The notes below the pieces were generated by a model. It did no database searches. It was not told where the DNA came from and saw only the letters and a program-made list of their open reading frames with translations. From Pseudoscleropodium purum (Eukaryota; Streptophyta; Bryopsida; Hypnales; Brachytheciaceae): a stretch of DNA of 64,000 nucleotides. The stretch lies in NCBI GenBank assembly GCA_963969395.1, contig OZ017796.1:40414243-40478242 (forward strand), written 5' to 3'. The stretch's first letter is position 1. The number at the start of each line of letters is the position of its first letter. The position numbers and the translations under genes are program-made. Of the stretch, positions 1-64,000 are shown one piece after another.

Positions 1-2
1 TG

Positions 3-941
3 AACGTTCCAAAAGATGTGGGCAACAATAGTGGTGATGAGGGGGAACCAAATATTGCGGTACAGAAAAATAATGATTCACTTGGGATGGCAGTCACAAA
101 TTCGGCAATTGTAAAGAGTGATAAAGGAAAAGAGCCAATGAAGTCAATTTTTGAAGTACCGAGATCTAGTGCTCTTCCACCAATACCGTTGAAGTCTGTT
201 AGCACTCGATTGAATGATTCTCAGAGCTTTGGATATGGAAAACGCCTAATGAACATTTCCAAAGAAATTTCTATAGGCGGTAATCTACGGAAAGTAGCGT
301 CATCACCTATAAGCCTAAGTGATACGGATAGTGATCGGATGCCATTGCAGATGAGCGCGATGGCTTCTTTGGGGCAAGTGGCAGACACATGGCCTGCGGT
401 GAGGGGTCAAGGCTCATCTTTAGCCCTAGATCGCTACTTGTATGGTGCTTCAGGGGAGGTGGTGGTAGCGGTTGCCACTCGTGCTCAGACCATTGCACAG
501 GCGGTGGCACCCTCTTCCATTATGCTGGATAGTAGTGGTCGTTCACGCCATGTGGGTTTGCCGGACCACATTGGTCAGTCCCGGCTACCTCTTTTGTTCA
601 GCATTGCGGATGCGGTTTCTTCTACTGCCGCTCCCACATCGAATCCGGTCCCACCGGTTTCTTCTAGTCTTGGAGATGCTACACACACCTTGGCGTATAA
701 GGTGTTGCAGTTGCCGGTGTTTGCTGGCGTGGACTTTCTCACACCGGATTTTCAACCATCCGGTGTATTCCACTTGGCAGGTAGTATGTTGGAAGGCAAG
801 GTGCCCATTCCGTCGTTGGAGGTGTCACAGGCAATGACGGCTCCATCCACTGAGGAGGATTTGGTGGCAATGTGGGCCAAGTTGGCGGTGGAGGCTATTT
901 CTGCATTTGAGGCCAATGCCACTTCCACACCTACGGAGTAG
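3..941 (+). pseudogene. gag-like / N-terminal polyprotein region of the retrotransposon (5' partial)
   Basis: The frame is already open at base 3, so the true start probably lies outside the window. About 313 codons are visible. They are rich in Ser, Pro, Ala and Thr, with no recognisable capsid fold and no CCHC zinc knuckle, so the gag label rests on position only. The frame ends at TAG (939-941) and then continues without a shift into the protease region. The TAG may be a genuine gag/pol stop or, more likely given the other decay, a mutated CAG. Codon use and GC content match the downstream polyprotein, not the AT-rich flank. Confidence 0.5.
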
Positions 942-1720
942 TCATCCAAGGATCAGTCCTTGCTCTCTGGAGTGGCTTATTTGTCTGATGTTGCAGCCCG
1001 GTCGGCACGGGAGCGACATAGTACGCGTCCAAAGGTGATACGTTTGGTAAATGACGACGGAGTCATGGTGGTTGGCCGTACGGATGGCAACCCCACTCGA
1101 GCTACCCCCCTATGTGTTATGTTGGATTTCGGGGCTCAGCCAGTGATGATTGGCAAACAGCTAGCCCAAGATTTGGATCTAGGTGCTTTAGACCTCGAGC
1201 CTTGCCCATTCACAATTGTCACATCGGTCGGGGGAACGGAGAAGGCCATGGGGTACACCCAACATCCATTACAGTTGATGTTTGGCATGGGATCTGGTCT
1301 ATTGTTTTCACATGTCTCTCTTCAGTGCTTTGTGACTGGTGCCACCAACTACGACATTTGGGTGGGTCAGCAGGTACTTTATCCACACGGCTTTGGGGTG
1401 GATAACTGGACAGAGGAGGCTTGGATTAGGCCTGGGTGGTCTGCCGGTGATGGTAGCAAGGAGCTCATCCCCGTTGTCTTCGCATCTAGCACAGTGACTC
1501 CTACAGCGGATGCTATGTTTGGGTGCAGCATTTTGGCATCCGATTTGTCATGTGGTTCTACGCTTTTAGAGGAGACATATGCTTTTATGTCAGGGGTAGC
1601 CAAATCACAGGAGCACGTACCACCACAGATCCCTCTACGTCATTGCAAGGATCCGGTTCCACCTTGGGGGACTCAATTGGAGCTCACTCGCCGTAGTCGG
1701 GAGATTGTGGATGCTTTGGA
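942..1720 (+). pseudogene. retroviral-type aspartic protease domain, active-site motif altered
   Basis: This continues the gag frame. The segment around 1119-1160 has the signature of a retropepsin active-site loop, hydrophobic residues then Asp-x-Gly-Ala-Gln-Pro-Val, followed by alternating hydrophobic strands up to a Tyr-Asp-Ile-Trp-Val-Gly motif near 1350. That is the pattern of gypsy proteases, which cut the polyprotein. The active-site triad reads Asp-Phe-Gly (1125-1133) where the family has Asp-Ser-Gly or Asp-Thr-Gly. A Ser-to-Phe change needs one C-to-T transition, so this copy is probably inactive. No frameshift or stop occurs within the domain. The region downstream to about 1770 is a linker before the methyltransferase. 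Confidence 0.7.
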
Positions 1721-1769
1721 TGCTTCGCATTACTCAGAGTATTCTTCTACCCCGTTGTTGGCTCGTACT

Positions 1770-2758
1770 ATTCAGTGGCGTCCACCAGATGAGGGTATTA
1801 CCCTCGTGGAGCTCTTTGCCAGCATTGGTACAGGGCTAGCGGCGGTGTTAGAAGCCGGGTTCAAAGTACGACGGTACATTCATGTGGATAGTGGCTTTGC
1901 GGCCAACCGTGCCGCTCACCATCACATCCAACGTCTTTTGGCGTTGTATCCAGAGCAGTTACCACCTTTTGCGATTCGAAGGTGTTTTGGTAAATTGCCA
2001 CGTGATGTGACCTTGATTAGTGAGGATGATCTTCGCCAATTGGGTCATGTGGACTTGGTGATTGCCGGATGGCCTTGCCAAGGCCATTCACGGGCGGGCA
2101 GTGGACGTGGCTTGGATGATCCACGGTCGGGGCTCTTTGCGGATTTGCTTAGGCTCATCCAATGGTGGATTATCCACCAATCGATGCCACCGGGTACATT
2201 TTTGAGAATGTACCTCCATTGGGGGATACACGGACGAAGGTGCATGAGGATGGGGCATACATCCATCACCTTCTTGGTCCCCTCACGTATGTTGATGCCG
2301 CGGCGTTGGGCTCTTACGTCCATCGGCCACATTGGATTTGGACCAACTTGGCATCATCGGCAACGCTCACCTCTGCACTTGCACAAGTGCAGCGACCCGT
2401 GCGGCGTGAGGTGGATGACATCTTGGACGACCATCGTATTTCTACAGAGGTTACCAAGGATGATGAGCTACCTTTGGCTGTGGTGAACCACGTTGGTTTC
2501 ACATGGGGGGCATTTCCCACATTGATGTGCTACCCTAGGTCTTTTGCCTTTAGGACACGCGGTCCGGGTATGGTTTGGGACTCTACTTCCCAAACTTATG
2601 AGGAGCCTTCTGCCAATGAGAGGGAGCGGGCCATGGGCTTTTTGACAGGCACCACTGCGGCACCGGATCTCTCTGAGGGCCAACGTCGTTATTTGTTGGG
2701 TCAAGCTATTGACTTCAACACTCTTGTTTGGGTTTGTGGCCTCTGTTTTGCCTTTTAG
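1770..2758 (+). pseudogene. C5-cytosine DNA methyltransferase domain inside the retrotransposon
   Basis: The domain would transfer a methyl group from S-adenosylmethionine to cytosine C5. Motifs appear in canonical order. Motif I (SAM binding) lies at about 1800-1862 with Glu-Leu-Phe-Ala-Ser-Ile-Gly-Thr-Gly. Motif IV is at 2070-2081 and includes Pro-Cys-Gln with the catalytic Cys at 2076-2078. Motif VI, Phe-Glu-Asn-Val, is at 2201-2212. An Arg/His-rich segment ending Trp-Thr-Asn-Leu follows near 2320-2350 (motif VIII region). Glu-Arg-x-Arg-Ala-Met-Gly-Phe lies near 2620 and Leu-Gly-Gln-Ala near 2700 (motifs IX-X). By eye the spacing and the last motifs resemble DNMT3/DRM enzymes more than DNMT1 or CMT. 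A one-base frameshift lies between about 2150 and 2195, between motifs IV and VI, and a TAG ends the frame at 2756. All key residues survive, so the domain decayed recently. The reading frame continues directly into the pol region. Confidence 0.88.
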
Positions 2759-3058
2759 CGTCGTTCGCGTGACCAACCACACGTGCTGGGGGCAGACTCT
2801 GATGGTCAGAGGGCAGCGGTGCCACATCTCATAGAGAGCGAGGAAGCGGAGTTGCTTTTTCGTTTGGAGAGGCACGTGGATGAGGAGCTTCGTGCTCAGC
2901 GTGTCTTTGTAGCCTTGGCCGAGGACTTTGGTAGAGAGGATGCTGGGGATATCTTTTCCCGGTTTTATCATCACGATATGGAATTTTATATGAATCCCGT
3001 GAGTGAGAAGGTTAGGGGCATGAATGCCCTCTCTGCTACTAAGTAGCAATCATCGGCC
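2759..3058 (+). pseudogene. linker between methyltransferase and reverse transcriptase
   Basis: This is the same frame as the second half of the methyltransferase, bounded by TAG at 2756-2758 and broken by TAG at 3044-3046. About 95 codons are rich in Glu, Arg and Leu, suggesting a helical linker. I recognise no domain. It probably belongs to the same polyprotein, because the frame is unbroken apart from the amber stops. Confidence 0.5.
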
Positions 3059-3945
3059 GTGCCGGTACGTAGTGAGTCTTCTACGGTGGAGAAGGAGACC
3101 ACGGAGTTTGATGATTGGCCTTTGGAGTTAGGGCCACATCTTACTAGTGCCGAGGTACGAAGGGTGCGAGCGTTCATACGTTCGTATCGCAGCTATTTTG
3201 CCTTTAGTCTCCATAATTTGGAAGGCTATAAAGGCAAACCCATTCACATTGAGTTGGAGGACGACCATCCGATCTTCCGACGCCCGTACAAGCTCAGTCT
3301 TTCAGAGAAAGTTGGTGTGCAGACTCGTTGTCAGGAGTTGTTGGCCGCCAGCTTGATTGAGCTCTCTAACGGTGAATATGCTTGTGCCACAGTTATGCCA
3401 TCGAAGAAGGATATCTTTGGCAACTGGACGGAGAAACGGATGTGTGGCGATTATAGACCGGTCAACTGCAAGACCAAGTCAAACCGGTATCCCATGCCCA
3501 CGCTAGAGGAGTTATTTGATGTGGTGGGCCACGCTAGAGTATTTAGTACTCTAGATTTGCGGTCTGGTTATCATCAGTTACCATTGATGGTGGATGACCA
3601 AATGAAGACTGCATTCTGGGGAGTTGATCTGGATGGGAGAGATCAACTCTACCATTGGAAGTTTCTTCCATTTGGCCTCAAGAACGCACCCGCTGAGTTT
3701 CAGAGGGTGATGGACCGGGTGTTGACCGGTTTACTGTTTACTCGATGCTACATCGATGATGTTATCATTTTTAGTAGCAGCCCACAAGAGCATATGAGGC
3801 ATCTTCAGGAGGTATTTGAGAGATTACGGCAGTAGGGATTACATTTGCACCATGGCAAGTGCAAGTTCTTCCACGACCGATTGCCATATTTGGGACACAT
3901 GATTGTTCCAGGGGGTCTTGGCGTATAGCACGCCAAGGTAGATGC
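3059..3945 (+). pseudogene. Ty3/gypsy reverse transcriptase domain
   Basis: The domain copies element RNA into cDNA. Visible hallmarks are the N-terminal Pro-x-x-Arg-Arg-Pro-Tyr segment near 3270-3290, a Cys-Gly-Asp-Tyr-Arg-Pro-Val-Asn motif near 3440-3470, Thr-Leu-Asp-Leu-Arg-Ser-Gly-Tyr-His-Gln near 3546-3580, Leu-Pro-Phe-Gly-Leu-Lys-Asn-Ala-Pro near 3665-3695, and the catalytic Tyr-Ile-Asp-Asp box at 3749-3760. The frame is the one used by the second half of the methyltransferase. Amber stops interrupt it at 3833 and 3927. Both sit where the family often has Gln or another residue one transition away. The thumb/connection region runs on into the RNase H segment. The assignment is secure; the copy is dead. 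Confidence 0.93.
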
Positions 3946-4827
3946 ATTGCAGAAGATTCCTGCCCCAACCGACGTGTCACGGCTTCGAGCTTTTCTTGGC
4001 TTGGCGAATTACTATCGCCGATTTGTCAAAAACTTTAGCTTGATTGCTAAACCGTTGACTATTCTCACAGGAAAGGATCAACCATGGACTTGGGGACGCG
4101 AGCAGGAGCATGCATTTGCTACCTTGAAGCTGAAGCTTGGTTCAGCTCCTGTATTGCGGCGTCCGGATGCAACACGGCCCTTTCAATTGCACACAGACTA
4201 GAGTGCGGTGGGATTGGGTGCAGTATTGACTCAGAAGGATGAGGAAGGACAGGAGTATGTTGTTTCTTTTGCTTCTAGGAGCAACAACAATGCGGAGTCC
4301 AACTATCATCCTATGAGGGGGAGGCTTTGGCAGCGGTTTGGGCCATAGCTCATTTCAAGCCTTATTTGTATGGGCAACGTTTTACATTGGTGACCAACCA
4401 CCAGCCTTTGAAGTGGCTCATGGAGTCTGACAAGCTCACTGGCAAGCTTGCCAGGTGGGCTTTGTTGCTTCAAGAGTATGATTTTGAGGTTGTACATCGG
4501 GCCGACATCACCAACTTGGATGCAGATGGTCTTTCTTGCAATCCAAGTCCTTCGGAAGAAGATGTGACTGGTGCTAGGTGGCATGGGGATTGTGATAGGG
4601 AGTCGGTTCCGGAGTGGCATGCAGCAGCTTATCTCACCTTGATGTCTGGCTCCACATCGACGTTGTTTGACTTGACAACGGATGAGGAACCAGACAAGGC
4701 CCAAGTTGTTAGCGATGTGTGGGAAGACATTCCAGTCTTGCACAAGCTACAACATGGGATGCTTCCACCTGCTCTTTCGGCTATGGAGCGCGATCGAGTT
4801 GGACACCGGATAACAAGGTTTCGTTGA
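3946..4827 (+). pseudogene. RNase H domain (connection plus RNase HI fold), frameshifted
   Basis: The domain removes RNA from the RNA-DNA hybrid during reverse transcription. The connection region (Leu-Arg-Ala-Phe-Leu-Gly-Leu-x-Asn-Tyr-Tyr-Arg-Arg-Phe, about 3970-4025) leads to the His-Thr-Asp catalytic start near 4192-4198. A TAG follows directly at 4199, where gypsy elements commonly have Trp. After about 35 more codons a one-base deletion near 4296-4312 shifts the frame. The rest (Glu-Gly-Glu-Ala-Leu-Ala-Ala-Val, then Thr-Asn-His-Gln-Pro-Leu-Lys-Trp-Leu, then His-Arg-Ala-Asp-Ile-Thr-Asn-Leu-Asp-Ala-Asp-Gly-Leu-Ser) is typical RNase H to about 4545. A spacer follows to the TGA at 4825. Confidence 0.9.
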
Positions 4828-5640
4828 GAGAACGACCTTCTATTTCGGGTGTGGCCGGATGGGACTAGGCGCATAGTTCCCAGGCCAGATCAGAGGGCTT
4901 TGTTGGTACGGCAAGTACACGAAGACCTTGGTCATTTTGGTGTGCGACGGACTCATTCGATATTGCGCAACCAATATTGGTGGACCGGCATGTATCAGCA
5001 GGTCGCCATTTATGTTTCACGGTGTGAGGTGTGTGATCGGGTGCGATCCAGCTTCAACACTTTATCACCGCAGTTGCAACCTTTGCCCATTATAGGATTG
5101 GGCTATTGTTGGTCCTTGGACTTTGCTGGTCCACTTGTCGTAACTCCACGTGGAGCCAAGTATGTCTTGGTGATGGTGGAGCATTTCAGCAAGTGGATTG
5201 AGCTTGTGGCTCTTCCACAAAACTCTTCAGAATTGGCGGCCATGGCATTCCTCGACCAAGTGTTGGCTCGTTTTGGAGCCCCAGTTGAGGTTTTGACTGA
5301 TCAGGGGTGAGATTTCCTTGGGGCTTTTGAAGCTTTGTGTACCAAGGCTTTGATTGACCATCGTACCACTTCTCGGGATCATCCGGAAGCAGACGGTTTG
5401 GTGGAGCGTGTGGTTCAGACCGTAAAACCGGGCCTACGGAAGTATGGATTATTCCAAGGTGGCCACCATGATTGGGATCTGATGATACCATGGATCGCCA
5501 TGGGGTATCGGTTTAGTCAACTGGCTGCTTTCAATCCGTATCAGTTGTTATACGGACGAGAGCCCATTCTACCCTGTTCTGTACGGGAGAAGTTGGCTCT
5601 TGTTGTGGATTTGGATGATCCAGAGGTGTAGATCCAGTGT
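4828..5640 (+). pseudogene. Ty3/gypsy integrase (zinc-binding and catalytic core)
   Basis: The domain inserts the cDNA into the host genome. The N-terminal HHCC zinc site is visible: His-x4-His near 4918-4935 and Cys-x2-Cys near 5023-5036. The catalytic core shows Asp at 5119-5121 (Leu-Asp-Phe-Ala-Gly-Pro context), Asp at 5299-5301 (Leu-Thr-Asp-Gln-Gly) and Glu at 5404-5406, so the D-D-about-35-E triad is intact. Gly-Tyr-Arg and Pro-Tyr-Gln-Leu-Leu-Tyr-Gly-Arg segments near 5510-5560 are typical of the core end. TGA at 5308 is one transition from CGA, and TAG at 5629 one transition from TGG or CAG. The frame is the third of the element and continues from RNase H. Confidence 0.92.
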
Positions 5641-6180
5641 TTGCGTGACCGAGCGAAGTTCTTCAAGTGGGCCATGCCGATGGCCATGGAAAATTTATCC
5701 ATTGCTCAGCATTGCGACACGCTACGGTACGCTCGCATTCGTAGCGGCGCCTACCGACCTTAGTTGCGACGTTTTTCCACGGGGGATTACGTTTATTTGC
5801 AACGTGAGGCACCCACGACGTTGGACGTTAAGGCTGGACGGACCATTCTTTGCATGAACAATGTGTTGCCCAGTGGTATCTTATTGTTGGAAGGCATGGA
5901 TGGCCGGGAGTGTCGGGAGTACTCTAAAAATTGTGCTCCTTGCCATTTACCCATTGATGGCTCCGTTCATCCTGAGTTGGCCGTTGTGCTAGAGGGCCTT
6001 TCATGTTTTGTGTGTGGTGAGAAGAAGGGCGCTGCTACCATGTTATTGTGCGATCATTGCCAGCGTGGATGGCATATGGCTTGCTTGACGCCGCCTCTTT
6101 CTACTCTACCGTCCGGGAATTGGACTTGCCCTCGTTGTAGGAGGTTTTCTAACCATGTTTCACGTAGTGAACTGGCTTGA
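5641..6180 (+). pseudogene. integrase C-terminal region ending in a PHD zinc finger
   Basis: After TAG at 5761 the frame continues through a short SH3-like integrase tail (Gly-Asp-Tyr-Val-Tyr-Leu near 5788) to a PHD finger at 6004-6138. Cys-x2-Cys is at 6004-6015. A Met-Leu-Leu-Cys-Asp-x-Cys segment lies near 6040-6060, then Gly-Trp-His-x2-Cys near 6068-6084, and a final Cys-Pro-x-Cys at 6127-6138. The Trp before the last Cys pair is present. PHD fingers read histone H3 tails. Many plant gypsy integrases carry a chromodomain here instead, so this finger may steer integration toward a chromatin mark (inference). The natural stop is TGA at 6178-6180. The finger itself has no stop or frameshift. 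Confidence 0.85.
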
Positions 6181-7066
6181 CTTTCTCGTGCACTTTCACT
6201 GGTGTGGTGCGTTGCCATCTAGTTAGAGTTCTTGATTTTGTTTCAGATATAGGCAACGTGAAGATTGACCAAGGGACTGGCAACAAAGTTGCCTAAGGCG
6301 ATTAAAGATGGGGCTCACATTGCACCCGGCCTACCCTCTCTTTATTACTTCTCCATGCGCTTATTGATTCGGCGATGGATTACCTTTTGACTGGATGCGT
6401 ATAGTTGTTGCAGCGACATCACCATGGCGATAGTCTATGTTGTGTTGTTTGGTCCTAGCGAATTAGAGGGGCTCTTTATCCGCTAGGGAGGGCACTCGAG
6501 GGTGTACTTAGCATAGTTGTATTTGACTATGTTTCTCGTTTGTTTGATGTTGGTTGAGACTCTTGATCTGTTGTGGTTATCGATCTTTTTTTACACGACA
6601 GTTGTTACGGGATGTGGCGTCGGGGGCCTCCACATCGTAGTGTTTTAGCATAGGTTAGTTGTTGCTAATCTACGTGTATGTGGGACGTGCGGCTGGCACA
6701 CCTCATTCATCCTACGGATGAGTTTAATCCGTTAGGATTTTATGTGTGTGTGTGTATAGTGGCACACACGTGCTTGACTTGACGTCTTTGTCAAGTCAAG
6801 CTTTGTGAGTGAGTTAGAGAGTGTTAGTGATTACCGTTGCTTGTAAGTGATTGTTTGTCATTAGTGAAGGCTCCGCATTCTCTCATACTTCTTACACTCG
6901 TTGATTCTCCCTTTGTGGAGTGCGAGTCGCTTGACTACTCTTGTGATTTGCAACATATTCCTCGAGGGTGTACTTAGCATAGTTGTGTTTGACTATGTTT
7001 CTCGTTTGTTTGATGTTGGTTGAGACTCTCGATCTGTTGTGGTTATCGATCTTTCTTTACACGACA
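6181..7066 (+). repeat. 3' non-coding/LTR region of the retrotransposon with an internal 106-bp direct repeat
   Basis: This region is non-coding. A 106-bp segment at 6495-6600 recurs at 6961-7066 with three mismatches, 466 bp apart. The first copy follows a purine-rich stretch (GGGAGGG near 6487) that could be the polypurine tract. The second copy ends in ACA exactly where AT-rich host DNA starts. One reading is that 6495-6960 is LTR sequence followed by a truncated second LTR copy; another is that the LTR itself carries terminal direct repeats. A (TG)n run sits near 6744-6755 and a perfect 12-bp inverted repeat at 6772-6801. The 5' LTR is not in the window, so LTR limits cannot be fixed. Confidence 0.6.
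6772..6801. repeat. perfect 12-bp inverted repeat with 6-bp loop
   Basis: Arms GCTTGACTTGAC and GTCAAGTCAAGC flank GTCTTT. The structure lies in the 3' non-coding/LTR part of the retrotransposon just downstream of a (TG)n run. It could be an RNA hairpin in the transcript or a protein-binding dyad. Confidence 0.8.
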
Positions 7067-8021
7067 AATTGCATTCTGATTTTTTAAAACAAAAGCTAAC
7101 CACCCTCTTGGTCATGAATAGCACAATTGAATTGAAAAGTGGCAAAATGCAGGGGCAACATTGTCTCTACATCAATGTAGAAATTCCATGAAATGTATAC
7201 TTGTACTTCCAAATTCTTTTTGCCCATGTCTCATTGTAAAATAAATTAGATATAGGGACTTCTTATAAAAATTTTCAAAGTAAGCTTCTTACATGTCCAG
7301 AATTACACACCACTAATCATTGCAAGAATGACTAAGGAAAAGTCCTTTTCAATTCACGACAAAGCATCATTCACTTTTGAGGTTGTACAAACATATTTAT
7401 ACTATAAACTTAGCCTCAAACAATGAAGGTTTTGTCCTATAATCGTAACCAAAACAGAAACTACCTAAATGTTTTCAATTATTACAGTGATTTAAAAAGA
7501 AGTTCTACAACAGTCAATCATAAGAGCCAATACATGAATAGGCGTTTCACATAGAAAAGAACCACTGAAAAGTAGATAAACAAAAAACGTTTAAGGAAAA
7601 AAAGTTTAATGAAAAAAAATTTAATTCCTTGGCTTCCATCGGAAAAAAAAAGAAATTCATACCTTGTTTGCTCCAAAGAAAGAACTCAATGAGACATCTT
7701 CACTGCCAAATCACTTTCATCAAAGCATGCAAACAAACTATCTCGACAACAAAAAAAGAGAAAAGAAATCATCATACACTGTTTGATACAACTAGTTGGA
7801 CCTTCAAATTTGATGAACAAATATGCAAAATAGTCCAGATATCGTCAAAAGATCAATATTCATAGATGCTCATGTTTTCAAAACAAAAGCAATGTGATAG
7901 TTGAGGACTCAACTTCTCTTCAAAAAAAGAAGACAATAAGTCACTCTGCTCAATTTTTTCATCCAACAACAGTAGAGACTGCATTTTCACAGAATTCACC
8001 TTTTCTAAGACAATGGAGGAA
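7067..8021. other. AT-rich stretch without recognisable gene
   Basis: This is host DNA right of the retrotransposon. I see only short ORFs with A-rich low complexity, and no splice-linked frame, RNA gene or repeat that I recognise. Confidence 0.6.
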
Positions 8022-8029
8022 TCCCCAAG

Positions 8030-8322
8030 CAGGGTTGACAGGACGATCGGACGTCCGGGATGTCCGGACGTGGACGTTGTGTCCGCAGCGTCCGCTGACA
8101 TTCGCGGACGCCGTCCGCCCCGTCCGCCCCGGTATGACCGTCTGCTCGGTTACGGCCGTCCGATCAACACGCAAATTGATCTGGTTCGCATGATCTGGGC
8201 ATCCGCCCCGCCCATCCGCCTTCCGACGGCGGGAAGGACGCTGCGTCCGTTGGTGTCCGTGAGGACGGACGTCCCGGTTACGAACGCCTTTTTCGGGCGG
8301 ACGTAGAGATTCGTCAACCCTG
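8030..8322 (-). mobile_element. hAT-type MITE, copy A (293 bp, GC-rich)
   Basis: The ends are CAGGGTTGAC and its reverse complement GTCAACCCTG. The direct repeat TCCCCAAG (8022-8029 and 8323-8330) flanks it exactly, and an 8-bp duplication with CAGGG ends is the hAT signature. The interior is dense in CGGACG/CGTCCG hexamers, very unlike the AT-rich surroundings, and encodes nothing convincing. Its left end matches the right end of copy B at 21503-21833 and the reverse also holds, so A lies inverted relative to B. It must be moved by a transposase encoded elsewhere. Confidence 0.88.
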
Positions 8323-8330
8323 TCCCCAAG

Positions 8331-11300
8331 CATACATGGCAATTGCTCTCTCATTTGAATCTTTCTATTTTTATAGAGCTTCTGTTGACCAATGCTTTTA
8401 GTTCTAGTACTCAGTGCACACGCACTGGTGCAATACTTACAAGCACATGTATATTGAGAATATGCAGAATGCCAATTCCATGACTTTCCTCTTTCGACAT
8501 ACTTTCAATTGCCTTCTGTTAAAGATTTCTAGGAACAATCATTTCTTTCTGGACAATCTTTTGCTAAGAATTCATGCTTTCCTACAGCTTCATAAGTGAG
8601 AATTTTTGAAGACCACATTGTCAGTTATTATTTTTGGAACATATTACTATGCCCTTGACAGTGTAATAGAGTACAATAATAGGATTTTCTTTTATAGAAT
8701 TACCAAGTGTTATAACAAATGACCTTCCCATTTTGGTAAAAATTTGTCTTTCCTTCACAAGACGTACTACATCATTACTGAAAAGAATTGTACAAATTAC
8801 ATGACAAATTCCTATATATGGTAGCATTTCAAGTAAAAGTATTTTTTTCCTTTACATTGCACAAATGACGACAATTTTTTCATTGAACAAAGCACTACAT
8901 GTAATATGTGTTACTAAAAGCAAGGCATAACAAGTTGTTTGAACAACTTACAGTGCACATGCACTTCAATTTCACAACAATTGCCCACTAATTTGATTCT
9001 TTCCTCTTGTAGTGTTCTTAAGCAGCTGCATTATCCACCATAATAAATTCAAAATTAAGTATATTCTATAAGTTTCTATTCCAACTTCCAATACAATGAC
9101 ACACATGTGCTAGGAAATTAATGCAAATTTAGAAGGGGAATTACATTTCTTCAATTAAGTGTAATTGACCTATGTACTCTACAATTGTGGTGGTTCCTAT
9201 TAGAAATTGTAGAAGTCAATATCTTCATCCTTTACGCAATTGCAATTTATATTCATGAATTCATGATTTCATAGGAAAAAATAGTTGAATCACAAACATG
9301 AAGTGAAATGTTGTTTGCTAATACTTGAATTTCATGTACCATTCATACAATGACTGTTATACAACAATTATATATACTATGGGGACTGATTTTACAATTC
9401 ATTTCGTCCTTTATAACTGACAATTTTCTATGTACACATTTGAAATGACAGAACTCATGTACAGAATTGAAGATTCAACCACACAATATGAACTCTGTAA
9501 TGAAATGATTTAATTAAATTCATATGATGTCAGATTTTGTAAAACTAAAGAACACCTACAATGACATGAACTTTACAATTGAGAAATACAAGAATGTGAC
9601 TACATATTTGTAAATTATCTTTAATGTGAGAATGAAGATTGTTTGTCTTACGTTGATTCTACACTCCGTTTTCATTTAAAAAGGTAAAGGACAGTAGTAC
9701 TTGCAACATATTATATATAAACTTCTCTCCACTCTGTCTTGTATAAAGTCAATCATTCCAGTTCATTCCTTTTTTTCCCATACTAGGATACATGCACAGG
9801 AAATAGACACTTTTCATTCCTGTGCGAGCTTAATGTAATTTATTGATTCCTTCATTATCATGATGTATATAGATCTTCAACAGTGAATACATGTTGAAGT
9901 CTGTTGATAATTTTGTTAAAAAAAATTGTAGTTCAATTGATCATTAGAAACTCCTCAATTACGGTATAATACAGTTACATTCATTGACAATCTAACAACA
10001 TTTGTAGTGAAACAAAGACACTAAACATTGTAGATTTCTTTTTCCAGCAAGGGTACTGAATGAAATTAGGCAGCGTCCTTATGCTTATGTGCATAAGTAA
10101 GCAAAAACAATAATGCATTCATTTTTTTGCTCAATTTTTTGTACCAATCAACATAGACATTAGACAATATTAATGAATTCATCTAGAAATTAACTGAAAC
10201 AAAATTCAAATACTTTAGTGAGAGTGTAGAAAGACATTAAATTTAAAAGAGAAAATATTAATTTCATTAGGACATGTCTTCTAAGAAATTTTGTCCGTAT
10301 CAATGAAGGTTAATTTAGAATAGAAGTTCCACGTTGCCAATAAAAAATTAAATTCATCTTTGTACTTCTTGAAATTTCTAATGACTGTCACCTTATTGTC
10401 AAATTCAAATACTTCAAGAAATTCCAAGCAATGAAGCAATCTCATGCTAGTTGTTCGAAGTTCATTTACCAATTCCTTCTAAGCATATCACTTATTTCTT
10501 ATATGAAGAACTTCCCTTGACTTCATAATTTTTTGCGAAGTTGTTTACCTGCACTTACAGTTTTCTTGGATGACGCTTCAATATCTGGAACTCATAAACT
10601 CTCCGGAAACTCAGATGTGCAGATGAGGACCAAGGCTATAGAACTGAACAATTATTTATTTGTTTTCCATTTTTTTGAGTCGACTCTTGTACATCAATGA
10701 CCACCAAATTTTTTAAAACGAAATGGCAGTTTGTGATGACCAAGTAAAGAAGTATTCTTGAGAAGAACTGTGCAATACATCAATATCTGTCACTTTCAAC
10801 AAGGAGCTACCTCTGTAATTGATTAGAACTACAAAACTCAATTATCATAATTTTCATTCTAAGTTTGCTTCACCTTGAAGTTAGTTGACAAGAAGTTGAG
10901 TGAAGAGAATAGAAAGGAAAGTAGAGATGCTTTGTGTTAACCCTATTGCCTTATGTGCCATCCATGCCGAAATTATGGCCGACTTAGACTTGTCCTTTGT
11001 AGTTGTCATGTGCCGCTAGTAATCCACTGCTAAAGTTTACAACTAAACGGCACAATTTCAATTTTAGAAGAAGAAATCTTCATATCCTCTAATGTATGCA
11101 ATGTTGAAAGTTTTTGCATACTCTACGTTATCAAATATAGACTTCCACATTTAACAAATGCTAGTAATCCAAAGGTCGCTAGCTCTAAGAACCTGAAAGT
11201 CTGTGGACTCATAAATAAGAGGAATGACGTGAATTATAAGAAACGGTGCATAATAGTAATTGGCAATTGCAAATTAAGAGCTCCATGTCTAATGGTCCAA

Positions 11301-14300
11301 CTATAATCTACTCTCCATTTTGCCACTAGTGAAGCTTATCACCGCCTTTCATCAAGATTTGTTTCTTCAGTGATAGTTAACCTAATTCAGACCAACAGAT
11401 GAAATTTGTTTAATTATTCATTACTTTAGGTTTCCTTGCACATGTCTCCATTCTTTTTAGTGGCTATTGAATTTCCACCTACATCACCAATTCTACAGTT
11501 TCTATTCTTGCACCCTATTTTTTGCTTTAGCCAATTTTGATGAATCAAGGGTTTAATTAAGTAGTTCTTAATTTTGTATTTTCTACTAGCAGCAACCTTT
11601 ATATAATTACTTCATGTTGATGTCCTACAAGCTTACATTTTAGAACAGTGGTACATTTTGCATAATTTCTTTTCTTTTCTTCTTTTAAAAAATGGATGCC
11701 TTTCTCATCCAACAGTATGCATTGGCTACAGCCTTTGAAGTTAGAAATACACACTACAAAACAATAGTACCTCCGAAGACAACTACACTAACAACAGTTT
11801 CACTGTCGCCATACAACAAAGCGCAAGAAGACATGGTGGTCACTTCCTATGAAACAAATGGGAAACTAGACGACATTGAGAGCAGTATAGGACTCTAGGG
11901 AATTTCAATTGTAGAACACAACTGTCAACAACCATTGGCATATGTTGTAATTGAATTTCTTAGAGGCAACAAGAATGACTTTTGAGAATGCTTAGAACTA
12001 TGGAATGAGGATGTGAGGCATTTTTTTAGGAGCCCTGCACTAACATAAGCGATACATGTTGAGACTCGAACTTGTTGAGCAATGATATATACTTCATTCC
12101 TAAAATTAGCAATAGATAGACTTCACTTGAGTCGGAGCAGACAAACGACAGAGATGTATGAACATTTTTTGGAATAATCAACTAAAAACATCTCAGAACT
12201 ACATTGTTGTAGGTAGTAGAGGAAGAAATGTCACAAAGAAATATTTAGCGACTTCGAGAGTAACCAAGGAGCAAGTATGTACTTTTTTGCAAGCAATGAA
12301 CTTCTAGCATGATGCTTGTACTCATTTCTTGTGACATGGTTCCCAAGTGAAAATATAGGAAGTCAAAACTATAATCAAATGTGAAGAAGTAAACTTCAAA
12401 CAGTTTATCAAAATTATTGGTCTTTTTATAAAATATCTCAAACAGTTGAGCATTCTTTTTTTATCACCACTATACATGTTCTAACACAATTTTGCATGAT
12501 AGGCAACAAAGAAGATTGCTACAGGAAAACATCAAAATTTTGTCATAGAAATTACAAAATCGATTTTGAAAAAACCAAGAGGTCAAGGTTCTTACTGAGT
12601 ATATTTCATCAATGAACGGATATGAAGACATCATAGAATACACTTACTTTGACAGCGAATATTGCACCAACGGGAGTAGTAGTTCATTAGAGTATTTACA
12701 ACATTTAGAGGAAGTGCACGTAGACATGGAAGAGGAGATAGATAGCAAGCTTTTTTTTAATTGCATACCAATGACAAGTGACAAAAGAATTAGCAGACAA
12801 CAATGAAGCCAAGGTGAAGTGTAAACCTAGTAAATAATCAGACTCTTGCTATGATTCTCAATGATAGTGTATATGATGTGAATAACTTTGATCCAATATT
12901 TTTGCACAAAATTTAATGATGCTTTTCTCAACATTTTTGTCACTTTTATTGTAAAAAAGAGTATTGTGGAATGTCTTTTTCTTTTTCGAAAAAATAGTTC
13001 TCATTATTGTCTATCAATGGAAGTTCCATTACATTAATGCTAATAGACTTTTCATGTACCACACATTTATTTTCCAATGATAGATTTTGGTCCACAATTA
13101 TCATCCGCTTAAATGGTATTATGAGAAGATTTTGCTTCTTTGTCAAGTAATTTGGAATTCTGTGGGAGTTACTAGCAAGTTAAACTTCATTGCATATTGA
13201 CTTCATTTAAAATTTTTATTTTCTAAAACAAATAAGTCAAACAATGAGCCATTGTGCACATTGCATCAATCAGTATAGCATTGCTCATTGAATTGTCTTG
13301 GAACTATGTTGTAAAATTGGATCAACCTTGTCTATGTTCATACTGCTCTCAAAGCCTAGTTACTGAACATAATTACATTGTCCACTTTTTGGAAAGACGT
13401 AGCAGTCTTTCAATCTATGTAGTTATACTTCTTTGAAATTGTCATTTGTTCTAAGTATTTGTGTGAAGGTTTCATCTAATGTAGTCAATTAATGTAATGA
13501 CATCATAGAGATGGCATTCACTTGGACTATGCTAAGTGAGTGTGATAATGTATTTTATACTTTTTTAAATTTAATGTACAATTCTATTTATGTCTTTTTG
13601 CTTTAGTGAAAACATATTATTATAACTATTTTAAATTGACGTTGTATACATTATTCTAATTCTATTTAATAAAATGGATTAACAAAGGTCTTAGTAAATT
13701 TATGAATATGTAACTATAGGATGGGTCATTGGTGATGGAAACGTCAGCACAAAAAGATAATGTTATCCTCCGTCACTAGAGAAATGAGTTAGAAGCAAAT
13801 GGAAATTATAGGTGGACGAGAGGTAGTTCTAGGTTTTCCTTGATGGAAGAAGGTAATGAAGAGAAGAAAAAGAAAGGTAGCAGTGTTGGTCTTGTTTGTC
13901 AGAAAAAGGCAACAACAAAGAGATCTACTAATAATAATAAAAATTTAAAAAAAATTCTCATACTATTGTTGACACTTTATTTGGAACTTTGTAGAATTTT
14001 GTTGTAGATGTCGATGAACTACGTCGGAAAAGGGAGCAAGATGTACTAAAATGTGGCTGCATTATGAGGACAATAGGGAATTCATCAAACTGAGATGTAG
14101 TGTCTATTGAAAAGGAGAATTATTAAGAGGACAGAGACTTCTCTCAGGATGTAAACCATCAATCTACTCAACATTCAAGACCGTCTACAAACACGGAGAC
14201 ACCCATTGATGTCTTGCCAAGTCAGTAACTTATGTTGCAAACATGTCATTACCTTTTTTTTCCCTTCATGTAGTAGAAGTTTGAACTCAAATATTAACCT

Positions 14301-14390
14301 CTTCAACATTTACTTCCATGCTTTCAATTGATGAATGAAAAAAGGATAGGGCTTGTCAATTTACTAAAAAGTAAAACGTTGTTGTTACAA
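8331..14390. other. long AT-rich gene-free stretch
   Basis: Only short ORFs (for example 10281-10472 minus, 11692-11898 plus, 12612-12806 plus) without recognisable domains or supporting splice sites are present. Around 13730-14240 there is a Lys/Glu-rich broken frame that could be an old transposon or gene remnant, but I cannot name it. Composition is uniform and there are no tandem arrays. Confidence 0.55.
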
Positions 14391-14560
14391 ACCCGTTCGT
14401 AACAAGTGAACAGTTGTAACGGTTAGGGTTAGTTGGTCTCTCCCTTGTCTTTAATAACCATGAGAGGAGGGTTGTTCCTCCCTTGACATTTTGCTTAATA
14501 AAGATAAGATGGTTTCACCACAATGTGTAAGTTTGATTCTTCTTGTCGTTGTTGTAATTT
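14390..14560 (+). repeat. possible solo-LTR-like remnant
   Basis: The segment starts near TGTTACAAACCCG, contains further TGTAACGG/GTAACAA motifs, and is CT-rich, then has an AATAAAGA-like polyadenylation motif near 14500. This resembles plant LTR sequence in style. No paired LTR or target duplication was found, so this is weak. Confidence 0.25.
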
Positions 14561-15109
14561 AGTTGTAATTTAGTATTGATTTACTTTGAATGCAATCCAA
14601 GTAGAGCATCGACTTCCTTATTGAATCGATCTGTAATAGTTGTCTTCTACACACAATTTGAAGAACAATGTGCTTGAGTTGTAGGCAAAAAGAAGGCCCT
14701 TTGAATGAGGCAACATCGGTTACTAAAGTTGTCATTCATGTATTTCTTGAACAAAAATTATTAGATTGCATCATGTGCTTGTATTTCTATATGCTTGGCA
14801 GGTAAAGCACATATTCACTATAGAAAAATGATTGTTTTATGACTGCAGAATATGATTGTAGTGAGTCACAAAATCAAGAAATGTGACTCAAGCTAAAATC
14901 ACTATAGATGGTCGCAATATGACTAGACTAAGTCATTCATGAGTCATTCACTTTTAGTCATATGACTAGTGAGTCATATTTGCAATCATATGGATTTGAA
15001 AGTATAATAAACCATTTTTAGACGTACTTTGCCAACAAGGCCTATATGTTGACTATCCTTAGAGACTTGACTTTTTCATGAGTTGCCCGGGCAAAATAAA
15101 AAAATCCTA

Positions 15110-15487
15110 TGTGGAATATGACTCACCGTAGTCATATTTTGGCTGATGTGGAATATCACTACAATAAGTCATATTTTGAGTAATATGGAATATAATTGTA
15201 GTGAGTCATATTTTAAGTAATTTGGATTATGACTATATTGAGTCATATTTTAAGTCATATTTTAATTGATTTGGAATATGACTACAGTGAGTCATATTTT
15301 AAGTGATATGGAATATGACTACAGTGGGTCATATTTTAAGTAATATGGAATATGACTATGATGAGTCATATTTTAAGTGATATGAAATATGACTGCAGCA
15401 AGTCATATTTTGAGTGATATAAAATATGACTATAGTGAGTCATATTTTGGTTGATGTAGCATATGACTATAGTGAGTCATTTTTTTG
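15110..15487 (+). repeat. subterminal minisatellite, about ten 37-bp units
   Basis: Each unit contains ATATGACT, six variable bases, then AGTCATAT followed by a T-rich spacer, so every unit is itself a dyad. Nine units are about 37 bp and one is longer, near 48 bp. The array sits in the left subterminal region of the CACTA-like element and probably provides transposase-binding sites (inference). Confidence 0.8.
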
Positions 15488-16619
15488 TTCAAGTTAGTAC
15501 TAAGAGATAGTAAATAGTGAAAGCAAAGATATAACAAGAGGCAACAAAAACTAAAACTAAAAACTAATAAGAAGCAAGAATAAGATAAATCAAGATGCAA
15601 TAAAAGATAATAAGAGGCAAGAAATAACAAACAATAGGAAATAATGTCTAAAAGACAACAATTAAGCAAGAGTTAAGATTCAACATGAGGCAACAATCTT
15701 GAAACAACAACCTTGAAGTAACAATTTTGAAGCAATAATTAAGAGACAACAACTAAAAAAACAATAACAAACTAGCAACAACTTTGAAGCAACAACAAAC
15801 CAACAACAACTAAAAATAAAAAAAACTAAGAAACAACAACAAAGAAGCAACAACTAACTAACAACAACAAACTAACAACAATTGTAAAGCAACAACAATG
15901 AAACAACAGCAAACTAGCAACAATTAAGATATAAGAAGCAATAACATATTAGTAACAATTAAGAAACAACAACTCAAACCTTAATAACTAAACAACAATA
16001 ACTAAAATACAACAATACAACAATTAGAACTTCAAAAAACAAAAAAAGGCAACGAGAATTAGAAAGCAACAACTACACAACAACTAAAACACAAAAACAC
16101 AACAACACAACAATTAGAACTTCAAAAAACAAAAAAAGAAACAAGAAACAAGAGTTAAAAATCAACAAAAAAACAAAGAAGTGGTGGCTAGGGTTTTTAA
16201 ATCCTAAAAAATGACGGCTACGATTTCAAGATCCCCAAAAATCAATGGCTAGGATTTTACAATTTTGAGCAATAATTTATTTACATTTTTTTTAGGTTGT
16301 CCAAATTTTTAGGAAGTTGCCTAAAAAAACTTCAAAAAAAATATGAACCTACAAAAATGTGACTATAGAATATGACTGCATATAGTCATATATGCAAAAA
16401 TATGATTGACAAATATGACTAGTGTTCCTATAATACGTTCTCTATGGTTCCCTAAGAAATGTTTTTCCGTTCCCTATGCATGTATACTATACACCCATGA
16501 AGTACAAAGGCAAAATATGAGTGGAAATCATATTTGCAATCATGTTTTTTCTAAACGTTTTGGAATCCCCAAATATGACCGAAAAGCGTTGGGAGGATGG
16601 AGCTGAGACGGTGTCTCAT

Positions 16620-16807
16620 GTAGAAAAGAAGAAAAACATCTATCTTAGTTGTTAGGGACACAACATCCATAAGATTCTTAGGAGAGTCTCTATTTCATAA
16701 GTAGAAGATACAATCCCTACTCTTGCTAGGCTTATCAGCTTATTACCTAATGCTCTAAAATAGTATTTCTTTGCCTTATGGGAGCATAAGAGATTATTAA
16801 AGAGTAG
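16620..16807 (+). other. probable 3' part of mitochondrial nad5 group I intron (NUMT)
   Basis: This lies directly upstream of the nad5 codons and shows no nad5 coding similarity. It ends in G at 16807, as group I introns do. A stretch near 16701-16716 (AGAAGATACAATCCCTAC) resembles the conserved P7/S element of group I introns. The boundary falls between the Gly and the Pro codon where I recall the bryophyte nad5i753 intron being inserted. This identification is an inference from memory. Confidence 0.45.
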
Positions 16808-17047
16808 CCCACTCCAGTATCTGCTTCAATTCATGCAGCTACTATGGTAACAGTAGGCGTTTTTATGATAGCAAGGTGCTCCTCTTTATTCGAATATTCA
16901 TCCAATGCTTTGATTGTTATTACTTTTGTAGGGGCTATGACGTCATTCTTCGTGGCAACCACTGGAATATTATAGAATGGTTTAAAGAGGGTCATAGCCT
17001 ATTCAACTTGTAGCCAATTAGGCTACATGATATTTGCTTGCAGTATT
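16808..17047 (+). pseudogene. nad5: nuclear copy of mitochondrial nad5 (complex I subunit 5) fragment
   Basis: Eighty codons match the conserved core of mitochondrial NADH dehydrogenase subunit 5: Pro-Thr-Pro-Val-Ser-Ala, then Ile-His-Ala-Ala-Thr-Met-Val-Thr, later Ile-Ala-Tyr-Ser-Thr-Cys-Ser-Gln-Leu-Gly-Tyr-Met. In the organelle this subunit is a proton-pumping membrane arm protein. Here only a fragment exists, with one in-frame TAG at 16973-16975 where the protein normally has Gln (CAG or CAA). The similarity ends near 17047, just before the CACTA-like right subterminal repeats. It is a mitochondrial DNA insert (NUMT) lying inside the transposon and cannot be functional. Confidence 0.88.
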
Positions 17048-17118
17048 GACTGAGCAGTCGCCAATCATACTTAGTCATATTTTTGCAGTCATAAAACACT
17101 CAAATCCTAATAGTGACT

Positions 17119-18914
17119 GCAGATAATGAAGTTGTTGCACAAGTGGAGGACTTACAAAATCGTTCTACTTTAAATAAAAATCCTGAGCAAGCAAAAGACT
17201 TGACCCTGCAGTCAAAAATGATGAACACAAAGTCTTCCTACACAAATAATACTCGTAGGCTAGTCGATGTATCTATGTGCAAAAAAGAAAATTATGTTGC
17301 TTACCATAAGCCCATATAGGCAAGTTCACATCTACAACAAAGTACAAAGAACCATTCTCTGAATGAGAACAATTCAATGCTAATAAGATGCAATTCACAT
17401 TATTAATTTCATATTTTTTTGTTGGTGATTGCACATTTTTTTTTTCAAGTTATGAAAACATATTATTTAATTATTAAACAAAGTCGTCATAGTGACTTCC
17501 CGTATTAATCACTTAAGCATGTGCATTCTTAGAAATGTTCTTCGTTAATGTTAGTGCATAATAGTTCTTTAAGTACTAAGCTTTATAGTTTCCAGAGTCA
17601 TTCTTTAAGAACTTAATCTAAACTATTGGCTACATAGAAATTATGAAGAGAACGAATCAGTTCAAGACGAGTGAATTCCAAGGTCAAGCACTCATGATTA
17701 CATTCTAATAGATAACATGAATTGTGAAGTACTCAACTCTTTTTGAACTAAGAACTATTGCACAAGTACATTTCGAAGTTACAATTGGATGAACCAATTG
17801 AGAGTTTTTAATTCTGTCGACATCAATAAGAGTTATCATTTCTAGAGGAATAGTGAACTGGTATACTCTCATTATCGGCATGTATCGTTTCATTACTAAC
17901 TTGTATAATATAGTTTAGTCTAAGTCGTACTATTTATGCTATTACTTTGTATTTATTGTATTGGTCATTTTAGCTTTGATAGATTGATGCTTCCACCTTC
18001 TTTGAAAGTGTTTGAGGTTGCTAATTAAGAAATGTGAAAAGATGAATGCCAAAACTTGAATTAAGCCTCTGATGTGCAAGCAATGGAATTGTAGGATTAT
18101 TTGGGGATAGAAGGATAGAATGTTTTTTCGTAGAGAATTGCAGTGACAAAATCAACAGCCATATGAATCTCCCTAGAAGAGTCTTCAAAGACAACAGTTT
18201 GCAAGATCGGAGGAAACTATGACTCATTCGAGGCGACGCAGTCTTCTTGTAATTGCATAGTATGAATGGCAAGAAAGTGAACAAACCGAAGCCCCGCAAT
18301 TTGACGAGGACAACAATAGAAAACAACTATCTCTCAAAATATATCCAAGTGAGTCTATTGTAAACTTCAGCTATTGTTAAAGCATAATAGTTTTTTTTCA
18401 CTTTTTATCGTCTTTATGAATTTCTAACAGCGTGACTAAATAAATGATAGAAATCCCTATTTTATTGCACTAATGTAACTTTCAGTAGGATGTTAACCTT
18501 CAAGATGTACCCACAATATATATTCATTGGCAAACATCTTCCTTCCCCTTTTGTTAATTGTTAAAGCTAGTATATTTTAACTTGTATCATTAGCACATTC
18601 TAAGTGGACATAATTTAATTTTGTACAAATTATAGTGATGCTAAACTAATAAAAATATATGAAAACATGAGGTAGTGATGCATGTATTAGCTTGTATAAT
18701 TTTTTTGTCAAATTCATTAGCAATACTTCCAAGTCCACGAGAAGGAAGATGTATGAGAAACTCTGTTGTTCATATTGAGATTATGATCATGTAGTAAGCT
18801 ACGTTTTCTATAGTAGTAGACACTAGAATTGTGTTTCATGCAACTGCTTTGTATTTTTTATATGTTGTACTTAGGAAACAATTTAAGCTAAATCACTGAT
18901 TATAATGTTCCAGT
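17119..18914. other. AT-rich stretch, nothing clear
   Basis: Short ORFs only. The plus strand near 18130-18330 has a Lys/Arg/Asn-rich broken frame that may be an upstream exon or part of the decayed ORF at 18915-20010. I cannot connect it with confidence. Confidence 0.4.
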
Positions 18915-20010
18915 GCAGTTGCTCGTCAGAGCACGTCAAGAATTTTTGAAGACATTCAATATGCTTGTAGCAAGGATTCCACCTCCACTAGCAAACACTA
19001 CCAACAAAAGAGGTCGATTTCTCCAAGTCCGAGGCTAGATAGAAGAAAGGGTAATCCAGTGTATTGAAGATCAAGATCTCCAAGTTCATCATTGCAACGT
19101 CTAGAACCTACTGCTGGTGCATCTAATGATGTCGTCATGAAGTTACTTGTACCAAAGGATTTGGTAGTTCTATCTTCATTAAGAGATAGGAGAGAAAGAA
19201 GATAGAGGCAATATGTCCGTGAATGTTAGATTGTATGACGAGAAAGTGAAGGAAGAAAGCCCTTTTTCTTGACCGTTGACCTTCAACGAAAACTATATGG
19301 ACTAGGATGACTTGCTTAACAATCAAATTAGCTAGAGGGTTAGATCCGTCATGCACTAACATACGCAAGCAGGCTCATGGAGACATTCGCATATTCAAAG
19401 ATCGTTTGAATGAGCACTTTGAATATTCAATGAATTTGAATGAAGACCTACTGAGGGGCTTAATGGGAAAGGCCGTGACAAGGAGAAGGACAGAACTGAT
19501 TACTCTAATCAACAACAGTAGTTGTCCACCTCATTTCGATAAGAAAGTCTAGAAGCGACTAGAAAAATTAGCTACAAGTAAACAAAGGATGAAGTGAATG
19601 GAACATTGTTGATACGCAAATGCATATCGAAGAACCATGGAAAGAACTGGTGCATTAGAAGAAGATGGAGTGTGAGAGAGACATCATGACTTACTAGGAA
19701 GGTCACCTAACCTAGATGAAGTCGCCAAAGAAATGCAACAGCATAAAGATTACGAAAAAAAGAAAAATCCAAAAACAACATTACAGAAAGTTATAGAATA
19801 AAAAGATTTTGTGTTTACAAATGAGGAAGATGTAAAGCAATTTCAGTTGGTGAGTAATGGATTTCAGCAATTCAATAGTGACAAAGAGGATAACAAACAA
19901 CAGAAATCCTTATCAAAATTCCTGAATATGGTAAGCCATGAGGAAGTGTTGCTGTTGACTTCGACCATGAAGTGTTCATTGCTTTCTCATGTCCAATTTG
20001 TCCAAGTGTA
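18915..20010 (+). pseudogene. decayed transposon-like ORF, possibly En/Spm-associated (Transposase_24/Ptta-like)
   Basis: Open segments broken by several stops run through about 1.1 kb. The best pieces are 19307-19552 (81 codons, Lys/Arg-rich, ending Cys-Pro-Pro-His-Phe-Asp-Lys-Lys-Val) and 19560-20010, which includes a Lys/Arg region, a Tyr-Ala-Asn-Ala-Tyr-Arg-Arg-Thr segment and a Gly-Arg-Ser-Pro-Asn-Leu-Asp-Glu-Val segment. The layout (a basic helix, a short conserved segment, then a Gly-Arg-x-Pro motif and an acidic/basic tail) recalls the plant ORF often found with CACTA elements. That is only a resemblance by eye, and a lost host gene is also possible. Confidence 0.35.
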
Positions 20011-21494
20011 GTGGGAAACATAGAAATGCACACTACCAAATGACAACAATTTTTTTGAGTAGGATTGATGGTTTCCATATATATAGAAGCTAAAAATAAT
20101 ATAGAAATTTTGTGTGGAGGATGTTGATGCATAGGGTGATGATGGTAGTTTTAGATCAATGGGCAATTGGGGGGCCCACCTTATGTACTTTCTTCCTATC
20201 TTATGACCAAACAAAAAGAAAGCAAGGAAAATGGTACATGGAATGCAAGTGCTTTAATTAACCTATAAATACCCAAAACATTATATTTTGATGTTAACTA
20301 AATTTTGAAGTTAAATAAACTATTACCATAGTATTTTTGGTATTTTATTTTTTTAATTGAATACCTTTTAAAGTCTATTTTAGAAATTAGAAATCTGATT
20401 TTGAAAAAAATTGTTTATGATTTTTCTATTGAAGATTTTATGCAAGGATATCCATTATAAATCTTGATTTTTTTGTATAACCCATAATATGTCTAGTTTA
20501 AATTTGTAAAATTTAATTAAACTCAAAAAAACTTGGGCTTTTTGTTAAGTCCTGAACAAACTTCAATGCTAGAGCTCAAAAAGGGCCTTGGGCATTTAAA
20601 ACAAGGCCTAAATTTAAGATCAAGGCTTTTTTTTTGAACTAGCGTCTCCTTTGTTGCCCTCACTCCAGGGGCTAGTTTTGGGAGGGATAAAACTAGAGAG
20701 GTTAGATTTTTGACAATCTAGCAAAATTTTGCCAAAAATAAAAGTTTTGTTTAAAATAAGGAATGACATTCCCAAAATTTTAAACCTCCATTAATAATTA
20801 TTCATATAAATACCTATTAATCCTAAATCCTTTAGTATCCAAGTATAATAGCATAAAGTTGCTAGATTTGGAATTTTTGTTTGAAATGCATAATTATTGT
20901 TTGTATATAAAATATTTAATAAAATAACATTGTAGAAGTATACATATTATGGGAATGCATGTAGTACCACTAGAACTTTGAGAACATTGGGCTATGCATC
21001 AATGAGATCATAATGCTTGTATGAAAAGTACATCAAATATTAAAGAACTAGATTGTTTGAAGTATTGTAAGTAAGAGGTGCAAGGGAAGATTTCAAAATT
21101 GATTATAAATTGGTTTGGCTATGTATGTACTTAACACCTCAAAATTGTCATATTATATGATACTTTAAGGTTAAAAATTACAAGTTAAGGTCAAAGAATG
21201 AGGTCACATATAGTATGTATTAATATAGTTGGAAATGTATATGTTGTGAAAAACACTATTATAATATTTAGCAAAGCTTTGGTTTTATACAATACTAGAA
21301 CAGAGCTTGTTACAATACCACAACACCAAGAAGGTTTTATCAAGATGCAAGATTTCAAGGAAAAGATGTTTGGATGTCATTAGAGTTTACATAGAACAAA
21401 TGAACAAAACATAAATAAAAATTGTGAAGATGTAAATATGATGGATGTAATCATGACACAACTTACATTTAATCCCCAAGTGTCCTAGGTGACC
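20011..21494. other. AT-rich stretch without recognisable gene
   Basis: Poly-T and poly-A rich. I see no supported coding, RNA or repeat features. Confidence 0.55.
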
Positions 21495-21502
21495 TAAATA
21501 AG

Positions 21503-21833
21503 CAGGGTTGACGAATCTCTACGTCTGCCCCAAAATAGCGTCCGTAACCCGGACGTCCGAACACATGGACGCCAGCGGACGCAGCGTCCCTCCCACCGTC
21601 AAAAGGCGGACGGGCGGGCGGACGGGGGCAGACGGACAGGGTGGACAAGGCGGACGGGGCGGACGGACGGGGGTGGACAGGGCGGGCAGGCGGATGGGCA
21701 GACGGACGCGGACGGGGCGGACAAGCGGACGGACGGGCCGACGGGCGAACGGGGCAGACGACGTCCGCGAATGTTAGCGGACACTACGTCCGCGTCCGGA
21801 CGTCCCGGACGTCTGACCATCCTGTCAACCCTG
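21503..21833 (+). mobile_element. hAT-type MITE, copy B (331 bp, GC-rich)
   Basis: The ends CAGGGTTGAC and GTCAACCCTG are flanked by the exact 8-bp direct repeat TAAATAAG (21495-21502 and 21834-21841). The first 25 bases equal the reverse complement of the right end of copy A almost perfectly, and the other end likewise matches copy A's left end. The interior is a purine-skewed array of CGGACG/GGGCGGAC words longer than in copy A. ORFs through it are artefacts of that repeat. Confidence 0.9.
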
Positions 21834-21869
21834 TAAATAAGATGTCCTCACATAGTTTGAAAGTCCAAT

Positions 21870-22370
21870 TCAAAGTGCTATAACTTTTCATTCACTATCC
21901 AAATTTAATAAAACTTATTGGAAAATTTGTACTCTTTTTTCTAATTTGTGTAGTGAAATTTTCAAATGAATTCAAGATGTATTGATTTTTTGAGAGTCAT
22001 TCAAAGTTTGTAGGTTCAATTTTAGTTCACCAAACTATATTTTGATCGCTACAACTTTGAGTGCTTGTATCTCCTTCATTCAATGTTTATTTTCAATAAA
22101 ATTTATTGAATTATGTATCCCTTAAAGTCTAGTTATTGTAGTAAATTTTCATGTTAATCCAATTTGTTTTAAATGTTTGGAAACCATTCAAAGTTCAAAA
22201 TCTGGAGTTTTTTTGGATCACAATGAACTTAGGTGACTTGTTTCTCCTTCATATAGTTTTTGTTTTCAATAAAAAAAAATTGTAAAAGTTGTGCATACTA
22301 GTTTACTTTGTGTGGTTAAAAATTAATATCAATCCAAGAAGTTATTAGTGTTTGAGAAGCATTTTGGTAG
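21870..22370 (+). repeat. three diverged tandem units of about 170 bp
   Basis: Each unit runs through the same order of motifs: a 'tataacttt/ctacaacttt' start, a 'ctccttcat...caataaaa' core, 'tgtactc/tgtatccc', 'gtagt(g)aaattttca', then 'cattcaaagtt'. Units begin near 21878, 22050 and 22215. They are AT-rich, non-coding and only moderately similar. Confidence 0.5.
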
Positions 22371-24940
22371 AAGGGAATCAACCTTGGATGTTTTTTTGCA
22401 ACTTTTTTTTCTACTTCTTGACATTCTAGAGCCATTTTTGTAAACATAATCAATTTTTTGAATGATATTTTCTTTCACCAGTGTATTTTTGTATTGGTTT
22501 TGGAGTACTTTGTAGTTTTTCATTTTTTTCATTTGAATAGGTTTAGACATTGAATTTCACCTCACAATGTGTTGCCAAGAAAATTTCAACATTTTTTTCA
22601 ATACTAAAACATCATAATCTAGTTTGCAATCTATATGACCAAATGATTCCAAATTTGATTCATGTCATCCCTACACTACAAGATTGTACAAATGAAATTT
22701 CTATACCTTAGTGACATATAGATCTATAACACTTCAAAAGCATTATGTTTCTAAACTCCCAAATGCTAGGGATGCTTACAATAGAGTTTAACCCTTGAGA
22801 TTTCCAACACCTCAAATATGGCCTCTTCAAATTGAAAATTTTTCTTGTTTGACTATTATAATCTTTTTAGCGGTACAATCAAAAAATGTGTCCCTTTCTT
22901 TATTAATCAATATAATCAATTTATGTAGATCTCTTTTTAGGTGATAGTTTGATTGGAATGAACTAAGAAGGGTCTAGCTTTTAATAAATATGAGCTCAGT
23001 GCTCAGAGATTAATATAAAAGATGTAATGTCATACACATCTAAAGTTCATTAGGCTTTATTTGAAAAAAATTGTGAACTCAAAGAACTTGAAACTTGATT
23101 TGCTTTGGTTTTGGTACAAATGCTAAGAATGCATATTTTTTTTCTCCTCAAATAAAATGTCTATAGTAGGTGGCTCAAAAAGTGACCCTCTTCTTCAAAT
23201 AGCCTTAAAGGGAGCTTTGAAATGGATAATAAGTGGTTCTAAAATGGATTGCCAATAATGAGAGAGCATAATTAAGACTTATCATATATTGCTTGATACT
23301 TTGCCAATGGATGGAATAAGAGCCAGGGAAGATCCATTTCAACAACAAGTTGTATTCACTTAAGAAAATATAGGGTCCATTTAAGTTTAGTAAAGATCTC
23401 ATTTAGAAACCTTGTGTATTACTTTTTGAATGTGACAATGCTTGTTTTTTTATCAAGCCATATCTTTTTTTAGATTTTGTGTGAATGGGTTTTGCAAGGC
23501 CCATAATCAAGTATACGTGTTTACTCCAAAATTCTTTGAAAATTCATAAGTAATTCATAAAAAAAACCTGAAAAATATGAAACCACTTATGTTAGAGTCC
23601 GCATCAATTTTTCTTCAAATGAAAAATAAGGGAAAATATTTTTGGGCATATGAAAGCCATTGAAAAGGCCCAACAACCCTTAAAGGGTTGCTTTCTAAGC
23701 ACACTACTTTAGTTTGATTTTATGGACATCTAAGTCGTTACACAAGCAATTTCTTTTTCCTAGTGAAATGGCTTTAGTTTGTTACTAGTACTAATGTACT
23801 TGTACAATTTTTTTAATACAAGTAAAAATAAGAATCCATTATTAATATTGGTTATCAACATTGACAGATGTCATGTACAATTTCTTTTTAAAGACCATGT
23901 GAAATTGCAAATCTCATAAACTACAATAATTGAAGAGCAAAATTGGCTCCTCTTCATCAATATTTATTTTCTTCCAAAAATTGAGGTTTTAGTAGATGCT
24001 AAAAAAAATTTTAAAATTTGGTCCATAGAATTTTCTTTCACTGTAAAAAAGTTTTGTTTCTTGAAAAAAGTAAGATCTTCCTAAATTTTTGGCATTTATT
24101 TCAGAATCATTTATTGCCAACATACCATACAACTAGTGTAATTACTGATGGCACAACACAAACCATATCACTCAATTTCCATAAACTTTTAGCATCATTC
24201 TATGTTTAGAACTATGTTCCGCAAACCTATTTTAATACAACTATGGTAGTTTCCAACAATTGATTCAACACAAATAGTATTACTCAACTTTTGGGATCTA
24301 TTTTTAAAATGGTTTTCCGCTGACCCACCCTACAACTAGCTAAAATAGTTACCGACGACGACCCAGCACAAATTATAGGATGATTCCAATTTCTACTGGC
24401 AGCTGAATCAGACTAGGTACTACACTGAGTACAACCTCCTTCCCTCCAATCCATACCGTGTTTTCGCCAAGATGCGCCTTTTGCAAATTGCTTGTACAAA
24501 ACGACCACAGACTCAGCCCTACGCGCACAAACACCAAGAATCACGGACATTCAAATGCTTGTACATGACATACCAGGTATGTGGTTCCATGCATGTTAAC
24601 TAGATTTTGTCCTCCAAGGAAGACATACTCCTTATGATGATAAGTTGACATTTCATGATTCTCAAAGCATAACTTCAGTAGTTTGGAAAAGAATTGCAAA
24701 AATGGAATAAAATAATCTTGGATTTACAACAGTAGCTGCACAGCAGGCTCTCGTTTTTAAATCGAAATTAGTGGCTCACTGGTGGCTGATTGTAAAGCAA
24801 AATCAGTCATAATTGCCTCATTGGTTGAAACCCCTAATTAAGTGATGTGGATACACAAAAATATACACAATTTGTTTTATATACACAAAAATATACACAA
24901 TATATACGAACGATGCTTCTTCTGAGTGGCTATGGTATTA
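22371..24940. other. AT-rich gene-free stretch with a small GC-richer island at 24400-24560
   Basis: No coding frame is supported. The island near 24400-24560 has higher GC and may be an exon remnant or promoter of an unknown transcript, but neither strand gives a clear frame. Confidence 0.45.
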
Positions 24941-24946
24941 AGGTAG

Positions 24947-25165
24947 GAACATCCAAATGTGCCACTGATCTTAAACCACCATCTACACTATATGTACATC
25001 TTCAAAGTCAGTTCTGTACCTATGTGGAAGAAATGCTTTCAGAACCAAACTTTGTTCCTTAATAACTTTTGCATACAGTATCCAAATGCCACGGTATCTG
25101 GTGTGTTAGAACGTCCTTTCACTTGCCAACAAGAAGATATGAAAATCTGACCAGTTTAAGAATAA
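24947..25165 (+). repeat. dispersed repeat family R1, copy 1
   Basis: About 215 bp, shared with 31040-31262 and 55940-56170. The common core contains TAACTTTTGCATAC, 'GTATCCAAATG' and 'CCTTTCACTT(G/C)CCAACAA'. No terminal inverted repeats or target duplications are evident, so its class is unknown. Confidence 0.75.
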
Positions 25166-26279
25166 AAAATAGGCTTAGTACCAAAAAGTGGCGCTTTGGG
25201 GAGTACTTACCTTAGCTTCTGACTACACTAATAACAAATATACCAAACTGGAATGTTAGTCAGAAACTTGGAGGACAAGAAGCAGTGAAAGCATCTGGGG
25301 GTAAAAGCTTCAGTCTGTAGACTTCTCAGTCGGTAGAGTGGTAGACTTGGTCAAGAGGATCGCGCAAGACCTGGAGAAGGTCGGCTGAAGGATTCACGTA
25401 CTGAGCTTAAATCATGCGACAAAAGGTAAGGTTGCGAAGTTGGATGAGTCACCAGGTTCTGACTCGGTCAAATTTGATAAGTTCGTATCTCTCAATTATG
25501 GTAGTTGCATGAATTTTTTTTATGAAAAACCTTGATTAGAATGCCGTTATGTAATACTATAGTTTAAAAAACTCTTAAAAAACTTGCCCATATCATCCGA
25601 CACTAGAGTTTTGATGCCAATTCATGTTGCACAATTACTTGACACCCTGGTTATGCCGAAACAGAGATTTTGCGCAAGCAAAAGAAAAGAGTCCGCCTCC
25701 TACATGTATGAGATTCACTGGCGTTTCCAACTAATTCAAACCCTTGTGTTCAAGGAAACAAGGAATCTAAGCATGTGTCTGTGTAAGCATGTTACTTATC
25801 CAAGTGAAGCAGTCGCCGTAGAGAGGATCATCGATACTTCATGTACTGTACAGTAGAAGTTCCTTTATATTGGTGTTCACAAGGAACTTGCGACACTGAA
25901 ACAAAACATCCTATTTTACCAGGCTCCAGGTGAGATCTGAATCCGAGTTAAATATAGGTTTCCCACTCGAACAGGATCGATCTCACCGCCATGTCCACAA
26001 AGAAACAACCCCCTCCCCCCCCCCCCCCCCCGAAAAAGCTTCAAACAAACACAAATGGTGAACCATTCGCACGAACAAAACAACGAACTTAAGATCTCAA
26101 GCTAGTTCAAACTCACTTATTTAATTCGTGTGTTGCTACAAACATATATATAAGCAACACATTATCAGGTTGTGAAGTTGATTTCACTCAGCTCCACGTG
26201 CGACACAGTGTGGACAACGCTTGTAAGCGTATCCAGCCTGTGCCTCTCTCTCAGCCAGCATGTGCAGAGTTTCGGCATG
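25166..26279. other. intergenic region with GC-richer patches and a 17-base C run
   Basis: Patches at 25310-25460 and 25580-25990 have near-genic composition but no supported frame. A run of 17 C residues lies at 26015-26031. Confidence 0.45.
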
Positions 26280-27160
26280 TCAATTTGCCGAAATTTCTGC
26301 TGCAGAAGACTCTCCAACCTTCGGGAGAATGTGGTTGCGCCCAAGCAAAGGCAAAGCTGCAAGGACGTCGTCAACGATGGCTCCGGAAGCGTGTCCGCCA
26401 TGTCCGCCATCTCCATTTATGACGGCTTCCAAGCGAGCAGCAGGAAGACGTCGATGTTGCTCTTCCAACATCTGAAGAAGGGTTCTGTAAGAGCATAAAC
26501 AAGATCATAAGCAACAACTAGGTCATAAATATTAGAGAATCTCCATACTGAAGGTTTGCTGTGGCAAGAACAGAAATAAGATCTCAAGATCCTCAAAAAG
26601 TCCCAAGTTCTTGCAATCAAAATAATGAAACTCTGTGGCAAGTACACAGACAAGATCTTAAGCATCAACAAGGCCACGACACATAACGTAAGTCTGACAA
26701 TACCGAAAAGAAGAGAATAGCATCAAACAGAACCGCAAAATTTCACAATCTGCAGAGTATTTGACAGAAGCAGCAATAAAACCATAAGTCTCAAACAAGC
26801 GAGGCCATAGAATTTTTGCGATCTTTAGAACGAAATTTTTGAAGCGGAAACAGAAACAAGGGCATATATATGCATCAAGCAAGGCCATGAAATTCTGCGA
26901 TCATCGTTTCACCGCCACGTCTACAAATTAAAGAGGGTGCCATTCTCACTCATCAGAGACTAATAGGGATAAATGCACTGAACAAAACACGCCACTCCAA
27001 CAGATACTGAAATCCACGTCAGTTTCCACCAAATCAAGCTCCTTCCGACGTAGTTACAGACGTAGACACAACAGAAAACAACAGCTTGTGAAGTTCGAGA
27101 AACGGGAACTTACCCAACCATGGTTGGAAGCTCCTTACGATGGCGACTGAGGGACTCCAT
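26280..27160 (-). CDS. putative two-exon small protein, unrecognised (83 aa)
   Basis: Exon 1 is 27160-27114 and exon 2 is 26484-26280, joined across a GTAAGT donor and a pyrimidine-rich TTACAG acceptor. The frame stays open across the junction (15 codons plus two bases, then 69 codons including TGA). The protein begins Met-Glu-Ser-Leu and contains a Leu/Gln/Glu/Arg-rich helix around residues 17-33, then a Gly-Asp-Gly-Gly-His-Gly-Gly-His linker. I recognise no family. Support comes from the canonical splice sites, the open joined frame and GC content above the surroundings. The intron (629 bp) could hide another exon. The start is the first ATG in exon 1, and a longer upstream 5' part is possible. 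Confidence 0.35.
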
Positions 27161-28671
27161 GCACAGTATGCGGTTCTGTATCGAAAAGGGTTACCAGCTA
27201 TGGCTTGCAATTTCGGCTACAACCGACAGTGAAAGAGACAGATCGAGAGATCCAAGTGAAGTAGACTTGAAAGGAGAAGCTAAACGTCCTTGATGGTTTA
27301 TAGGCTTGCTAAAGAAAGCTTAGTACGTAGCTCAAACCTTCGACAGCAGGCCTCCTGGGCAGTGCATGGGGCGGTCAACAGTCTCTCTCTCTCCAGACCT
27401 ACAAACCTGGGGCCGCCCCTCTACTAGTGGCAGAGGGTGCAATAGCTCTTTAATTTCAATTACGTGATTGTACTGTGGTCCAGTCCTTTTCTGTCTCACT
27501 TAAGTAGAAAAGGTTCAATCATTTGCACTACTTCCTACATTCAACTGTTGCTTAACTTAGTACCGTGCAAGTGGTGAAACTTTTCACTATTCATGATGTT
27601 TTGATGGGATTTGAGAAAGTTTAGACTCATCTTAAGGCTTTCGAAAGAGGCTGGCGACTCTTCTCAGATTTTGATGAGATTCAACCTGTGGAGCAATTAG
27701 TCTGTCCTCTGTCTTAGAATTTAGCTCTGAATTGAGGCACCCAAGGTAGCACTTGCTAGTAGTTGTGTCAGTGTGGTGAGGTTACGAGAACCAGTTTTGT
27801 TTTTCTAAATTCTACCAAGTTACTGGAAAGAAACTAATAGAGTACTAATTAAGTTAAGTAGCAACATGAGTGAGAGTTTTGTCTTCTTCAGTTGGAAATG
27901 ATTTTACAGATTACTTAGAACAGTACATATGGTTGCTTTTGGATTTGCGAGCAACTGGGATACCTTAAGCTACGTAATTGGTAAGCAGGGATAAGAATAC
28001 ACAATTTCCAATGGTTGCCTCAGTCATCGATCAATCGGTGTTCGTGCCGAGGCGGATGATGCATTCACGCTTCCCCCTGCCCTGTGGGGTTCTCACAACT
28101 GAAGTTTCTCGACAGACCATATGAATGAGGAAGACTGAATCAAAGCTGCATTGGAAGTAGCCATGCACACCATCGTAGCCTTACTGTAATTTCAATTTGT
28201 GACCTCTCATTGAATTCTGGAGACTACAGCGTGCAGCGTGGGCCACTATGTAGTGAACAAGAACCCAAAAGATTAGAACAGGTTTGAAGTTTACACACTC
28301 TTATCTCATTGCCTCATCCATAGCACAATGTAGGGCTCTCCAATTCCAATTCCAAGGCATGCATACCATCAAAGAATCCCAAGAAAACACACACCAAAAT
28401 CTCACTTACATTAGCATAATTAAACATCAGCCATGGCCTATCGTAGAGGCTGCTGCAATGAGAGCCAGGTGCACAACAATAAAGGACACTTTTGCTCACG
28501 CAATCGCAGTGTTTCTCCATTGGTGGTTGCTGGGAAAGGTAAGGTAAGGTAGGAGTGTTTTTTTTGGGGTGTATGTGGAGGTTTCAAGGTGGTGTTGATG
28601 ACAGGTGCTTGAACCAATTTTTTTTTCAATTTTTATATATGCAAGTGCACATCTGACAACCATGTGAAAGT
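27161..28671. other. intergenic region, mixed composition
   Basis: This probably contains the 5' region of the small minus-strand gene at its left end. A CT-rich run and an imperfect GGGGCGG/CCGCCCC inverted pair lie near 27370-27420. No gene is supported. Confidence 0.4.
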
Positions 28672-31010
28672 TTGCTTTTTTTAAAGGTGCGGGAGGTTTA
28701 CGCCATTGACGACATTCATTCATTCATTCCAACCAAGACTAGTTCTGTGTGTTCAGCATATGTGAATTTGGTTGGATCTGAGCCACCAAATCTGAGTTGC
28801 CGACCAAAAAGTTTTGGCAACTGAGTCATGTGAACCAAATTCGATGTGTATGGCAAGTGCGAATGTTGGTTGGTTGGTTGGAGGGGGGAAGTGCAAGCAA
28901 GTTAGTGGATCAATGCATGGACGACATTTATTCGAAACAAAGTTCAGATGTGTTTGACAATTAAATTAACATGTGGAAATGTTGTTAAAATCTCAGTGAT
29001 AGAGCAAGTGGTTGGCAACATTCATTTGAACTTATTCAAATGGGGGATTTTGGATGGCATGTGCAAAGTTGGGTGGAAGGTGGAAGTTTGGGCCTTGAAT
29101 CAAACCATGGTATACACTACATGGTCATTTTACACCTAGAGGCTAGGCCAATTTCCTTTGCGGTTAATAGCGCAAAATTCAAGCCTCTTGGAGGCTGAAG
29201 GCAATCTTCAACTACTCATTAGAATAAGATTATAATAGGGGTCAATTCTCCCATATGGAAAGGCTTCTAGGTCAAGAAATTTGGTTGATTCAATAAAACC
29301 TAGAAAATTTCAACCCCTCTTTCTTTTTGCAAGGTCACTTTACACCTATAGGCCAATTGCATATCTTATGGATTTGCTTTGTTGAAAAAATATATACTTT
29401 AAAGGAAAAAAAATGTAATTGAAATTTGACATTGGCCTCTCATTTTTGGCACACCCAATTTAGTAAGCTTGGGCCATGTCAAATCATGTTTTTGTTGAAT
29501 AAAAAAACTCATTCCACTAAATTGGCTTGATCATAAGTCTAAATGAGGTTGGGATCAATTTCAACCTTTTGTCCAATCACAAGTGAGGATTTTGGGCCTC
29601 TAATACAACAAATTGGCTCAGCCTTTAGGTGTAAAGTGGCCCTAAATAATGCATTTAATTGGAAATAGCATGCTTCAAAATCTAATTCCTACATATATAT
29701 TCTCATATAAAATGCACAACCTTTGAAATTTGTAGACGTTTGAGGTCAATTTCCAATACAATTATTTTTAACCCATAGAAGGTCTATAGTTTATTCATAC
29801 AATATCTTAAAAATGCATTTAAAAATAATCTTGAATCCCTTTTGACTAAAAATAAGACTCAATAAAAAAAAAAGCATGTGCAATATAAGAATAGGAACCA
29901 TACTCAAAACTTTCTTTGGAAAATTTTACTTGTAGTGACCTTAATATATTGTCAAAAGGGTACCTTGAATACTTTTTATTATTGTAGCCAATTATTAGCA
30001 CCTTTGATTAACCTTTTAAAGCTCAAATCTATTTTTGAATTATCTACATTTTTGTTTATATATCAAATGTAATTTTGTTATTTTAATTTCATCATAGCAA
30101 AAAATGATTTTTCAAAGATTCAACATCAATTTGAATGAATGAGAAATCATTGGGGCAAAACATTGCCCTCAAGCTTAAGAATTAGATCTATGATTGTATT
30201 GTTAAAATTTGACTTTTTGTAAGTTTAATTTGCATATAATATTCAAATGTCATTTTTGAAGTGTACCTAATTTGTCATTTGTGGGGTCTAATAGTTTTTT
30301 AGTCATATCAAAAATATCATTATAAATAATAAGAAGAAAAAGAAGAAGTAGTAGTAATAATAATAATAAGTTAATTAACTCATTAAACTATTGAATATTA
30401 TTTTGAATTGAAGACATTTAGAGTTCTTTATAATTATGCCCTAAATGTCCAAAGTGAATGAAAATACATGAAATTCTCTATTATTAATAAAGACTTGTGA
30501 CTCACATATTAATAAAAAATGAACAAGTAAAGGAATCCAACCTTTGCAATTCCTAAAATTGTAGAGTCTAATAGTTTTTTTTTAGTAATACCAAAAATGA
30601 AATTATTATTATAAAATAAATTATTTTATGAAAATATAGGATATTATTTGAACCTAATAGTTTAATATAAATTAGATATTATATGTTAGTATTTTAATAA
30701 TATTTTTATTTCATTTCAATATTTTATTTGTATTATTTTATTTCAATTATTATGTAACATTTTTTATACTTGTTGAATTCTATATCATTAGATTTGCATG
30801 TAACTACACAAATTTATTCTGCTAGTGCATGCAACACTAATGTATTAAAGTTAGAGTATTTGAAAATGAAACAAGCTACACTATTAGTATATAATACTAA
30901 TTTCCAAACAAAATTAATTTGGTGGCATTACTTTTATACCCTCACTAATACAATGAAATTCACATACCAGTGACTATTGAGAGTGCAATAATACTAGGTA
31001 TTGAATTTTC
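28672..31010 (+). repeat. tandem segmental duplication, copy 1 (about 2.3 kb)
   Basis: This matches 31285-33642 collinearly over most of its length: the block starting 'aaggtgc(g/a)gg(a/)agttta', the block containing ATTCGATGTGT, the long AT-rich middle, and the final 'actattgagagtgcaataatactaggtattg'. Divergence is visible throughout, so the duplication is old. This copy holds a private MITE-like insert at 29123-29642. Confidence 0.85.
29123..29642. mobile_element. MITE-like insert with 30-bp-class terminal inverted repeats
   Basis: The left end reads GGTCATTTTACACCTA followed by AGGCTAGGCCAATTT. The reverse complement of the right end reads GGCCACTTTACACCTA followed by AGGCTGAGCCAATTT. A third, internal copy of the same end (GGTCACTTTACACCTATAGG) lies near 29334. 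The insert is absent from the corresponding place in duplication copy 2 (near 31740), which supports insertion after the duplication or loss there. Target duplication is unclear, so the superfamily is unassigned. Confidence 0.65.
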
Positions 31011-31039
31011 ACAGTCTAGTAAGGTATGTACACCCCAAA

Positions 31040-31262
31040 TCTCACCTTGCCTAAATTAAACCACCATCATCACTTTGTGCACATCTCTAAAATCAACATG
31101 TTCGTATGTTGTAGAAACAATTTTAGAACATCTGTCAAAAAAAAATTGGCCCTTCTTAACTTTTGCATACGGTATCCAAATGTTGAGTTCTTTTGTGCTT
31201 TGGAACCTCCTTTCACTTGCCAACAAAAAAGTATGAAAATTGGACAAGTTTAATAATAGTAT
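31040..31262 (+). repeat. dispersed repeat family R1, copy 2
   Basis: This shares the R1 core (TAACTTTTGCATACGGTATC, TTTCACTTGCCAACAA) and sits exactly between the two halves of the 2.3-kb tandem duplication. Its right flank 'ctagtcacaatag' also matches the copy at 55940-56170, so the repeat may extend a little further right than drawn. Confidence 0.75.
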
Positions 31263-31284
31263 CTAGTCACAATAGCAAAATGTT

Positions 31285-33642
31285 TTCTTTTTTAAGGTGC
31301 AGGAAGTTTACGGCATTAACGACATTCATTCATTCCAACCAAGACTAAGCTTAGTTCTGCGTGTTCAGCATATGCGAATTTGGTTGGATCTGAGCCGCCA
31401 AATCTGAGTCTCAGACCAAAAAGTTTTGGGCTACTGAGTCATGTGAACCAAATTCGATGTGTGTGGCAAGTGTGAATGTTTGTTTGTCGGTTGAAAGGTT
31501 GAAGTCCAAGTAAGTTAGTGGATCAATGCATTGACGACATTTATTCGAAACAAAGTTCGATGTGTTTGACAATTAAGTTATGTGGAAATGTTTGTTAAAA
31601 TCTCAGCAATAGACCAAAGTTTTAATGGTGCATGACATTCTTTTGTACCCATTCAAACCGGGGAATTAGCATGGCACGTGCAAAATTGGGTGGAAGGTGG
31701 AAGTTTGAGCCTTTGGATCAAACCATGGCATACATATTATACTAAGCTATTGTTTTTAATTGAGACAGACTTGTTTTGAAAACTGACCCTTGGCTGCAGA
31801 TTCTTGCATGAAATGTACAACCTCTAAAATTCATGAAAGATTAGGGATAATTTTGAATGGGGACAAGTTTTTATAAGCATTGAGGATTTAATTGTAGCTT
31901 ATTCATGTGATGTCTCATAAATATGTTTGAAGATAATCTAGAATTCATTTTGACAAACAACAAGATTAGACAAAAAAACATTTGCAGTTTAAGGAAAGGA
32001 ACTGTGCTCAAAACTGCATTTGGGTGATTTTACTTGTAGTTGTCTTAATATTTACAAGATAATATATTTGCCAAGATACAACATTGAATACTTGCACTTT
32101 CTATTGTTGTAGCCAATTATTTTTAGCTTTAGTTAAACTTTTAAAGCTCAGATCCTTTCTTGAATTTATACACACTAATTTTTATTTATATATCAAGTGC
32201 AATTTTGTTATTTACTTCAATTTCATCATGTTGATTGTTACAAAAACTTATCTTTTAAAGATTCAAGTATTAATTTGAATGAATGAAAAATCATTGGGAA
32301 AAACATTGCTCTAAAGCAATGAGTTCATCTAAAACATAAAAATCGAAACACTTAGGGATTAATTCTTCAAATATATTGCAATCTACTAAATATTTATAGA
32401 ATTTAATAATGTGACTTCTACACAAAAAATTTTAACAATGTGAAAAATATTTTTTCTCCAAGTTTTCAAAAGTTCCATACTTTTAAAAAAAATAGGATAC
32501 CTTTATATTTATGGATTGGACAAATTTTAGATTATTCCATGTAAAAAAAATTGATAACTCTTTTTCTCTTTCTTCTTTAGAATGATTTTAATATAGTTAA
32601 GCTAGACAATAGAGCCTAATCTAATTGTGTGAATATCAACTCATCATTTTTGATACCTTAAATTATTTGTTGCCATTCTTTAGCAATATTTAAATATCTT
32701 CAAAGATCTAATTTCAATATAAGTTTGATACTAATATATCCATTGTCATATTTTCTATTAATATTTGGTATCTTTGGATACATTTAGAATTCTTTGTAAT
32801 CATGCCCTAAATATCCCAAATGAATTTGATTACATGGAATTCAATATTTCTTAGGACTTGTAACTCACATATTAACAAAGAGATGCAAAAATAAAGAAAT
32901 CCAGCCAACCTTTGCAAACCCTAAAATTGTGGAGTCTAATAGTTTTGTTAGTAATATCAAAATTATTCTTATTATAAGATTAGTTAGTTCATAAAATATA
33001 GGATATTATTAAAATCTACTAATATAACATAAAATAGATATTCTATGTTGGTATTTTAATGATATCTTCATTTTTCATTTGTATTAAATATTTTATTTGT
33101 ATTATATTATTTCAATTATCATGTAACACTAGTGTACCCTGTGCCGTTGCCACGGTCAAAACAAAAGAAAAAATAATTTTCTAATTTTTTTAATTTATAA
33201 AAATTTCAAAATTCAATAACTTTCATGCTTTAAGTCAAAATGTCACAAAACCAAGCCCGTACACCCTTCCTCACTGAGGGCTTTCCAAAGATACCAAATA
33301 CACAAATGGGGATGCATGGTCTGGAAGATTTCAATGTAACAAACAAACAAACAAATAAACAAAACAAACAACCTAACTTAATAGAAGGATATTTCATGCT
33401 TGTTGAATTTTATATCATTAGATTTGCATATAACTACACAAATTTATTCTATTAGTGCATGTGACACTTAAATATCAAAGTTAAACTATTTGAAAATAGT
33501 GCAAGCTACATTATTAATATATTATACTAATTTCCAAATAAAATTAATTTAGTGGCACTAATTTTGTACCCTCACTAATATGATGAAATTGATGTACCAG
33601 TGCCTATTGAGAGTGCAATAATACTAGGTATTGAATTTTCAC
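31285..33642 (+). repeat. tandem segmental duplication, copy 2
   Basis: Direct-orientation partner of 28672-31010. It lacks the 0.5-kb MITE of copy 1 and instead carries a Helitron-like insert at 33129-33389. The empty site is visible in copy 1 near 30752-30765. Confidence 0.85.
33129..33389 (-). mobile_element. Helitron-like element, copy 1 (261 bp)
   Basis: On the minus strand the insert begins TCCTTC at 33389 and ends CTAG at 33129, with the small hairpin CCGT-GGCA-ACGG about a dozen bases before the end, between flanking A and T. TC start, CTRR end, a 3' hairpin and insertion between A and T without duplication are the Helitron rules. The duplicated segment at 28672-31010 gives an empty site without a target duplication. 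No Rep/helicase is encoded, so it is non-autonomous if it is a Helitron. Confidence 0.6.
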
Positions 33643-34644
33643 ATAGTACATCCCATCCATTTCTAAGATTTTATGAATTCCTGACCATTTAGTGTTGAGA
33701 GAAAGACCTGTTGTACTTTAAATGTTTTTGAAAACTACTTTAAATGTTTTTGAATCATAGGAAGTGCTGAGATATATCAGAATCTGTTGAAATTTTCATT
33801 GTGCAAAGGTGGGGTGTGCATATTAACCAAAAAAATATAGAAATTTCTCTTAGTTTTGATGTGGGCAACTTTCATACATGTGTGAAGTAATTTGAAATTT
33901 ATACAAATGCTGGAGTTTGGGGCATCTAGAATTCTTTCCTTCATAGCATCTACAAATTTTGGATACTGTATGAATAAACTATGATTTTGCACATTGTGTT
34001 GAAAAGAGGTACCCAAAATCAGCCCTCAGCCCTCATGTATGAAAGTTTTACATTTCAGGCAAGGATTTAGATGCGACAGCTAATCAATAATGAGCTGCCA
34101 CTTGAAGTCAACACCAGATTTCACATAGTCAAACTTCATAGTTTGTGCATGTACTGATCCATTTCAAATATGGTACTTTGGAAGGAGAAGGTGAAATTAA
34201 ATTAGTGCTCAGACTAAATAGTAAGACCACTTTTAAATTATCATAATGAATAGTTGTAATTCCAAAATATCTACAGTACTTGCGTTACATACTATGAAAG
34301 AATGTATGGATTTATTGTATCTGAGAGATTGACCCACATGACAGTGCTTTTTGCATCCCACGATGATGATGAATAAAGACATTTCTTTGAATGGACATGA
34401 GGAAGAAATCCACTGAATTTCCAAGCTCTCACAACAAAGCTTGCTTTTCCAAGAGCAAGATTCTCGATAAGTCAAGGTCCTGTTGAATCGATTTAACAAA
34501 AGTGAACAGTTTCAGAATCGTGCCTGTAATTGCAACTCCAGAATTGCAATTGATACTTCAGAAAAAGCATTGTGTATCGGTTAAAATGGCTGTTTCTACG
34601 AGGGTGATAAAGGTCAGTCCAGGTTTTTTACAAAAGTTTCGCCA
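33643..34644. other. intergenic region downstream of the NDUFAF3-like gene
   Basis: AT-rich with small ORFs of no recognisable family. The right end is probably the 3' untranslated region of the minus-strand gene. Confidence 0.45.
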
Positions 34645-36733
34645 TCAAGTACCTTGCGGTAACATGGCTGCCGCCACTATTCGTCCTTCTTCATTCAAGA
34701 TGTTGAATGTCGAGGTAGCATTGGCCTAATAAGACATAACATGGAGATTAGAGAGCTGTTGAAATTCTAAGTTGTAAACGAGTAGCTCACGGCAAATAAA
34801 GCATTAGTTGCCACTTCGTGAGAATGATACCGGGACTGATCAAGAGTCGTCTGGAAACAGCAAGTTCCAGATTCTTGTTCATATATTAGCCATAAGACAA
34901 ACCGAAAACATTCGTATTTGAACTTGACATATCCAATCACTCAGAGATAATTTGCCATTTCAGAGAGTTGAATTGGGTACTAACCGTGTCTATAGCTTCC
35001 AGCTTAATGCCATTTGATCGGAGGTAGTCGCGCACTTCTTGGCTGACACGGCTCATCCGTTTACCACAGCCCAGTATCAATATTTCTGGCATCCCAGCAA
35101 GCACTGGGTATAAGAATACAAATGCGAGTGTAAAAGCTTGCAGCATAACCATAGTCAGATCACTGAATTGATTAATTCATTAGTTAAAAAACTAAAAAGC
35201 AAGAGTGATTCTCATTTTTACTGGATGATATTCTTGAATCTAAGCAGTAATCCTGCCCAGGGTTGCTTGGAGAAGCGAAACAGCAATTCAGGAAGTCACT
35301 CAAGCTTTGAAATTCTGAGTCTAAGCAACAATTGCAATCGCTCAAAAACACATTAGTCAAAAAAAATTCCATACCAGGTGCAGGACGCAGAAGTTCAAAT
35401 AAGGCCAAACTGTTCAAATACAACCCCAAAATGAGTTAGCAACATACTTGGCACAGGATCCTAGACGCAGGAACTAAAGGGATGCAAAACAGTACAAGAG
35501 TTCTAGCGTTTAGCTCAAACACAATCATGCCTATCACATGATCCCCGGCGCTTGAATACCACTGGCAAGAAGCAAAGACAATAAATCAGAAACCTAGAAT
35601 TGATATCAACACATTCACCTAGCAATGCACTATTGATCAAGGCATGGAAAGGCCAGACATGATATACCTGTCAGGTGTAATCTCCTCAAACGATTTAGGA
35701 GTCCATTTTAATGTGAGTCTGCTAAGGCATATTATGGCGCCTTCTACTTCTACTCCGTTGGCATAGAACTTGTTCTCGTCGTACCTGCCTCAGCCAAGCA
35801 CAACTCAGACTACATGAATAATATCTGAAATGGCGTTCTTCACGAACACACTAATTGTAAAGCATTGCTCCTCATAAACATATCTAGTAAGATTTGCTCA
35901 AAGTATGACGGGAATGTACCCATTAATGCGAACTTTCTCTGCAGTGTCCGCTCCAGCAAAAACATCAAATTCTTCATAATTTCCATACGCACGTCTGCAA
36001 ACACCCAATTGTATGCCAGTGAGAGAGACTAGATGCAACAGTCAGAGAAAAAGAAAGAAGTTTCAACTGAAGTAACCAAGCCTTTATCCAGGCAGGCTAA
36101 ACAAAATCAAGTGCAACACTCCAAGTTATAATCAAGTGATCGTCTCATCTGGGACAAACATTTTCTATTTCAAGGTGTTCTCTACCCATAAGGTAAAGTA
36201 CCCACACTTACCAAAATGACAGCCTAAAATCTTGCGCAATGAATACGTATTAATTTTGTGAATATACTCCGCCTTACAAGAAACTCGTGTCGGTTTTAGG
36301 TCGTCGAACTTCGAACCTTTATAACTTTTGCATACGATATGCAAATGGAGCAAACTTGGTGCATTCGAATACTCTTCGATTCGATGACGAGAATGTATTA
36401 GAATTCGATCATTATTACAATAGAAACATTCTAAATGCTTAAAGTTTCATTATTATTATAAGAAATTCGTGTCGGTTTTAGTTCACCTTAGATTGTATCA
36501 AACTCTGCGCAAGATATGCTTGGACAAGGTGGCAACAGGAACAATCTCTGAAGACTTCACTCGTCAAAAAGACCCCCGTTGTTAATCTGTAAGATTCTGA
36601 GTCCTAAGCCCTAAACCCTAAAACCTTAAACCCTAAACGAAATACATTTGCAACCGACAGAAGAAATTTTTCACGAAGAGCAAAAGAACCTGAGAAGGGG
36701 CTGCCACGATCTTCTTGGCGAAATTCCCCGCAT
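34645..36733 (-). CDS. NDUFAF3: NDUFAF3-like (Mth938 domain) mitochondrial complex I assembly factor, six exons
   Basis: I assembled six minus-strand exons: 36733-36690, 35994-35920, 35784-35668, 35409-35375, 35103-34985 and 34725-34645. All introns have GT-AG ends and the phases agree, giving 156 residues plus TGA. The family helps assemble the Q-module arm of respiratory complex I at the inner mitochondrial membrane. Diagnostic segments are Asn-Gly-Val then Trp-Thr-Pro-Lys (exon 3), Pro-Glu-Ile-Leu-Ile-Leu-Gly-Cys-Gly-Lys (exon 5), Arg-Ser-Asn-Gly-Ile-Lys-Leu-Glu-Ala-Ile-Asp-Thr, and Ser-Thr-Phe-Asn-Ile-Leu-Asn-Glu-Glu-Gly-Arg (exon 6). The first 17 residues are Arg-rich with few acidic residues, fitting a short mitochondrial presequence. 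Exon 1 (44 bp) is the least certain, but its frame and donor join exon 2 perfectly. Telomere-like repeats lie in intron 1. Confidence 0.9.
36606..36638. promoter_or_regulatory. telo-box cluster in intron 1 of the NDUFAF3-like gene
   Basis: Three near-perfect CCCTAAA units form a short interstitial stretch about 50 bp downstream of exon 1. Plant telo-boxes (AAACCCTAA) near transcription starts are known to bind Myb/TRB-type proteins and to occur in housekeeping genes. The role here is inferred from position. Confidence 0.5.
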
Positions 36734-37394
36734 GACAGCACCTCCAAATCTCGCCATCACCACAAACTCTCGCAGCACCACCTTTGTTTCCTCGGACTTA
36801 CACTATCAACCTCTCTAACTCCCTCCCTTCTGCGAATTGCTGCCACTCTCTTCACAAAACAAAATAATTCAGCCAAGAGCCACTACAAGTGCAGTTCCTC
36901 CGGCAACCATAGCCCCTGCCTATCTCCTCACAGATCTAATTCTAGAGCCATCCAGAAGCAAACAACAATTCGAAGTTTAAACTCACAAAAATTATACAAC
37001 TCAAACCCAACTTCAAATTCCGTGCCGAAACCCACGCTATGTCGAATACCCACTTCAGTCAACCTCGCCGCGGTGATATTGTGCAAGAAATTTCTAAACT
37101 TACATAAAAAATTGCATAAAACGGAAATGGAAATGCAGATTTAGTATGAAATTTGTGGAGGAATTGCAGGCATTCACCCACAAATTGAGACCTCCAGCAG
37201 GTATGGCCAGGTTGAATGGCACATGAAACTCTCAAGATGGTGAGTGATGAGGAGTGTGGAGCATGCGTGCCCAATCATTCTCGACTCTTTCACTTGGCTT
37301 CCCATTCTTCAAGCCACTTGGCAATCTTCCATACTTCCGTAGCCTCTCAGGTTGAAAGGCTCACCTGAGGGAGGAGGTTAAAAAACGACATTAA
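36734..37394. other. upstream region of the NDUFAF3-like gene
   Basis: This is GC-richer than the surroundings, with CT-rich and CA-rich patches near 36750-36850. It likely contains the promoter and 5' untranslated region. No other gene is seen. Confidence 0.45.
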
Positions 37395-38202
37395 GGTAGA
37401 AGTACCTATTTCGGATAACTTAAGGATTTCAGCATGTATGATGTGGGAAAGTCATGGAGGAACTGAGTTCAATGTGTGCAAAAATAAAGTTGAGAGAGAA
37501 TGTATAAAAAAATAAAAATAAAAATAAAAATTCTTTTTAAATGAATATTTTATTGAATATAAAAGCTAATTTTTCACCTAGATCCATCCCTATCACATAG
37601 ATTGACCTATAACAACCAACTTTGGGACTTGATCCTAATAAGTTGGATAGTTGTTGTTATTAAGAGACAAAATTAGAAATGATCAATTTCTACAATCTAT
37701 GGAGGCTCACATATGAGTTTAATCCTATGATTAAGGGCACCTTTAACTAAAACCTCCTTGTGCCCCTTTAATGTCAGTGTGCCTTCTGAAAACTTGATAT
37801 AGTAGTTTGCTCATGCTAGACGTTGCTAAGGTAGAAGTACCTATTTTGGATAGGCCCCTTGTAATTGCTTCGTAGACTAACCTATTGTGGACAACAACTA
37901 GATGCAATGGTCATTGAATAAAATTCTTGGTTTGCACTTTCTCGTCCACGCATCTCTCTTCCTTCTTGGCCTAGAGAAAAGTGCCAAAGCTAACCACAAT
38001 GGGTGAGTCTATGAACTAGAATGGGTCCAGGTACAAAATCTACTTTTATGTTTAATAAAATATTCATTTTTGGACAAAAAGTTTCGTTTTTTTGGCATCC
38101 TTCCACAACCTTATTTTTGCACACACTGAACTCAATTCTCCATGACTTTCCCACATCATCCAAGCTGGAATGCTTAAGTTATCCAAAATAGGTACTTCTA
38201 CC
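37395..38202. mobile_element. 808-bp foldback element with about 170-bp inverted arms, flanked by TTAA
   Basis: The left arm (37395-37566) and right arm (38033-38202) are inverted repeats starting GGTAGAAGTACCTATTT. They share long stretches including GATGTGGGAAAGTCATGGA. Both outer edges are TTAA (37391-37394 and 38203-38206), which fits a TTAA duplication (piggyBac style), though a TA duplication is equally possible. The middle is non-coding and contains another fragment of the arm start near 37829-37852. No transposase is present. Confidence 0.75.
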
Positions 38203-38622
38203 TTAATTTCATAGTGAACTTCCTATTTCAAACTTGATCCCCATCAACATGGTAGCATCTGAGGCTTGTAGAAGGTGGTATATTCTCCAAATTCCTCATT
38301 TGGGCAAAAAAATGCCCTAATATGGTTAATTTTTGCATAAATTGCAAACTTATTGTATACCATTGATAGTTACATCAATTTAGGCAAACTACTAAGTTGC
38401 ATTGATAATTTCAGGTTATTGAGGTTGCTAGTATGAAACAATCATTTGACACTATTTAAATTAATTCAATACCAAAGGCAATGAACTATAAACTTTAAGG
38501 TAGATTTGATGATGTTCTACTGTGGCCAATCAAACCTTCTTCTAATCCAGCTATTGTCTATAATAGAGCACCCTATAAAACCATCAAAAAGAGTTTGTCC
38601 CAAAAGAGTACTTCTACCATAC

Positions 38623-38938
38623 AAAAAATTTCAGCCCTCTAAAAAGCTACTAGTTTTGAATCCCCAGAACCCCTCCAAATGCAAATAGAAAGGAATTTAA
38701 ACTATTTATTATTTTTTATTATTTTTTATTGAAAGTAGCTGACGTCGCACTACTTGTGCCATGTCAGCACCACATCAGATTTTTTAATTTTTCAAATTTT
38801 TTTTCAAATTTTTTTTCAAATTTTTTTTTCAAATTTTTATTTTATTTTAATAAAAACATTTTTTTTATTTTTCTGTACTTGTAGTGTAGTGTGCCGAAAA
38901 ATCAAACCTTAATGGCCCTTCCAAGGCTCAAATTTTTC
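38623..38938. mobile_element. MITE family M2, copy 1
   Basis: The inverted ends are related to (G/A)GGAAAAATTT(C/G)AGCCCT. The left end lies near 38623-38640, and the reverse complement of 38915-38938 reads GGAAAAATTTGAGCC then TTGGAAGGGCC. The interior includes a T-rich tandem stretch (38780-38870). It shares internal motifs (CAGTTTTGAA/AGTTTTGAA(T/C)CCCC and CTTGTGCCA(T/C)(G/A)TCAGC) with copy 2. Confidence 0.6.
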
Positions 38939-39773
38939 CTAATGCTAATTTATTTACCAGCTGATTGCATTTGGGGGGAAGCTCAAGTCCATCAAATATT
39001 TATCTTTAATTTTTCCCTTGAAAAATAAAGAGAATTGGAATTAATCCAAGTTGTTTCATATTTTTTGGAACTTTGTGGAATTAGTTATAAATTTTCTAAG
39101 TTAACATGACATGAGGGTGTAAATGTATTATGTTTACTTTTGGTACATTCAAAACATTAATATATAACTTTGTATTAGAAGACTCCTATTGAACTCGGGC
39201 ACTTAATGGACATCATACTTTAAACTTGTGCAAATTTGTTTTACAACAATGATTAGTCATGATTCATAGTTATAACATCCTAAAAAACCAAGGAGGCCAC
39301 CGTTTGGGCTTTTTGACAACTCAAGTAGGCTCTATTGACTTCATAATTTGGAATTTTTGCATGAATTTTTTAGGATGGATGCTACTCATGTCATTCCAAT
39401 AAATACTGCACAAATTAAAAGATTTTTTTCATTTCAATGTTAAACTGGGCAACAAAAAATATATTCTAAAAAAACATAAATTATTTTTTGGAGATTGTAT
39501 ATATTGATACCTACTCAAAAACATTTGAACCATTTAATTCCAAATAATGAGGTAAGAGTTACAAGGAGTTTTATTTTGCAAGCAATGACAGTAAAAAAAA
39601 TCCCATACAAAGTCATCTCTTGCTCTCAATTTTGAAAATTTTCAAATAAAATGTTTCAGTGCAATCCCCTGAAAATCTTGATTAGTGCTGAGGACACTAT
39701 ATGGACTCCATTACACCACTATACAAGCAATATACTCCTTTACAAGCAAGGCAGTCATCATATTTTCCATTAA

Positions 39774-39991
39774 AAAGATTTCAGCCCTTGGAAGGGCTCT
39801 GAGTTTTGAACCCCCTGAACCCTCCCGAGGTACTTGTGCCACATCAGCGCCACATCATATTTAAATATTTTTTAGATATTTTTTTAACTATTTTTTCTTC
39901 AAAAAAAATTATTTTTTTATTCTTCTGTACTTGTACTGCCGTGTGCCGATAAACCAAACCTTAACGGCCCTCCCAGGGCTCAGATCTTTCC
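39774..39991. mobile_element. MITE family M2, copy 2
   Basis: Left end AAAGATTTCAGCCCTTGG, and reverse complement of the right end AAAGATCTGAGCCCTGGG. It is shorter than copy 1 because the T-rich tract is smaller. It lies about 1.1 kb downstream of copy 1 in direct orientation. Confidence 0.6.
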
Positions 39992-42086
39992 TAAATGTGT
40001 GTGGTTTCAACGCTTTGATATTTTTATGTGCATTTGAAGTGTGCAAAATTGTGATAAGGGATATTTGAGTTTAGAAGAGAAATCTCTTATAGCAAAGGAT
40101 AGACCACTTGTAACAAGACTGAGTGAGTTGGAAGACTTAATACCATGTAAGTTCTTTGAAGTAAGAAAAATGGTGTGATGGGTTTGACACGTTCTTTCAA
40201 GCACAGCAAGGAAAATCGCGGTGTACCAAGAAAATTTTCGAATTTCAGACCCTGCTACACGAGTAAGAGAACTTTTTACATGAAATAGGGCTTGGAATTG
40301 CAGAATTCATGACTTTCGTGACATTTTCTCAGCAACAAATTCTACAAGTCTAGTTCAGATACAGTGCAGACTTTTTTCTCTTTGACACAATACAGTAGGC
40401 AATAATCTTTTGCGTCACTCAAAGAAGATGGGCTCATCCCTCCAGTCCTAACTGCTCCGGCGCGATCACTTCAGCCCTATGGAAGAAGGGCCACGTTCTT
40501 CTACAAATACCAGCCTTTCAGCTGAAGGAGAGCTCCACTACCGGTAATCGTCAATCACTGCATCTGTTGAATTGACATGAAAAAAAGAAGCATGAAACCT
40601 TCAGAAGAATCTTATGCATACAAAATGTGCTAATTTTTTTTGAACACGTGTAAAATAATTGTTATCTAGCAATCCTTTCAAACATTTTACCACAAAGCCA
40701 AAATGCAAGAACAGTTGCTCTAACATTGGAATTAGCATTATAGGGATTATAAGCATTCTCAGGAATCAAGCCTCCCAAGAATCCTGTCAAACAAACATGC
40801 ACAAATTCAGGTATCAAATACAAATGCTCAGCTGGAAGGTTCTCTTTCAGGTTTGGAAAGTTAGATATCGCCCAGGTATGATGACAGTATTTACCATGAT
40901 CCAAAGCCCAAGGTTTTTCTAGTGTCTTCTAAGATACTGCGCTTATCATGGTGACGGAAACAATCCTATCGCCCTCCACCACCAGTTCAAAAGGAAAAAA
41001 GCTTACATGCATCTTCAAAATCTTAATTTCCATACTCTTACAACCCAATGCAACCAGGAGGCCAACACAGTAGGTATTAATTGTTGCTGATCAAACCCTT
41101 TGCACATCGATCTTATCTAGGTAACTGCAAGAAGCACTTTCAGAATCTGGAATACAAGTTTTCTTTTATTCTATTTTTCTATTTTTCTCCAGGAGGAAGT
41201 GTGGAGCAGAGTCCTGAGGTTCTGAAAGTGCATAACATGATTCGAACTCAAACACGCAGAGGAATGGTCATTTGAAGTTGCAATTGAAACTAAACCCTAG
41301 AGATAGGAGTAGAGAACTTACCTAGATACCAATGGCGTCGGGAGTAACCGCACGCTTGCTAGAGTACAAAGTGAGTGTCTCACAGCAGACCGCACACTCC
41401 AGTTTCCTGCAAACACCACGTCCAAAATGAGCAAGAAATAGTCCTTGCAGTTCTCAAGACCACCAGAAGTAATTGATGTAATAGACGAACAATTTGCAGC
41501 ATCATCAAACTAACATACACAGCAAACACACGCTCCGAGAAGGAAGACAAATCTTACATCCTAAGCAAATCGCAAATCTAATAATAAGCACCAACAGACA
41601 GTGTCATTCTCAATCTAAATATATGGAGCAAATCCAAGAGACTCCGCACAGCACTCAAGACGGTGTACAATACTCACAGAAATCTTTTATAAACTGTAAA
41701 CGCACGAAGAAAGGATTCACAGACATGCAAGAAAGGGTTCGTTTCGGAAGTGGCCTACTCTCGTCGATGTCCGAGTAGCTTGAAACGAACATACGACTTG
41801 GAACTTCCGTTTCGGATACGGTGCTCTCGTGTCTACTTGATTCAGCCTGTGCGAACAAGAGATAAACATGTTTCTGCCAGAACACGTGTTCACGGTGCGA
41901 ACTCAGGTGATAGAATCTAAGGGAAGTGTCCTAATCATTTTATAATTCTGACACCGCGAGCTTCGTGAAAGTGCCCCCATAATTCATGTTTCGGGTATGA
42001 TATGGAGAAATATATAAATATGCTGTCTCGATTCCTGAGTCTAAAGTCTGTAGCGGACCATTTCAGTGCCTTTTCCCACTTAGGGG
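39992..42086. other. region downstream of the PPR gene with possible spliced non-coding exons on the minus strand
   Basis: GC-richer patches at 40420-40560, 41322-41406 and 41650-41900 alternate with AT-rich DNA. A clean minus-strand acceptor (TTTGCAG ending at 41407) and donor (GTAAGT at 41321) bound an 85-base exon-like block. These may be 3' untranslated exons of the PPR gene or a separate transcript. Confidence 0.35.
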
Positions 42087-43703
42087 TTAAGGCAACTTGT
42101 GCCCTGCCCGGAACAAATGTTCACTCGTTTCCGAGGTGGGAGCGCAACCCCACATTTCCATTTCTCGGATCACTTCTTTGGCTTTCGCCAAGCGCCCCTC
42201 CTTGCAGTAGAGTCGAATCATCACATTGTAAACATCGGAGGTCGGCACAAACCCCGTGATTCTCATGTGGTTATACACTTTCACGGCTTTGTTGACATCT
42301 CCAACCTTCTCACAGAGACGAATCATCACACGGTAGGCCACCAGATCTGGCTTCACCCCTGCCTCTTCCAGGTTCCAGAACAAAGCTAACGCCTGACGCA
42401 GTTTGCCTGCACGAGCTCTCGCCTGCATCAGCGTCGTGAACATCACAATGTTTGGCTTGAATTCCTGGTCTACATACCGCTGAAACACATCCTCTACCTC
42501 GTCAATTAACCCTAATCTGCTACACACAGTCATGACGAGGGTACACTCTTCCAGTTTGAAGTCCCGACCAGCAAGTAGTAAATCGTGGACAACGTCTCTA
42601 GCACCTCCTTCACCTGCTTTCACAATCATCTTGGCATAGAGCTCTGAACCTCCAGAGACTCCTGTGTCTTCCAGAATTTTCAAAGCGTCCCTAATGAATC
42701 CCTGTTCTACGTAAGCATTCGCGGCCACAAGAGCAGACTCGGGCGACAGAGGTCCATACAAAGCGAGAAACTTATTTGCGAGAGCGAGCTTTCGGGATTC
42801 CACGACAACAAGCACACTGGCTAACAGAACGTCGTCATCCGGCCACAGTCGAGGCTGCTCCCTCACCCAAGCAAACAACTGCAAGGCTTTCCCCACGCAA
42901 TCCCTACGCCCAAGCTGAAGCAGCAAATTCGCAACTCCGACACTCTTGCTTCGAGTCCTCCCTTTCCACGAATCCAAAATCATCCGTACCTCGTCATCTG
43001 GAACGCAAAGAAGCTTCGCAAACAGCCTAGGGTACAAGAACGCCGGCGCTTTCGGTGGCGGCGAGGGTTTACGGTTTCGGCGTACAGGAAGAGCAACCTC
43101 AGGTAACAGGCTACGGCGTGACAGAGGCAGAGGAAACGGACGGTTCAACTTGTGAGGCATAGGAATGGGCAAAGTGCGACCCCTCTCAAAGGGTTTTCCC
43201 ACCTCCGAGTACCGACGAAGCAGCGACGGGTGCGGATTCGACTCAATCTGCACCAAGCCTTGCGCGTCGCGTGCTTCGCCAGCACCTACTTGCGCCAGTA
43301 ACTCCTCCAGGCTCACATTCTCCAAAGACACAGGACTTACGTCTTCTAAATCTCCGGAGAAACTCAATCCAGGAAGACAGTTCAAACGTGAAAAACCTCG
43401 ACCTTCCACAATCTTAAAACCTGCACCTCCAGATGACGAGCATCTCGCTTCTACTGTCACTACCACACGAACCGAACCTACGGTACATCCAAATCTCGTC
43501 AAATGCAGGACACGAGTAGCAAACTTCTGCTTCAAATTGCGAAGCGGACGTTGTTCAGAGTCGAAGCTCGGACGGAAATGCTCAAAAAATTGGTTGCTGT
43601 CAACTCTGGGAAGCGCCCGCAACATCGTGCTGTAATGCTGGCGTTTGAAAAGCTTTTGAAAATTCCTGCAAGTCGGCAATTGTAGCGCGAAAAATTCTTT
43701 CAA
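42087..43703 (-). CDS. P-class pentatricopeptide repeat (PPR) protein
   Basis: A single intronless frame of 538 codons. The C-terminal third shows consecutive 35-residue PPR repeats, for example segments beginning Pro-Asn-Ile-Val-Met-Phe-Thr-Thr-Leu-Met, Pro-Asp-Leu-Val-Ala-Tyr-Arg-Val-Met-Ile and Pro-Thr-Ser-Asp-Val-Tyr-Asn-Val-Met-Ile. More degenerate repeats extend back to about residue 250. There are no E, E+ or DYW extensions, so it is P-class. Such proteins bind organelle RNAs and act in splicing, stability or translation. The first 60 residues are rich in Arg, Ser, Leu and Phe with few acidic residues, suggesting a mitochondrial or plastid transit peptide, and Pro/Arg-rich linkers follow. 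I used the first Met of the frame; a start at Met-27 is possible. The absence of introns is usual for plant PPR genes. I cannot name the orthologue. Confidence 0.88.
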   Translation of the reverse strand: MKEFFALQLPTCRNFQKLFKRQHYSTMLRALPRVDSNQFFEHFRPSFDSEQRPLRNLKQKFATRVLHLTRFGCTVGSVRVVVTVEARCSSSGGAGFKIVEGRGFSRLNCLPGLSFSGDLEDVSPVSLENVSLEELLAQVGAGEARDAQGLVQIESNPHPSLLRRYSEVGKPFERGRTLPIPMPHKLNRPFPLPLSRRSLLPEVALPVRRNRKPSPPPKAPAFLYPRLFAKLLCVPDDEVRMILDSWKGRTRSKSVGVANLLLQLGRRDCVGKALQLFAWVREQPRLWPDDDVLLASVLVVVESRKLALANKFLALYGPLSPESALVAANAYVEQGFIRDALKILEDTGVSGGSELYAKMIVKAGEGGARDVVHDLLLAGRDFKLEECTLVMTVCSRLGLIDEVEDVFQRYVDQEFKPNIVMFTTLMQARARAGKLRQALALFWNLEEAGVKPDLVAYRVMIRLCEKVGDVNKAVKVYNHMRITGFVPTSDVYNVMIRLYCKEGRLAKAKEVIREMEMWGCAPTSETSEHLFRAGHKLP

Positions 43704-44100
43704 CCCTAACGTTTCAAGCTCGCCATCAACTGCAATGGCAATTAGAATCGTGTTGAAAAATTCAGAGGCCGAAACCCTAATTCTCTACAACAAGGCTTCC
43801 TCACCAAACGTGAAATTCTGAATGCAAGATGCAGAAGAACCAAAATCTTGAATTCAGAAACTGCTGACGAGAAAGTCCTGTCGTAGCCCCTATAACCGTG
43901 TATTCAAACTTGAAGGTCCCTCACTCTGCATCCTCCATTTCTTCGCTAACTTATTTAGGAGCGAATTTTCTGGGTTTTATTTTGCAGAGAAGAAATCACA
44001 TTAGAAGATTTTTGGGGCCTCTGGATGCCTGCGAGTTATCACAGCCTGCAAACGCAGAGAACAGGTTCGGTGCAGCAGTCTGACGTGACCGAGACCCTGC
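43704..44100 (-). promoter_or_regulatory. probable promoter/5' leader of the PPR gene with two telo-box-like motifs
   Basis: AACCCTAA occurs near 43702-43709 and AAACCCTAATT near 43772-43782 (reading on the plus strand), just upstream of the minus-strand ATG. GC content falls sharply left of about 44100, so the gene-associated sequence seems to end there. Confidence 0.45.
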
Positions 44101-47100
44101 CACGTCATTGATCCCAAAAAAAATTAAATTAAATTAATTTTTTTTTTTGCATTTGGAGACTAAAAAAAAAATTTAATGTAAAAGAAAATTCTGACAGCGG
44201 GAAAATTCTGACGCTTCGGGGAACATTTGCAGGGCAACAAGCCCAAAACAGGTTTCTGGACACACACACACCCCAAAAAAAAAACTCTTCTAATGCATGT
44301 CTAATATTTGTCATAAAATTTTCAATTTTTTTGGTGAAAATTTCAAATTACCATGAATTTTTGAAGAAAAAATGAAGAAAACTCAAATCAAATACAAATC
44401 ATGTTCAATTTTATTTATTTTTAATTCAAAATAGAATTACATTTTAGTGAAGAAAATTGTGGTATAAAGAATGACAATATAAAGAAGTTATAGATCCTCA
44501 ACTTCAACTTCACTAAAATGCTTCTTTTAAAGAATTTTTCAAGTGGAAGAGAACTTGAACTTCAAAAGCCTCATTTTGTAAGCCTTGATCAAAGGCAAAA
44601 GAAATTGCTTTAAAAGTCAAAATCAAGTTTTAAGGGGGAAAAAACTCAAAAGTATTGAAATACATTAGATAGTGTACCATTTTTTTGATAAACTATCCCA
44701 TATAAAAAAATAAACTGAAATGTTTTGAATGATGTAGCTACAACACCAATAAAGTTGCATATAAAAAATTGGAAGAAATCATTCATTTTTCAATATGCGC
44801 AAAAGCCCAATTGACCATCTAAAGACACAAAATGTCCTCGGCATCCTTCCATAGCTAGAATTATCCAAATTGCAACCTCCCTTCAATGCTCTCGTGGTGG
44901 AGCTACACCGATTTGTCATATTAGTAAGTACTATTAGTGAAAGGGAGAAACTAGTGTGACCTAAAAAATTAATGTCACTGTATATCCAAAGATTGTGGAA
45001 ATTGGTACAATATAATGATATTTCAACTTGCTCTAGTTTAAAATAGTGTGACTCTGATAAATGAATGTCACATACATTATTAGGATGAATCATTGTAGTA
45101 GTTGGTTAGAAGCACCAAGAATTATTACTTCTCTACTTATGTTAGAAAAATGCTCAAGACTACTTGTCCAAATTCTTTTTTGTAAAATTGAGAGCCTTTT
45201 TAAGAAAAATCCAACCCATGTTGATTCTTAGTTAATTGACATTCACAAAATATTCTATAAATTTTCAAATTTGAAAGCATAGGGTACCTATTCATGCCTC
45301 TAGATTCCCTTTGAAAGGATTACCCTTAAAACAAGAAATTTTCTATTGGTTGCTTCAAAGAACTCTTCAACTTGCATTACTTGCTTTTGAAAACTTGTGG
45401 TAGTTGTAGGTGAAGATAAGTAGCCATGCAAGATCCAAATGTAGTTGTTTAAATTTGGAAAATGGCACATTTGGATGCAGCTACTTTACAACTCTTACAA
45501 TAGTAGCAACAACACGCAATTTATAAAAATTTATAAAAATTACAAACAAAATTTTCTTTAAATTTCTTGGATATTAAATTTAAAAGTGTTTCCAAAACAT
45601 TGTATACTTGATTATTCAAATGGATGAAATTGCAATAGTATGTTGTGATGCTATGCACTTAATATAACTAATTTATTGAGTTATACACCTACTAAATTTT
45701 CTACCAAACCATAACTTTCAAAGTTTTTTTGCACTTCAATAATTGTTATAAATAATTGAGAAATTTAGAATTGACATTTTGGAGATTTTGTAAATGCACT
45801 TGCCAACTAAAGTTCATTCCTAAAATCTTCAAGAAATCATGAGAAAATTTGCAATTCAAAAGAATTATACATCTTCAGAAAAATTTAGAGTGAACCAAAA
45901 AAATGAAAAAAATGAAAAAATGAAAATTGAAAATATAATGCATTCAAAAATATTTCAATCAATATATTCATAAAACTATTAATATGTATCACATGATCCT
46001 AAAAATGACTCTCATTTCTCTACAAGAGAAATTTTATGAATTTTATACTTGTAAAAAAAGTTTATATTTATTTTTAGACTTGATCAAATTAAAAAAATAG
46101 ACTTATCTTAGAAACCTTGAAAGTTGCCTTTTTTTTTGGTCCCTAGCTAGTTTGTTTCTAATCTTAGATTGCGTTTAAATTTTAATTAATCAACTTGTAA
46201 TTTTTTAGGAATTAAGAATGACAGTTAGGCTTGATGTTGCAAATTTTACAACATAGTGTATTGGTAATATTAATTACAATTCCTCCTAGATATCAATATT
46301 ATTGATTCAAGTAAGTGACATTTTCTTTTCTTTTCATTGATATATGACATGATTTTTCTTGAAGCTTCTTCAATAAATATTAGATTCTAATCTCCAATTG
46401 CACTCTTAAATCAAAGATAAACAATGTGCAAGCTTGAAGCAAAAAGCAAAGAAGACTATTTCCAAGACTCACTCCATGTACAAAGAGAAATATTGGAGGT
46501 GGATATAACTTACATAGTTACAACAAATTTAACTCATAAAGGACTACAAAGCCCATTTTTTTTTTAAAGTTCGGTCACACGTTATTGATTTTACTTTTGG
46601 AAAATCTTGCACAATTTTTTTTACAATATAGATAAATCAAGATTAAAGAAGATTAAATCATCACTGATAATTCAATAGATTAATAGATTGAACGAGGGAT
46701 TGAAGCATATTGAACCATCTTTATTATATAAAATATGATCAATTATAGGCACCATACTTAGATAATTATTTGGATGTTGTTGTAATAAGATCATTGTATA
46801 GACAATAGCTTTATCCCTAGAGAATCAAAGATTCTAATTTCAAACAACTAATGAATACAAACATGTCCCAAACACAGAAATCTTGATTTTTTCATCCATC
46901 TAAATTTTTGTACATTTTTGTGTTAGTTTTCTTATATTTGTGCAATATAGATTTTGTGATTTTTTCTTTTCACATATTTTATAGTTCAAAGGGCCTAAGT
47001 ATGTTGACTTCAAAAAATAACTTTTCCAATTCAAAAAATGGCCCTTTCAAAAAACAACTTGAATAAGCAAGTAAACTAAATATATTTAAACATTACCATA

Positions 47101-47706
47101 AAAATAATTTTGTATTTACAACTTAAAAAAAATATATCTTGTGAAAAAAAATAAAAATCAATCTGTAATCATTTTTAGATGAAAATTTCAATATTTGGTT
47201 CTAAATTTTGTTGAAAAATATTGTTTAATGTAACAAATGATTTAACTATATATAGATTTGATTTATGGATCAAATTTTTATATTTTTTGTTTGAAAATGA
47301 TCATGAGATTATTATTCTTAGTTTTATTTTATACCACATCTTCATAATTTTGGAAATTTGAACCAATCTTTATTTTTTGAGGGGTTACATTATCATGCAG
47401 ACTTTTGTTAAGTCTCAATTAAAGGGAAGGAGTCTTTGTATTGATAAAAATTACACTAAATTATAGTGAAATCAATTAGGTTTTCTTACCTCCAAAGAAT
47501 TACATTTTAAGCCATCAATGCCACTAGATATTTCTACAAATCTTTCCATTTATACACAAAGAGGTTCATAAGTCACAATTACAACAACACCTATTTAAGA
47601 AGTAGTGCATTTTATACAATAACAATGAATATTTTTATAGTGTCACGTGTCAAAAAATTAATGCAAGGCAACCTAATTTCACTATTTAGTGCTATTGTAG
47701 GCTATA
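44101..47706. other. AT-rich gene-free stretch
   Basis: Poly-A/T-rich with short ORFs only. No repeat arrays, RNA genes or coding frames are supported. Confidence 0.55.
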
Positions 47707-48212
47707 CTAGTGTGCCTTGTGCTGTTGCCACAATCAAAATAAAAGTAAAAAGTAATTTTCTAATTTTTTTTAACAAAAAAACTCAAAAACTCATAAATTT
47801 CACACCAGAGGTCCAAGTATCACGAAACAAAGCCTGTGCACCCTTCCTCGCTAAGGGCTTTCTAACGGTACCAAGAATGCGATCAAGGATATATAATCTA
47901 GAAGATCTCATTGACAAAAACAAACAAAACTATTATATGTTTTTTAGGGGGTCTAGAGGGTCTTTTGGATTTGTTTTTAATGTTGTTCCCCCAACAGTCT
48001 GGAACAGTCACGGTCAAAAAAATTTACTTTTAAAATGTAACAAATTGAAAATTGAAAAAATAAAATTGGAAAAAAATGACTTGGCAGTTGTCATGCGACA
48101 ACACACTGCAGGGCAATGTGTAGAGCCTGAGAACCCAACTGAATGCAAGGGAACATACAATCTTTCTAAGGGCTGAAATCTCATCTAATGCAAACAAACA
48201 ACCTAACTTAAT
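47707..48212 (-). mobile_element. Helitron-like element, copy 2 (longer, about 0.5 kb)
   Basis: The plus strand starts CTAGTGTGCCTTGTGCTG after an A, as in the other two copies. The right end shares 'aaacaaacaacctaactta' with copy 1 (48192-48212). Between these lies about 250 bp of extra sequence absent from copy 1. The hairpin is weakened here by mutation. The exact 5' limit is uncertain. The long ORF through this element is spurious. Confidence 0.5.
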
Positions 48213-49147
48213 CCCTAAAAGTTATTTGACTATTTTTTTACCAAAAATGCTCCAAAACTTTCATTTCTAGTACAAGTAAAAAAATTAAGAAATTTTTTTT
48301 TTTGAACACATGTAATTGTATGATTTTGTAGTATACTAGTTTGAAAAGATGTGGAAGAAATTTCAAAATTTTCCTCCTTGCGGATTGCAAGATATTAGCA
48401 ATTGAAGTAACAAAAATTCTTTTTTGGGCCTTATGAAAATCAAAAGCTACACTTCACAAGGTCACATTTGTATGTAAAAATTTCTAGAATGGTTGTACTT
48501 CTTTGGGTTCATTCTTCAAGGCAAGTTAGCTTCATGCTTGAAAATTTTCAGAACATTTGGAATCATACAACATATAGAAAAAATAATAATAAATAGAAAG
48601 AAGTAGAAAATAATTCAAATACTAAATTGCTAAGAATTTTAGTTATGGAATTGAAAAATGCCAATCCCAATGGTTGTACCGTTGTAATAAACAATCTACA
48701 TCCTATGAGTTTATTTTTTTCAAAAAATATTGAAAATTGAGTTAAATAAAAGACTTCAAAGTTTATTTTAGGATTGAGATTCCATGACTACTTGCAAACT
48801 AAAACTCCTCATAACTTTCATCTCATTGATCGAAATGAAATGATTCAAAGCTTTCCACGTATATATAAATGTAGAAAATCAATTAAAAAATTTTATTTAT
48901 GAAAAAAATGATTTTTTCTGATTTGCCTAGTCTACCTGAGTTGAGAAACAAATAACATTTTGCATTATAACTTTTCACTTGTGTACTCAAATGAAATGAA
49001 ATTTAGTTCTCACGGAAGATATTCCTCATCCCCCACCTTGTAAAAAAATTCAACCTAAATAAGTCAAACCTCCACTCACATGTACATGCCCCAAAAAATT
49101 ATGTTGCCCAAAACACAAGGATGGTCTTTTAGGGGTTAAGGTATGGA
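48213..49147. other. AT-rich gene-free stretch
   Basis: No coding or repeat feature that I recognise. Confidence 0.5.
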
Positions 49148-49380
49148 CTAGTGTGCCTTGTGTTGTTGCCACGGTCAAAATGAAAGTAATAGTAATTTTC
49201 TAATTTTCTAATTCATAAAAACTTCGAAATTCAATAACTTTCACACCGTACGTCCAAACACCACGAATCAAACCCCATGCACCCCTTCTCCCCAAGGGCT
49301 TTTCAACTATACCAAGAACTCAATTGACAAACACACAATCTTAGAGATCTCAACATAACAAAACAAACAAATAACCTAAT
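49148..49380 (-). mobile_element. Helitron-like element, copy 3 (233 bp)
   Basis: It begins CTAGTGTGCCTTGTG on the plus strand and ends in the 'aacaaacaaataacctaat' tail shared by the family. Unlike copies 1 and 2 it is flanked by a perfect 12-bp direct repeat, TTAAGGTATGGA (49136-49147 and 49381-49392). That would fit a target-site-duplicating element better than a Helitron. Confidence 0.5.
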
Positions 49381-49392
49381 TTAAGGTATGGA

Positions 49393-52300
49393 TTAAGGCT
49401 TTGCATAGACTGTCACAGAGAGTCACATGACATGAATATCACTAGTATCAATTACTATACACAAAATCTTCTCTTGTTTTTATTTATTTATTTATTTTTA
49501 CACAAATAAAGGTTTGTCTTATCTTCCATTTGACTTCCTTGAAGAAATCATGACAAATTAGGGGGCGGTGTCCTTAGACTTTTCACCACTCACAAGACTA
49601 GTCACAACAGGACTCAGTCTTGTACTTGTGTCTGTAATGATGTAAGTTTGCTTTTTGTGCAGACATAAGTTACTTCTTATGGAACTGGGATGGATCAGCA
49701 GTTGCGTGTTATCTGACTCTCATAACCCTGGAATCAGGGCTTTATTTTTTTGGCTTTCTGGTGCCAGATTGAAAAAATATATTTTGACTAAAAAACGCAA
49801 ACAGAAAGTGAAGTTTTTCGCCCATAATACTTTGAATTTAAAAAAAAAAATCTTGGATGAAATCAACAAATTGTGGATGAAATTAGGATTATGGATATGT
49901 GTTATGTACTAATGTGATATTTTTAATTCAATATGTGGATGAATGTTGAAATTTGGAGCACCCCTATGCACTCAAAAGAGGCATACAAGGTGTTTTTTGC
50001 CTCCCCCCCTCTAGGATCAATGACAGCCATTAATGCCTTCTGGGAAATTAGAAAAGGGTTCTCCTACTGTTGATGAGGCCCTATTGCCCTTGGACCGTTG
50101 ATCATACACCAAAAATCTTCCATTATCAATCTACATTGAGTTGATAAACCCATATCATTTTGTGGGGTGGGTTGCATATGAAAATTACTTAGGGGGTGGG
50201 TTGTTAACTTGGGTTGGTGGGTTGTTAACCAAAGTTTTGGGGCCCTGGAGTTAAATTAAAAAATAAATAAAAAACGCAATTGGGATTTAAAAAACAAAAT
50301 TGGAGTTGGAATTTTAGTTTGAGTGCATAGTTTGTCCCTATGTCTATGCACTTAAAAGAGGCGGTAATTGCTAATATCACTAACTTTGGCTCCCCATAGC
50401 ATTTTACATTGCCACTTTGGCTCCCCATAAAAATGAAAAAAGGGTTATGACATAACCCTAGAATGTTGCAAGAGTCATTTTGTGGCCTTTGGACGACAAT
50501 GTGGCAACAACAATAGATATTAGAAGCATTTTTGCATCCACATTTTTCTTGTTGACCTTTCATGGTAGGTTAAAAAGACTATGTATGAAATTGAGTTTGT
50601 AGGCTTCCTGGCATTTGTCTTCAATTCCTGTGAATGAGAAGTTAGTAAGAGAAATTCAAATCACAAAATACGCTATTTTAGTGTATTTTAGAGAGTTGTT
50701 GCTCGTAGTTGCAAATCTAAAATTTCTTTGTAAAAATGATATTTCATGAGTTTAAGCCCAATTAATGAAATGAAAGTCATCTACTTTAGTTTCTACTCCA
50801 ATTTGAATTTTTTTCTTAATTCCTAAAATTGAATATTTCATTGCAATTTGAACTTTGGATATATTTTCAATGTCTATGGAATTTTAATTATAGAATGACA
50901 CAAAAACTAAGTTTATGTCACTATGATGCTCTTCACTATAACAATACACATATGGTGAAATTTTCAAATTTTTAAAAATAATTTTCTTTTTGGTATGATT
51001 TTTCTTCACTTTTGCTTCAAAAATTCTCAAAAAATTCAATTTTCTACAAAAAAAAACTAAATTTTTTGTGAAGACATGAAGATATGTAATTTCATCTTTG
51101 AATTTTTTTTTTAAATTCTTTGATATGTAGTTGCTAAATGAGAGCATATAAAGTGATGGAATTTAACCTCCAACTCTTTGGTCATAGGCTTAGTGTTTCA
51201 AGGTTAAGGTAGATAAGCCTCTGACCATGCATACTAGCAATCTAAATATTTTGGGGCCAACTTCAAGAGGGGCACATATTTTTTGGAGGTTTGCACTTGT
51301 TTCACAAATCAAAGTGAAACAAGTGAAAATATAATTTTTCTAAAACCCAAGTGGAAATATAATTTTCTTGATTCAAATTGTAATCTATGTGAATTTTTGA
51401 AGTGGTTTGTCCTTAAATTTCAAAACCATTCATAGAATGGGGTCATGAACATCCTAAAAACAATCTATGACCACTCTCCCATATATTAAATGGCACTTAT
51501 GGAGGTTCAAGATGCCATGCATTGTCTTTGAGTTAAAAAGAGGCTAAAATGATCCTATCTCCAAGATGTCCCCTTCATCTCTATTACCAACTTTTTATAG
51601 TTGTAAAAAGATTTTGCCGCTATCCTATATAATCACACACTCATTGCAATGATTTTTTTAGAAATTGTCTAGATTTGGATGATGTGTTGGATTGTATTCG
51701 AACCAAAAATGAGATGATAAAATACTCTAGTCTACTTTATTTGATATATTGGGGGTAGCTGACATCAAACTACAAGATATGCTCACCTATAATTATCACT
51801 AGTTACCATTATCATATAGAAGCTTATGGCCCATTTCCAACCACTCAAAGAATTATTCATATTTGGAGCACAAATTTCTTGACTTTAGAAATATTCCCTT
51901 ATGAAGAAATAGAATTTGGAAAGATTCCAAATTTTTTCCTCTCAAAACATAATTATCTTGAATTTATTAGCCAAAGATATAAAGCTAACCTATACTTGTC
52001 ATATGGAACTTCCCAATTCCAATTCTAGGCTGCAAACAAAATCAATCAAGAACTAGTTGTACTAATGAGAGACTTGTAGCCAATCACAACTGTGTCAGAT
52101 GATGTGTCATAATTGATCACTATTCATTAATCCCAACATCCTATACCTCCATAATGGGAGGGTGATTGGAAAGGTGTCATTCAGTTACCTTATAAATTAT
52201 TGTTGTTGAATCTTATTAGCAATCAAAAGAGGATTCCAATAAACATGCATTTTTTAGACACTGCATTTAGACATTACATTTTTTAGACACTTTGTAAATA

Positions 52301-52891
52301 AGTTATGAATATTTTTAGAGTATTAATTATATTGTCTTTAGATGCACTCTAAACCAACATTAGCCGCTCTGTTACACATCTCATGTTTTGCTTGTATACA
52401 TCAAGTGTTAGTAATCAATATCTAGATTTTTGCTATGTTTTTGTGTCCTAATGTAGGTATAGCATTTTGAAGAGGCCAGAAGACAATTTAGATTGATTAT
52501 GGATCTCCTTAGGATCATATTCTTTGCTTACACAAACCATGTTTCCTTCAATATTATACAATATTGACTTTTCTTCTAAGTTTTGAATTCAACATTCCAA
52601 CTAAAGTGACAGAATAATACATGAAACAAACTCAAAATCATAGCGCAAGCATAGATAAAGTTAAGCATTGTTTCTTTAACTTACAATATTAACATGTATA
52701 TATACTATAACCCAAACTAATTATAATGAATTAATTTTGAAAAGGTGGGGCATATCATTAAGCTAGTCAGCCAAAAAAATATTAAATTTCTAAATACGTA
52801 ATTAATTAACTCCAACCCAATGATAGGGTTGGTGTAACTTAAGAGTTTGTCCACATCGAGTACGATAATTAAACATATGTAGTTTTTTTAT
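49393..52891. other. AT-rich gene-free stretch
   Basis: A short stem ACAAGACT/AGTCTTGT lies near 49592-49622, and a repeated motif TATGCACT(C/T)AAAAGAGGC occurs near 49965 and 50345. Otherwise nothing is recognised. Confidence 0.5.
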
Positions 52892-53602
52892 GGGATAGTT
52901 GCAAGAAAGACCTGTACTATTTTGGGTCATAAGTGGAGTTATAGAGTTTAAATTGACCATAACATTTGGAGAATCAAGCCTATGTACTTGAAATTTTTAT
53001 TGAAGATGACTAATTTGGTCATAAAGACAAAAAATAAATTTCAACTTTTTTTTAAAACTTTTTATAATTAAATTTCAATTTAGCTAATTTGTTACACTTT
53101 GCAATTTAGGGGTTTTTAGTATTGTGGAGTACCCAAAAATAATGATTTAGAGCTGAAATTTTTGTGATCTATTTCCACACTAGGTGAGTATGTGACTACA
53201 AAGGGGCACGTAAAAAACAACTATTTTTTATCATCCACATGCATGCAAATAGGGGGCCCTCACATGTACCTTCTTGAACAATGAAAATGGTTATAAGATC
53301 ATTCTTTTGGTGAAATCCCTTCATCCTATAGTTCTCCCTAATTTCCAATTTTTAGTTTTTCTGAAAATTAATTTTCCTATTTTTTACAAATTAAAATGTC
53401 AAAACACCCATTTTCATGATATTTTGAACTTTTCTAGTTCTCCTACTTAGAGAATTTTTCTAATCTTTTCCTTCTTAGAGTATCTTCTTCTTAAAGGTGT
53501 ATACATTCAACATATTTTTTTAATTATAAAGTATTCCCAAAAAATCATCACTACAATGCCAAACACTACAAAAAAAAAGGAGGTCTTTCTTGCAACTACC
53601 CT
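52892..53602. mobile_element. 711-bp element with terminal inverted repeats, non-coding
   Basis: The left end reads GGGATAGTTGCAAGAAAGAC. The reverse complement of the right end reads AGGGTAGTTGCAAGAAAGAC. The interior is AT-rich with no frame. No convincing target duplication was found, so the class is open. It is probably a non-autonomous DNA transposon. Confidence 0.6.
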
Positions 53603-53979
53603 AAGTGACTCCAATATTACTAACATTCTCATTTAAGAAGGAGACTCTCTATTCTATCTACTTTCTTAAAGTTCTGAAAACTTTGTTGTTAGTAATGTAG
53701 AGTATGCATAATTTAAGATAACAATCAATGGTTGATATTTGATTTCATATAATTTAGAGAGGGCTTTAGTTAATTTGAATGAATGTTAGAGGGGACAAAT
53801 AAGTAAGGAGGTTGTTAGTTGTTTTCCAATTTTTTGTTTATTGAGTAGCATGAGTGTGGAGTATTTTACTAAAATATTATTGATTATCTTATGGATTGTT
53901 ATGATGAAAGATTTGGCTATTTGAAAAGTCTTCGTGAAGTTTTGTTTGGAAGTTTTGTGAGTAGATACCCTCACTATCT

Positions 53980-54119
53980 CTAAAGGTGAGTGCTAGGAAT
54001 GTTTTAGTGTTTCAACCTTTTGTATTGGTATTTTCTATAAGAATTTGACTCCAAAGGTGAGTATAAAGAATGATTTAATGTTCAAACCTTTTGTATGGGT
54101 ATATTCTATAAGAGTGATA
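53980..54119 (+). repeat. two tandem units of about 70 bp
   Basis: Both units contain 'aaaggtgagt', 'caaaccttttgtat' (first copy 'caaccttttgtat') and 'ttctataaga', with several substitutions. Non-coding. Confidence 0.55.
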
Positions 54120-55939
54120 TATATTTTTTTCTTGGTATAATTTCTTCTTATAATTTATTATTACAATATGTAAATTTGACAAATTGGATTATTATTTTGT
54201 TGTATTGATGGCTAATGTGGTGGGGTTTGTTGGGAAGATTTGGCTTCTAAACGTAGTAGATCGTATTTTTCTTGGCACATTTTTCTTCGACATATGGAGT
54301 TGGAGTTGGTGAAGTATGCACAAGGGTTAGCTAAGTTGGAACAATGTGTTTTGGTGACTTGTCTTAGAGTATTCTTGTGTTCATAAAAACTGAAGCATTC
54401 AAAACTTATATAAGAGAACAAAAGCTTTCAGATATCTTGTACTACTTTTTGATGTTGTATATGGAAGGCTTTTATGTATGGTTTGGTACTCTAGAATAGA
54501 ACATGGAGCTAGGTGTTCAATTCATCCTAATGAATGAATGCATTTTTAGTTTGTATAGTAATCTTGAAAGTCATTCATAAGACATTTTTTTTGTCTTCAA
54601 TGACAATTTGCAGTTAATGTATTTATGGTTTATGATCCACCTACACTACAATTGTGAAAATTTGACCTCAATTCATTTGAAAAATGTTTAAAAGTTGGAT
54701 AATGCTTTTAATACCAATACAAAATTGTAAATATTCAATAGAATCAAAGGAATAGTTTCACTATTGCAACATCAATAATTCACAAGTTGTCATACAATTT
54801 TCAGATTGAAAAGGAAAATTCTTAGGGATCACTTTCATATTTAAAATCAGTTATACTTATTCAAACTAAAATTTTGTAATTATACTTTCACTTTTTGCAA
54901 TTATGGTTGTTGCTCTGAAGTAGCAAATTCCTTGCACATTGGACTATTCTAAACAGTCTTCTATCTCTATGTAAGTGCATCATAAAATTTGTATGAGATT
55001 CAACTATTGACTTAATTTTTGTTGTAATTAGTATTTTTTTGGCATAGATTTGATGGATAACTTTAAGGGGTTTTCTAAAAAACTTGGGTGCAAAACAATT
55101 GCTAAAATCAATCATTAAAATAACAATTCAAGACAAATGCTAGTAATTTTGATGTAGATAGAATTTAAACAACGTACAACAAGGTATATAATGGACAATT
55201 TTGTGGTACTTTAATTTTTATATAGATAGTAATTAAATGCATTTGTAAAAAGAAGAGCAGTTATTCATTCTTTGACTTTTGATTCCTTATTGCATTTATT
55301 TCAAAATTTACAAAGGATTGCAATACTTTGTATAATATGAACTTCAATGTTTTTTATATTACAATTTACTCACTCATTTTTGTGCTATGAGTTTTTGAAT
55401 GTAGATGTCTCAAAGAGAGTGGTTTATGATTGATACTATATATGAGATGTATAATTAAAAGTTAAAATATCTTTATTTGTTATAGTGATACTACAATCAC
55501 AATGATAATTTATGTATTTGGCATATGTATGACATTGTGACTATGATCACAATGGAGAACTATGACAATATTGAAATAGGTCATAAGAATCACCAACAAT
55601 GAAAAACTATGACCATGGGAATATATATGATCTCTCATATGTAAAAGATCATATACCCACATATATGCTCTCTCATTGTACATACATTTATGAAAGATCA
55701 TAGGACCTACCAATAAAGAGAATCTTTATCTTGCCATAATAATCAAGTTTTTCAACAATTGAACTTATTTTTTTTTTATAAATTTTGTGCAACTACATTA
55801 TTTATCTCCATTTCAGACACTAGGTCATTGAAAAAGCCTTTTTTCCCTTAAAAATTCATGAAATACTTTAAGATGAATGAAAAACTATTTGAACAAAACT
55901 TATTTATCAACATTGTGTAAGGTGGGCCCTCTTAAATAC
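54120..55939. other. AT-rich gene-free stretch
   Basis: Short ORFs only. A weak 'agatcata' repeat cluster lies near 55610-55700. Confidence 0.5.
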
Positions 55940-56170
55940 ACCAATGACCCTAAACTGTCATCTTCACTTTGCGTACATCTCCCAAATCAATTATGTACAA
56001 TACCTATGTGGAAGAAACTATTTTAGAACCAAACTTTGTTTGGTCCTTTATAACTTTTGCATATGGTATCCAAATGCCACGTTCTTTGGTGCAATGGAAC
56101 GTCCTTTCACTTCCCAACAAGAAAAAAATGAAAATATAACCATTCTAATAATAAATAGTAACTAGTCACA
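55940..56170 (+). repeat. dispersed repeat family R1, copy 3
   Basis: The core TAACTTTTGCATATGGTATC and CCTTTCACTTCCCAACAA match copies at 24947 and 31040. The left part (CACTTTGCGTACATCTC) and the right flank (CTAGTCACAATAG) also match copy 2. Confidence 0.75.
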
Positions 56171-56559
56171 ATAGTGATTTTGGAATATTCACCTTAACTT
56201 ATGGACTTTGGAGCTTTGAATCAAGATTTGATATATTGGACTATACATTAAGATATTAAGATATCAAGATTTGACGGCCACTCCCTACTAGAGCTTTTTT
56301 CTTTCATTTTTTGCGAGGTGCCAAAATGGCAATATAGACTTTTCTAATGGTTCTCTACATTTCAACATTCATCCACATATTGGATAGAAAGTATCACAAA
56401 AGTACATATCACATGTCCATAATTCTATTTTCATCTACAATTTGACAATTTCGTCTTAGATATTTTTTTGAAAATTCAAAGTTTTTTTTGGCAAAAAACT
56501 TTGTATTTTGTTGCCATTTTTTAGCCAAATTATTATTTTTTAATTTTCTGCTAAAAAGA

Positions 56560-57010
56560 AAGCCCTGCTGCTCCAAACCATAAGTCAAATTTACTATTGC
56601 CGCCCAGGCCGCCCAGCTACCTCGTAGGCCATGCCCCTCTGCGAAGCAATTCCTCGCCAGACATTATTAGCAAGGATGTCACGAACTCACGCTAGTAAGC
56701 GTTGAACCGTTCTTCACTAGTTCCCTTGTTTGGTGGAGCGCAACTCCAAACCAGTCTCACTTGTTTGGTGGAGCTTCTATGGCCCCGTCTAGGCCGGGCG
56801 GCTGTCTGGGTGTCGGCCCCTGTCCAGTTCGGCTGGCCCCCACGGCCCCATAAGCTCCTCCTCCTCCCCCTGTTTCTCCTGCGATTTCACAGTCACACGT
56901 TGCTTACGTTATTGTTGTCTTCTCAGAGACTGCGGAATCACAATCACACGTCGCTTTCGTAATCTTGTTCCGGCCAATTGTTGAATTGAGGGAGAGTGAG
57001 AGAGAGAGAG
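56560..57010 (+). promoter_or_regulatory. CpG-rich promoter/5' leader of the gene at 57011
   Basis: A sharp rise in GC and CpG begins near 56590. A GTTTGGTGGAG motif occurs twice (about 56727 and 56764). A 50-bp block containing TCACACGT(T/C)GCTT(A/T)CGT is repeated (56891 and 56943). The leader ends in a GA-rich run directly before the ATG. Confidence 0.45.
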
Positions 57011-57685
57011 ATGGGCGTGGGAAAGGGAAAGGAAAAGGAAAAGGGAAAGGAAAAGCGGAGGCAGGTCGCCATCTCGGCTGATCGTGACTCCAAACGACCA
57101 CGGGTCGAAGACGGTGCAAGCTCCTCTACTTCCGCGCCTCTGGAGAATGGCGAGGGGCTTCACGAGTCTCCGTGAGTCTCCGTGTCGTTGTTTTCAATTG
57201 TGATTTGTGGATGGATTCGGAGTAACCGATTAATTTGCAATTCGGTGAAAGAGGCGAGGAGGCTTGGGGGTGGAGTTGTTTTGATTGAGCTATTTTGTTA
57301 TTTGGTGGCTCTTGTGGAGGATTTTAGTCTCCATTGTTCTCTGATGAAGTTGATGTCTGTGGACAGGGAGGACGTGACCTCGGATCAGCACTCTGTTTTG
57401 AAGGAGCTGCCTCCGCCTCAAGCAAGCACGCAGTTCATTGAGGCACAGGGGGAACCTCCGACAGGAGGTTCGAAGTGGAATTTTAACCTGGAAGAATCTC
57501 CAGGTGGTACACCCGGCGGTACGCTGGAGCTTCCGGCCGTCCCTGCTGACTGGCAGATCTTGGAGGCACTCCCGGGGGCGTCCCCGGGGGCGCTCCTCCC
57601 AAGTGAAGAAGAGATTGCGACTTTACCAGAAGCATTGTTGAATGCAATGCTCCGATGCTGTTCGAAGCATCGGATGGTTGGCTAA
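57011..57685 (+). CDS. unrecognised protein with highly basic N-terminus, two exons (159 aa)
   Basis: Exon 1 is 57011-57171 (GTGAGT donor) and exon 2 is 57367-57685 (GACAG acceptor). The frames join in phase and end at TAA. Residues 4-17 are almost pure Gly/Lys/Glu/Arg, and a second basic cluster (Ser-Lys-Arg-Pro-Arg) follows near residue 27, so nuclear localisation is plausible. The rest is acidic and Pro/Gly-rich, with Leu-Pro-x-x-Pro-Ala-Asp-Trp near residue 113 and a Glu-Glu-Glu helix near 137. I do not recognise the family. The ATG follows a GA-rich leader in a CpG-rich region, supporting the start. The codon pattern and open frame across the intron support a real gene. Confidence 0.6.
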
Positions 57686-59161
57686 GAGAGAAGACGCCTT
57701 GTTCGACTTCTCTTGCATCAACGATCAAGAGGAGTGGACGAGGCAAACCACAGCACTTCCTGCGGGCGTATACGGTCGATCGAATGCATGCTACTTATAA
57801 ATGGCAGCGGAGATCGCTGTCCACCCGTGTGGACTGCTGCGAAGAGACTCGCTTTATATTCGTTGCTGTAGCGAGTCAAAGTCGCGTTTCATCTGCTTTT
57901 CGTGTTTATTTGAGCTTATGTTGTGTGTCGCCTCAAATTCCGCTTGCTTTCGTCGTCAATAAGCTCGCAAGTACTCCCTTTCGTTCTTGTGTGCATCGTT
58001 TTAGTTAAATATTGTGTATTTATCAGCAGATTGTGAAGTTGCGGCCAAAATTTCAGTGTCGCAGGCAATCTGCCTGCGAATTAACTCTGTCATCCGCGAG
58101 TGTAGCTGTGGACTCTGTCTCTGTGTCGGTTTGTAATTACACTCGTCCGTTTCCTTGTGCACCTTGTAAGTTTCAAATCGTGTGTATTTATCCGTAGGTT
58201 ACGAATCAGGAGTCAAATGCCAGGCAGAGCTGCAGCTTTGGCATTCAATCTGACTGCGCGAACTGATTCTGTAATCAGCGAGTGTCGGTATCAAATTCGG
58301 AATTGCAATAAAGAGGCTCATCTGGTTGAAATGGTTGCCCTTAGTGGAGAGGCTTGCCAATATGGAAAGAGACGTCGCATAATGTGTGTTTTGCTTGATA
58401 ATGTTAGGTCTACAGTGATGGAAACGGTTCCGCAATTGTAGGAGGAGTTGAATTGACTCCGTCAAGGTCCCAGTCGGCCAGTTTTGCCGCTTCTTTTTCC
58501 TTTTCCAGTAATATAGTTTTTTAAGAGAATTGGAAGGAATTGGAAGGAATTTATTAATGCAGTTATGGATGAAAAAATCAATTCGGAACCGTTACTGTTC
58601 ATCTAGTACTATCTGGTCATCCATTGGGTTCTGTGAGGCACTGAGGCGGGTATGAATTGGATTGTCTATGACCGTGCTTGCGAACCCTATAGCCGAGGCA
58701 AAACTCCTCGGCTTTCCAAGAGACCATGTCCAGCGCAGTCAGGCTCGCGACGGCGCCGCAGTCTAGTGCGCTGCCCTTTTCCGTACCTCAATTTCACACC
58801 TTATGATTCTCACTATAGTAGTGTTTATGCTCACTGCCTTGACGAATTGCACACACATGTTCTTTGTAAGCTGTGGGTGAGTTGTGGTGAGAAATTGCGG
58901 GCTTCTTGAGGTATTGGGGGATCCTTAGTTCCTGTCGCGGGGTGTTTGTGACGTTGGAAGAGCTTCCGGCAGGGGAATTGCAGTTGCGGAGGGCTTTGGC
59001 GGTAGCGGAGTTGGATGCATGGGTGTTGCTCGGTAATGGTTGTGTTGCTCTTCTCTGTGCCTGGCCTGAGTGTTGGCGGCTGGAGATTTGAGTGATTAAG
59101 AGCAGGGATTGCATTGCTGCGTAAGTGTACTGCGTCGTATAGCGAGGCGTTTGGGGTCAAT
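57686..59161 (+). other. 3' region of the 57011 gene and 5' region of CTP synthase
   Basis: GC-balanced but without a supported reading frame. A diverged tandem duplication of about 175 bp occurs near 58008-58110 and 58180-58285. A perfect GCCGAGG/CCTCGGC hairpin lies near 58692-58712. The promoter and leader of CTP synthase are probably between about 58640 and 59161. Confidence 0.4.
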
Positions 59162-62100
59162 ATGAAGTATGTACTTGTCTCTGGAGGTGTGGTGAGTGGG
59201 CTTGGAAAGGGGGTCACGGCGAGCAGTATCGGCGTCGTGCTCAAGGCTTGTGGTCTTCGGGTCACATCGATCAAAATTGGTACGCGCATTGTGAAATGAC
59301 GATGAATTTCGGTCGTTCTGTGGGTCGGTGCTGGGGTCGGTGCAGCGCTAGGGTTTAGGGTTTTAGAGACTTTTCTGTTGGACCTTAGAGATTGATATTA
59401 ATCGAGTTTTCAATGAATTTTTTTTCATTTTCTTAAACTACTTTTATTTGGACTAGGTGCAATTTGTGTCTGAATTTCTGGTCCCGTCTGTTTACCTTCC
59501 CAGATCCATACCTGAACACTGATGCTGGAACGATGTCTCCTTTCGAGCATGGCGAGGTCTTTGTTCTGGACGACGGCGGTGAGGTAAGCTTTCAATGTCT
59601 TGTCTTTTAGCAGTTTGCGGCGGGAAGCCAGTTTGTTAGTCATTTGAAGTTATATTCCTTGATATTCAGGATTTTAGTCAGAAACGAAGCCAATTCTCTT
59701 TATGAATGTATTTTGGTCTATTCAGTCACACAATGTTGTAAGTCGCCGATTTTGTAGAGTGACTCTGATCTTTTTCTTTTCTTTTTCCGCTTGCAGGTAG
59801 ACTTGGATCTTGGAAATTATGAGCGCTTCTTGGATGTCACATTGACAAGGGACAACAACATCACTACTGGGAAAATTTATCAGGTAAAGTTAGGCTACAT
59901 AATTCAACCAGTATGTTCTTTTAGTGCTTCTCTTTTTCTCATTGCATATCTCCTGTTTCATAATTACTCGCTTTATCTGCTTTCCTGTCTTTATTATCGT
60001 CTAAAATGTTGACCTTGGAATTGATTTGAAATTTAAGCTCTGATTGAGTTTGGAAGTTAACATAAGGTTACAGTATTTTGTAATGTTATCTCATGGTGCA
60101 CTGATGTATGGATGCGTGGTTTTGATATCGAATGCTCTGCTTGTGCAGGCAGTGATAGAGAAAGAGAGAAGGGGTGATTTTTTGGGAAAAACTGTTCAGG
60201 TGTGTAGATTTATGAATTGCTCTAGTACTTCTTCTGTCTTTTTTCGTCTTTAACGGTTTCCCATGACGCCAAGTCTAGATTTTCTAATTGGTCTTTAACA
60301 GTTTGAGTCCTAAACTGGACTTTACCTTTTGCCAAAAAAATTGGGTCATTGTACGCTGCATTCTGTGCTATATACAAGATTTTTGAAATTCAAGATTATC
60401 TGACACTGATATTTAAGTTTATTTGATATTGTATCTGTTGGAGTTGTTTCAGAAACTGATATGTGTTGTACATGTTTCTTTTGGAATAGGTTGTGCCACA
60501 TATCACAGACGCTATTCAGGACTGGATTGAACGAGTTGCTAGAGTTCCTGTTGATGGTCTCTCTGGAAGTGCTGACGTTTGTGTCATTGAGCTTGGGGGC
60601 ACTGTTGGTACTGCTTCTTACTCTCCTTTTTTTCGAATTTGTTTAAGGTTGTAATGATTAGGATTAGGATTAGGAGTTTATTTGAATATGATGCATAGAG
60701 AACTTGAGTTTATTGATTTAGTAGTTGTAAATTTTTTGTTCCTATGTACTTACTGCTTTGTCTTGTTGATGATAATCTTCACTATGTTCTTCTGTTTGTT
60801 GTAATTTCTACTCGTTTATGCTATATTTCAAACAGCACAGCTTGTTTTTGTATTCTTATTCTTCTTTTCATTAGGTAAAATGGTTTCTAATTCAGATGAT
60901 CTTATCTTTGTATGTAGGTGATATCGAGTCTATGCCTTTCATTGAAGCTCTTCGACAATTCCAGTTCCGAGTTGGTAATGATATTTTTAATAGAATTGTA
61001 ATTCTCTTTTTTGGGAAGAATCTATTTCGACGATGTATATAAGCATATATTGGACCCCTTTCTTCTCATAATAGCTATCAGTGGTTATTTACGTGCCCTC
61101 TTGTGATACAGGCAATAATAATTTCTGCTTGGTTCATGTGAGCTTGGTTCCCGTTTTGGGCGTGGTGGGCGAGCAGGTCAGAGAACTATATCTCCCGTTA
61201 TTTCTAAAAGAAGTTTTCTTACCCGTTGAGACTCACATCTACAATTACTCATTTCATGATTTTGGCAGTGAACCGTGCAGTAACCTTGCGTACGTTTCTA
61301 TGTTTTTCACAGAAAACTAAACCAACACAGCACAGTGTTCGGGAACTTCGGGCGCTGGGTCTCACTCCTGATTTGCTAGCTTGCCGAAGCGCACATGTAC
61401 TTTTCTTCCGCTTTTGAATACGTGTGGATAGTTGTGGTTGAAATAATCAATGTTCTTTTGCTTTAGCAGTGACTGAACTAATTATTTGCACCTTTTCTCT
61501 TGTGGGTAATTTGTCCGTGACCTTTGTAATTCGATTCTGTAAAACACATTAATGCTTACCTGGACCCAGTGTACTTTCCGAATTCGTGGAGTACTAGAAA
61601 TTAAATAGTATGTGGATTGCCATGCTACTTACCTAAGCTGTGAATCGTATATGACTGGTCAGGGTTATGTAGTTGATCTCCTGGAAACGTCAGAATTTCT
61701 TCAAGTGTCCCTTATATCTATTTTTGTCGACTACTATGCAGCCTTTGGAGCAGGCTACTAAGGAAAAGCTCTCACAATTTTGCCATGTTCCAGTAGGTGC
61801 TGAACTTCCTTGATCTTCTCATCATCTGTAATACTTGTGAGAGTATGTGTGATACAATTATCAAGACTAGTAGATATTATTCCTCTAATTTGACTCCCTT
61901 ATCGTGCTGGCCAATTAGATGGTCATGCTCTTCTAACAAGGTATTGATTAGTTAAATATACACGATTCTGTTCTCGGTTATTGGTTTCCATTCTTTGCCA
62001 AGTGCTACTGCTCGCAATATTGTTATTATCCCATACATTATAAATGATTCTGGAATTTTGGTTATTTTTGGTTTGAAATAGAAAATTGTACAAGACATTT

Positions 62101-63979
62101 TCTGAATAAATTTAATGGTTGGTAAATGGGTTGGGTGTGTAGGCTGCTCACATTCTCAACATATACGATGTCTCCAACATCTGGCACATTCCCCTCTTGC
62201 TGCGGGTATGTACTCCTAAACCGTGTCCCTGATATATAGCAATATGGCAGTGGGGTCATCTGCCGATTTAACCATGAAACACTCGCTCATTTTTTGAATC
62301 GCTAGGGCATTGGGGATAGATTCTACATTTTTTCACACTGCTTGGCACTTGAGTGTCTCGTGGGTGGTTGTGATGCAGTCACCAGTTGTCCTTTCATAGT
62401 ATTAGTATATTTTTGCTGATTCTATCTTGATTTTATTTTGCAACGAACAGGATCAGCAGGGACATCTTGCAATACTCAATAAACTGCAATTGAGGTTAGC
62501 TATTGATGGTTGAGTTTGTCTTGGCAAGTCACTGGATTTTTAATCATTCTGTTATGAGAGGGCCTTCCTGTTGGTGATCAACTCGGTTTTGAGAATTTAT
62601 GTGTCAAATATTTCTGTGTCATGTAGTTCTGTACCACCTCCTGCCTTGGAGTCATGGGCTGCCCGAGCTGAGCGATGCGACAACCTCTCTATCCCAGTAT
62701 GTACCTTGAGTTGATGAACCTTCTAATGTGAGAATAGCGATCGCCTTCAAGAGCTTCAATTCTTTCCTCGTATTATGGTGAGGTGATGTTATTGATTTTT
62801 ATTTTGGATTCGTTCTTGCAGATAAAGATTGCTATGGTTGGAAAATACACGGGCCTATCAGACTCGTATCTTTCAGTTTTGAAGGTGGGTTGCAATGAAC
62901 CTGATGAATTTTTGTTAGTACTGAAGAGACTCCTGCTCCTGATATAGTATTTAATTTTTTGAGTTAAAGATTACTACAGATTCTTCAGGTTTAGAATTTA
63001 TTTCAATAGTCCCTACTTAGACACAACTTACATTCGCTCTCATGTGCGTCATCGCGTGGAGCCGGATGGAGTTTTCCACAAAATTTGACATGTGTTGCCG
63101 TATGTGGCCAGGCTTTGCAACATGCATGTATTGCGTGTTCTAGGAAGTTGGTGTTGGAATGGGTTGCTGCTACTGATTTGGAGGATCGTGCGAAGGAGGA
63201 GGTGCAGTTCTGCTGATTGTGCATAATGATATTCTGTTGCCTAAAAGATAGATCTCATCGGCAAAGAAGTTGTTGAGTGTAGCACTGAATATTACAAAAA
63301 AGTAAGGTTTAATATCGATATTAGATGTAGCTAGTGAGATCGTTGGATCTGATCAGTGGTATTGTGCGTATGCAGACACCAGAAGCATTTGCTTCTGCTT
63401 GGAAGACCTTGAAGGTAGCATATTTGTCTGCTGCACCACTTATTTGTTTCTATTTTGTCTCGACAAGTTCGTTGTGCCTGCAACTTTTTGTGACGTTGAT
63501 CGATAATTGAACCCCTTGAAGGCTTTGGACTGATTGTTTACCTTCTCTTTGCACAGAATTCTGATGGTGTGCTAGTGCCTGGAGGATTCGGTGATCGAGG
63601 AGTACAGGGAAAGATTTTAGCTGCCACTTATGCTCGTACAAATGGGGTTCCGTACTTGGGAATTTGCCTTGGAATGCAGCTCGCTGTTGTGGAGTATGCA
63701 AGAAATGTAGGCAACTCTTTGCGCCCACATACTAATATTGTGTTATATTTGATATTTGTCGCTTTTTTGTGTAGTTTTGGAACTAGTCATCAGTTGAATT
63801 TGGTCGATTGTGGTCCGTTTCTTCCTTAATAGCGTTACAATTGAAAAGCTGTGGCTTGTGCTACGTAGTCTGCATACTTACATTCTCTTAATGTTCAACA
63901 GGTTCTTGGGTTGGAGGATGCTAACAGCACAGAGTTTGACTCCGCCACACCGCATCCTTGTGTCGTTTTCATGCCAGAG
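59162..63979 (+). CDS. CTP synthase (glutamine-hydrolysing), 17 exons visible, 3' partial
   Basis: The enzyme makes CTP from UTP, ATP and glutamine, the last step of pyrimidine ribonucleotide synthesis in the cytosol. Exons: 59162-59279, 59504-59583, 59797-59883, 60149-60199, 60490-60607, 60918-60974, 61112-61176, 61313-61396, 61742-61792, 62143-62205, 62451-62494, 62627-62696, 62822-62884, 63112-63201, 63376-63414, 63557-63706, 63902-63979. All have GT-AG borders and consistent phases, giving 436 codons so far of a family length near 560-600. The start [10 protein letters not shown] is the synthase P-loop region. Asp-Pro-Tyr-Leu-Asn, Glu-Leu-Gly-Gly-Thr-Val-Gly-Asp-Ile-Glu and Lys-Pro-Thr-Gln-His-Ser-Val follow. 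The glutaminase domain starts around exon 13, and exon 16 holds Gly-Ile-Cys-Leu-Gly-Met-Gln with the nucleophilic Cys. The gene continues beyond the window. Intron 1 carries a telomere-like TAGGGTTTAGGGTTT motif. Confidence 0.96.
59347..59364 (+). promoter_or_regulatory. telo-box-like motif in intron 1 of CTP synthase
   Basis: CTAGGGTTTAGGGTTTT is two Arabidopsis-type telomere units on the reverse of the AAACCCTAA telo-box. It lies about 70 bp after exon 1. Regulatory meaning is inferred from plant promoters in general. Confidence 0.45.
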
Positions 63980-64000
63980 GTATACATCTCCTCGTCTTCG

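Follow-up and report, generated by a model that had tools for sequence, protein, structure and literature searches.

Structure of the element in the window

The window analysed here is a stretch of 64,000 nucleotides from the 313-Mb genome of Pseudoscleropodium purum (G000:C40:40414243-40478242, forward strand). On its plus strand, positions 347-7066 hold a 5'-truncated and decayed copy of a Ty3/Gypsy-type retrotransposon, in which Pfam comparisons placed, in this order, the C-terminal part of gag, a protease (PR), a C5-cytosine methyltransferase (MTase), a reverse transcriptase (RT), RNase H, an integrase (H2C2 and rve) and a PHD finger. An earlier note on this DNA, made from the letters alone, had proposed a Gypsy retrotransposon with its own C5-MTase, and both the Pfam domains and the many copies of the same order described below bear this out; the PHD finger after the integrase is an addition to the domain list given there. 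The RT-RNase H-integrase order and the presence of a DDE (rve) integrase with an H2C2 finger are those of Ty3/Gypsy elements. Position 347 is the first base homologous to other copies, and no 5' repeat was found in the 8 kb upstream, indicating that the 5' part of this copy has been lost.

All features lie on the plus strand. The gag part (347-941) is closed by a TAG at 939-941 and is followed by the protease region (approximately 942-1440), whose motif DFGAQP lies at 1125-1142. The Pfam match of this protease is weak in the window (0.05), while a family B ORF in locus L024 exceeds the curated cut-off, and the motif reads DFG in the window and DSG in two close relatives, the genomic copy L014 and the outside contig L131. 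The DNMT3-type MTase, with motifs I-X in the usual order, occupies 1797-2758; a weakly conserved linker (2759-3043) leads to a conserved stop in a readthrough context (3044-3052, recognised by comparison of copies). Then come the RT (3047-3835; RVT_1, 1.2e-21), an interrupted RNase H region (3929-4827), the interrupted integrase with its H2C2 zinc finger and DDE core (4828-5631) and, at the end of the integrase ORF, the PHD finger (6004-6144; 4.1e-12). A purine-rich run (6484-6494), a possible plus-strand primer, adjoins the first copy of repeat B (6495-6600), which ends in CA. After an internal junction formed by a 2-bp spacer, here GT (6601-6602), between the CA of B and the TG of A, repeat A (6603-6960) and a second copy of B (6961-7066) complete the 3' end; the second A that forms the 5' end of complete copies is absent here.

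The coding frame is broken by the TAG at 939-941, by a frameshift near 2195, by a TAG at 2756-2758 and by more breaks in pol, and the window copy is dead; L014 and L131 read Gln at both TAG positions. The earlier note had placed all MTase motifs in one frame, continuous with gag and protease upstream. This needs correction: motifs I-IV and VI-X stand in different frames on either side of the frameshift, and the frame is interrupted by the TAG at 939-941, where the gag part stops, and by the TAG at 2756-2758.

Other features were observed around the element. A GGACGG-rich stretch of ~120 bp flanks it at window 8203-8322 and L009 4556-4683 (79% identity), and a tandem stretch resembling this repeat lies at window 21603-21759. 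A tandem array of a 37-bp unit (~10 copies) occupies window 15112-15485. On the minus strand, window 42090-43784 contains a 565-residue open frame that looks, by eye, like a pentatricopeptide-repeat host gene. Another open frame, of 1137 residues (L009 748-4158), precedes the element by ~4 kb; it has a coiled segment and a zinc finger that weakly resembles RING.

The methyltransferase domain

The window ORF at 942-2486 matches the Pfam DNA_methylase family with an E value of 5.4e-10. Motif I (ITLVELF) is encoded at 1797-1817 and the Pro-Cys-Gln site from 2073 onwards; ENV, as part of YIFENV, lies within 2195-2212, and the C-terminal motifs extend to 2719. The core motifs claimed in the earlier note were thus found, and in their usual order, while their placement in a single frame did not hold. 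In the element MTase, motifs I to X are unrearranged and the catalytic Cys and the ENV Glu are present; both residues were invariant in 32/32 sequences of a structure alignment of a hand-chosen set. DNMT3 is the nearest enzyme by sequence and by fold, and in the tree the retrotransposon clade sits on a long stem, with no firm sister group. Assignment to the rearranged DRM type was rejected, since the DRM order was seen in a host gene (L010) and the element MTase is unrearranged.

Recurrence of the element in two families

A PF00145 profile search of the genome identified 72 places on 11 contigs, of which 19 were fetched as 10-kb loci for reading; three further places (L029-L031) were also fetched. 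The order gag-PR-MTase-RT was present in 18 of the 19 loci, and the remaining one, L010, is the host DRM gene, in which a rearranged motif order of the DRM type was recognised by eye. Within the fetched pieces, 15 of the 18 loci also contained RNase H, integrase and PHD, the exceptions being L012, L013 and L027. Twelve of the 18 form family A, which is ~90% like the window; the other six (L015, L018, L020, L021, L022 and L024) form family B, which is 46-52% identical in PR-MTase and 69-75% in RT; in the MTase the two families are about 50% identical. The check proposed with the original observation, that further genomic copies should share the PR-MTase-RT order, therefore gave a positive answer in 18/18 element loci and in two families. 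Some copies of family A have short repeats in their 5' leader, offset by 54 bp and multiples of it (L017 oriented 911-1204, L012 1360-1598).

The host carries separate multi-exon MTase genes. Judged by motif, the intron-containing L030 and L031 look like DNMT3-type genes and L029 like a MET1-type gene, in addition to the DRM gene L010. Together with the 11 contigs that bear the PF00145 places and the liverwort relatives described below, this gene set fits the bryophyte host suspected in the earlier note.

Selective constraint on the element

A close relative outside the genome lies on contig CADCWO010000201.1 (L131), whose MTase is 93% identical to that of L014. It has two open frames separated by one same-frame UAG: ORF1 with gag, PR and MTase (1162 residues, truncated at the sequence end) and ORF2 with RT, RNase H, integrase and PHD (1047 residues). 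The contig is filed as a cyanobacterial metagenome bin; it holds a plant-type element with 86-87% DNA identity to family A and is probably plant DNA in a cyanobacterial bin. A profile scan of other genome contigs gave 11 loci, among which only L131 was this element and the other ten were bacterial matches (24-46%).

The median dN/dS values between L131 and family A were 0.08 for the MTase, 0.06 for PR, 0.09 for RT, 0.08 for RNase H, 0.07 for the integrase, 0.06 for PHD and 0.10 for gag, and 0.51 for the linker. These medians are based on 13 copies in the case of the MTase, PR, RT and the linker, on 12 in that of gag and on 10 for the other domains; since the copies share ancestry, the result comes near to a single comparison. 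With family B as the partner, values were 0.16 for PR and 0.43 for the linker where dS was computable, and 0.13 for the MTase and 0.06 for RNase H from one finite pair each, the remaining domains being saturated. Within the genome, dN/dS was 0.41-0.80 in family A and 0.93-1.32 in family B, as would be expected if copies decay after insertion. Purifying selection on the MTase and on the PHD finger is thus recorded in these sequences, and we read the values as indicating that, during the active period of the lineage, the MTase was conserved no less strictly than the enzymes of replication.

These results bear on the suggestion that the MTase represents a fragment of a host gene, caught in one copy and carried as a dead passenger. 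The broken state of the window copy would agree with it. However, 18/18 further loci in two diverged families, which rule out a capture confined to one copy, the open frames of L131 and the dN/dS of 0.08 contradict it, and the DRM, MET1-like and DNMT3-like genes of the host stand separately, making a dead passenger extremely improbable.

A conserved stop codon between the methyltransferase and the reverse transcriptase

The earlier note had the RT following the MTase after one frameshift. The RT does lie downstream, but the break between the two domains is a conserved in-frame stop, and the frameshift lies inside the MTase. A stop at the position of window 3044-3046 was present in 19/19 copies examined, as UAG in 18 and as UAA in one. 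Its context is UAG-CAA-UCA in 13/13 family A copies, the window included, and UAG-CAA-CCA in five of the six family B copies, with UAA-CAA-CCA in L020; the hexamer after the stop fits CAR-YYA in all 19. In L131 the same UAG-CAA-UCA is found, with same-frame coding open on both sides. Because stop and fitting hexamer recur in all 19 copies and in L131, ordinary decay was rejected as the origin of the UAG at 3044-3046.

UAG-CAR-YYA is given in the available text of PMC3542737 as the tobamovirus-type readthrough consensus, and the stop between MTase and RT fits this type I signal, so that readthrough is predicted here. Many ORF1 proteins in the database, with lengths of about 1330-1450 residues, have the same C-terminal residues as the genome copies (..SATK, ..SSN). 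In some relatives, for example Closterium P0048, MTase and RT stand in one predicted protein, indicating that the stop is not general. RNA folding 3' of the stop gave no consistent signal (z -2.07 in family A, 0.21 in family B).

Split repeats and insertion forms

The common complete form of the element is A-coding-B-NN-A-B, in which A measures about 360-380 bp and B 106-120 bp, the outer ends are TG..CA and the 2-bp spacer NN is GC, AC or GT. Ends were inspected in 32 copies, and both were found in 22; in the others (the window, L012, L013, L024, C41:2515329, C42:23070120, C48:17447867, C41:39223656, C44:1078260 and C49:5338677), one or both were not recognisable in the fetched pieces. An exact 4-bp target duplication flanked 20 of the 22 both-ended copies, and in L014 and L026 three of the four bases match. 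TG..CA ends with a short target duplication are those of Ty3/Gypsy elements. The element lacks ordinary LTRs, with the full repeat at both ends: the 5' end is A and the 3' end is B. A purine-rich run was present 5' of the first B in 12 copies of both families in which the start of that B was located, and did not precede it in L027; 'ACTTGA' or a near form stood 3' of the first A in six copies inspected, and no tRNA-primer site was recognised there by eye.

Three insertion forms were distinguished among the 22 copies. A-coding-B-A-B was found in 14 (13 of family A and L020 of family B), and A-coding-B in seven (L027, C42:21365983 and C44:3399839 of family A; L015, L018, L021 and C41:22615453 of family B). 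The permuted form A-B-GC-A-coding-B was found once, in L022 of family B, with the duplication TTCC. An inverted internal rearrangement is present in L027 (family A), which also has a 4-bp duplication.

From the permuted form of L022 we infer that integration may proceed from circles. Reverse transcription would define B-A as the terminal repeat and the DNA would circularise, after which integrase would cut within the repeat at CA-NN-TG. If the circle contained two B-A units, the product would be A-coding-B-A-B or A-B-A-coding-B, according to which junction was opened; with one unit it would be A-coding-B. Against this model, random opening would make the permuted form as common as A-coding-B-A-B, while the observed ratio is 14 to 1; A-coding-B can also be obtained by recombination between two B repeats. 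Integration from circles therefore stays inferential, because A-coding-B has this recombination route, the permuted form is single and the model does not account for the 14 to 1 ratio.

Alternatively, the split repeats and isomers might have come from a linear concatemer or from DIRS-like copying and not from circles with one or two repeats cut by integrase. The predominance of the common form over the permuted one suits this alternative, as does the description of the published relative as having DIRS-like repeats. On the other hand, the element has a DDE integrase and 4-bp duplications, no tyrosine recombinase was detected in Pfam scans of both L131 ORFs, and L022 combines the permuted order with a duplication; we regard such an origin as possible, though doubtful. 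A DIRS/PAT element with a tyrosine recombinase was rejected, since an rve integrase and target duplications were found instead.

The PHD finger

The nearest solved relatives of the element PHD finger include those of CHD4, PHF12, DPF2/3, PHF21A, KDM5, UHRF1, ATXR5 and AIRE. Such PHD fingers mostly bind histone H3 with unmethylated K4. Among the 120 predicted proteins scanned (see below), 45 of the 54 with an integrase have a PHD finger after it. By analogy with these domains, the element PHD is a putative chromatin reader for integration.

Relatives and phylogeny

Two protein searches, one of which scored the best 7996 word-sharing candidates, yielded 118 distinct proteins (P0004-P0121). Their named sources include Marchantia polymorpha, Calypogeia fissa, Closterium sp. 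NIES-53 and NIES-54, Haematococcus lacustris and a Mesvir1 identifier, which we take to be Mesostigma. The Marchantia and Closterium sequences have the RT in the same predicted protein; those from Calypogeia, Haematococcus and Mesvir1 were placed by their MTase. The liverwort relatives (Marchantia and Calypogeia) extend the MTase group to land plants. When these proteins and two genome ORFs (P0002 and P0003) were scanned, the MTase stood before the RT in 15 of the 120, after it in 36, and 69 had no RT; an integrase was seen in 54. Two domain orders thus exist, one with the MTase before the RT and the other with the MTase between RNase H and integrase.

For the trees, 102 near-complete MTase domains, 40 of them from predicted proteins in which neither RT nor integrase was seen, were clustered at 68% identity to 60. 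In a tree with 20 outgroup rows, all 60 fell into a single clade (SH-aLRT 99). The same was true (100/100) of 30 hand-chosen from them when the outgroup consisted of 10 DNMT3-like enzymes from hosts or bacteria and six phage enzymes, the latter taken from a viral contig scan that gave 53 loci at 25-45% identity. The sampled MTases thus make up a single clade. The RT tree (12 vs 35 rows) and the integrase tree (7 vs 47) separated the two domain orders with support of 99. The MTase has therefore accompanied RT and integrase for a long time.

The earlier note had left open whether the element is a relative of the known retroelement enzymes or an independent capture. The trees answer this in part: its MTase clades with green-lineage element MTases (100/100), apart from host DRM and DNMT3; no K. 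nitens protein was among the matches of the two limited protein searches. The two orders may reflect one capture followed by a move, or two captures; transfer between hosts may also have taken place. If Gypsy elements with a PHD finger had acquired related MTase genes on two occasions, this would account for the different position of the MTase and for the split of the groups in the RT and integrase trees. Nevertheless, the MTases of both orders fall in one clade apart from the 10 DNMT3-like and six phage enzymes, a thinly sampled outgroup, and we consider two captures rather unlikely.

Interpretation of the element

In our view, the window probably holds a decayed copy of a Ty3/Gypsy-type family in which ORF1 would encode Gag-PR-MTase and leaky readthrough of the UAG would give access to ORF2 with RT-RNase H-integrase-PHD, with the MTase packaged, the PHD finger steering and integration proceeding from circles. 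Because it is encoded before the stop, together with Gag, the MTase would be made in Gag-like amounts and packaged in the particle, and it would methylate the new DNA of the element before integration. The PHD finger, of the kind described above, would steer the integrase to particular chromatin, like the chromodomain of chromoviruses. A more far-reaching version, in which the DDE integrase uses circular DNA and cuts its own long repeat at CA-NN-TG, the packaged MTase marks the DNA first, and the lineage with MTase and PHD is ancient in the green lineage and does not represent isolated captures, is a tentative possibility, somewhat less likely than not.

Host chromatin or other element copies might instead be the main targets of the MTase, which would then silence rivals or influence where insertions occur. 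That the same element carries a PHD reader as conserved as the MTase speaks for such a role, and so does CpG content: family A elements are not CpG-poor relative to their flanks (0.68-0.73 vs 0.50; family B, 0.42-0.46), so that self-methylation at CG is not favoured. However, MTase and PHD lie on opposite sides of the stop, so that most MTase would be made without PHD, and the position of the MTase next to Gag and protease suggests packaging. A role mainly on host chromatin is therefore judged distinctly unlikely, and action on the element's own new DNA is preferred.

DNA methylation is usually directed against transposons. A transposon MTase under selection as strict as that on the polymerase suggests that methylation is part of the transposon's own cycle. 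The readthrough stop, if it works, would explain how the dose of MTase relative to RT is set, and if the circle reading holds, the element offers a natural system for testing DDE integration from a circle.

Comparison with known systems

The earlier note mentioned reports of retrotransposon-borne MTases in dinoflagellates and charophyte algae, and these exist: the available text of de Mendoza et al. 2018 (PMC5890265) describes LINE and DIRS elements with MTase in Symbiodinium and KnitGypsy-Dnmt3 with DIRS-like repeats in Klebsormidium, and proposes self-methylation; the streptophyte and dinoflagellate report is repeated in the part of PMC12344493 available. According to the former text, CG methylation in yeast was obtained with two SymbioDIRS enzymes and not with that of KnitGypsy, a negative which the authors judged inconclusive, and KnitGypsy-Dnmt3 was an independent acquisition in its lineage. 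SymbioDIRS-Dnmt3 and SymbioLINE-Dnmt likewise combine a retrotransposon with a C5-MTase and proposed self-methylation, but on DIRS (tyrosine recombinase) and LINE backbones and not on Gypsy. KnitGypsy-Dnmt3 (Klebsormidium nitens, 2018) is, by description only, the closest published relative; as described, it shares Gypsy domains, an unrearranged Dnmt3-type MTase, DIRS-like repeats and purifying selection on the MTase, while a PHD finger, a readthrough stop, target duplications and isomers, all present in our element, are absent from the available portion of its text. The concept of a Gypsy retrotransposon with Dnmt3 is thus already known from an alga. In open-licence PMC papers we recognised none on bryophyte Gypsy-DNMT elements, on a PHD finger in them or on circular isomers of Gypsy; as far as searched, the land-plant copies, the PHD finger, the readthrough signal, the second domain order and the insertion isomers are new beyond KnitGypsy.

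Other systems resemble single parts of the element. Chromoviruses are Gypsy elements with a chromodomain, and both they and the window element have a reader module after the integrase, a chromodomain there and a PHD finger here. With the tobamovirus-type stop the element shares UAG and the six-base context, placed here between MTase and RT, where its function is predicted from sequence. PAT and DIRS elements have the same A-coding-B-A-B arrangement with an internal circle junction; in the available text of PMC3266345, DIRS elements integrate circles through a tyrosine recombinase and PAT/DIRS lack target duplications, whereas our element has a DDE integrase and 4-bp duplications. The retroviral 2-LTR-circle model of 1984 likewise comprised integration at an internal circle junction, a DDE integrase and a target duplication, and, as related in the part of PMC11054761 available, was abandoned in favour of linear DNA, which retroviruses integrate. 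Unlike in that model, the junction of the present element persists in its common genomic form.
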